Origin: a virus
DNA: 34,666 bases
Strand: one strand, 5' to 3'
Virus record (IMG/VR): IMGVR_UViG_3300035698_015069
Location: 1 to 34,666 of that record
Positions 1-34,666 of this stretch are shown piece by piece. How positions within the stretch are numbered: position 1 is the first letter of the stretch; each line of letters opens with the position of its first letter. Under the pieces are notes generated by a model that ran no database searches, had not been told where the DNA came from, and was given only the letters and a program-made list of their open reading frames with translations. The position numbers and the translations under genes were made by a program.

Positions 1-1391
1 AACTCTAAAGCTAATTCTTTTAACTGCGCTATCGTTAGCAACTTCAAATACTCTTCCGTTAGCACAAAAACTTCTTTAAGCTTCAACCCCACTCTAGTGC
101 TTATGATATCAAGCTCTTCTTCATCAAGACTTATCACATGATCTTTTGCTACCGCACACATAAAATTATCGAGCTCTCCTGCGTCTGATTCAATTATTTT
201 CTGCATAAACACTTCGTCGTCATCATCATCTTCAAGACCTAGAGCTTTATACTCCTCGGATTCTTCATCAATGCTGTGATTGTTGTCTATAAGTTTATGC
301 GCGACTATCGAATCAGCGATTACTCCTGGCTTCAACACTTTCTGGATCTCCTGCTGCAATAACTTAGTCTTGTAATCTCTCAGTTTACTGTTAGTTCTTT
401 CCTGACTTCCCATTTCAAGAACTGTTTCTTTAGTTTTTTTAACCTTTTGCACTAACCTAAAAATTTTCTTCTCAGGGAAGTCACTGTATTCTCCTTGATA
501 AAACACTACAGCTAATTCTTCAAGCTTCTTCTCAAGTTCACTGACTGCTTTCTTATACTCCACTTCATCATAAGTATGGACTTCATTTGCTTGAGGAAAG
601 TTTTTTAGTTTCTCCTGGTCCAGGACATTTATTCCTTTCTTAATCAAGGCTGCAGTCTGCTTCTCAGTCCAGTCCTTTATTTTCTTCACATAACATCCTG
701 CATTGAGACACTCACCTTTTAGAATATCCCCGATTTCTGTCAGTAACGATTGTTCTCCGCCGTTGTGCTTGCATTCTTTACAATCTTTCTTGTTAAATGG
801 CGCTCTGCTCAAATCCTTATTACTAATATCAGCATTACAAAAAACGTCATCCATGTCCTGAACTCTAACATTGTCTTCCACGATTTCAAGCATGACCGCA
901 CTCTGCTTTTTCTTGTCTGGAATTCTTGACAGCACCGTTGCATGCCCCAACTCTATCTTCTTTTTAATAAGAGCTTGCTTCACTTCAGAACTCGCATCCA
1001 TTAAATTAATCCTTCTTTGAATGTAATCTGGCTTTCGTCCTATCTTCTTAGCCAAAACTTCCACATCAGTTCCTGCAGCATCTAAATATTTCTTAAAACT
1101 CGCGCCTTCTTCTACCGGGTTCAAGTCTTTTCGTTGTAAATTCTCTACTAACTGGATTTCTGCTTCCTGATGTTCATCTGCTTCTATAATTCTTACAGGC
1201 ACTTCTTCCAACTTTAAAGAAACAGCTGATTTAAGCCTTCGCTCTCCGGCTATTAACACTCCTTTCTTTGTGACCAGTAACGGTTCCAATATCCCGTGTT
1301 CTTTAATACTAGCTTTCAATTCTTCTAGGTTCCCGAAATCTTTCCTTCCGTTCGCCTGCACTTTAATACTGTTTGTTTTCATTCTATCCAT
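1..1391 (-). CDS. ParB/Spo0J-like DNA-binding protein, 3' end cut by window edge
   Basis: About 463 residues are visible and the frame stays open to the left edge, so the C-terminus is missing. Residues ~5-110 form a ParB N-terminal (CTPase-type) domain. The box GERRLKSA and the motif VENLQRKDLNPVEE are both clear. A helix-turn-helix region follows, then a four-cysteine segment (CKECKHN ... ECLNAGC) seen in some phage and plasmid ParB-like proteins, then a coiled-coil and an acidic stretch (EDDDDDE). The start ATG is preceded by GGTGA at 5 bases. The family loads on DNA at parS-like sites and acts in partition or gene regulation; which role applies here is not visible. It is the most leftward gene of the operon that begins near 4.84 kb, and the structured gap at 2.9-3.2 kb is a candidate binding region. 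Confidence 0.85.
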   Translation of the reverse strand, partial: MDRMKTNSIKVQANGRKDFGNLEELKASIKEHGILEPLLVTKKGVLIAGERRLKSAVSLKLEEVPVRIIEADEHQEAEIQLVENLQRKDLNPVEEGASFKKYLDAAGTDVEVLAKKIGRKPDYIQRRINLMDASSEVKQALIKKKIELGHATVLSRIPDKKKQSAVMLEIVEDNVRVQDMDDVFCNADISNKDLSRAPFNKKDCKECKHNGGEQSLLTEIGDILKGECLNAGCYVKKIKDWTEKQTAALIKKGINVLDQEKLKNFPQANEVHTYDEVEYKKAVSELEKKLEELAVVFYQGEYSDFPEKKIFRLVQKVKKTKETVLEMGSQERTNSKLRDYKTKLLQQEIQKVLKPGVIADSIVAHKLIDNNHSIDEESEEYKALGLEDDDDDEVFMQKIIESDAGELDNFMCAVAKDHVISLDEEELDIISTRVGLKLKEVFVLTEEYLKLLTIAQLKELALE

Positions 1392-1485
1392 ATTATTCAC
1401 CTTATTTATTAATTAAAATTGCCTGGCAGCAACCTACCTGTTCCTTTGCCAATCACCACCAGGCCAACTCGTCTTCGGAATTCGG

Positions 1486-1677
1486 TTAAAAATTAAGGTC
1501 CCTAATCCTTGCTTTCAGGATCTCTTTCTTTAATCCTAACTGGTGCACTGCATCAGAAGCTTGCATAATATCATGACCGAACTCTTTAGCCCAATCATCT
1601 ATTATTTGTTCAATTGCTCTGTGCTGTCCTACAGTAATTTCTTTTTCAGGTTCCTGTTCTGTCTTCTCTTCACACAT
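1486..1677 (-). CDS. Small hypothetical protein
   Basis: A 63-residue acidic-then-basic protein with no recognised domain. It is predicted mostly helical, with a Glu/Lys-rich N-terminus and a central segment resembling a short helix-turn-helix (AVHQLGLKKEILKARI), too short to assign. The start is supported by GAGGTGA about 10 bases upstream. Its first ~49 bases overlap the tiny Cys-containing gene upstream in another frame. It lies between that gene and the ParB-like gene in the leftward operon. Function unknown. Confidence 0.6.
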   Translation of the reverse strand: MCEEKTEQEPEKEITVGQHRAIEQIIDDWAKEFGHDIMQASDAVHQLGLKKEILKARIRDLNF

Positions 1678-1760
1678 CTTATAACGTCACCTCGCTTAAC
1701 GTATAAACATTCTCTTCTTTCACCACAACGAGAGCATCCTTTTGGGTACTTTCTTTTCAT
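1629..1760 (-). CDS. Tiny Cys-rich protein (43 aa), ATGA-coupled
   Basis: A 43-residue basic protein beginning MKRKYPKGCSRCGERREC, so it has a CxxC plus one or two more cysteines and could bind zinc. The start codon overlaps the stop of the preceding gene as ATGA, the arrangement seen throughout this genome, which is the main reason to believe it. The second half overlaps the start of the next gene in a different frame, which lowers confidence. Role unknown; a small nucleic-acid-binding protein is one possibility (inference). Confidence 0.45.
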   Translation of the reverse strand: MKRKYPKGCSRCGERRECLYVKRGDVIRCVKRRQNRNLKKKLL

Positions 1761-2137
1761 TGTGCTTTTGCTTTTCTGCACTTCACACACGTTGGGCTGC
1801 TAGGATCTTTACTGTACTCTATTTCTTTCTCGCTCAGTCTATTATTGCATCCATCGTTGTTGCACACAGTTCCTGTTTTCTTCACCGGAGTTGATACAGG
1901 TTGCACTGGAGGTGCTATTGCCCCTCCTGGTATTGCAGATACCTGTGCTACCGGTGTTATCTTTGGCGGTGTTGGTGCTGGATCCGGCATCGCAGGAGAC
2001 AATCCTGTTTCCACCCACCTGACCATTTCATCCATAATAAGATACATGTTTGTTCCGTCTATTTTATCTCCACACACCATTCTCGCAGCGCACTTCAACG
2101 CGCACTGTCTAACTATCGCTTTTCCTCGTTCATCCAT
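1757..2137 (-). CDS. Hypothetical protein with C-terminal zinc-ribbon-like motif
   Basis: 126 residues in three parts. The helical N-terminus (~1-48) contains three cysteines. A Pro/Ala/Val-rich linker (~50-88) resembles a flexible tether. The C-terminal module has CNNDGCNNRL, then CVKCRK, giving C-x4-C and C-x2-C pairs consistent with a zinc ribbon. GGAGG lies 8 bases before the ATG. A helical domain joined by a flexible linker to a zinc ribbon is common in phage accessory DNA-binding or recombination proteins, but no family was recognised. It is ATGA-coupled to the next small gene. Confidence 0.7.
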   Translation of the reverse strand: MDERGKAIVRQCALKCAARMVCGDKIDGTNMYLIMDEMVRWVETGLSPAMPDPAPTPPKITPVAQVSAIPGGAIAPPVQPVSTPVKKTGTVCNNDGCNNRLSEKEIEYSKDPSSPTCVKCRKAKAQ

Positions 2138-2152
2138 TTTATTTTTCCTCCA

Positions 2153-2524
2153 TTATCGGCTTCCTAGCCTTGCAATACATTCAGCACTTCTGAAAATCCT
2201 TTTAAGATAATCCAAATAAATACTGTTGACCTTGTTCTGTTGCTCTAACTTATCATGATCACTCTGAGCTTTTTTGTACCCTTCATGAGCCTTCAATCGC
2301 TTAGATATCTCAGCTTTTCTTTTCAAATCACTAGTGATCTCTTTATCCTTTGTCACATCTTCAGCTGTACTGTTCTGTAAAACTTTAAGCTTCACCAATA
2401 ATTCTTCCTGTCGCTCACTGCATTTCATCATATCAACTTCACGCTCTAGAATAAGTTTTGGCATGACCTTCAATCTCGATTGAGGTGTCATATCCTCATA
2501 CTCATCAACTATTCCTTTTTCCAT
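2153..2524 (-). CDS. Coiled-coil hypothetical protein
   Basis: 123 residues, highly charged (Lys/Glu), predicted to be almost entirely helical. A long coiled coil runs from about residue 25 to 105. No signal peptide, membrane segment or catalytic motif is visible. The start is supported by AGGTGAT at a short spacing. It sits in the left operon between the ribbon-helix-helix-like gene and the zinc-ribbon gene. Function unknown. Confidence 0.7.
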   Translation of the reverse strand: MEKGIVDEYEDMTPQSRLKVMPKLILEREVDMMKCSERQEELLVKLKVLQNSTAEDVTKDKEITSDLKRKAEISKRLKAHEGYKKAQSDHDKLEQQNKVNSIYLDYLKRIFRSAECIARLGSR

Positions 2525-2573
2525 TATATCACCTGTTTAATTATTCAAAAGATTACAGCCTTTTAAACTTTAT

Positions 2574-2873
2574 CTATGGCATTCCCTGTTTCTGGCGCAA
2601 TTCCTCAATATTCTTAGCCATTTTTTGTATGTTGTCGTCAAGTTTGTTTCTTTTCTTCTGCATGTACAACAAGTCCTGATGTAATAACTTCTCTTCTAAC
2701 TCCAGTTTTTGACCTGGATTATTAACTCCTCTGAACTGATTAATACATCTGTTCGTGAATTCACTAATATTTTTGATTGCTCTCTTTCTTTTATCTAAAA
2801 AACCCATTGTTTGCAAATAAATAACATTCGTATCTGTCAAGTTAATACTTACTACATTGCTTTTTTTTTTCAT
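2574..2873 (-). CDS. Ribbon-helix-helix-like DNA-binding protein with coiled-coil tail
   Basis: 99 residues from the chosen ATG, which has AGGTGAT 5 bases upstream; an in-frame start 16 codons earlier lacks a ribosome site. The N-terminus (MKKKSNVVSINLTDTNV) looks like the beta strand of a ribbon-helix-helix fold, followed by two predicted helices to residue ~50, then a coiled coil (~55-95). Such proteins usually bind operators as dimers and repress their own operon. The 311-base structured gap with inverted repeats lies immediately upstream, so it is the natural candidate target (inference). Codons 2-5 contain a run of ten A. Confidence 0.6.
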   Translation of the reverse strand: MKKKSNVVSINLTDTNVIYLQTMGFLDKRKRAIKNISEFTNRCINQFRGVNNPGQKLELEEKLLHQDLLYMQKKRNKLDDNIQKMAKNIEELRQKQGMP

Positions 2874-3184
2874 GAAATCACCTGTTTTTTGTTTAAAAAA
2901 AAGTTCATAACTCGCTTTCATAACTTTTTTTAATTCGGGGTGCTAAGCTGTTGTGCTTATCAATATCACCCTTTAAGACCTTATAAAAAATAGTCTATAA
3001 TCTAGTTAATCAATAAGTTTAAATACCTAACAGAAAACTTGAGTTCTGTGAGGTTGCAAAGCACTCCGAAATGCTTAACCTTCTTTTTTCTTTTTTTTTA
3101 TTATGAACCCTGATTATGAACTTTTATTTGGTTCACCAATACTGATTTTTAATAAATATTTAAACATTTGTTACAACTACTTAG
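2874..3184. other. Intergenic region with inverted repeats and hairpins (possible operator, centromere or origin)
   Basis: 311 bases with no gene. A 12-base inverted repeat (AAAAGTTCATAA / TTATGAACTTTT) spans 2899-2910 and 3114-3125. Shorter copies of the core occur at 2917-2924 (TTCATAAC) and 3101-3108 (TTATGAAC). Between them are two hairpins (3030-3049 and 3052-3080) and a long T-rich tract. AT-rich TATA-like stretches lie at 3016-3027 and 3150-3172. Iterated inverted cores beside genes for a ribbon-helix-helix-like protein and a ParB-like protein suggest an operator, centromere or origin. The choice among these is inference. Confidence 0.5.
3030..3080. repeat. Two adjacent hairpins
   Basis: First hairpin: ACAGAA paired with TTCTGT around an 8-base loop. 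Second hairpin: GGTT and AAGCA paired with TGCTT and AACC around an 8-base loop with a small internal bulge. On the plus strand the second is followed by a T-rich run; on the minus strand it is preceded by an A-rich run. It could be a structured leader for the leftward operon, a protein-binding site, or a plus-strand terminator with no obvious transcript to stop. Confidence 0.45.
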
Positions 3185-3457
3185 TTACTCATAGCCTCTT
3201 TTTGATATGTCTCGAACCCGAAAAATATCTCTTGAGTTGGCAATCTTAAATATTTGAAGCCTACAATCTTCACTACAAGTAACTTCTCCGCATTTAGTAC
3301 CACAAAACCTGCAGTAACCTTTAGGAACACTACGATCTAACCATCGTTGCATAAGTATACCGATTCGTTGATCTATCTTCGCATTAATACCGTTTTCTGT
3401 AACTTCACTCTGAAGCACTTCTTCAGCGCTTAATGGCTTATAATTTGTATCTCCCAT
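3185..3457 (-). CDS. Zinc-finger-like hypothetical protein
   Basis: 90 residues. The C-terminal half contains CRFCGTKCGEVTCSEDC, five cysteines in a tight cluster typical of small treble-clef or zinc-ribbon modules, followed by a basic tail. AGGTGA lies 6 bases before the ATG. It directly abuts the gene upstream and is the last gene before the structured gap. Nucleic-acid binding is plausible from the zinc cluster but not shown. Confidence 0.7.
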   Translation of the reverse strand: MGDTNYKPLSAEEVLQSEVTENGINAKIDQRIGILMQRWLDRSVPKGYCRFCGTKCGEVTCSEDCRLQIFKIANSRDIFRVRDISKRGYE

Positions 3458-3661
3458 TTAGTTCACCTGGTGCACTTGATCAGGAACTCTCTTATTAAAC
3501 AATGCAACAGCCACACTGGTAAGATCTAAACCTTGCATTAATTCATTAGAGATATAAGCTGCATCTTCAAAACATGTCATCATTTCCTGGACGTCTAATT
3601 TTTCTTCTGACTTTTTTAGGCACTTAGGACTTAAAACCAACTCAATTTTATCGTTTTCCAT
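3458..3661 (-). CDS. Small hypothetical protein
   Basis: 67 residues, acidic, no recognised domain and no membrane segment. A clear GGAGG precedes the ATG. The first 14 bases overlap the end of the upstream small gene, and its stop is adjacent to the start of the zinc-finger-like gene. Function unknown. Confidence 0.65.
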   Translation of the reverse strand: MENDKIELVLSPKCLKKSEEKLDVQEMMTCFEDAAYISNELMQGLDLTSVAVALFNKRVPDQVHQVN

Positions 3662-3818
3662 TTTCGTTTTCCTCCGTTATTTCTTTAACACTAATATTTC
3701 CAGTCTGAAACTTACCTTCGCGCACGTTCTTTCTCCAAGCATCCTTCAAGCTTTCAATTTTCTGTTCAGTCCCTTCAATAAAAACAGAGACTTTTGCAGT
3801 TACCTTATATCTCATCAT
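3648..3818 (-). CDS. Small hypothetical protein (56 aa), ATGA-coupled
   Basis: 56 residues beginning MMRYKVTAKVSVFIEG. The alternating hydrophobic pattern at the N-terminus suggests beta strands, followed by a helical and polar C-terminus. The start overlaps the stop of the preceding gene as ATGA and AGGTGATGA lies just upstream. It fills what would otherwise be a 150-base gap in a tightly packed operon. Function unknown. Confidence 0.6.
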   Translation of the reverse strand: MMRYKVTAKVSVFIEGTEQKIESLKDAWRKNVREGKFQTGNISVKEITEENENGKR

Positions 3819-4240
3819 TCATCACCTGGTTCTAAAATTATTTGTTTAGGAAACGTCACTGTTACTTTATCTTTAATAATAACAAAATCAAGCGGTGTAG
3901 TTTTTGCCATTGTCTCAAACGCTTTATTATCAACTTTCAAAAACAAGTCTTTCTCTTTACACCAACCAAGCGCGCTGTCTGTATCATACAATAATTCTTT
4001 ACCTACTCGAATACCTACACCGCCAAGCCTTTTCTTAACACCATCCTTAGCATAACCAGTTAATGCATTCTCCCACAATATTTCCTTACAATCAACAATA
4101 CTTTCTCTAGTTTTCGCTTGGTGTAAGAACAGTTCTTTGTGTTCTTCTTCAAAAGCAGCTTTCAAAACACTTAGTTCATTATTAATAGCTTCTAATTCAG
4201 CCATGCCTTTTCGTAATTCATCTAATTTTTCTTTATTCAT
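3815..4240 (-). CDS. Conserved phage-type hypothetical protein with coiled-coil N-terminus
   Basis: 141 residues from the chosen ATG, which has GGTGAGG about 9 bases upstream; a GTG five codons earlier is less likely. The N-terminal ~55 residues form a coiled coil. The C-terminal part contains GGVGIRVGKELLYD, then a segment with A..W....L.L....FE..AK...LDFV. From memory this pattern recurs in uncharacterised proteins of diverse tailed phages, usually in the early/replication region (not verified here). No catalytic residues stand out. It lies in the promoter-proximal half of the left operon. Confidence 0.7.
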   Translation of the reverse strand: MNKEKLDELRKGMAELEAINNELSVLKAAFEEEHKELFLHQAKTRESIVDCKEILWENALTGYAKDGVKKRLGGVGIRVGKELLYDTDSALGWCKEKDLFLKVDNKAFETMAKTTPLDFVIIKDKVTVTFPKQIILEPGDE

Positions 4241-4361
4241 CTTGTTTTTCCTCACCTGTATTAAATAATTTTTTCAAGACCCTATCACAAGACTCTTCAC
4301 TTCCAATCAAGTCTTCACGATCTTCTTGTTGTAAATCGTATAAATCATCTTCACTGATCAT
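4233..4361 (-). CDS. Tiny acidic protein (42 aa), ATGA-coupled
   Basis: 42 residues, strongly acidic (MISEDDLYDLQQEDREDLIG...), predicted helical. The start overlaps the upstream stop as ATGA, and its own stop overlaps the start of the next gene. No domain recognised. Small acidic viral proteins sometimes mimic DNA or bind host factors, but nothing here shows that. Confidence 0.5.
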   Translation of the reverse strand: MISEDDLYDLQQEDREDLIGSEESCDRVLKKLFNTGEEKQDE

Positions 4362-4645
4362 GTATTAACCCCGCTTTCTTTTGATATTCCATAAACTACA
4401 GAACCATAACGATCTCCCCATACGTCTGACCGAGCAATTGTTCTATTAACATATTTTTTTAATCTTGATTTAACTATTGCAAAACTTCTTCTGCCAGGCC
4501 AATAATCAACACAGTCCTGGATAGCACTTTTTGCAGACTTTAATTTTTTACATCTCACTAGTGTTTGACCACATCTAGGTTGCTGACTCCATGTGCTTAA
4601 TTCAACAGCGAAGAAATATTCATTAGATTCGAGTTTAGTGTTCAT
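4358..4645 (-). CDS. Hypothetical protein
   Basis: 95 residues, basic, with two cysteines (PRCGQTLVRCKK) and several aromatic residues. The pattern suggests a small alpha/beta domain but no family was recognised. ATGA overlaps couple it to the genes on both sides. It is the second gene after the TATA-box promoter of the left operon. Confidence 0.65.
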   Translation of the reverse strand: MNTKLESNEYFFAVELSTWSQQPRCGQTLVRCKKLKSAKSAIQDCVDYWPGRRSFAIVKSRLKKYVNRTIARSDVWGDRYGSVVYGISKESGVNT

Positions 4646-4836
4646 CGTGCATCCCTCATGATTTTAAGTTGCTCTTTTCCTTCACCAGATAATAGACCGA
4701 GCCTATCTAGTCCTTCGAAGCATTCCTTCTCAGTTAAGATGCGTTTAGAATTATCTCTGTTCTTGATGTATTCTCTTAGAAGTTGTTGTGCTTGTTGTTG
4801 TGTTGTGTTTCCCGTGACTGGGTGTGTTTTTTCCAT
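4642..4836 (-). CDS. Hypothetical protein, first gene of the left operon
   Basis: 64 residues, Gln-rich then charged and helical, no recognised domain. GGAGGT lies 9 bases before the start. It is the first gene after the TATA box at ~4.90 kb, with a predicted leader of about 40 bases. It is ATGA-coupled to the next gene. Function unknown. Confidence 0.65.
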   Translation of the reverse strand: MEKTHPVTGNTTQQQAQQLLREYIKNRDNSKRILTEKECFEGLDRLGLLSGEGKEQLKIMRDAR

Positions 4837-4898
4837 GTGTACCGACCTCCTCGGCTTTAGTAGCGTTTATACGCCCTGTACCCTAAGATGTGGGTTAG

Positions 4899-4907
4899 TA
4901 TATATAA
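4899..4907 (-). promoter_or_regulatory. Archaeal-type TATA box for the left operon
   Basis: On the minus strand the sequence reads TTATATATA, close to the archaeal TATA consensus. With the usual ~26-base spacing, transcription would start near 4876, giving a ~40-base leader that includes the GGAGGT ribosome site of the first gene. It lies immediately downstream of a hairpin/T-tract that could end late transcription, so this is a clean operon boundary. Confidence 0.6.
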
Positions 4908-4912
4908 GTCTT

Positions 4913-4951
4913 TCTAAGAAAAAGGGTAAGGGCTTCACAGCCCCCGTACCC
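4913..4951 (-). terminator. Hairpin plus T-tract ending the late operon
   Basis: On the minus strand a two-part stem (outer GGGTA/TACCC, inner GGGCT/AGCCC around a 4-base loop) is followed by TTTTTCTT. It lies 60-90 bases after the holin-like gene, the last of the structural and lysis block. Archaeal termination depends mainly on the T-tract; the GC-rich hairpin would help in either domain. Confidence 0.5.
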
Positions 4952-5012
4952 CTCGTGTGCCTTCAAAGTTTGTTGGGGGTGGTTAATTGAAGGCCAGAAA
5001 ACTCGCTGAAAA

Positions 5013-5195
5013 TCACTTCTGAGCCGTTCTAACGCCATACAAGCCAAGCCCTGCTCCAACCCCAATTATTGTGTTAAGAGCCATTCCCCAGTCCATCTGA
5101 CCAGTCAAAGCCGCTCCTAACGAACCTAACACGGTTCCGCCTGCTATAAGGACTGCTCCCCAACAAGCTTTCGATTTAAACCATTCTTTTTTCAT
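5013..5195 (-). CDS. Holin-like small membrane protein
   Basis: 60 residues from MKKEWFKSKACWG; GGAGGT sits 7 bases before this ATG, whereas an in-frame ATG five codons earlier overlaps the upstream stop and lacks a site. Two hydrophobic, Gly/Ala-rich segments (VLIAGGTVLGSLGAAL and IIGVGAGLGLYG) with a charged N-terminus and a basic C-terminus give a two-helix membrane topology common in phage holins. It directly follows the transglutaminase-like protease, consistent with a lysis cassette, although small virion membrane proteins look similar. Confidence 0.6.
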   Translation of the reverse strand: MKKEWFKSKACWGAVLIAGGTVLGSLGAALTGQMDWGMALNTIIGVGAGLGLYGVRTAQK

Positions 5196-5200
5196 ATTAA

Positions 5201-5836
5201 CTACCTCCATTTAATGATTGTATCTGATTGATTAGGCCAACAATATAATTCATTGAATGACCACCATATATCATAATAATTATGCTCTAACTCCTGATGT
5301 GGTCTTGTCTTAAAATTACTTAGACTCTGCAACGCATAATAGCACCAGTCAAGCACATACCAATTAAGATCATTAGCTAAATAAATCACGTAAGCATGAC
5401 CGCCTTTGGCTTTCTTAACAGGATCTAAAACCCACCCAGCACATATTTTTCTTCGGAACGCAGGGATCCCTGCAGCTTCCATTAACTTCAGAAGAAGGAT
5501 CGCGCCGTCTTCACAATCACCACAACCACTTTCCCACGTATGACTTGCTGTTTGCCAGAACTCAGGCTTGCCATGTTTAGCAATATCACGCTTGTAATAT
5601 ATTTTGCCAATCACAGTTCTTAAACATTCTTTAGCTATCACATCCGGACTTCCCAAACCACTAATAGAACTACCAAGCATTTCAATGTCAGAATTAGAAT
5701 CCTTAAGCAAAGTTCTAACATCAACAGGATCTTCTCCTGTAATAACATTATACTTTACAACTCCTCGTTCCCACTTCCTATCAAAATAAACCGCGAACAC
5801 TCCTGGCCACTTATCAATTAAAGCATTAAAATTCAT
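5201..5836 (-). CDS. Transglutaminase-like cysteine protease, candidate lysin
   Basis: 211 residues. The catalytic core is clear: Cys108 in SGCGDCEDGA, His147 in GGHAYV and Asp163 in VLDWCYY, the Cys-His-Asp triad order of the transglutaminase-like fold. The C-terminal part (Tyr/Trp-rich, ending NYYDIWWSFNELYCW) matches a family that, from memory, is common in tailed viruses from metagenomes. No signal peptide is seen. It is ATGA-coupled to a tail-fibre-like gene and followed by a holin-like gene. The pseudomurein endoisopeptidases PeiW and PeiP of methanogen viruses belong to the same superfamily and are lysins, which supports a lysis role. A virion-associated entry protease is the main alternative. 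Confidence 0.75.
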   Translation of the reverse strand: MNFNALIDKWPGVFAVYFDRKWERGVVKYNVITGEDPVDVRTLLKDSNSDIEMLGSSISGLGSPDVIAKECLRTVIGKIYYKRDIAKHGKPEFWQTASHTWESGCGDCEDGAILLLKLMEAAGIPAFRRKICAGWVLDPVKKAKGGHAYVIYLANDLNWYVLDWCYYALQSLSNFKTRPHQELEHNYYDIWWSFNELYCWPNQSDTIIKWR

Positions 5837-6708
5837 TGATCGAACCTCACCGTAGTAATAAAAATTATTTCGTCAGTACTTGTTTTACTAATTCCAGTGA
5901 ACGTATCATGATTCAAAAGCTGAGGAGTTGCATCATCGTTTTCAATTCCGAACTCAGTAATTAAATTACCATTCGCACCAGTAGTATCAACTTTACAATT
6001 GTAACTGACTTCTTGCGTTACTTCATTAACAGTAGGATACCCTGACTCAAATGACTTATAATAATCTGTAACCTCACTTAAAATAATGTTATCGAACACG
6101 AAGTCTCCCGCGCTCAAAGTATCAGCAATGTCATCTGTGCTTATAGAAACGTACACGTAATCACAAGTAGAAAGCGTCACGCTTCCAACTTCAGTTCCTG
6201 TTGTTGTATTAAAATTTAGAAAGTTCCAACTTGCTGCAGTCACTGAAGTCTTATCTATTGTATACGAATAATAATTATTGCTATCGTTTCCGAACCTGAG
6301 TTCTATTGGAGTTGTTGCCATGTTATCATAACAATCTTGGCTAACATAAATCATGATCCATAAGTCTTTACTAGTGAAGTTTAACGGACTCAAAATTTGT
6401 TTCGTTCCGTACGCAAGCACACTTGAAACATCATCTTTAACTATGTTCAACGCTCCGCTTCCTACTCTGTACTTTGAACTATTAAGTGTGATACTGTTAG
6501 TTAAGTTAGACGACCATCCTGTTATTGCTTCGCAATCATCTACTGTTTCCATTCCTTCTAACGGAACTTCTGTTTCTAGTGCTGTGTCTGTGACGGCTGC
6601 ATCTGTGCTTCCAATACCAACTCTGAATCGTACTGGTTCTTCATAATCAGGTATTGCTTTTGCGAACCTGTTCATGATTGTTGCTACTCCATTGTTTGTG
6701 ACGACCAT
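5833..6708 (-). CDS. Tail fibre / receptor-binding-type protein with inserted beta-sandwich
   Basis: 291 residues. The N-terminal (~1-52) and C-terminal (~225-291) parts together resemble the phage tail-appendage module that starts with VTNNGVATIMNRF, carries a VGIGSTDAAVTDTALETEV stretch, and ends with paired strands around ITEFGIEN and a final hydrophobic strand. Between them, ~55-215 looks like an inserted jelly-roll, carbohydrate-binding-like domain (CEAITGW ... YRVGSGALNIV ... DFVFDNIIL). Several N-x-S/T sequons occur. AGGAGGAG precedes the ATG. It lies between a small tail protein and the lysin. Attachment to the host surface is inferred. Confidence 0.6.
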   Translation of the reverse strand: MVVTNNGVATIMNRFAKAIPDYEEPVRFRVGIGSTDAAVTDTALETEVPLEGMETVDDCEAITGWSSNLTNSITLNSSKYRVGSGALNIVKDDVSSVLAYGTKQILSPLNFTSKDLWIMIYVSQDCYDNMATTPIELRFGNDSNNYYSYTIDKTSVTAASWNFLNFNTTTGTEVGSVTLSTCDYVYVSISTDDIADTLSAGDFVFDNIILSEVTDYYKSFESGYPTVNEVTQEVSYNCKVDTTGANGNLITEFGIENDDATPQLLNHDTFTGISKTSTDEIIFITTVRFDQ

Positions 6709-6718
6709 CTTCTCCTCC

Positions 6719-7003
6719 TTAAGCCTCGCTAATCTTCAGTTCTGTGATATGAGCTCTTCTGCTGAGCACTGCATACCACCTGACTTCTGTGCCTGTTGTA
6801 CTAAAATTATGTTCTTTTCTTGTTGCGCCAACCACAGTGACTTCTTCCCAATCATCTTCTGATGGGTTCGGTACTGCAGTAATATAAAACTTAATAGTTC
6901 CTGTGAAAGTAATTGTAACATACACACTACTGATTGTGCTTCCTGTCTTGATTACTATTTTACTCTTTTGGTACTTTGGAACACTGCTGAATCCTCTAGG
7001 CAT
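6719..7003 (-). CDS. Small beta-rich virion protein
   Basis: 94 residues, rich in Thr/Val/Ile with alternating hydrophobicity, so mostly beta. No signal peptide or catalytic motif is visible. The start follows the stop of the upstream adhesin by one base and the ribosome site is weak. Its place among fibre genes suggests a tail-tip or fibre accessory protein. No family recognised. Confidence 0.6.
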   Translation of the reverse strand: MPRGFSSVPKYQKSKIVIKTGSTISSVYVTITFTGTIKFYITAVPNPSEDDWEEVTVVGATRKEHNFSTTGTEVRWYAVLSRRAHITELKISEA

Positions 7004-7004
7004 T

Positions 7005-9389
7005 TTAAGTCCATCCTTTTGTCCAATTCCATATAAAATCCCAGGTCGTGTTTACGGCATAGTAGTCCATTGTTATGTTCAGGAACAGTCCAGTATTCGT
7101 AACTCTTTCTATTGTGATGTTTGAAGTGTTAGTCATGTTAATTCCGCCAATGAACAATGAGTATTTTGTGTCTGTGCTGTTAAGATACGCGCTTAAATTA
7201 TACGGGCATCTACCTACACAAGTTGCGTTATAAGTGCATTGAGTTGTATTTGTTATTAACACGTTTGAGTCGGTATAACTGTTCGTGCTTAAATTCCATT
7301 TACTTAGATTAACATCAAACTCCAAATTATTTTCTGAAATGTTTGTGCAAGTATTCACTTGGAGCTCGTTCTCAAAAACCGTACTGTTCAATGTTTCATT
7401 ACTAAAAACATAAATAGAATAATTTATTGAATCTCCGTCCGCATCTGTACTTCCCGAACATTCTGAATAAAACGCAGTAGTATTCAAAGGACTTGGTAAC
7501 GTGATTGGCTTGTCAGAATAAAACGCTGTGATGTTCGTAGGTGTTGTTGGAATACTATTAAGTATTGTTTCGTCATCGCTACCAGTGCTTGATTCAAACG
7601 CGTTATATACTACTGCAGTGCAATTCCAGTTTTGATGTTTTGCAGTGAAATTATTAGTTAGAAGACTAGTGTTTCCTGTGGAATTTATGCCGACCGCATT
7701 ATCTGTGTAAATCAAAGTTCCGTTACGTTTCCAAGTAAAGTTCGCGTAACTAGTATTTACTAGATTAGTCACGTCTACTGTGCATGTTAAGTTGTTTGTT
7801 GTGTATGCAGAACTTGGAGTTAATGTTATACTGTTAAATGCAAAACTTGCGTATCCTAAAATTAAAGCGTAGTTTGAATTTTCTGTTTTTCCACCAGTGA
7901 GTTCTGTGGATTTTAAATAAACAGTGCCATTAATATTGCTACGGTTCCACGTATAACTGCACATTATTTGTGAGCATTGAGAATTATTGAATCGTGTTAT
8001 GAACGTGTCCCTGGTTCCCATGCTTCTCCCGTAAGATATATTAAAGTCTGGTCCTTGATTGTAAGTGAACCAAGTTAGAATTACAGTTTCAGTTCCTGAA
8101 GCTAATGTGTACGCGTAACTAGGAAACATCAAAGCAGGAGATATAGCTGTATCAGTATTTTGAAAACTAATATTATCTCCAGTTCCAATAAAACTACTCA
8201 TGCTTATGTTTCTGAATATGCTAGGAATGTCCTGTGTACTGGAACTTATTTGTACCCCATAACTATCTCCCCAGTATCCGTCTTCTAATTCTACAGCTCC
8301 GTTACAACGACCATCTCCTTGATTACCTTTTATAGAGATTATATTAATATTATTAATTAAAGCTAAGTTTTCAGTAGAACCATAAAATAATCCTATCGCG
8401 TCTCCTCCAGTACTATTTCTACCAACTGCAGCACAACTTTCACAAACACTTCCACCAATACTTCCTTCAACACCACTTACAATTAAATTTTCTACTACAC
8501 TCTCAAAAATGTAAATTCCATAAGAGTTTTCACCGTCATCACCATCATCATATCCAGAACACCCACAAGCTCCTCCTCCTCCTGCACCACCATCTAAATC
8601 TGTAAGATTAAAAAATAATGCTGAAGAATAATTACCAAGTTTTACACCGTAAACTCCTCCTCCTGCACCACCGCCTTTACTATCAACTGAACATGCACCG
8701 CCTCCTCCTGCACCGCCATTAAGATCCTCAACAGAAAAGTTTTTAACAGTACTATCTTTGCTAAGATCTATACCGATCACTTTTCCTCCAGTTGATCCTC
8801 TACTTTCACTACCTACGCCTCCAGTTCCGCCTGTAAGATTATACACGGTTATGTTCTGAAGTAAGTGTCCTGTAGTATCAGTTCCGAATAAAAGTCCTGT
8901 TACGTTCTGACCTCGAATCTGAGTACCCCCTGTGTCTCCTAGAACATTCTTGAAATTAGAATTTAATATAAGCGTATTGCTTTCTGTTGACTGAACCAAG
9001 TATCTTGTTAAAATTGCGTCAGCACTACAACCTGTTGTCACATTCAAATTCTTTATTGTAACATCAGAGACGCTAATATTAATACAACCAATCAACGTGG
9101 TGTTCCCTAGCCCATTGATAGTGACTGCACTAGTGTTTATACTCCAGTCAGCTGTGTAAGTTGAATTAAAAAGGTTTATTGTTGTTCCTGCACTAGCATT
9201 ATTCAAGTAATCCTGAACTGTTTCGTTTGTTAAGTTTATTGTTATGTTTCCATAACTCGCGCCTAAACTTCCACGAATTTCAATTGTTCCTAAGTTTAAT
9301 TTGCAACCTGCTAACACTACCAAAAAGAATAACAACATAATAATTGCTATTTTACGGATTATAAAAACTGCTGTTTTCGTCTCCATCAT
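7005..9389 (-). CDS. Large surface adhesin-like protein: lipoprotein-type signal, Gly-rich beta-helix, Ig-like domains
   Basis: 794 residues. Residues ~8-29 form a hydrophobic signal ending in a lipobox-like LAGC, unusual for a virion protein. Residues ~45-150 look like a parallel beta-helix. Residues ~155-400 hold about five repeats of 40-50 residues that combine Gly runs (GGAGGGGAC) with a strand pattern (YGVKL..., YGIYI..., IGLFY..., YGVQI...). Residues ~420-790 are Ig-like segments dense in N-x-S/T sequons, including SDADGDSINYSIYV-type text seen in DPANN surface proteins. The start overlaps the upstream adhesin by 38 bases and has AAGGTG upstream. Likely a fibre or host-derived surface protein for adsorption (inference). 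Confidence 0.7.
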   Translation of the reverse strand: MMETKTAVFIIRKIAIIMLLFFLVVLAGCKLNLGTIEIRGSLGASYGNITINLTNETVQDYLNNASAGTTINLFNSTYTADWSINTSAVTINGLGNTTLIGCINISVSDVTIKNLNVTTGCSADAILTRYLVQSTESNTLILNSNFKNVLGDTGGTQIRGQNVTGLLFGTDTTGHLLQNITVYNLTGGTGGVGSESRGSTGGKVIGIDLSKDSTVKNFSVEDLNGGAGGGGACSVDSKGGGAGGGVYGVKLGNYSSALFFNLTDLDGGAGGGGACGCSGYDDGDDGENSYGIYIFESVVENLIVSGVEGSIGGSVCESCAAVGRNSTGGDAIGLFYGSTENLALINNINIISIKGNQGDGRCNGAVELEDGYWGDSYGVQISSSTQDIPSIFRNISMSSFIGTGDNISFQNTDTAISPALMFPSYAYTLASGTETVILTWFTYNQGPDFNISYGRSMGTRDTFITRFNNSQCSQIMCSYTWNRSNINGTVYLKSTELTGGKTENSNYALILGYASFAFNSITLTPSSAYTTNNLTCTVDVTNLVNTSYANFTWKRNGTLIYTDNAVGINSTGNTSLLTNNFTAKHQNWNCTAVVYNAFESSTGSDDETILNSIPTTPTNITAFYSDKPITLPSPLNTTAFYSECSGSTDADGDSINYSIYVFSNETLNSTVFENELQVNTCTNISENNLEFDVNLSKWNLSTNSYTDSNVLITNTTQCTYNATCVGRCPYNLSAYLNSTDTKYSLFIGGINMTNTSNITIERVTNTGLFLNITMDYYAVNTTWDFIWNWTKGWT

Positions 9390-12300
9390 AAGCTAAACAC
9401 CTTACATCACTTGATTTATTTATTAAGTCACTAACATTCCAGTAAACACTTCCTTGGACTTCATGAGTTCCTAATGACTGCCACGAAAATACGTGTATAT
9501 AAAAAGTACTGAGTATTTCTGATCCTGTCTGTCCTGTTGCGTTGACTCCACAACTTGCCTGGCCAAAAAAATTAGTAAACGGTTGCAATTGTAATAATCC
9601 ACTAGTCACAGTACAATTAACTTCACTAGTATTTTCTTCAGTGACTTCATAAGATACACTCCCCAACACCCCATCAGTATATTCAGATAAAGTCAAGTTA
9701 GTATCCTCACTTATTGTTTGATCAGATATGCTGAAAGTCAAGTTCTCTATAAAAAAAGTTCTTACAGTTTCTGTCTGAACATTACCAGCCAAGTCAGAAC
9801 AAGCCACAGTCCAGTTATATTCTGCTATTGTCGAGTATTCTTTAGAAAAATTATTACTTGTTTGCGTGATGCTACTGTTCGTATCTTGCAACGTTCCATT
9901 TTCGTACCAGGAACAATTCGCCAGATTAATATCTGTTACATTATACTGGAATGTTATGTTAGTAAAATTAAAATAAGTATTATCTGCAGGGCTGCTAAGA
10001 TTAATATCAGGTGCTGTTGTGTCTATCGTAAACGTCCGGTTCTCACTAGTACTCACATTGTTTTCAACTGTACACGAAGTCCACCAATAATAAACATTAT
10101 CGTTCTGACTACTATTTGTAGTGATTGTTGTGCTTGTCGCATTATTTACACTCTCATTAATTCCCACGCCTGAGCCATTCAAAAAGTTCTCACAACTAAC
10201 AAGAACAGTCCCGTTGACAGTAATGTTAAAACTTAAGTCAGGAGTACTATCATTCGTGTACGATTGGTTTGCAGGACTTTCAGAATTAACAATTACATCA
10301 TAAGTAATATTTCCTAGTTCAACACTCCAGTACCCAGGAACATGATTGCCTTCATTAAATAATCCTAAAGCTTCGGTCGCGCTTAAACTAGCATTCAAAA
10401 ATCTTGCGTCAGCAATCAATCCCTGCCAGTTCTGAATAGTAATACCAGCTCGACTAGCTATCACAGCTGCGTTAGCATAACTTATTGCACCGCTCCAACT
10501 ACCACTATTAGTAGTTCTCGTAACCACACTGCCGTTAATGTAAAGAATAGCATTTGCCGCTCCATCGTAATCAAGTGCAACATGATACCAATTGCCTGGG
10601 ACTATAACGTAATCCCATGCTGCAAAGTAATCACCAGCAGAATTAGCCTCAAACTGAAAACGTTTTGTTATACTTGGAACTTCTTTATTTCTGTAAGAAA
10701 AATAATAACCATCATAATTGGGAGTTGCTTTACCGTTACTGAAAACGTGTCTGTCCGTAGTATCAACAGGATAATTAGCAGCGGTTTTGACCCAGCCAGA
10801 AAAACTAAAATCATTTCCAGGTTGAAATTGCAAAGCATTGTTGGAAACAGTCAAGTAATCGTCGTTACCATCAAAATAATAACATCCAAGACTGTTCTGT
10901 CCGTTGCCATGATAACACTCGTCTTGCTTGAATACAGCATTGGTAACTGTTAAATCATTTCCATTACCACTTCCGTCTCTTAATTGAGTGCTTCCATACC
11001 CAGGATGAAAAAGATATAACGCTTCAACATCAATATTAACTACTTCATTCGTACTATCAGTATTAGTTCCATTACTACTTAACTGGATATTACTTGATAA
11101 ATTAACAGTTTGATTCCATGACGGAACGTGAATGTAAATAGCATCCCATAATTTGCTGTCGTTGCTTCCTGTCTGATTAAGAATCCAACTCGCACCACTA
11201 ATATTAACTAATGGGGTGAACTCGACAGTGGTATTTGTTACGTTGTCATAAAGTTCAAAATCGTAAACCGGAGAAGTAACACGTAATGCTTCTGCCAAAA
11301 AATCAATTACACAAGAAGCATTTCCTGCCATCGTACTATCACAAGTAATGTTTCCAGAAGCATAAGTACTGCTACAATTACATCCTTTCAACCATAATAT
11401 TTGTTCAGTATTATTAGTCACACCAGTCACATTTGGAGTAGCAATATAATCCCAATCAGATTTTTTCCATGTAGGATCAACTTCTCCTTTGAACAAACAA
11501 GTACCTTCGTAAATTGAACTGTCGTCTAAACATAAACTAATATTCCACTTACCTTCAGAAATTGTAGTATCGTACTTTACTTTTGTTTTATAACAACTAT
11601 CAGGCTCCACAGGGAAACCGTGTTTGTTGCTGAACTTTTTATCCTTCTTCTTTACATCGACTTCAACCCATTTATTCTCATAACAAGTAGTACTTCCTTT
11701 TTCTTCCCAAAGATAATAAACACAATCATTATTTTTCGTACTATTACACTGCATAAACCAATCAACAACATTGGACTGGTTAGTTTCATTCCAATGGTAA
11801 CAAGTCATTAAATCATCACTAACATTATACTCATAATCACACCCTAATTTTTTCTTAACCCATTTATGATCAGAACAAGAATAACTGACGTTCTGTTCAA
11901 CATAAATATTTTGATTGCCTAAATTAATATCAAAATCAAATAAATCATACGCATACAAAACATCAGTGTGTTTGTTGCATAATTCTATAACATGTTCGTA
12001 ACTTCCTCGGCCAATAGCGTTTTCATGACTCACTGTTAAGCTGCCGAAACTCCAGTTCCCACTAATTTTTTTATCATACCTTGGATAAACAGGTAAGAAC
12101 ACAGGATCTAAATTACTGAAACTCCATTTAATCTCATCACTTGGAGCATGTTTCTCAACCACCAAACTCATATTATAAAATTGTCCTTTGTTTAGCTTAA
12201 GAGCATACTTGACTTTAGCACTCCACGGTTTAGAAAGATTAATAGTTCTCCAGCCATTGCCCCAACTACGTCTGAGTTTATAACTCTTGTAATTCCCATC

Positions 12301-12558
12301 TAACAATATAGGATCATCACGTCCCCACGGATCGTACCCTGTAGGATAAATATAAATGTCATCTAACGCAGTAAAAGTAAATTCGGCAATACAAGGATCT
12401 TCAAGTGTGCCAGCACAAGCAATATCAGGAGTGTAACTATGAACATCAATCAAGCCGTTAGCAGAAAGATAAAAGAATAGGGTAATAACTGTTCCTAACG
12501 ACACGCCTACTCCCGCACACCATTTGGCTACAGTTTGAAAATAAATTCTTCTACTCAT
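9352..12558 (-). CDS. Giant adhesin-like protein with N-terminal membrane segment, LamG-like and Ig-like domains
   Basis: 1068 residues. A hydrophobic segment at ~14-35 follows a basic N-terminus. Residues ~40-160 carry a conserved-looking block (CAGTLEDPC ... IYIYPTGYDPWGRDDP) that, from memory, recurs in DPANN-associated archaeal sequences. Residues ~200-420 are Cys- and Trp-rich. Residues ~510-730 resemble a LamG/concanavalin-like domain (ALYLFHPGYGSTQLRDGSGNG ... DFSFSGWV ... ILYINGS). Residues ~755-940 are two Ig-like repeats ending FTIDTTAP and TFFIEN. Many N-x-S/T sequons suggest N-glycosylation on the archaeal surface or virion. Genes for the baseplate hub and another adhesin flank it. 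Receptor binding is inferred. Confidence 0.7.
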   Translation of the reverse strand: MSRRIYFQTVAKWCAGVGVSLGTVITLFFYLSANGLIDVHSYTPDIACAGTLEDPCIAEFTFTALDDIYIYPTGYDPWGRDDPILLDGNYKSYKLRRSWGNGWRTINLSKPWSAKVKYALKLNKGQFYNMSLVVEKHAPSDEIKWSFSNLDPVFLPVYPRYDKKISGNWSFGSLTVSHENAIGRGSYEHVIELCNKHTDVLYAYDLFDFDINLGNQNIYVEQNVSYSCSDHKWVKKKLGCDYEYNVSDDLMTCYHWNETNQSNVVDWFMQCNSTKNNDCVYYLWEEKGSTTCYENKWVEVDVKKKDKKFSNKHGFPVEPDSCYKTKVKYDTTISEGKWNISLCLDDSSIYEGTCLFKGEVDPTWKKSDWDYIATPNVTGVTNNTEQILWLKGCNCSSTYASGNITCDSTMAGNASCVIDFLAEALRVTSPVYDFELYDNVTNTTVEFTPLVNISGASWILNQTGSNDSKLWDAIYIHVPSWNQTVNLSSNIQLSSNGTNTDSTNEVVNIDVEALYLFHPGYGSTQLRDGSGNGNDLTVTNAVFKQDECYHGNGQNSLGCYYFDGNDDYLTVSNNALQFQPGNDFSFSGWVKTAANYPVDTTDRHVFSNGKATPNYDGYYFSYRNKEVPSITKRFQFEANSAGDYFAAWDYVIVPGNWYHVALDYDGAANAILYINGSVVTRTTNSGSWSGAISYANAAVIASRAGITIQNWQGLIADARFLNASLSATEALGLFNEGNHVPGYWSVELGNITYDVIVNSESPANQSYTNDSTPDLSFNITVNGTVLVSCENFLNGSGVGINESVNNATSTTITTNSSQNDNVYYWWTSCTVENNVSTSENRTFTIDTTAPDINLSSPADNTYFNFTNITFQYNVTDINLANCSWYENGTLQDTNSSITQTSNNFSKEYSTIAEYNWTVACSDLAGNVQTETVRTFFIENLTFSISDQTISEDTNLTLSEYTDGVLGSVSYEVTEENTSEVNCTVTSGLLQLQPFTNFFGQASCGVNATGQTGSEILSTFYIHVFSWQSLGTHEVQGSVYWNVSDLINKSSDVRCLAYDGDENSSFYNP

Positions 12559-14062
12559 AACTCAACACTCCTTTCGCTCCAGTTCCACCAGTATTATCCC
12601 AATCAGCAGTCCCTGAATCTTTAAAATCATTATTCCTGAAATCTTCAACGTACTCACCAGTACTATAAACAATTCTCAAAGTATTACCGCTTGAATCTTG
12701 TATTATTGTGTATTGATATAATTTGATGTCTAATAATTCTGTTTCGATTTGAGTAAGTATATCTGCAGTGTGAAGCTGTTCTCTTTCTAATTTTCTTAAT
12801 CTTTCATTTATGTTAATCATAAGATCGTCAGCTGTCAATTTGAGTACTCCAAACGTGACAATATCATAAGGCACTACTCCTTTAGTCGTCACTGATTGTA
12901 TTATTAACCACTCGTCATTGTCTGTTATTGAATCTATAACCCGTACTTTTTTACCAGGTATTAAATCTTGCACGCCGTACACAATGCCTGTTACTTTTAA
13001 ATCTAGACTTTTTCGCTCATCAACTATTTTTTTAACTAAATCAATCGCATCACTAACAGTTTTTACTTCTTTATGAATCTCGACAATCTCTTTTATTTTG
13101 TGCGTCGTTCCACTTGCAGAATCTCTTCCAGACACTTTGATCGGACTTTTATAAGAATAATCAACAGTGACTGATTCTCCTTTGCTTGGTGTGTACGTAT
13201 CGCTCCACACTATCTTTTTATTGCTTTGGTCAATATAATAATCGTATGTAAGTGATGAATTCGGAACGCCTCCTGTTTTAATCAAACTCGCTACTGTGAC
13301 TTTAATACTGACAGGAATTCTTGTGAGCGTTATCGATGTAGTATTATAACCCGTTGTTGTTCCTATAACTCCTTCTTCTGTAGTTTCTAATTCTTGCAAG
13401 TCACCTATTACAGTAACTTTATTTCCCATCTTTGTTTTATCTTTATTCCATGTTAAATGATTTACTAGTTCGGTACCGACGTTAAGTGATGAACTCACTG
13501 TAGTATTTCCTCTAGGCTCAAAATGTACTGTATCATCTGTAGGATCATAATAAAGAACCCAATTAAGAACTTTTCTTAAAGCATTAAGTCTGTCGAGCAA
13601 GAAGTCTGTATTCAAAACAAACTTATCACTGATAACGGCATCTCCACTATCCTCAACTGTTGCAGTCATGCTTCCATGCGTTTCTATAATATCTTCTGCT
13701 ATACTACTGAGTTTTCCTGCTTGCGGATCTATGTTTTTGTCATAAGTATAAGTAGCTGTTAATCTGCTAAGATCGTAAAGTTTGTCTACCGCTTTTATTC
13801 TTGGTTCTGCGTAGTTATCATCATACGTGATAACACTACCCCTGAATAAATAAGTGTCTGCGGTTGTTGTGCCTCTTTTGACTATGACTTCTTGATCTTC
13901 ATCTATATCAATCACAGTTCTTACTTTATAAATAAAATCAATATTTACTACACTCCACTGAGTATCCTTGCTAGTTTTTCTTGAGAATCCTGTAACGTAC
14001 TCAGACACATCAATGCCTGCTATCGTGAATTGGTACACATAGTTTTCTTGAGAAAAAGTCAT
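12551..14062 (-). CDS. Tail hub / baseplate-type protein
   Basis: 503 residues. The N-terminal ~120 residues are beta-rich (VYQFTIAGIDVSEYVTGFSR), typical of siphovirus hub proteins. The middle (~120-410) has the duplicated beta-domain pattern of gp27/gp44-like hubs, including LNALRKVLNWVLYYDPTDDTVHFEP, and LIPGKKVRVID near 370. The C-terminal ~80 residues contain a short coiled coil and a Gly/Thr-rich tail that could hold fibres. The start overlaps the upstream stop as TAATG. The gene order tape measure, distal tail protein, hub, adhesins is that of siphovirus tail tips. Confidence 0.7.
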   Translation of the reverse strand: MTFSQENYVYQFTIAGIDVSEYVTGFSRKTSKDTQWSVVNIDFIYKVRTVIDIDEDQEVIVKRGTTTADTYLFRGSVITYDDNYAEPRIKAVDKLYDLSRLTATYTYDKNIDPQAGKLSSIAEDIIETHGSMTATVEDSGDAVISDKFVLNTDFLLDRLNALRKVLNWVLYYDPTDDTVHFEPRGNTTVSSSLNVGTELVNHLTWNKDKTKMGNKVTVIGDLQELETTEEGVIGTTTGYNTTSITLTRIPVSIKVTVASLIKTGGVPNSSLTYDYYIDQSNKKIVWSDTYTPSKGESVTVDYSYKSPIKVSGRDSASGTTHKIKEIVEIHKEVKTVSDAIDLVKKIVDERKSLDLKVTGIVYGVQDLIPGKKVRVIDSITDNDEWLIIQSVTTKGVVPYDIVTFGVLKLTADDLMININERLRKLEREQLHTADILTQIETELLDIKLYQYTIIQDSSGNTLRIVYSTGEYVEDFRNNDFKDSGTADWDNTGGTGAKGVLSYE

Positions 14063-14478
14063 TATATTGATCCTCGTACTAAAAGTAGTTGATATGGAAC
14101 TTCTCCTGGTCTGCTTTTAGTCCAGTCATATATGAACTTTTTAGGTTTAACTTCCCATATTAAAAGCCCATCATGGAACTCCGCCACCGGTACTCCGCCT
14201 TGAGCAATCCAGCTTCTATCCCCCCACTTTCTCATTTCGCTTACGAATGCAGTACACTGAGCTGTTGTACCAAAGTACGTTCCTGTGACTACAAAGTCTG
14301 TTTGTTTTCCTAAAAAATTAAGAGATATTGCAGAACCGCTTTCACTTCCCGGAACTTTTTTTGTTACTATTCCAAAATCACAATCAACATGATTAGTGTC
14401 CATTTTGTTTCTTGCTACTGTGTTCCATTCTGTGAACGTGTAATCATCAGAAAGTAATTGATAAGCTGTGGCCGTCAT
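14062..14478 (-). CDS. Distal-tail-type protein
   Basis: 138 residues, beta-rich, no signal peptide. It sits between the tape measure and the hub, the position of the distal tail protein in siphoviruses, and is ATGA-coupled to the tape measure. The central GTYFGTTAQCTAFVSEMRKWG and the closing strands are compatible with a small ring-forming tail-tip protein. Assignment rests mostly on position. Confidence 0.55.
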   Translation of the reverse strand: MTATAYQLLSDDYTFTEWNTVARNKMDTNHVDCDFGIVTKKVPGSESGSAISLNFLGKQTDFVVTGTYFGTTAQCTAFVSEMRKWGDRSWIAQGGVPVAEFHDGLLIWEVKPKKFIYDWTKSRPGEVPYQLLLVRGSI

Positions 14479-15200
14479 ATATCGTTCGCCTCCGGTATTG
14501 CAGATAATGCTATGTTTCTTGTTGATTCACTCAGACCTTCTATGCCTTCTATAAAGCTAGTAGCATCTTCCCTACTTGATGATAATCCTTCCGCTTGTGC
14601 TTGCGCGCCTGCTCCTAACGGTCTTATCCTGTTAAGCGCTAGTGCTGCTTCTCTTGCACTTGCTGCCAAGTCTTGACACATACCTGCAGCTTCTCCTGCG
14701 GCCGCTCCTAAAAATATACTTTGTCTTTCAACAATTGCCAAACCTTTTGCTGTCTGCACCAATAATTGTGTTGTGTTCGGAAGATTATCTGCTAGGACTT
14801 TTACTTCTCCACTCATTTCTTGCTGGACTTGAACACTTTCTTTCGTAGCTTCTATTTGTTCTTCTGTTAGACTACCACTACCATCTCCGAAAATCCCGAA
14901 AATTGTTTCAATATCAGCTTTGATATCGTCAATGATTGGATCAACTGCATCTTTAATAGCTGATAGGTTTGCGTCTACAGTAGGAAATCCGGCGACAAGA
15001 GTTGTAAGAGCTGCAAGTCCTAGCGCCACTTGTGGAATGGCTAATGCTATTCCTGGTAGAAATCTAGAAATCGATATGTTTGCTTTATTCTTATTGTTTT
15101 TTTCTGTGATGTTTTCAGCTCCGCCTACTCCTGCGGCTTTTCCCTGGCTACTGCCTGTTGTTTTTAGTACTAGTTCAGCTTGAATTGTCGGACCTGGCAT
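14475..15200 (-). CDS. Short tape measure protein
   Basis: 241 residues, largely helical and Ala-rich, with a hydrophobic stretch (~46-72, FLPGIALAIPQVALGLAALT) as found in tape measures, which can insert in membranes. It follows the frameshifting tail chaperone genes and precedes the distal tail protein, the diagnostic position. If most of it is extended helix, 241 residues correspond to only about 36 nm, far shorter than typical siphovirus tapes of 600-1500 residues. AGGAG precedes the ATG. Alternatively it is one of several tail-core proteins. Confidence 0.6.
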   Translation of the reverse strand: MPGPTIQAELVLKTTGSSQGKAAGVGGAENITEKNNKNKANISISRFLPGIALAIPQVALGLAALTTLVAGFPTVDANLSAIKDAVDPIIDDIKADIETIFGIFGDGSGSLTEEQIEATKESVQVQQEMSGEVKVLADNLPNTTQLLVQTAKGLAIVERQSIFLGAAAGEAAGMCQDLAASAREAALALNRIRPLGAGAQAQAEGLSSSREDATSFIEGIEGLSESTRNIALSAIPEANDI

Positions 15201-15708
15201 TTTATTTTCTCCTGGATTGCGTCATAATTCTTTTTTTCTATTTCTAAATTGTTAAGCTGTGTCCACACTTGCAAATCATAATATGACATGTTATTTAGTA
15301 ACTTGTATTTTATGTTGTGAATACTAGTGTATGATCTTGTGTTAATAATGTCTATTAGTCGCGGGTCGTTTATCTCTTTTTGTTGAAAGACAAACGACTT
15401 TAACAGTTTTTTGTTGTTTCGTCGACAATAAGTATTTTCTCAGCGTTTTTCCTGATAGCTTCTCCTAGAGTCCAGGGTTTTAGTTTCATGAACTTCTCGA
15501 ACGTGAAACCTTCTGGCCAGTTCGTTACGGTGAAGTAGGCTTGCCAATCTTCTTTGTCAATCATGTCTATTACGTTGACTGTTTTTCCTTTGATTTCTTT
15601 GGTCTTAATACTTTTTTTTATTGCTTCTCTGACTTTTCCGTATCCTGGATCTTCCTGGATGAGTTCTATCTCTTTTCCTTCTATTTTCGTTTTTGTTTTG
15701 AATTGCAT
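15170..15708 (-). CDS. Tail assembly chaperone, -1 frameshift product (GT-type)
   Basis: This is the 179-residue product made if ribosomes slip -1 at AAAAAAC just before the stop of the shorter chaperone. After the slip the frame stays open for ~78 further codons, including MSYYDLQVWTQLNNLEIE, through a region that otherwise would be a 200-base gap. It ends inside the tape measure start. The layout matches lambda G/GT and many siphoviruses: the short form binds the tube, the long form recruits the tape measure and major tail protein. The extension has normal coding character. Not seen directly: slippage efficiency or a downstream stimulator. Confidence 0.75.
15400..15708 (-). CDS. Tail assembly chaperone, short form (G-type)
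   Basis: 102 residues from the ATG with AGGTGAT 5 bases upstream; an ATG ten codons earlier lies inside the end of the major tail gene and has no site. It is charged and helical with FTFEKFMKLKPWTLGEAIRK in the second half, a pattern like small tail chaperones. It sits between the major tail protein and tape measure. It ends two codons after the slippery site (ACA AAA AAC TGT TAA). Confidence 0.75.
   Translation of the reverse strand: MQFKTKTKIEGKEIELIQEDPGYGKVREAIKKSIKTKEIKGKTVNVIDMIDKEDWQAYFTVTNWPEGFTFEKFMKLKPWTLGEAIRKNAEKILIVDETTKNC
15406..15412 (-). promoter_or_regulatory. -1 ribosomal frameshift slippery site AAAAAAC
   Basis: The heptamer A AAA AAC is in the correct phase (zero-frame codons ACA AAA AAC) for simultaneous -1 slippage of both tRNAs. 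It is the last run before the stop of the G-type chaperone. Downstream in the -1 frame a long open coding stretch follows. Position, phase and neighbours all match programmed frameshifting in tail chaperone genes. Confidence 0.8.
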
Positions 15709-15722
15709 GTTATCACCTGTTT

Positions 15723-16748
15723 TTATGATGTGTACCATCTGATTGGGACTTTGTCGCTTCCGTCGGTTAGACCTGCGAATCCTATGCCTGGTACTGTGAC
15801 AAGTACTTTATCATTTCCTAGGTCTAGTGTGTGCGGCCATGTTGCGAAATAACAGTTTTCTAAATCTATACTTATAGTTCTGTCTCCGCTTGCCACACCT
15901 TCACTTATAATCCACTTAAGTGTTTGAGGTGTGGGATCTGTGGTTGCGATTAAGGGGCTGTTTTCTCCGATTGCGCCGAAGAATAATTCCATCAAGTCTA
16001 TGCCTGAGTGTGTAGTTGCCGCGTCATTATAATCGTATATGAAAGTTATCGAAAAATTGTACCTTCGAGTTCCTAACGAAACATATGATGCGAATCTACT
16101 GTTAAATCCGTAGACTGGATTTGAGTTTTCGTTTATTACATTCCAAGTAAAACCTTGCAGGTCGATTACGTTACTGCTTCCGTCTTGTAATTCCATAGTG
16201 CTTATAGCCATTGGCTTCAGGGTTGGATTGGTGTACGTTAATTTGCTAGTGCTTTTTGTAATATTCTGACCGAAAAAACTGGATGTAAACGTCATGATGC
16301 TTCCTAGTGATCCTTCAAGACCTAGTTCTTTGAAGAACACTCCTGGTATGTTAAAAATACTGTGATTGCTTACGCCAACGTGGCCGACTTCAAGTTCGAT
16401 TGTTTTAAGCCCGTTTGTGTAATCTAGAAGGTCTTGCTCAACTATTTCGTATGGACTCCCGCTTGTTCCGCTTCCTTGCACGTCTCCTATCGCGTACTGA
16501 AGTGGTGTGAAGTCTATTACTTCTCCGCTTATGTTTCCTGTTAGAGCAAACAGTCCTGGCTTCATTGTGGTGTAGTTTCTACCCTCTCCAAGACCTTGTC
16601 CGTATTGATGATTGTTCTCCATGACCAAGCTTAGCGTTGTGTTTTTCCCAATGTAATTGGTTCCTACAGGTGTAGCTCCAGCTCCGTAACTTGTTTCTTC
16701 ATCATAAACTATATAGCATTTAGTTGGTGGAAATATTTCTCTTGTCAT
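15723..16748 (-). CDS. Major tail tube protein
   Basis: 341 residues, beta-rich, with the tail-tube pattern: an N-terminal segment with strands ending in DEETSYGAGATPVGTN, a long central region with inserted loops, and C-terminal strands (DLGNDKVLVTVPGIGFAG). Its place before the frameshifted chaperones and tape measure is the standard position. It is longer than typical tube proteins (150-250), suggesting an added surface domain. Several N-x-S/T sites occur. AGAGGT lies 6 bases before the ATG. Confidence 0.7.
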   Translation of the reverse strand: MTREIFPPTKCYIVYDEETSYGAGATPVGTNYIGKNTTLSLVMENNHQYGQGLGEGRNYTTMKPGLFALTGNISGEVIDFTPLQYAIGDVQGSGTSGSPYEIVEQDLLDYTNGLKTIELEVGHVGVSNHSIFNIPGVFFKELGLEGSLGSIMTFTSSFFGQNITKSTSKLTYTNPTLKPMAISTMELQDGSSNVIDLQGFTWNVINENSNPVYGFNSRFASYVSLGTRRYNFSITFIYDYNDAATTHSGIDLMELFFGAIGENSPLIATTDPTPQTLKWIISEGVASGDRTISIDLENCYFATWPHTLDLGNDKVLVTVPGIGFAGLTDGSDKVPIRWYTS

Positions 16749-16827
16749 TTTCTACCTCTTTCACTTCGATGTTTTCAGGCTCTTCTGCCTTGAATCCTTT
16801 CTTTGTTTTTTTGTATTCGACTGCCAT
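16720..16827 (-). CDS. Tiny charged protein (35 aa)
   Basis: 35 residues, Lys/Glu-rich (MAVEYKKTKKGFKAEEPENI...). The start ATG follows directly on the stop of the tail-terminator gene (TAAATG), and the end overlaps the tail tube gene by 29 bases. It fills the gap between two tail genes. It may simply couple translation. No function assigned. Confidence 0.4.
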   Translation of the reverse strand: MAVEYKKTKKGFKAEEPENIEVKEVENDKRNISTN

Positions 16828-17583
16828 TTAGATTCCCTCTTTCCAATTATACATATAACATTTTATTACTATCATGTGCCTGAAAATTCCGAAGTCTTCT
16901 TCGAGCGGCATTGGTCTGTTGTCTAACAACCAGTTTTTCTCTAAATAAAGTCCTTTGAATGTGTCGTCTGTTTTCCAGTTGTTCTTTATTGCTTTTAATA
17001 CTTCGCCGCCTAAGTATGTCACTTGTGGTTTGCCTTCAAGGTATTTGGTGTAAGTGCTTGTTATTGCTTCTCCGTCATGACTTGATACGTCTGTACTTGA
17101 AAAATTAAGGTTTCCTGTTGATTTACTGACTTCTACAATTCCTGCAGTTAAACTTCCAGGAGCTGTGAATAATGCATCGGTGTTCTTCAGAGTGACCGTT
17201 CCGTATGAAGTGCCATTGTGTTTTATGTTAGTCACTGCAGTTGGAATAAAATCGTAAGTAAACCTGTCACTGTTCACTGTGCTGCTCATAGTTCCCAACG
17301 CTTCTGCAGTTGTGGTGATTGTGAATCCTAAATCTTTTTTTGTGACGATGTCTAGTTGTAGAGTACAATTGTATTTAGTGTCATCGTCAGACATTCCTAT
17401 AAATTCTCCTGGTCCGGAGAGTACTGTGATTCCTACTCGTGGGAAACTTGCGTCTCCTAGTCCTCTTGTTCTTGGAAAGTCAGTATATATCCATTGGCCG
17501 GATCTTGATCCGTTGATATCGGTTAGTCTATTACGTAAGAAATTCTTTAATATATCATCCGGTCCTATTTTTATCTTAGTCAT
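16828..17583 (-). CDS. Tail terminator / neck-type protein
   Basis: 251 residues from MTKIKIGPDDILKNFLRN. The first ~85 residues (RVGITVLSGPGEFIGMSDD, then YNCTLQLDIVTK) and the last ~55 (ALKAIKNNW-type helix and FGIFRHMIVIKCYMYNW) together look like a tail-terminator alpha/beta fold, with a beta-rich insertion (~95-190). It lies just before the tail tube gene. The chosen start is the first ATG after the predicted promoter in this frame; an ATG 45 codons earlier would lie upstream of the predicted transcription start. Confidence 0.55.
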   Translation of the reverse strand: MTKIKIGPDDILKNFLRNRLTDINGSRSGQWIYTDFPRTRGLGDASFPRVGITVLSGPGEFIGMSDDDTKYNCTLQLDIVTKKDLGFTITTTAEALGTMSSTVNSDRFTYDFIPTAVTNIKHNGTSYGTVTLKNTDALFTAPGSLTAGIVEVSKSTGNLNFSSTDVSSHDGEAITSTYTKYLEGKPQVTYLGGEVLKAIKNNWKTDDTFKGLYLEKNWLLDNRPMPLEEDFGIFRHMIVIKCYMYNWKEGI

Positions 17584-17695
17584 TTTGTAGCCTGTCTTGG
17601 CAATGCAAAAAGCGGTTAGTCCTGTCTTGGACCCGCGTAGGAATATAACCCTGTCCAGTCCGTTTAAAAACTGGCAAGGGAACAGGTAATAACAT
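17576..17695 (-). CDS. Possible leaderless upstream ORF (39 aa)
   Basis: An open frame starting MLLPVPLPVFKRTGQGY. Its ATG lies 24 bases from the end of the shared promoter element, almost the same distance as in the protease gene (23), where the start appears leaderless. Its stop overlaps the start of the tail-terminator gene by 8 bases, suggesting translational coupling. The peptide has no recognised domain and could be a control peptide or chance. Confidence 0.35.
   Translation of the reverse strand: MLLPVPLPVFKRTGQGYIPTRVQDRTNRFLHCQDRLQND
17591..17630. repeat. Direct repeat CCTGTCTTGG in tail-terminator leader
   Basis: Two exact 10-base copies begin 30 bases apart (17591 and 17621) in the 5' leader of the tail-terminator gene; on the minus strand they read CCAAGACAGG. 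The nearer copy ends 8 bases before the start codon, so it could mask or form part of the ribosome-binding region. Function not known. Confidence 0.5.
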
Positions 17696-17718
17696 GTATA
17701 TAGTGTTAAGCATATCAC

Positions 17719-17738
17719 GTATTTAAATAATATTTATT
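17719..17738 (-). promoter_or_regulatory. Shared promoter element, copy A
   Basis: On the minus strand: AATAAATATTATTTAAATAC, identical in all three copies. The TTTAAATA part resembles an archaeal TATA box. The copy overlaps the stop codon of the neck gene and precedes the tail-terminator gene. An ATG occurs 24 bases downstream, close to the predicted start of transcription. A second AT-rich TATA-like stretch (CTATATAC) lies just after it. Confidence 0.6.
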
Positions 17739-18273
17739 TAGCCGCCCAACGAATAGCAGTCTGCAAAACATCTTCCATCATGCTCTCATTGTAAAGAACT
17801 CTTCTTACTGGAGCATAAGGAGTCATACCATAATCTCTGATGTGTTTAGCAAGCCCGAAATAAGCCTGTTCTGGAATTCCTTTTCTTCGAGCCCAGTCTT
17901 TAAGTCCTGGAACAAGATCGAACTGTTTTTTTCCGTTCAGCGTTCCTAAATACTTCATAGGGTATTTTCTGCTAGGATTAACAGACAGACTTTCTCCGAA
18001 CGGATCAGGTTTTACTGATATAGCACCTGCAGTTCCCCATTCAATATAAGCTGCGTGAGGTCTGTTAGAAAATATTATTAGTTTATTACCGTCGACACGA
18101 TGTTCATAACTTCCCAAGAGTCCTCCTCCGGCTCCTTTATCCACGATTCTTAATTGTGTTATTTGTTCATCAATCGCGTTTGTAATACTAAAACCTAAAG
18201 CGTCAAGTAGTTTCTCCTGGAATTCATTCCAGTTTGTTATGTCGTACTTCTGACCTTCTACAGTAATAATCAT
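17734..18273 (-). CDS. HK97 gp10-like neck / minor tail protein
   Basis: 179 residues. The signature NRPHAAYIEWGT near residue 70 and the overall small alpha/beta layout match HK97 gp10-like head-tail completion proteins. The C-terminal half adds basic helices. AGAGGT lies 8 bases before the ATG. It is placed between a head-closure-type gene and the tail terminator, as expected. The stop codon overlaps the shared promoter element of the next gene. Confidence 0.65.
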   Translation of the reverse strand: MIITVEGQKYDITNWNEFQEKLLDALGFSITNAIDEQITQLRIVDKGAGGGLLGSYEHRVDGNKLIIFSNRPHAAYIEWGTAGAISVKPDPFGESLSVNPSRKYPMKYLGTLNGKKQFDLVPGLKDWARRKGIPEQAYFGLAKHIRDYGMTPYAPVRRVLYNESMMEDVLQTAIRWAAK

Positions 18274-18297
18274 TAAAGAAAACCTCTTGATTAATTT

Positions 18298-18339
18298 TAT
18301 ACTACAATGATATTATAGTATAAATTAGTATTATAGTAT
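18298..18339 (-). promoter_or_regulatory. Possible promoter with inverted and direct repeats
   Basis: The inverted repeat TATACTA / TAGTATA (18298-18304, 18316-18322) overlaps a direct repeat ATTATAGTAT (18312-18321 and 18330-18339). On the minus strand this gives TTTATACT, a TATA-like element about 50 bases before the gp10-like gene start, allowing a short leader with its ribosome site. The repeats could bind a regulator. Assignment is tentative. Confidence 0.35.
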
Positions 18340-18765
18340 TCAATTGTTAGTACTTGTTAATTTTCGTTTGCATCTAAACTCGTAATGCGTAACGTCACCG
18401 CCGGCAATAGTTCCGCCAAGAGATGGTGATTTTATTCTTTCTATGATTTCCCACTGATCACTTCCGTCAATTATAAAGTCTTCAGCAACCGGCAACGTGC
18501 TTAGTGCGTCGTGTGCCATGTAAACAACTGCGTCTCCTACATTCACGATTCCTGTGCTGATATACTTTCTGCTTAAGTCTGGCCCGCTTTGTAAGTCTCC
18601 AGTGAATACCGTGTCAGTATTAGAAATTGCTGATAATTGACCATCGTCGTCAAGCGCTCTCGTGACCTTTCTGTGAGTCATTGGATGACCGAAAACATTA
18701 TTTATCATTTCTTTAGTTTTCTGCCTGTTTATTCGAGCATGCTTGCTCACGTTTACCATTACCAT
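18340..18765 (-). CDS. Head-closure / head-tail joining-type protein
   Basis: 141 residues: a basic helical N-terminus (~1-35), then a beta-rich domain (KYISTGIVNVGDAVVYMAHD ... FIIDGSDQWEIIERI ... THYEFRCKRKL) like small stopper proteins of siphovirus necks. It lies between the connector and the gp10-like gene. The final strands with WEIIERIK are typical of this group. Assignment by pattern and position. Confidence 0.55.
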   Translation of the reverse strand: MVMVNVSKHARINRQKTKEMINNVFGHPMTHRKVTRALDDDGQLSAISNTDTVFTGDLQSGPDLSRKYISTGIVNVGDAVVYMAHDALSTLPVAEDFIIDGSDQWEIIERIKSPSLGGTIAGGDVTHYEFRCKRKLTSTNN

Positions 18766-18767
18766 TT

Positions 18768-20090
18768 TTATGCAATGCTCGCTCTTCTTCCTATGCTATC
18801 TAGAATTGCATTGATTTTTTTGCGGAATTCTATCATTACTCTTTCAATATTTACATAAACTTCTCCAATCGTAACAGCTTTAGATCCTAGAGTATAACTT
18901 GTTGCGTCATCATAACTTCCGCCTGATAACACGATGTATGCCTGAACTGCAGAATATAAAACACTAAGTTCTTCAATGTTCTTAGGAGTAGTTGAGTGCC
19001 CTGCATTATAATCTACTCTTATGTTTTTTACTCCGTTCGGAATTTGTGCGTCTGTAAAAGTAAGTTCTCCCCATGTTCTGAACTGTATTTGTCTTTGTTC
19101 TAGGACTGTGTTGACACTGTCTTTTATGCTGAACGTTCCTGCTTGTGGTGGTGTGCTATAACTTCCTGCAGTGATCCTTCCTCTCACCCAGTATAGTATT
19201 TGGGCGTTGACAGAGTTCTGTTCCCACCCAGACGGGTACGTCCACGTAAACTTTCCACTTGCTTCAAATGTGCTACTTCCAGTATCTGTTTCTGTAGTTG
19301 ATAATGCAGTCCAACTACTTCCATTATAGTATTCCCAAGTGATTGCTAAACTTCCTGCATCAACTCCCAACGTACCAAGATTAGTATCTAGTCCTAAGAA
19401 CACATGACTGCTTCCTAAATAAACCATATCTCCTGCAGCAGGTGTGCTTGCAAAAAGAACGAACGGTGATTGAGTGCTGCCATTGATTTCTGTGGTTTTA
19501 TCAGTGTAACTTCCATCGGTAGCGTCATAATTATAAAATTTATAAACTTCTTGTGGATTGTTCAAAAAGAACACGTTGTTTATTTTTATTATAGGACTCT
19601 GATCAAGAACTATATTGTCTGGTGCGTCATAGTCAGCCTGGTACGGGTAGTCTGTTGTTGGGTAGTTTGAGCTTGCATGCCCGTCATAATATTGAATGTA
19701 ATTCGTGTTTGATCCCCAGGTTCTTTCCGTGTCACGATCTATTTCTTCATCTGCACGTTCTAAGAACTCTGTTATTTGTGTGTCACTGAAGTTTTCGCTG
19801 TACCAATAAGTTCCGTACAGAATATTTGTGCTTAAAGCTGTTTTTCCAGCTGTTGTTAGAAGGATCCTTCCGCTTTCTTTATCAAGCGTGTAATGTGTAG
19901 TTTCAGTTAATGCAGTAAAGTCATTACTGCTTGCGGCTGCATAACTTAGAACGTAACTTCCGGCGGTTATTCTTCTGTTATCCAAGTCAAAACTAGTTAC
20001 CGTATTATCGCCGGTTCCTATGTTCTCGTCGACAACTCTAGTACCAATTCCGCTTCCTCGAATAAACTGAAGGTTTGTTGCATAACTCAT
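18768..20090 (-). CDS. Head-tail connector with inserted beta domains
   Basis: 440 residues. The helical pieces FSDTQITEFLERADEEIDRD (~105-125) and VLYSAVQAYIVLSGG plus a final helix (~375-440) resemble gp6-like connector subunits. Before them is a beta module (~1-95). Between them (~165-320) is an inserted module with ITWEYYNGSSWTAL and ILYWVRGRITAGS, a sandwich-type domain found in phage appendage proteins. The usual connector is ~100 residues, so this one appears decorated with domains that may form collar fibres. It is ATGA-coupled to the holin-like gene upstream. Confidence 0.55.
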   Translation of the reverse strand: MSYATNLQFIRGSGIGTRVVDENIGTGDNTVTSFDLDNRRITAGSYVLSYAAASSNDFTALTETTHYTLDKESGRILLTTAGKTALSTNILYGTYWYSENFSDTQITEFLERADEEIDRDTERTWGSNTNYIQYYDGHASSNYPTTDYPYQADYDAPDNIVLDQSPIIKINNVFFLNNPQEVYKFYNYDATDGSYTDKTTEINGSTQSPFVLFASTPAAGDMVYLGSSHVFLGLDTNLGTLGVDAGSLAITWEYYNGSSWTALSTTETDTGSSTFEASGKFTWTYPSGWEQNSVNAQILYWVRGRITAGSYSTPPQAGTFSIKDSVNTVLEQRQIQFRTWGELTFTDAQIPNGVKNIRVDYNAGHSTTPKNIEELSVLYSAVQAYIVLSGGSYDDATSYTLGSKAVTIGEVYVNIERVMIEFRKKINAILDSIGRRASIA

Positions 20091-20317
20091 TTTCCTATTA
20101 GTCCTCTTATCCAGTCAAAAAACTTAAAGGCCATTAAACCAACAGTAGTGCACACAAACGCCACTGCTCCAATGACGCCCAGTGATTTCTGTCGGAACGC
20201 AGTATTTTCTTTACATTCTTTGAGCAGCGGTTTAAACTGATCATCTTTAAAATCCTTGAAGTCTTCATGCAAGTTCTTGATCTGTTCACTTAACACTGCT
20301 GTTGTTACGCGAGCCAT
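20087..20317 (-). CDS. XhlA/holin-like membrane protein
   Basis: 76 residues: a helical charged N-terminus (~8-45) forming a short coiled coil, then one transmembrane segment (LGVIGAVAFVCTTVGLMAF) and a basic tail. This is the layout of XhlA-type haemolysins and some holins. Its place in the head-neck block is unusual for lysis, so a virion membrane-anchoring role is an alternative. ATGA-coupled to the connector. Confidence 0.5.
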   Translation of the reverse strand: MARVTTAVLSEQIKNLHEDFKDFKDDQFKPLLKECKENTAFRQKSLGVIGAVAFVCTTVGLMAFKFFDWIRGLIGK

Positions 20318-20319
20318 CT

Positions 20320-20502
20320 TTATGCAGCATATATCATGACAGCTTTGTACACGTCGCCGCCGCCTTGCGTGACTTTTTTGATGTCAAGATAGTATATTGT
20401 CTTTCCATTGTCTATGGTTTCCATCTTGGTTTCAACAGCTGCTGTTACCACGGCGAGAGTTCCTTGATCAGAAATCCAATCAGTTACTGCAAAATTAGTC
20501 AT
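20320..20502 (-). CDS. Small beta-type hypothetical protein
   Basis: 60 residues with Thr/Val-rich strands and DIKKVTQGGGDVYK near the end. No domain recognised. The start overlaps the upstream stop as TAATG. It sits in the head block; a small structural or assembly protein is plausible. Confidence 0.55.
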   Translation of the reverse strand: MTNFAVTDWISDQGTLAVVTAAVETKMETIDNGKTIYYLDIKKVTQGGGDVYKAVMIYAA

Positions 20503-20897
20503 TAAACATCAACCCCATTTAGTTTTTTAAGTAAGAGATTGCACCTGTCATCCTCTTTTTTTGGAATGTCTTTTTTTGCCACTCCTAACTCTTTAAGCAT
20601 CTTAAGCTGTGGTTTGTATTTCAAAGCTTTCAAACTTTTGAACGTATGCTTTTCTGGTTGTGCTGTTGGAGTTACAGGTTCTTCAGGCTCTGAAACTTTC
20701 GGAGCTTCTACAATCTTCTCCTCGACGCATTCTGATTCGACAAGCACTCCGCCTTGTTCGATTACTTGATCATGAAATTTATTTGGAACTACATCACCTT
20801 CTTTGTAAGTATGCCAATTCCAATTATGATTATTGTTATCCGCATGAGACACGAATTCTCTGCAACTAACAGTTTTACCTTTGACTATTTTTGTCAT
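20502..20897 (-). CDS. Hypothetical protein with SAP-like C-terminus
   Basis: 131 residues. The N-terminus (~1-50) is polar with His/Asn/Trp. The middle is a Glu/Pro-rich linker (~58-85). The C-terminal ~45 residues are Lys-rich and helical (SLKALKYKPQLKMLKELGVA...NLLLKKLNGVDV), resembling a short SAP-like or winged motif that might bind DNA or the capsid lining. AAGGAGGG precedes the start. It follows the terminator after the beta-helix gene. No firm family. Confidence 0.55.
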   Translation of the reverse strand: MTKIVKGKTVSCREFVSHADNNNHNWNWHTYKEGDVVPNKFHDQVIEQGGVLVESECVEEKIVEAPKVSEPEEPVTPTAQPEKHTFKSLKALKYKPQLKMLKELGVAKKDIPKKEDDRCNLLLKKLNGVDV

Positions 20898-20928
20898 GAT
20901 AATCCCTCCTTAATTATTGAAAAAATAA

Positions 20929-20958
20929 AGAAAAAAAAATTAATGCTTTTAAGCATTA
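20929..20958 (-). terminator. Hairpin plus T-tract after the beta-helix gene
   Basis: The 18-base perfect inverted repeat TAATGC...GCATTA is followed on the minus strand by a run of nine T. It overlaps the stop codon of the beta-helix gene. It could end or attenuate transcription after the capsid genes. Confidence 0.65.
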
Positions 20959-21866
20959 GGGTCAACTTGGAATGGTGCTGTTCCGTTTCCGTAAGTTCCG
21001 TTGTTCACTACGCCTGCGTCAGACTTGTCCTGAGTTATGTTCAAGTTACAATTTGTGACAACATTGTTTGCTATTAACAAAGTTCCATCTGTTGGCTCTG
21101 TTGAAGCAATTTTGATTCCTGTATCTGTTGAATTGCTTCCTATGATCATATTACCATACGCCATATTGTCAGGTCTGTTACCTGCAGTCTGCTTAAAATC
21201 TATACCTACACTTCCAGCAGTAACCCAAATCATGTTATGTCTATAAACAGCTCTTGTCGCATTAGAATCTATTGCTTCTGCGCTAAAACTTCTAAATAGA
21301 CAATGCTCAACAGTCAAATCTGGAGTGTCATTTGTAGTATCACATGTGATTCCACTACCTGTTTTACTATAACCGTCGAACCTACAATGTGCAATATAAC
21401 ATTTGTAAGATACTGTTGTCGCAGATAAAACTATACAATCACCGTTGCCTCCAACTGTTGAAAAGCCAAGACCTGTAATTGAAACATTATTTGCGTCAAT
21501 ATTCATGAGGTTCATTGCTCCATCTGAATATACTAATGCTTTATAATCATTGCATGAACGATTTGGACCGATTATTGTAAGCCCGCTTTGTGTTACTGCA
21601 AGCGCTGCAGAAATTTCGTAATCTCCAGGTGCAACGTATATTATGTCGTCATCTCCTGCTGCCGCGATTGCTGCCGCGATTGTTAAAAATGCGCCGTTCC
21701 ATGTTCTTCCATTGCCTGCTACTGCGTTAGCTTTTCCGCTATCAACGTACCAGATTTCTGAATCTCTTATGACTTGAACTCCAATTCCCGAAGCTCCTTG
21801 TCTGAAAGTGCATTGTTTTTTGAAATCAAATTCTCTTGTTTCCGTTTGTGGTATTCCGAATGGCAT
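20949..21866 (-). CDS. Right-handed beta-helix virion protein
   Basis: 305 residues. After a ~30-residue N-terminus, the pattern IWYVDSGKANAVAGNG ... TWNGAFLTIAAAI ... IIYVAPGDYEI is the classic start of pectate-lyase-type beta-helices. Repeated short strands follow to ~285. No catalytic residues are evident. GGAGG precedes the start. It lies just after the decoration-type genes, so it may be a capsid-bound surface protein rather than a tail spike. Confidence 0.65.
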   Translation of the reverse strand: MPFGIPQTETREFDFKKQCTFRQGASGIGVQVIRDSEIWYVDSGKANAVAGNGRTWNGAFLTIAAAIAAAGDDDIIYVAPGDYEISAALAVTQSGLTIIGPNRSCNDYKALVYSDGAMNLMNIDANNVSITGLGFSTVGGNGDCIVLSATTVSYKCYIAHCRFDGYSKTGSGITCDTTNDTPDLTVEHCLFRSFSAEAIDSNATRAVYRHNMIWVTAGSVGIDFKQTAGNRPDNMAYGNMIIGSNSTDTGIKIASTEPTDGTLLIANNVVTNCNLNITQDKSDAGVVNNGTYGNGTAPFQVDPNA

Positions 21867-21910
21867 TTTGTAGTTCCTCCGCTCTTTGAGCGTTCAGTTA
21901 TTTCTTAAAA

Positions 21911-21950
21911 AAGAATAAAAAAAATTATGGGGTCGTGTAATCTTACACGA
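21911..21950 (-). terminator. Hairpin plus T-tract after the decoration gene
   Basis: The inverted repeat TCGTGTAA/TTACACGA (8-base arms, 2-base loop) is followed on the minus strand by CCCCATAA and a T-rich stretch. It overlaps the stop of the second decoration-type gene. Like the terminator after the beta-helix gene, it is built into the 3' end of the coding region. Confidence 0.6.
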
Positions 21951-22260
21951 ACACTCCAGGATCTGCTCTTCCAGCTAGTTCCACCACTCTAGTAGAGTTA
22001 GCGTTAGCACTCTGAAGAGTGATAGTACAAACACCTGCTGTCACAGAACATGTTGCTATATCTGTTACGATAACGCTTCCGTCTGTAGTATGCACCCAGC
22101 TTCGTATGGTCAACAGCCCTGTGGCTGAAATTCCATAATCTGCAAGAGTTAAATCATAGGTGTCGTTCTCATCAGTCGTGTTAGGAAATAGAAGTACTAC
22201 TTTCTTCAAGTCCGCATTCGGAACTGTCTCCCACTGTTTGAGAATGGTTGTTGCAGTCAT
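21943..22260 (-). CDS. Decoration-type protein, paralogue 2
   Basis: 105 residues, beta-rich, about 60% identical by hand count (63 of 105) to the neighbour, with the same length and no gaps. Shared blocks include LADYGISATGLL and DPGVFV at the C-terminus. It follows the major capsid gene, so a head decoration or minor capsid role is likely, though unproven. The start follows the stop of its paralogue directly (TAAATG). Confidence 0.6.
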   Translation of the reverse strand: MTATTILKQWETVPNADLKKVVLLFPNTTDENDTYDLTLADYGISATGLLTIRSWVHTTDGSVIVTDIATCSVTAGVCTITLQSANANSTRVVELAGRADPGVFV

Positions 22261-22578
22261 TTAAACGAACACCCCAGGGTCGCCTCTTCCGCAAATCTCG
22301 ATTACTCGAGAATCGTTGTCTGTTCCGGCTGCTATCGTAACTGTCAGAACTCCTGCGCTTACTGCGCAAGTGTTTAGTTCAGTTGTGATTATGCTGGCGT
22401 CGGCTGTATGAACCCAACTCTCGACCCATAACAAACCAGTAGCTGATATGCCGTAGTCCGCAAGAGTGATTTCTATTGTGTTCGTAGCGTCTGTGGTGTT
22501 AGGGAGCAAAAAAGTTGCTCTTTTTAAATCACAGTTAGGACCTATTTCCCATGCTTTCAATAATGTTGTTGCAGTCAT
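22261..22578 (-). CDS. Decoration-type protein, paralogue 1
   Basis: 105 residues. It pairs with the following gene in a tandem duplication. Blocks MTATT, PNTTD, LADYGISATGLL, SWVHT and DPGVFV are conserved; a cysteine is conserved near residue 70. No membrane or signal segment is present. It comes 12 bases after the major capsid gene, typical for decoration proteins. Confidence 0.6.
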   Translation of the reverse strand: MTATTLLKAWEIGPNCDLKRATFLLPNTTDATNTIEITLADYGISATGLLWVESWVHTADASIITTELNTCAVSAGVLTVTIAAGTDNDSRVIEICGRGDPGVFV

Positions 22579-22590
22579 TTTTCAGTACCT

Positions 22591-23688
22591 CTACGCAAGT
22601 CCGTAGCGCATAACACATGCAGCTTCGAAATTAACTACTAGTGAACCGTACCATTTGATGTAATACTTATCACTATCGTTGACTTTTGCAAGCTCTTGGT
22701 ACGTGTAGTCCATAAGCACTGACAGGAATACATACCTAGTATCTAAGTAAATAACCCTTCTAGACGCTGCAGTTGTTGGCATGTAACGATCTTTAATCCA
22801 TAGCACACCATCGAACACGAATGCGTCTGGAATTCCGAAGTCCATTGTGCCACTTGGCTTTTCAATGTTCTTCTGATAATCCATTAACAATCCTTTCATG
22901 TACCCGTAAGTACGTCCGTCGGTTACTACTAAGTCAATGAGTCCGTTAGCTTCAAAACTATCGTTGATATCATCTCTGACGTCCTGAAGTTCAATTTCAG
23001 CACCGCTTGAGTCTGTAGTGTTTGTTGAAACAAGCTGAATCAATCCTTGGAATCCATTCGCATTAGTCGAAGTGTTTCCATTGATTATTTCGTTCTCAAG
23101 AGTTTCATTCATACTAGCTGTTTTGACACGAAGGTCTTCTGCAAACAAGTTTATGAAACTTGCTGCGCCTGCTTGGGCTGGACCTAAAACTCTACCTACA
23201 GCGTACAAATACTTCATCGCAACTGTTGCGTTGCTTCGAGTGTCTACCTGATCTGCTAGTGGCGCGTCTGCTCCTAAAAATGCAGCGCCTGCTTTTGCAC
23301 TTATCAAGTTGTACACGTATTGTAAACTTCGTGATGCTCTTCGAGTAAGGAGTCTTAGAAGTGGTGTTGCTCTAACTGTCCTATCCACGACTGTTGGATC
23401 AACAAAAGGTGGTATAAGACTTGCAGTTCCCGTAAAGGATCCGCCTGCTTCAACTCCCATAGATGGAGCTTTGGTATTCATGCTTGCGAACTTTCCGCTT
23501 GCAGCTAGCTTGATTCCAATATCCTGAAGTGACTTGTCACAGGCTTCTTTTCCGCCGCCTAAATACTTGCACATTCCTGGATAATAGATTTGTTTATGAG
23601 CGACACCTGCTGTTCCCCATACTTTTTCTGCGTTGGCCATAGCTTCATACTCGCTCATGTCATTGTTTCCGAATCCGGTTTCAGTCAT
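22591..23688 (-). CDS. Major capsid protein, HK97 fold
   Basis: 365 residues. The order of elements fits an HK97-fold capsid protein: an N-terminal arm (~1-95), then RTVRATPLLRLLTRRASRSL (start of the E-loop/P-domain), a helix with MNETLENEIINGN, the NGFQGLIQLV segment, and the A-domain strands around LVVTDGRTYGYMKGLL and DAFVFDGVLWIKD. It follows the protease/scaffold gene and precedes decoration genes. AGGAGGT lies upstream. The N-terminal arm may be trimmed by the protease. Confidence 0.85.
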   Translation of the reverse strand: MTETGFGNNDMSEYEAMANAEKVWGTAGVAHKQIYYPGMCKYLGGGKEACDKSLQDIGIKLAASGKFASMNTKAPSMGVEAGGSFTGTASLIPPFVDPTVVDRTVRATPLLRLLTRRASRSLQYVYNLISAKAGAAFLGADAPLADQVDTRSNATVAMKYLYAVGRVLGPAQAGAASFINLFAEDLRVKTASMNETLENEIINGNTSTNANGFQGLIQLVSTNTTDSSGAEIELQDVRDDINDSFEANGLIDLVVTDGRTYGYMKGLLMDYQKNIEKPSGTMDFGIPDAFVFDGVLWIKDRYMPTTAASRRVIYLDTRYVFLSVLMDYTYQELAKVNDSDKYYIKWYGSLVVNFEAACVMRYGLA

Positions 23689-23689
23689 T

Positions 23690-24055
23690 TTAGTTGACCT
23701 CCTTTTTTTGGCTCGTCTGAGGCGCGAACTTTGCGTTCAGTGAACTCTCGATTGTTGGTGCTTCAGGCATAGCAGTTCCGGCTTGTTTTCCGCTTGCTGC
23801 TCCTTCTTCCTGAGCTGGTAAGTTGACGGGCGTTTTAATTGCCTTATCAAGCTTTTCTCCGATATCTTTAACGCTTTTGGTTAGTGTTTCCACTGACGTC
23901 TTTTGCGCTTCTAATTCGGTTTTGAGATTAGCATTTTCTGTTTTAAGTGCTTTCTCAGTTTCTGAGTCTCCTTTAGGTGCAGCATCGCCTTCTGGCTTAG
24001 GAGGATCCTGAGCTGGAGGTTGTGCTGGAGGAGTATCGTTATTATCTTCTGGCAT
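23690..24055 (-). CDS. Internal-start scaffold protein
   Basis: In frame inside the protease-scaffold gene, MPEDNNDT is preceded at 7 bases by AAGGAGGG, a far stronger ribosome site than the parent start has. The 121-residue product would be the scaffold alone, parallel to lambda C/Nu3. Region content: Pro/Asp linker, then a coiled coil with KALKTENANLKTELEAQK. Its separate expression would give excess scaffold over protease. Confidence 0.65.
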   Translation of the reverse strand: MPEDNNDTPPAQPPAQDPPKPEGDAAPKGDSETEKALKTENANLKTELEAQKTSVETLTKSVKDIGEKLDKAIKTPVNLPAQEEGAASGKQAGTAMPEAPTIESSLNAKFAPQTSQKKEVN

Positions 24056-24631
24056 TTTAGTACCCTCCTTATTTGGTGTATTCCCAGCGCTTTCGTCTGG
24101 GTCGAAATTGAATTGTTTAGCAACAGTACCATAATTAGCATTTCTGTTACTTTGAACAGGAACAAAACTGGCTTCGACAAGTTCAGCTTCAATCCATTCC
24201 CTACGGCAACCTTTTTCTTTATCAGGATCTAGTTCACGAGTTGCTTTCACAAGAGCCCCTATACTAATTCCAGGGTTAAGTCCCATATCTACCGCTTCTT
24301 GAATCTGCTTCTCTATTTGAGATGCTAAAGGACTAGCTGCAGCACTGAAGAATATTGGTTCAGCAGATAATGCTGATTTACTTCCTTTTTCTATAAGTTT
24401 AAAACTCTTCCATCCACCAATGAAATTTTCCATTGCATTCCAATGATTTGCTAGCATCGGCAAGCTTTTTGTTTTAGCCCATTTTTTAATAAGCTCTTTG
24501 CTCATACGTTCATTATCACGATCGATACTAGTATCGCTTAGAATACCGACGGTTCTTCCATCTTTTGCCTTTGTAAGTGGCATCCATAACTTAACTAGTT
24601 TTTCAGAATTTGTGGGATTTGTTTCTGTCAT
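23690..24631 (-). CDS. Capsid maturation protease fused to scaffold
   Basis: 313 residues. The N-terminal ~170 residues match HK97-type (U35) prohead proteases: GILSDTSIDRDNERM, the histidine in MLANHWN, the serine in PGISIGAL, then VEASFVPVQSNRNA. The C-terminal ~120 residues form a Pro/Lys-rich linker and a coiled coil, typical of scaffold. The chosen start lies ~27 bases from the centre of the shared TATA-like element and lacks a ribosome site, so the mRNA is probably leaderless. An ATG 32 codons earlier is inside the portal gene and rejected. Confidence 0.8.
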   Translation of the reverse strand: MTETNPTNSEKLVKLWMPLTKAKDGRTVGILSDTSIDRDNERMSKELIKKWAKTKSLPMLANHWNAMENFIGGWKSFKLIEKGSKSALSAEPIFFSAAASPLASQIEKQIQEAVDMGLNPGISIGALVKATRELDPDKEKGCRREWIEAELVEASFVPVQSNRNANYGTVAKQFNFDPDESAGNTPNKEGTKMPEDNNDTPPAQPPAQDPPKPEGDAAPKGDSETEKALKTENANLKTELEAQKTSVETLTKSVKDIGEKLDKAIKTPVNLPAQEEGAASGKQAGTAMPEAPTIESSLNAKFAPQTSQKKEVN

Positions 24632-24653
24632 AAAAAAGTAATAGGCAGTTCTC

Positions 24654-24673
24654 GTATTTAAATAATATTTATT
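24654..24673 (-). promoter_or_regulatory. Shared promoter element, copy B
   Basis: Same 20-base element as copies A and C, overlapping the portal stop codon. The TATA-like centre is ~27 bases before the protease ATG, the archaeal TATA-to-start distance, so the transcript probably begins at the start codon. It would drive protease, capsid and decoration genes. Confidence 0.65.
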
Positions 24674-26909
24674 CAGGCACGAATTTGATAGTGCTTCTGC
24701 AATTAGGAAGCGCAGGAGGATGATCATATTTTTTACCTGTTAGAGGATCAACAAAGTATTCGTAAAGCCCGACTTTTTGTCCGTCCAATCTCCTGCACGG
24801 GTCCGAAGTTACTCCATCAAGATGAGAAATCCACTCTTTCTTTCCGTCTAACTTACTTTCTTTGTATGCTTCGAGCTTACCTGAATTCTGAAACCGATTA
24901 CTTTCGCTTCTCGCTATTTTCATGCTTCGGCCTTCAGTCACTTTACCGTTGACCTTGCCACCAGAATACTGTGTCATCTTGTCTTTAATATCAGTACTTA
25001 ATTCACTCATGCTTTTCCTGTCAGCTATTCCGTCGCGCACTATTCCGCTGATATCATCTTGCACGTCATTGGCCACGCCTTTGATACCTTCCCATCTGAT
25101 TCCGTCTTCAAGAGTGAACCCGTCTAATTGTCTTCTGGTCATATTATCTATTTTGTCGTCGAAGTTAGGATTAAGGTCTATGTTGATTTCTAGTTCTTCC
25201 TCTGCTTCTTCCCAGCCATCCATTACCTTAATCTTAACTATTCGCTTTATAGCTTCATAAAATCCTGCAGTGTTCACGACATTAAACATCCTACTAAAAA
25301 ACTCTCCTAGTGTCTTTTCAGTCGCTGGCACTTCATCTTTAAGAGTTTGCTCAGCATACTTGAGAATTTCTTTTTCCCAGTGCTCGAACACTTTTGTTAA
25401 GAAAACGTCATACTCTTTAGCATCACTTTTGAAAATAGGATCAGGAGCGCTCTTATAACTTTTTTGTGTGTCATCTGAAATTTCTGTTTCTTGTTTTTTC
25501 TTGAGAGGCATGGCAAGTCTCAGCACGGTATTCTTAAAATCATTTATTGGATCAGGACTGTCGTATGTTTCCCCGAATTCTTTTTTGTCTTTATCTTTGT
25601 CGTCGTCTTTCTTATCAGGTTTATCACCAGGCTTGAGTTCGTTTCCTTGGTCAATCCGGTCAGCCATCCTGTCCTGCATAGTAAGACTCATAGGCTGATC
25701 TCCCCACTCAACAGGATCTTTCCCTTCCATTTTAAGAACTTGATTAATAGTATACACGTTACGATCTAACTTGTTCATGGTCTGTTCATGCGCTAATTTC
25801 AGAGCCGTATCGTCAGTAATATTAAACTTAAACTTAATATTATCATGACCTACAAGCTCAGGAATGATTTCCCGATTTATTTTCTGAGCTATTCCTCTAT
25901 TAAGCAACGGCTTAAGAGCGTTTCTTAAAGTAGTTCGTTCTTGTCCTTCTTGAGTGTCTGTGTTGCTGTTCTCATAAAAACCTACTTCTTGCGGGCTGAA
26001 ACCAAACACACCAAACACTTGATGGAAATACCATCTTTGCCCTTCTAACCATTCCATATCCCGATTGTTCTGACTAAGAATTTTTACGTCAACACCTGGA
26101 GTATTATGAAACATAAGCCGATGAGGTTTCCCTCTTTGTTTTTGTTGCCACTCAGCACGATACCTACTCATCTGATCTTTTTCCATCGGCACAGTAACAA
26201 TTGCTTGAGGCACCGCATTATTAATAAAAAAGTCTTTGTTGTACCTATTGCTTTGAATCATGATCTCTACTTCTTGCTGGATGCTTTGCATCGGACTCCA
26301 ACCATAAGGAAAAGTTTCTGTTGTTCTCTTCATCTGACCATATATTATGTCTTCTTTCGCAAAGAATTTAGGCATGCTAGCAGGATACTTGTAACTGTAC
26401 TGAAAATATCCTTCTATCAAAGCGTTTTCTGTGAGCTTGATCATAAACCTGCTTCCATCATAAACAAATAATTGGACGAGTTCACCGAACGCATTTCTTC
26501 CTTTGAATATGCTTCCTGCATCTACTTCAATCAAGTCTACGAGGTATGGCCCCCACACGTCCCAGAACCCATCTCCGTTCTGGTTCGGGTACTCAAGAAG
26601 TTGTCTTACTTTTTCTTTGTCCTCATCGTAGTTAGTCTCGTCATCATCGTTAGAATTAATTATGTCCCAGTCTATTGCTGATGCTTGTTTCAGAATAGCA
26701 TTTTCTATCATTTGAACCCAGCCACTTTTCGCGTAGGATCTTAATTCTGTGACGTTTACGTTTCTAGGAGTTCCTAGTTGTGACGTCCAGAACCAGTTCG
26801 GCAGTAATGGCATTGATTCGGGATCGACTGCAGTGTCGGTTCCAAATGCTCTTACTTCTTTAACGCTTACTGGTGCAAGAAGTGTGTTTAGTCCTTTTAT
26901 GATTCCCAT
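24669..26909 (-). CDS. Portal protein fused to MuF-type head morphogenesis domain
   Basis: 746 residues. The first ~440 residues are portal-like: WVQMIENAILKQASAIDW, EDIIYGQMKRTTETFPYGWSPMQ, QNNRDMEWLEG and GFSPQEVGFYE are hallmarks. A Lys/Asp-rich linker (~430-470) leads to a helical part and a MuF-type domain (~595-746) with ARSESNRFQNSGKLEAY, DPCRRLDGQ and HPPALPNCRS. Most viruses encode these as two genes. The start follows a palindromic leader. Its stop codon overlaps the promoter of the protease gene. Confidence 0.8.
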   Translation of the reverse strand: MGIIKGLNTLLAPVSVKEVRAFGTDTAVDPESMPLLPNWFWTSQLGTPRNVNVTELRSYAKSGWVQMIENAILKQASAIDWDIINSNDDDETNYDEDKEKVRQLLEYPNQNGDGFWDVWGPYLVDLIEVDAGSIFKGRNAFGELVQLFVYDGSRFMIKLTENALIEGYFQYSYKYPASMPKFFAKEDIIYGQMKRTTETFPYGWSPMQSIQQEVEIMIQSNRYNKDFFINNAVPQAIVTVPMEKDQMSRYRAEWQQKQRGKPHRLMFHNTPGVDVKILSQNNRDMEWLEGQRWYFHQVFGVFGFSPQEVGFYENSNTDTQEGQERTTLRNALKPLLNRGIAQKINREIIPELVGHDNIKFKFNITDDTALKLAHEQTMNKLDRNVYTINQVLKMEGKDPVEWGDQPMSLTMQDRMADRIDQGNELKPGDKPDKKDDDKDKDKKEFGETYDSPDPINDFKNTVLRLAMPLKKKQETEISDDTQKSYKSAPDPIFKSDAKEYDVFLTKVFEHWEKEILKYAEQTLKDEVPATEKTLGEFFSRMFNVVNTAGFYEAIKRIVKIKVMDGWEEAEEELEINIDLNPNFDDKIDNMTRRQLDGFTLEDGIRWEGIKGVANDVQDDISGIVRDGIADRKSMSELSTDIKDKMTQYSGGKVNGKVTEGRSMKIARSESNRFQNSGKLEAYKESKLDGKKEWISHLDGVTSDPCRRLDGQKVGLYEYFVDPLTGKKYDHPPALPNCRSTIKFVPE

Positions 26910-26924
26910 GAGAGTGAAAGTGAA

Positions 26925-26945
26925 GGCTGATCAGCCAAACTTTGG
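26925..26945. repeat. Palindromes in the portal leader
   Basis: A perfect 12-base palindrome, GGCTGATCAGCC (26925-26936), adjoins a near-palindrome CCAAACTTTGG (26935-26945), between the promoter copy C and the portal start. They could bind a regulator or form a hairpin near the 5' end of the mRNA. Confidence 0.5.
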
Positions 26946-26974
26946 CAGTGAATAAAATTAAGTAGACAGTATTG

Positions 26975-26994
26975 GTATTTAAATAATATTTATT
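26975..26994 (-). promoter_or_regulatory. Shared promoter element, copy C
   Basis: Same 20-base element, overlapping the stop codon of the C5 methyltransferase frame. The portal ATG is 66 bases away, so unlike copies A and B it predicts a ~45-base leader, which contains two palindromes but no clear ribosome site. Confidence 0.6.
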
Positions 26995-27499
26995 TTAAGC
27001 GTTTGATTGCTAGTCTTGCTATGAGTTCTGCTACTTGTGGGACGACTGCGTTTCCAAGGCATTTAATTCTGTCCATCCTATTGGGAATCCCATTCCGTAT
27101 CGTACCCGATCTCGGCCAAGCTTCCAAGTACGGTATCCAATCCCCTGTTTCTGAGCGCAGCCACGTTTTCCAAGACTGCGAGCTCTGGTCGTACCAAGCG
27201 AATGGTTTCAAGCATTTTAAAGAACAGTCCGCTTCGTTCTCCAGTAATGCCTTTTCTTTTTCCAGCATTCGAAATGTCTTGACAGGGGAAACCACCTGTG
27301 ATAACGCTGCATTCAATTGCTCTATGTCCGTCCATTGTTCAGCCCTCCGAAAATGTTTTCTTAATATCTTTCTAGCATACGAGTCCTTTTCGCACACTAC
27401 TTCTGTCTTGAAATGTTTTGTTCTTTCAAAACCTAGTTCGATGCCGCCTATTCCAGAAAACAGGCTGAGTACTTTACGTTTTTTTATCCGAAGAACCAT
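26990..27499 (-). CDS. C5-cytosine DNA methyltransferase, outer frame (motif I and C-terminal motif)
   Basis: 169 residues. The N-terminus has motif I (VLSLFSGIGGIELGFE) and the expected EKDSYARKILRKHF segment. The C-terminus has the final motif, RIKCLGNAVVPQVAELIARL. The frame is open throughout but lacks the PCQ and ENV motifs, which lie in a nested frame. GAGG lies upstream. It overlaps the end of the large terminase gene by 16 bases. Either two compensating indels have broken one gene, or the enzyme is made of two overlapping chains, as in M.EcoHK31I. Full C5 enzymes are usually 300 residues or more, so the target-recognition region also appears deleted. Confidence 0.65.
   Translation of the reverse strand: MVLRIKKRKVLSLFSGIGGIELGFERTKHFKTEVVCEKDSYARKILRKHFRRAEQWTDIEQLNAALSQVVSPVKTFRMLEKEKALLENEADCSLKCLKPFAWYDQSSQSWKTWLRSETGDWIPYLEAWPRSGTIRNGIPNRMDRIKCLGNAVVPQVAELIARLAIKRLK
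27078..27335 (-). CDS. C5-cytosine methyltransferase core in a nested frame
   Basis: 85 residues in the -1 frame within the previous gene. It carries catalytic motif IV (VITGGFPCQDISNAGKRKG), GERSGLFFKMLETIRLVRPE, and motif VI (LAVLENVAALRNRG), then GSLAEIGYDTEW. An ATG with GGAGGG at 7 bases starts it, and an in-frame TGA lies two codons upstream, so it could be translated alone. It needs motif I and the C-terminal part from the outer frame for activity. Whether it is a true second subunit or a frameshift remnant is undecided. Confidence 0.6.
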   Translation of the reverse strand: MDGHRAIECSVITGGFPCQDISNAGKRKGITGERSGLFFKMLETIRLVRPELAVLENVAALRNRGLDTVLGSLAEIGYDTEWDSQ

Positions 27500-28920
27500 G
27501 CTGCCTCGTTATTCACTTCCCAAGTAAAATAATTAAGCGCATCAGCAAAATCAGGACTCTTATCAGGATCTATAATCTTCCATTTACTATTCATCACATT
27601 CTTGTCTTTCTTCATGCTAAGCAACTCACTCTTAAGTTTTTTGTGATTAGGAATATCAATCATTCCAGTTCTCATTAACTCTGCATTCCTAAAAAACTGT
27701 TCTGCTTTACGATTAGCAAACCTGTTCTTGCTACTAGTCGGCAAGTTATCTGTGTATTTGCTAATACCTTTTGCGCCTTCTCCATAAAGACATGTTATTA
27801 TCACAACTCTAGGGTTTCCAGCGAACACTTGTCTCAAACGACTTATGATCCCGCTTCCGCCGCCGCCGCCGCCGCCGTCTACTTTAAGGAATATTCTTCC
27901 AGAAGGAGTAAGATCAGGCTCTGCTTTTAACGCTCGCTGAACTAAATTATCTGCCACATCCATCGGATCACTTTTAGGCTCAAAATAAATATCGTTTACC
28001 AACCAGCCTTCCTCATCAGTAAAACCTTGCATTATAACCGTCAAGTCTCTACCTTGTTCTGCAGGATCACAACTGATTACAACATCACGCACTGGATTAA
28101 GCTTATTTTCTATCGCTCCCTGGATCCAGGCATAACTGTACAAACTATCTTCTGCTTCTAAAGGAAACTCGCTTCGGTACAACACAGTAAAATCTAAACT
28201 ATCTTCTCCTCCTAATTCTTCTCTCATCTCGTCTATAAAAGCATTTGTTGTTCTGCCTTCTTGAATAGCTGTTTTGTACCCTACATGTATCGTAATAAAC
28301 CTGCCGCTCACGTAATGCTCGTAGTACTTACAGTCCATAGTCCACGGATTACTAAGTTCGATTAAAATAGCGTTTTCAGGATCATCTCCAAGCATCCTCA
28401 TGATTTTCGCGTAAGCTTCCTTGCTAATAAGTGCTGCCTCGTCTATAATAATCAGGTCAGCTCCGAACCCCATAAGTCTGTTTGCTTCACCATGCGCGCT
28501 AACAGTTCTTAATTCACAACCGTTCTTAAACGTCCATCTTTTACGCGATGTTTCTCTTTTCAGTCGTTCTATACCCTGAGTCATGTCTAACTCAACAAGC
28601 TCCGCAAGCACCGGACACATAATAAGAATTTCAGCAATATAATTTCTTATGATACTAGACTGATCACCAGTCGGAGCAATAATAGCTATTTTTTTCTTTT
28701 CATGAAATAAAATGTACAACGCAACTCCCATCGCAACACACGCACTTTTCCCCCATCTCGTCATAGCGTTAATACAAGCTCTGGGGTGTTCAGCATATGC
28801 TATCAGTCGAACTATTCTTTCCTGGGTCTTCGTAAGATGTTGTGCTGCAGGATACTCTGGAAAGTAATACTTACAAATAACTCGAATATTCTTAGTCTGC
28901 ACATAATGATCAATATTCAT
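27484..28920 (-). CDS. terL: Terminase large subunit
   Basis: 478 residues from the ATG that overlaps the methyltransferase stop as ATGA. ATPase: a Walker A-like MTRWGKSA (~53-60), Walker B DLIIIDEA (~155-162), coupling segment IELSNPW (~188). Nuclease: DPAEQGRDLTVI (Asp ~285), KVDGGGGGGGSG (Asp ~348) and SPDFADAL (Asp ~460). It packages DNA through the portal. A run of seven GGC codons encodes the glycine loop after Asp348, striking in this AT-rich genome. Longer in-frame starts lie inside the upstream gene. Confidence 0.9.
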   Translation of the reverse strand: MNIDHYVQTKNIRVICKYYFPEYPAAQHLTKTQERIVRLIAYAEHPRACINAMTRWGKSACVAMGVALYILFHEKKKIAIIAPTGDQSSIIRNYIAEILIMCPVLAELVELDMTQGIERLKRETSRKRWTFKNGCELRTVSAHGEANRLMGFGADLIIIDEAALISKEAYAKIMRMLGDDPENAILIELSNPWTMDCKYYEHYVSGRFITIHVGYKTAIQEGRTTNAFIDEMREELGGEDSLDFTVLYRSEFPLEAEDSLYSYAWIQGAIENKLNPVRDVVISCDPAEQGRDLTVIMQGFTDEEGWLVNDIYFEPKSDPMDVADNLVQRALKAEPDLTPSGRIFLKVDGGGGGGGSGIISRLRQVFAGNPRVVIITCLYGEGAKGISKYTDNLPTSSKNRFANRKAEQFFRNAELMRTGMIDIPNHKKLKSELLSMKKDKNVMNSKWKIIDPDKSPDFADALNYFTWEVNNEAAWFFG

Positions 28921-30089
28921 GCAGCCTTCTTGGCTGTTTGTCCTGCGTATTTTTCCCACCTGTTTATAATAATCTGACAATAAACAGGATCTAATTCCAT
29001 CATGAAACATTTCCTGCCAAGTTGTTCACAAGCAATCAAAGTACTACCTGATCCTCCAAACAAATCAAGAACCGTATCATCTTTTTTAGAACTATCTTCC
29101 ACAGCTTGAAAGCATAACTTAACAGGCTTCATAGTAGGATGTTCTACATTAGATTCTCTTGGAATGTTCCACACATCTCCTCTCAATGTTTTTTCTCCTC
29201 CGAATTCACCAAAGTAAATCATGAATTCGTGCTGTTTGAAATACTTATCAAGATTCTGAACTCCTCGATCCTTATCCCACACTATACATGCTTTAGGAGT
29301 GAACCCTTTTTCGACTAGTGCATTAAAGAAATCATTGTAGGACTTCCAATTGCAACATACATATCCGCGTTTGGTATCTAATTGCGAGAATGCTTTTCCT
29401 AAGAAAATCTTAAAATCTTTGATGTTATCGTTTTTTATTGGTTTATGTGTGCCTTTCATATCTTTATAGTTTATGTTATACGGAGGCTCTGTGAATAACA
29501 TATCCGCTTTTTTTCCGTTCATAAGTTGTTTGACATGTATTCTGTCTGTGGCGTCTCCGCACATTAGACTGTGGTTTCCCAGCACGTACACGTCACCTAC
29601 TTTAATTTTAGTTAAGCTTTTGACACGCTCATACGCACCAACAGTAATAATTTCCTCTTCTTCTTTAGGAGGATCAATATTTTTAACAAGCAAATCTTCG
29701 TAATCAACAGCTTGCGGGAGTAGTTCTTTGAATGTTTCGAACCCTCCTGCTTCCATTATAGCTTCGAATTCTGAAATGTCTTTTTTCTCGTCGTGTTCTC
29801 CTCGTAGTTTGTTCATTACTTGTCTTAGGATCCGCCTGTCTACTTCTTCTAACGGAAGTCTTAGTACAGGGACGTTTCCCATGCCTAACTCTCTAGCGGC
29901 TAATAACCTGTGATACCCGTCTGCAACTACTAAGTCTTTGTTTGTTATGATAGGAACTAAAAACCCGTACTTACTTATGTTCTTTTTCAGGCTTTCCATG
30001 CTTTCAGCACTCATGACATTCGGATTGTTCTCGTCATGTATGATACTTCCTGTACTAATCATTTCTTGTTTTGGAATCTTTATTGTCAT
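28917..30089 (-). CDS. ParB-domain DNA methyltransferase (beta-class N4/N6)
   Basis: 390 residues. Residues ~5-95 are a ParB-like N-terminal domain (ISKYGFLVPIITN, VVADGYHRLLAARELG). After a linker, the methyltransferase begins: motif IV at ~198-205, MLFTEPPYNI, and the AdoMet motif DLFGGSGSTLIACEQLGRKC (~342-361), in the order of beta-class enzymes. The usual D of DPPY is E here. Many phages have such fusions; they methylate phage DNA, typically against restriction. AGGAGG precedes the start. It is coupled to the terminase gene. Confidence 0.85.
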   Translation of the reverse strand: MTIKIPKQEMISTGSIIHDENNPNVMSAESMESLKKNISKYGFLVPIITNKDLVVADGYHRLLAARELGMGNVPVLRLPLEEVDRRILRQVMNKLRGEHDEKKDISEFEAIMEAGGFETFKELLPQAVDYEDLLVKNIDPPKEEEEIITVGAYERVKSLTKIKVGDVYVLGNHSLMCGDATDRIHVKQLMNGKKADMLFTEPPYNINYKDMKGTHKPIKNDNIKDFKIFLGKAFSQLDTKRGYVCCNWKSYNDFFNALVEKGFTPKACIVWDKDRGVQNLDKYFKQHEFMIYFGEFGGEKTLRGDVWNIPRESNVEHPTMKPVKLCFQAVEDSSKKDDTVLDLFGGSGSTLIACEQLGRKCFMMELDPVYCQIIINRWEKYAGQTAKKAA

Positions 30090-30348
30090 CTTTTCCTCCT
30101 GGATATCTTAATTCAGTATAATCAAGTTGGCCTGGCTTGTTAAAAGGACAACCAGGATAATTAGCGTCAAGCTGTTCTCGATAATTGCACACGGTTTCAT
30201 CATTCAATATCGTGCCTATTCTTTTTTTGAAAATCCTACAAAGAGTATTACCACTTTTGAGAGTTACTAAGTGCTTGCATTTCTTGTCAGTGATCCTGCC
30301 GTTAATTATAAGTCTACAACACTTCCCGCATCTGTTGCATGCAGTCAT
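30055..30348 (-). CDS. YkgJ-type cysteine-cluster protein
   Basis: 97 residues with CNRCGKCC at the start, KCKHL, CRIFKKRIGT, VCNYRE and YPGCPFN, in the order seen in YkgJ-type zinc/iron-chelating proteins. Cysteine count and spacing fit a metal-binding fold. The C-terminus is a charged tail overlapping the methyltransferase start. The family's biochemical role is poorly known; phages and archaea often carry such genes. Confidence 0.7.
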   Translation of the reverse strand: MTACNRCGKCCRLIINGRITDKKCKHLVTLKSGNTLCRIFKKRIGTILNDETVCNYREQLDANYPGCPFNKPGQLDYTELRYPGGKDDNKDSKTRND

Positions 30349-30494
30349 AGTTTCAACCCTCGTTTCATTGAATTTCTTTTGTACGTATTAATAATTGCTA
30401 CTCTCATATCTTGTATGAATCCACCGCAGCTTCTACAATACTTTGCTTGTGATGACCTTGTCGCGTTTGTTTTACAACACACACAAACTTTCAT
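30345..30494 (-). CDS. Tiny zinc-ribbon protein (49 aa)
   Basis: 49 residues: MKVCVCCKTNATRSSQAKYC and then SCGG, so two Cys pairs forming a zinc ribbon, followed by a basic helix. ATGA overlaps join it to both neighbours, which supports it as real. Nucleic-acid binding is plausible. Confidence 0.65.
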   Translation of the reverse strand: MKVCVCCKTNATRSSQAKYCRSCGGFIQDMRVAIINTYKRNSMKRGLKL

Positions 30495-30730
30495 ACTTCG
30501 CCACCTAGCTTAATCATTAATAATTTACGTTTTGCTTCTCGCTTGTTGAGTTCTTTGAGCACGTACCAGGCCGCCTCGAAGTCGTCTGGTTCTGGTTTTG
30601 TCATGTTCATAAAATTACTAAAACACTCACTAAGAACTGCAGTCGTTAATTTCTTCACCGGATTATGAACGAAATTCTTTAATCGACTCCACCGTCCTGC
30701 CTTGTACCTTTTCAACAAATCAATATTCAT
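30491..30730 (-). CDS. Small basic hypothetical protein
   Basis: 79 residues, helical and basic (MNIDLLKRYKAGRWSRLKNF ... NKREAKRKLLMIKL). No domain recognised. The start overlaps the end of the nuclease-like gene by 11 bases. Possibly nucleic-acid-binding. Confidence 0.6.
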   Translation of the reverse strand: MNIDLLKRYKAGRWSRLKNFVHNPVKKLTTAVLSECFSNFMNMTKPEPDDFEAAWYVLKELNKREAKRKLLMIKLGGEV

Positions 30731-31082
30731 TGTTTATCCTCCAAGCTTCCAAAGCCTTTTCAGGCCAGCCAACCGGAATAACAGTAACTTCATCAACATT
30801 CTTAAAACGCTCAGCACGTTTAGGATCCGTTTCGACCTCAATCTCTTCACCAGTAGTTAGATCAACAATATCTACTCTTCGCTTGTTATCAACACGAATC
30901 GCTTCAGTGATAAACCTGTGTCCTTCACTTTCTAAATAACGACAAATAGCTTCTTTAGCAATAGCATGTTCTTTGCTCTCGCTTCCAACATGCACAACTC
31001 CTGGAGTTCGTCTATGATTATTACCTTTCGGACTACCATACTCTCTGCTGTTGTTGATCTCTCGAATAGTCAAATCACTCAT
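30720..31082 (-). CDS. PD-(D/E)XK nuclease-like protein
   Basis: 120 residues from the ATG with GGAGG just upstream; an earlier ATG overlaps that ribosome site. A helix with KEAICRYLESEGHRF, then TEAIRV, RRVDIVDLTTGEEIEVET and VTVIPVG gives an alpha-beta order with D and E-x-E, like PD-(D/E)XK (Holliday/restriction-type) folds. The final lysine of the motif is replaced by Glu/Thr, so activity is uncertain. A role in recombination or host DNA attack is inferred. Confidence 0.5.
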   Translation of the reverse strand: MSDLTIREINNSREYGSPKGNNHRRTPGVVHVGSESKEHAIAKEAICRYLESEGHRFITEAIRVDNKRRVDIVDLTTGEEIEVETDPKRAERFKNVDEVTVIPVGWPEKALEAWRINNEY

Positions 31083-31306
31083 TTTTTCCTCCATTCAATC
31101 ATTAACCCGTCAATAAACTTAGAAATATCTGTCAAGCATCCTTTACTAAATTTTAGTTCACACGCTCTGCTTGGAGTAAACACGTATTGTCTCCACGCAC
31201 CACTCCAGTCAATACACCCAAGAAACACGTCTGATTTGTTTCTTATTTCGAATACTTTGGTCTTGCGTTGAACGTCAAGTTGATTAAATTCTAAATACTT
31301 ACTCAT
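31079..31306 (-). CDS. WSGAWRQYV-family small protein, copy 1
   Basis: 75 residues from MSKYLEFNQLD, which has GGAGG upstream; an earlier ATG lacks one. The core IDWSGAWRQYVFTP and FSKGCLTDISKFIDGL is shared with a second gene at 34 kb. The core resembles a family I recall from phage genomes (W...WR.Y...P ... CL.(D/E)I..F); function unknown. It lies upstream of, and coupled to, the nuclease-like gene. Confidence 0.65.
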   Translation of the reverse strand: MSKYLEFNQLDVQRKTKVFEIRNKSDVFLGCIDWSGAWRQYVFTPSRACELKFSKGCLTDISKFIDGLMIEWRKK

Positions 31307-31375
31307 CTTGTTTTCCTCCACACCGAGTACACCTGCCAAACCTAAACCAACAACCTAATAATCTACATTGCCAGG

Positions 31376-31591
31376 TCATTCTTTATGATACGCGTACCTA
31401 GGCCGTACGTTTCTCCTTTTCCCAATAAAAACTTTCTTAATCCTGATTTCTTTAGGTTTATTATAACTAAGTTTAAACAAACCACTTATTGCTGAATGAG
31501 TTCTGCCTATGCCTCTAGCTAACTCACAAGTAGTAAACCATTTGTCAGGATTCTTTTTCAAAAAATCAAACACCTCATCCATAGTCATCAT
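31376..31591 (-). CDS. Winged-helix DNA-binding protein
   Basis: 71 residues: helix (MDEVFDFLKKNPD), then KWFTTCELARGIGRTHSAISGLFKL, a clear helix-turn-helix, then a basic wing (IRIKKVFIGKRRNVRPR). Likely a transcription regulator of the accessory operon. The start overlaps the lipoprotein stop as ATGA. Confidence 0.7.
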   Translation of the reverse strand: MMTMDEVFDFLKKNPDKWFTTCELARGIGRTHSAISGLFKLSYNKPKEIRIKKVFIGKRRNVRPRYAYHKE

Positions 31592-31812
31592 TCAACCCCC
31601 ATTGATGCACAACTATTAAAACATCTTTCCTTAACAGCATCAGTTAATTGAATGTCTTTAACATCATCTCTGTAGCATTCAATATTTGAATCCATTATAC
31701 TAAGGACGCAATCGTTCATGTCAGCACAGTAATCAATACATTCTTCAAAATCTGTACATCCTGTTAAGCTTAATAACAAAATAAATAGTCCGATTAATAT
31801 TATTTTTTTCAT
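31588..31812 (-). CDS. Small Cys-rich lipoprotein
   Basis: 74 residues with a signal (MKKIILIGLFILLLSLTGC) ending in a lipobox, then a mature part with six further cysteines (CIDYC, DC, EC, CFNSC). It would be attached to the outside of the cell membrane after cleavage. Small viral lipoproteins often block superinfection; that is inferred. ATGA-coupled to the secreted protein upstream. Confidence 0.65.
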   Translation of the reverse strand: MKKIILIGLFILLLSLTGCTDFEECIDYCADMNDCVLSIMDSNIECYRDDVKDIQLTDAVKERCFNSCASMGVE

Positions 31813-32219
31813 CTTTCATCTCCAAGCGCGTATGCTATCTTACTTTGCCAGTCCCGACTCAAGTCTACCTTGTTCGGGTTATTACTCAACGCCCACTCAA
31901 GATTCGTCGCGTCACTAATAATTTCGTACCCAACACTATTTTTTACCCAACCATCACTGCAGTACTTGTAATCTTTAAAATAAAGATGCCAGCAGTCAAT
32001 GGACTCAACTGCTGGCGCAAGGTTAGACATGTAGGAAGCATTATGTTTTATAGTAACTAATCGTTTCTCACTACACACGTGACCTTCCGGACACTCAAAC
32101 GCATTCGCGCTCTGAGCTGATAATAACAACGCTGCCAAACACATAATCAACACAATAAGAAATATTATTACGTTGCCTTTATATTTCAGAACGTATTTCC
32201 ACTCTTCTTTTAATTTCAT
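31809..32219 (-). CDS. Membrane-anchored or secreted protein
   Basis: 136 residues: a basic N-terminus, one strong hydrophobic segment (~18-36, IIFLIVLIMCLAALLLS) with AxA-like cleavage possibility (SANA), then an extracellular domain with four cysteines (FECPEGHVC, DCWHLYF, KYCSDGW) and an N-x-S site. Together with the lipoprotein it forms a surface pair expressed from the accessory operon. No known family. Confidence 0.65.
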   Translation of the reverse strand: MKLKEEWKYVLKYKGNVIIFLIVLIMCLAALLLSAQSANAFECPEGHVCSEKRLVTIKHNASYMSNLAPAVESIDCWHLYFKDYKYCSDGWVKNSVGYEIISDATNLEWALSNNPNKVDLSRDWQSKIAYALGDER

Positions 32220-32416
32220 TCTTCCACCCCGTTTTTTATCCTGTTAAAAGTCTGTTCAGTCTTCTCAATAGTTTCAGCCTTAACCTCAATATAAGTGCTC
32301 TCTAATTCCATACCACTTGGACTTATAATCTTCTTGCTTAATATTATTCTTGGCAAGTCCTGATGGTACACGACATCATTCCGCACTGGTTTTGTATCTG
32401 GCTTTATTCCAGTCAT
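32216..32416 (-). CDS. Small hypothetical protein
   Basis: 66 residues; beta-type middle (RIILSKKIISPSGMELESTY) and helical C-terminus (ETIEKTEQTFNRIKNG). ATGA overlaps on both sides. No family recognised. Confidence 0.6.
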   Translation of the reverse strand: MTGIKPDTKPVRNDVVYHQDLPRIILSKKIISPSGMELESTYIEVKAETIEKTEQTFNRIKNGVEE

Positions 32417-33126
32417 AATCCCAACTCCTTAATCAATTCCTCTCTAAGACAACAATACTCTTTACCATCGCTTATTATTTTATGCACATTAATATCACAC
32501 AGAATTTTATTTACTGACTCTTTGACTTTTTGCTTGAACAACCCATGTTCAATTATTTTATCACACATCTTCTGTTCTATTTCTTCAGGTGTAGATTTCC
32601 TAATCACTAGTCTTGGTTTCATATCCTTAATAAGTGTCCTTTCAGTAAACACATAAGGATCTATACAACTACTTGTTAGTACCTCGCATTTAATGCCTTC
32701 TAGTCTGACGTATCCATTTCGCTTAACTTCATTTCTAATTATTTTTCTTCCGTGTTCGCTAACATTAGACAAGAAAGCTTCGAACAACACGTTGTTTATT
32801 ACGGCCCTAGTAACTATGTTGCCTTCTGAAAACACTTGGTTTAATTTGGTTCTGAACTCTGCTATCGTAAACACGTGCTTGCAATCTAGCATTATGTTAA
32901 GATTGGTTTTAGACACACGTCTCCGTTGTGCTCTTTCTATAAATACAGGATCAGATACTGGTGCATCCCAATCACTCATATCAGGTTTGATACGATCTGC
33001 TTCTGGCATTTTCGTGTGCTTCTCGATACGATCCAGGCGTTGCTTGACTTCCACGATCGAACTCTTAAGAATATCTAACGTACCATACACATGTTTCAAA
33101 TCCTGTTTATAAGTTTTTTCGTCCAT
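32413..33126 (-). CDS. Hypothetical protein with N-terminal coiled coil
   Basis: 237 residues: coiled coil (~3-38), a basic middle with RAQRRRVSKTNLN, an alpha/beta stretch (~85-150, FTIAEFRTKLNQVFSEGNIV ... EVKRNGYVRLEG) with a winged-helix feel, and a helical C-terminus. No catalytic motif is visible. GGGAGG lies 9 bases before the ATG. It follows the putative small terminase gene. Possible DNA-binding accessory protein. Confidence 0.6.
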   Translation of the reverse strand: MDEKTYKQDLKHVYGTLDILKSSIVEVKQRLDRIEKHTKMPEADRIKPDMSDWDAPVSDPVFIERAQRRRVSKTNLNIMLDCKHVFTIAEFRTKLNQVFSEGNIVTRAVINNVLFEAFLSNVSEHGRKIIRNEVKRNGYVRLEGIKCEVLTSSCIDPYVFTERTLIKDMKPRLVIRKSTPEEIEQKMCDKIIEHGLFKQKVKESVNKILCDINVHKIISDGKEYCCLREELIKELGL

Positions 33127-33199
33127 TGTAAAAATCCTCCCGTTTTTTTTTAATCTGTCTCGGCCTTTTTGTTTTCACACACCAAGTCTTGTAAAAAAT

Positions 33200-33955
33200 T
33201 CATTCAATAATTTTGTATTTATCTTTAATATTACACGCAACATAACTCCCTTTCGAAGGCGCTAAATTCATATCCTCAAAAACATTACTTGGCACGCCAG
33301 CATAATCATAAACTTTTCCGGTCTTAAACTCAACACTCAACACCAATTTAGTTTTATCATACTTATATCTTACGACGTTTGAGCTCTCAGGAGTATCAAT
33401 CCAATCTTCCTCAAGTTCTTCAGGCTCGATTTCTTCAGGCTCGCCTTCATCCAGATCTTCCACACCAGTTCCTTGCGAGTCCAAATCCCGAACAATCCTA
33501 GCCAAACGCTCCGCCTCACTCTCCCCGCCAGCAACCTCCAACTTCTGAGCAACAACAGCCTTATAACCCCAACGCTCAGCAAAATCAGTATGTTTACTAA
33601 CCGTATCATTATACGCCTTCAACATCGTAGCAAACGTCTTAATATCATCATTCTTCGGAACACCACCCTTAGGCATGTTCTGAATCCGATTAGCAATTCT
33701 CCGCACAGCATTATGAGCTAATCTCAAATTAGCCTCCATCTGATTCTTAACACTCTTACCAATCGACTTAATATCAACCGCGCCTATTTCACGCTCCGCT
33801 TTCACTTTCCAGTTCAAAACAGTCCTGTGGGGCGTACGCCACTTATCAGCAAGCTCTTTACAATTAAGACTCCAGGCCCCAAACTCCTTAACAAGGTCTA
33901 AAACCGTCAAGTACAATTCCTTTCTTCTCTTTCTTTCATCAGGTGTCAACGCCAT
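33200..33955 (-). CDS. Probable terminase small subunit with C-terminal KTSC domain
   Basis: 251 residues. The N-terminus (~8-60) has a helix-turn-helix (CKELADKWRTPHRTVLNWK) typical of small terminases, then a helical oligomerisation-type region (~60-150). An acidic linker (~160-185, EDLDEGEPEEIEPEELEEDW) leads to a KTSC-type domain: SSNVVRYKYDKTKLVL, KVYDYAGVPSNVF and APSKGSY. The large terminase is 4 kb downstream, so the assignment rests on fold pattern, not adjacency. GAGG precedes the start. Confidence 0.55.
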   Translation of the reverse strand: MALTPDERKRRKELYLTVLDLVKEFGAWSLNCKELADKWRTPHRTVLNWKVKAEREIGAVDIKSIGKSVKNQMEANLRLAHNAVRRIANRIQNMPKGGVPKNDDIKTFATMLKAYNDTVSKHTDFAERWGYKAVVAQKLEVAGGESEAERLARIVRDLDSQGTGVEDLDEGEPEEIEPEELEEDWIDTPESSNVVRYKYDKTKLVLSVEFKTGKVYDYAGVPSNVFEDMNLAPSKGSYVACNIKDKYKIIE

Positions 33956-34239
33956 TATTTATTCCTCAGACATTCTCTATGCTTCTTGTTAATCGTGTCA
34001 AGAAATTTACATATTTCTTTTAAACATCCTTTACTGAATTGCATGCAGTCTTCTGGTTGTAGAACGTATTGTCGCCATGCACCACTCCATTTGATTGTTG
34101 CCAGTAGATCTGCTAATCCTGTGTAATCGTCTTTTCTGATTGCGTATACGTTGGTTTTTCTTTTTGGTGCGTGGCATTGGTTGATGTAGACGTGGCTACT
34201 CTTGCTCTTGTATATCGTGATGTTTTTTATGAATACCAT
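33955..34239 (-). CDS. WSGAWRQYV-family small protein, copy 2
   Basis: 94 residues. IKWSGAWRQYVLQP and FSKGCLKEICKFLD match the core of the gene at 31.1-31.3 kb. The N-terminal ~45 residues differ. Start with weak ribosome site, overlapping the small gene upstream by none. Function unknown. Its stop overlaps the start of the terminase-like gene (TAATG). Confidence 0.6.
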   Translation of the reverse strand: MVFIKNITIYKSKSSHVYINQCHAPKRKTNVYAIRKDDYTGLADLLATIKWSGAWRQYVLQPEDCMQFSKGCLKEICKFLDTINKKHRECLRNK

Positions 34240-34240
34240 T

Positions 34241-34345
34241 TTATTTCATCTTGTCGAATGCTTGTGACATTGGACTATCTTTATCATAATCTGGATGGTG
34301 TTTCCAAATTTCTTTATGTAATCCATCATTCCCACCTTCCATCAT
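34241..34345 (-). CDS. Tiny hypothetical protein (34 aa)
   Basis: 34 residues (MMEGGNDGLHKEIWKHHPDY...). The start overlaps the zinc-ribbon gene's stop as ATGA, consistent with other small genes here. Charged and helical; no domain. Confidence 0.45.
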   Translation of the reverse strand: MMEGGNDGLHKEIWKHHPDYDKDSPMSQAFDKMK

Positions 34346-34527
34346 AAAAGTTTCCACTTTGTACTATTCCATCCAGTTCTTTTCAATGACTTCTTTATTT
34401 CAATATCATCATCAAGAGAGTATCTCGCTCCACAACTAGTACATTTCAAACCCATAACTCTATTGTTATCCATTTCAATCACTGCGGTGAAGCATGAGCC
34501 TTTACAATATGGGTTTTTACATTTCAT
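34342..34527 (-). CDS. Zinc-ribbon protein
   Basis: 61 residues from MKCKNPYCKGSC, whose start lies 23 bases after the upstream stop; an earlier ATG would overlap that gene. Two Cys pairs (CKNPYC and CTSC) with a beta core and a basic tail form a zinc ribbon. Possibly a transcription factor. Confidence 0.65.
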   Translation of the reverse strand: MKCKNPYCKGSCFTAVIEMDNNRVMGLKCTSCGARYSLDDDIEIKKSLKRTGWNSTKWKLL

Positions 34528-34550
34528 TTGTGGTACTTCCTTCGTAAAAG

Positions 34551-34666
34551 TTAGTATTTGTTTCTTTCCATCGCATCTGCTAATCTTACTAAATCTTCGC
34601 AAAGACGCGTTATTACTTTTTTATCTGGATTAAGTTTAGCCCTTTCTTCTCTAAGAGTCTCTGCTG
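34551..34666 (-). CDS. Partial gene, N-terminus beyond the right edge
   Basis: The last 37 codons of an open frame (AETLREERAKLNPDKKV...) are visible, helical and charged, ending TAA. No start codon is available in the window, so it continues to the right. No family can be assigned. Confidence 0.55.
   Translation of the reverse strand, partial: AETLREERAKLNPDKKVITRLCEDLVRLADAMERNKY

Follow-up and report, generated by a model that had tools for sequence, protein, structure and literature searches.

A viral C5-cytosine methyltransferase gene that is probably the recently truncated remnant of a dual-coded, rearranged enzyme of the M.EcoHK31I kind

To our knowledge, enzymes are rarely dual-coded over a long same-strand stretch with constraint on both frames, and this has usually been shown for single cases. 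In the C5-cytosine methyltransferase M.EcoHK31I (YGGCCR) the gene of the small chain overlaps the large one in another frame. The large chain contains motifs I-VIII and X and the small chain contains motif IX; M.AquI is a further C5 enzyme made of two chains (PMC3404938). A nested pair is also found in the Paenibacillus phage Tadhana, where TADHANA_54 (571-1641 of our locus L191) encloses TADHANA_55 (773-1477, +1 frame), each of them being annotated as a DNA-cytosine methyltransferase.

The gene studied here belongs to the virus record IMGVR_UViG_3300035698_015069, whose positions 1 to 34,666 form the window, i.e. the whole stretch of 34,666 nt that was analysed. Throughout, alpha stands for the first (catalytic) frame and beta for the +1 frame. 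The parts of the gene are:

26990..27499, minus strand: outer ORF of 169 aa with motifs I-III, then the N-terminal part of a beta-type (second-frame) chain, then motif X as placed by the presumed deletion
27425..27472, minus strand: motif I region VLSLFSGIGGIELGFE in the outer frame, PF00145 profile 2-55
27343..27348, minus strand: GGAGGG, SD-like, 7 nt 5' of the inner ATG
27078..27335, minus strand: inner nested ORF of 85 aa with motifs IV-VII (GGFPCQ, ENV), PF00145 profile 61-140, PHROG_363
27279..27296, minus strand: motif IV GGFPCQ in the inner frame
27162..27170, minus strand: motif VI ENV in the inner frame
27089..27304, minus strand: beta-frame segment (SPVKTF...WPRSGTIRNG) with homology to PHROG_1008, its reading conserved at the same place in relatives
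27086..27093, minus strand: presumed deletion junction ATGGGATT, where GAATGG, from the 'EW' codons in the core, meets ATGGG, from the 'MGFP' codons in motif IX
26993..27091, minus strand: motif X region GIPNRMDRIKCLGNAVVPQVAELIARLAIKRLK, in the outer frame after the presumed deletion

The initial annotation had described a nested two-frame C5 gene with its own internal start, in which motif I and the C-terminal motif share one frame, open throughout, while PCQ and ENV are read in the -1 frame, and this description holds in all parts. Residues 9-64 of the outer ORF match the PF00145 profile at 2-55 (E 1e-10) and the inner ORF, whose frame is -1 relative to the outer one, matches the same profile at 61-140 (E 5e-19); thus two consecutive parts of one domain are encoded in two frames. 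Motif I (FxGxG) and the SAM-binding N-terminus are present in the outer ORF, motif IV PCQ and motif VI ENV in the inner ORF, and motif X (GNAVxP) appears as LGNAVVPQ in the outer frame. Motif VIII, the target recognition region (TRD) and motif IX are absent from the window gene, the sole remainder of motif IX being an MGFPIGW tail in the third frame.

The reading of the outer frame over the core (…WPRSGTIRNGI) had been noticed for its resemblance to the recognition region of related phage enzymes, with the reservation that it could be chance. Outer ORF residues 55-137 match PHROG_1008 (E 6e-5), a viral family named 'DNA methyltransferase' which represents the second-frame chain of viral C5 enzymes, and this match, together with the depletion of stops in relatives, leads us to reject chance likeness in favour of true homology. 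In addition both ORFs match PHROG_363. In the window alone the +1 frame has no stop where 1.19 are expected (P 0.185, not significant); the significance of the open frame therefore comes from the relatives.

These relatives were fetched by a search with the core. They carry the ordinary enzyme motifs I, IV, VI, VIII and X in one frame, and their +1 frame is open from just before PCQ to beyond a motif ExxMGxPxxW, which is absent from their first frame and which, judged by its place and its residues, probably corresponds to motif IX. When the synonymous codons of the first frame were shuffled in 82 distinct related loci, 221.6±9.6 stops were expected in the +1 frame and only 47 are observed, a strong depletion, whereas the +2 control frame contains 552 stops against 565±17 expected. 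The commonest distance from the putative motif IX in the +1 frame to motif X is exactly 44 nt (37 loci), and most loci have a WPRSG-type motif at +166/169 of this frame; the motifs were scanned with regular expressions, which miss diverged members. Several diverged pairs vary at alpha third positions in their N region and at beta third positions in the TRD region. The stop depletion and this codon-position pattern indicate that the second frame is a real gene. The parallel to M.EcoHK31I drawn in the initial annotation is hereby strengthened, as the second frame is real in relatives and the motif IX candidate is located there. A group of six loci (L018, L019, L023, L029, L030, L034) shows another arrangement: the core ORF ends early, motif X is in the +1 frame and motif IX, where detected, shares this frame with X, a layout in which the motifs are divided in the manner of M.AquI and the overlap is long.

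In the window motifs I-III are read in the beta frame, with the core nested inside. This layout, called type C here, is also present in L016/L017, L021, L110, L111, L112, L113 and L116, so that relatives with the same two-frame relation of N-terminus and core do exist. Among the loci in which motif I was found it lies in the core frame in 87, in the third frame in one, and in the beta frame in 8 (window included), the latter count being biased because the search with A1 favours loci with motif I and beta segments in one frame; the unbiased core search also recovered L016, L017 and L021. L016 and L017 come from two different metagenomes and are identical over the outer chain. L113 and L116, likewise from different metagenomes, are diverged and both keep the layout. 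Substitutions between these two are most frequent at beta third positions for the N region (33/60, 15/61, 10/61; P 1e-5) and for the TRD (P 7e-6), but the core has its maximum at alpha third positions (P 0.01). This pattern, seen in the one pair, shows constraint in both frames and purifying selection on the type-C layout.

Monophyly of the type-C loci is rejected in a tree of N plus core (AU p 1e-4), and its starred branches require at least three changes, the exact number of origins being uncertain because the tree had 130 columns only. The window is most similar to L016 among the type-C loci (65% over N plus core), which gives no supported grouping, and its N-terminal frame change may therefore be an event of its own. 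Recurrence and the selection in L113/L116 make the N-terminal 'frame break' a shared architecture and not necessarily decay. We lean slightly towards the view that viral C5 methyltransferases have repeatedly re-partitioned a dual-coded gene, such that one chain would carry the SAM-binding motifs I-III, DNA recognition and motif IX, and a nested, separately started chain the catalytic motifs and X, a natural split inside the Rossmann fold. The literature library that was searched, which includes few subscription papers, describes neither the type-C layout nor dual coding as a general property of viral C5 enzymes; the novelty of the layout is provisional.

The second break, at the C-terminus, is of a different nature. 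From PCQ to motif X the window has 238 nt and all other loci in which X was found have at least 417 nt; compared with L016 or L021 (447 nt each) 209 nt are missing. At ATGGGATT the conserved GAATGG of the core is joined to the conserved ATGGG of motif IX, i.e. about 200 nt are gone at an ATGG(GATT) microhomology with 4-8 nt shared at the junction. Microhomology of this length is typical of simple deletion. An assembly error by repeat collapse is unlikely because the shared junction sequence comprises only 4-8 nt, and from the sequence comparison we take the break to be a genuine deletion. The exact junction sequence had no match in viral_contigs. The lost stretch comprises motif VIII, the recognition region and the beginning of motif IX, all kept in complete relatives, and motif X is shifted into the outer frame, which for this reason still reads through to LGNAVVPQ.

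The methyltransferase gene sits between the terminase and the portal genes, and the surrounding features are:

27484..29010, minus strand: terminase large subunit, whose end shares 16 nt with the start of the outer ORF
24669-26909: portal
28917-30089, minus strand: N6/N4 DNA methyltransferase (PF01555) fused to a ParB-like N-terminus (recognised by eye), upstream of the terminase

The virus retains an N6/N4 methyltransferase besides the probable C5 remnant. Sister viruses were obtained by a terminase search (L104) and a portal search (L105, L106); the phage collection yielded no terminase relative. Between terminase and portal L104 and L105 have no methyltransferase, and hence they are uninformative on decay and suggest that the window gene is probably an acquired extra gene. 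Two observations on the neighbouring genes may be added. A CCG-type repeat at 27858-27882 of the window encodes a run of seven glycines in the terminase (VDGGGGGGGSG), and the portal gene of L104 (6611-9799) contains an in-frame intein-like insert (CLDYGSLIETNEGL...NRMIVHNS) which the portals of the window and L105 lack.

Taken together, the window gene is in our judgement probably a recently truncated, inactive remnant of a dual-coded, rearranged C5-cytosine methyltransferase of the M.EcoHK31I kind. The outer, beta-frame chain of this ancestor would have contained motifs I-III, the recognition region and motif IX. Motif X and the catalytic motifs IV-VIII would have been on a second chain, which began at an internal SD and ATG and was nested in the -1 frame, both chains presumably assembling into one enzyme. 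Loss of about 200 nt between two sites that contain ATGG would then have taken out motif VIII, the recognition region and the greater part of motif IX and moved motif X to the outer frame. With VIII, TRD and IX deleted, the surviving peptides are most likely inactive. However, the surviving motifs are all intact and the outer ORF is open through X, which would also be expected if the short form were in use.

Plain decay of a single-frame (type A) gene by two independent indels, of which one fell between motifs III and IV and the other caused the TRD loss, with an accidental inner start, would also account for two frame breaks within one gene, and it gains from the real TRD deletion and from a tree which does not place the window firmly among the other type-C loci. 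We regard it as unlikely, since seven other sequences, each open over long stretches in both phases, show the same relation of N and core frames, motif I is in the third frame nowhere except in the broken L141, and L113/L116 show selection on the layout. Moreover a strong SD stands at the expected distance from the inner ATG, which is rare at other ATGs: strong SD-like sequences precede 29 of the 742 ATGs on the minus strand of the window and 14 of the 29 likely gene starts that were checked. Of the decay by two deletions that the initial annotation gave as its alternative, the C-terminal deletion therefore stands and the N-terminal break does not necessarily belong to it.

As to expression, an in-frame TGA is located two codons upstream of the inner ATG and GGAGGG precedes it by 7 nt, both as first described. 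An internal ATG before the core is present in the window, L016, L110, L111, L112, L113 and L116, and in the window and L016 it stands just 5' of the core together with an SD-like sequence, from which we infer internal initiation as the main route to the core chain. The fact that the inner frame is -1 relative to the outer one in every type-C locus would equally suit programmed -1 frameshifting as the link between motifs I-III and the core, a possibility that concerns the expression route and not the decay of the window copy, and L021 indeed has no ATG, GTG or TTG between the upstream stop and PCQ. Still, frameshifting appears quite improbable: inspection by eye revealed no common slippery heptamer in the type-C junctions, no stable structure follows the window junction (z -0.04), and the SD-like sequences with ATG in the window and L016 speak for a start of translation.

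A working minimal two-chain protein (outer I-III and X, inner IV-VII) serving as a module for SAM binding or methyl transfer that has no DNA recognition domain of its own would fit the intact motifs, the two open frames and the strong SD, but is very hard to credit because motif VIII, TRD and motif IX are absent, no other checked gene supplies them and no relative found has the short form (shortest PCQ-X 417 nt). The deletion likewise speaks against the earlier idea of a very compact split enzyme, as the window copy is not complete.

The main interest is in the parent layout, a two-chain dual-coded enzyme whose partition is unlike that of M.EcoHK31I and has arisen repeatedly. The window is mainly a marker leading to this layout, and it illustrates how one small deletion can affect both chains together. 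Dual coding appears to be a general trait within a large group of viral C5 methyltransferases in which the motif partition between the chains changes repeatedly, and many natural pairs make split-enzyme assembly and overlapping-gene evolution testable.

The viral relatives have in common with M.EcoHK31I the two chains and the place of motif IX outside the catalytic chain; as in that enzyme, the second chain of the window lies in the +1 frame inside the catalytic gene (PHROG_1008 match). However, instead of one large chain with I-VIII and X, the window has I-III and X framed apart from IV-VI, with VIII missing, and motif IX of the small chain, found in most relatives, is deleted. In the window and the other type-C loci motifs I-III belong to the outer, beta-frame chain, and the window in addition lacks VIII, TRD and IX. 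The window ORFs match the viral families PHROG_363 and PHROG_1008, and the Tadhana pair is similar in being nested, but in Tadhana the whole smaller ORF lies inside a complete larger ORF, whereas the window pair is truncated and has motif I in the other frame. M.AquI, finally, separates motifs I-VIII from IX-X, while the window separates I-III from IV-VII.
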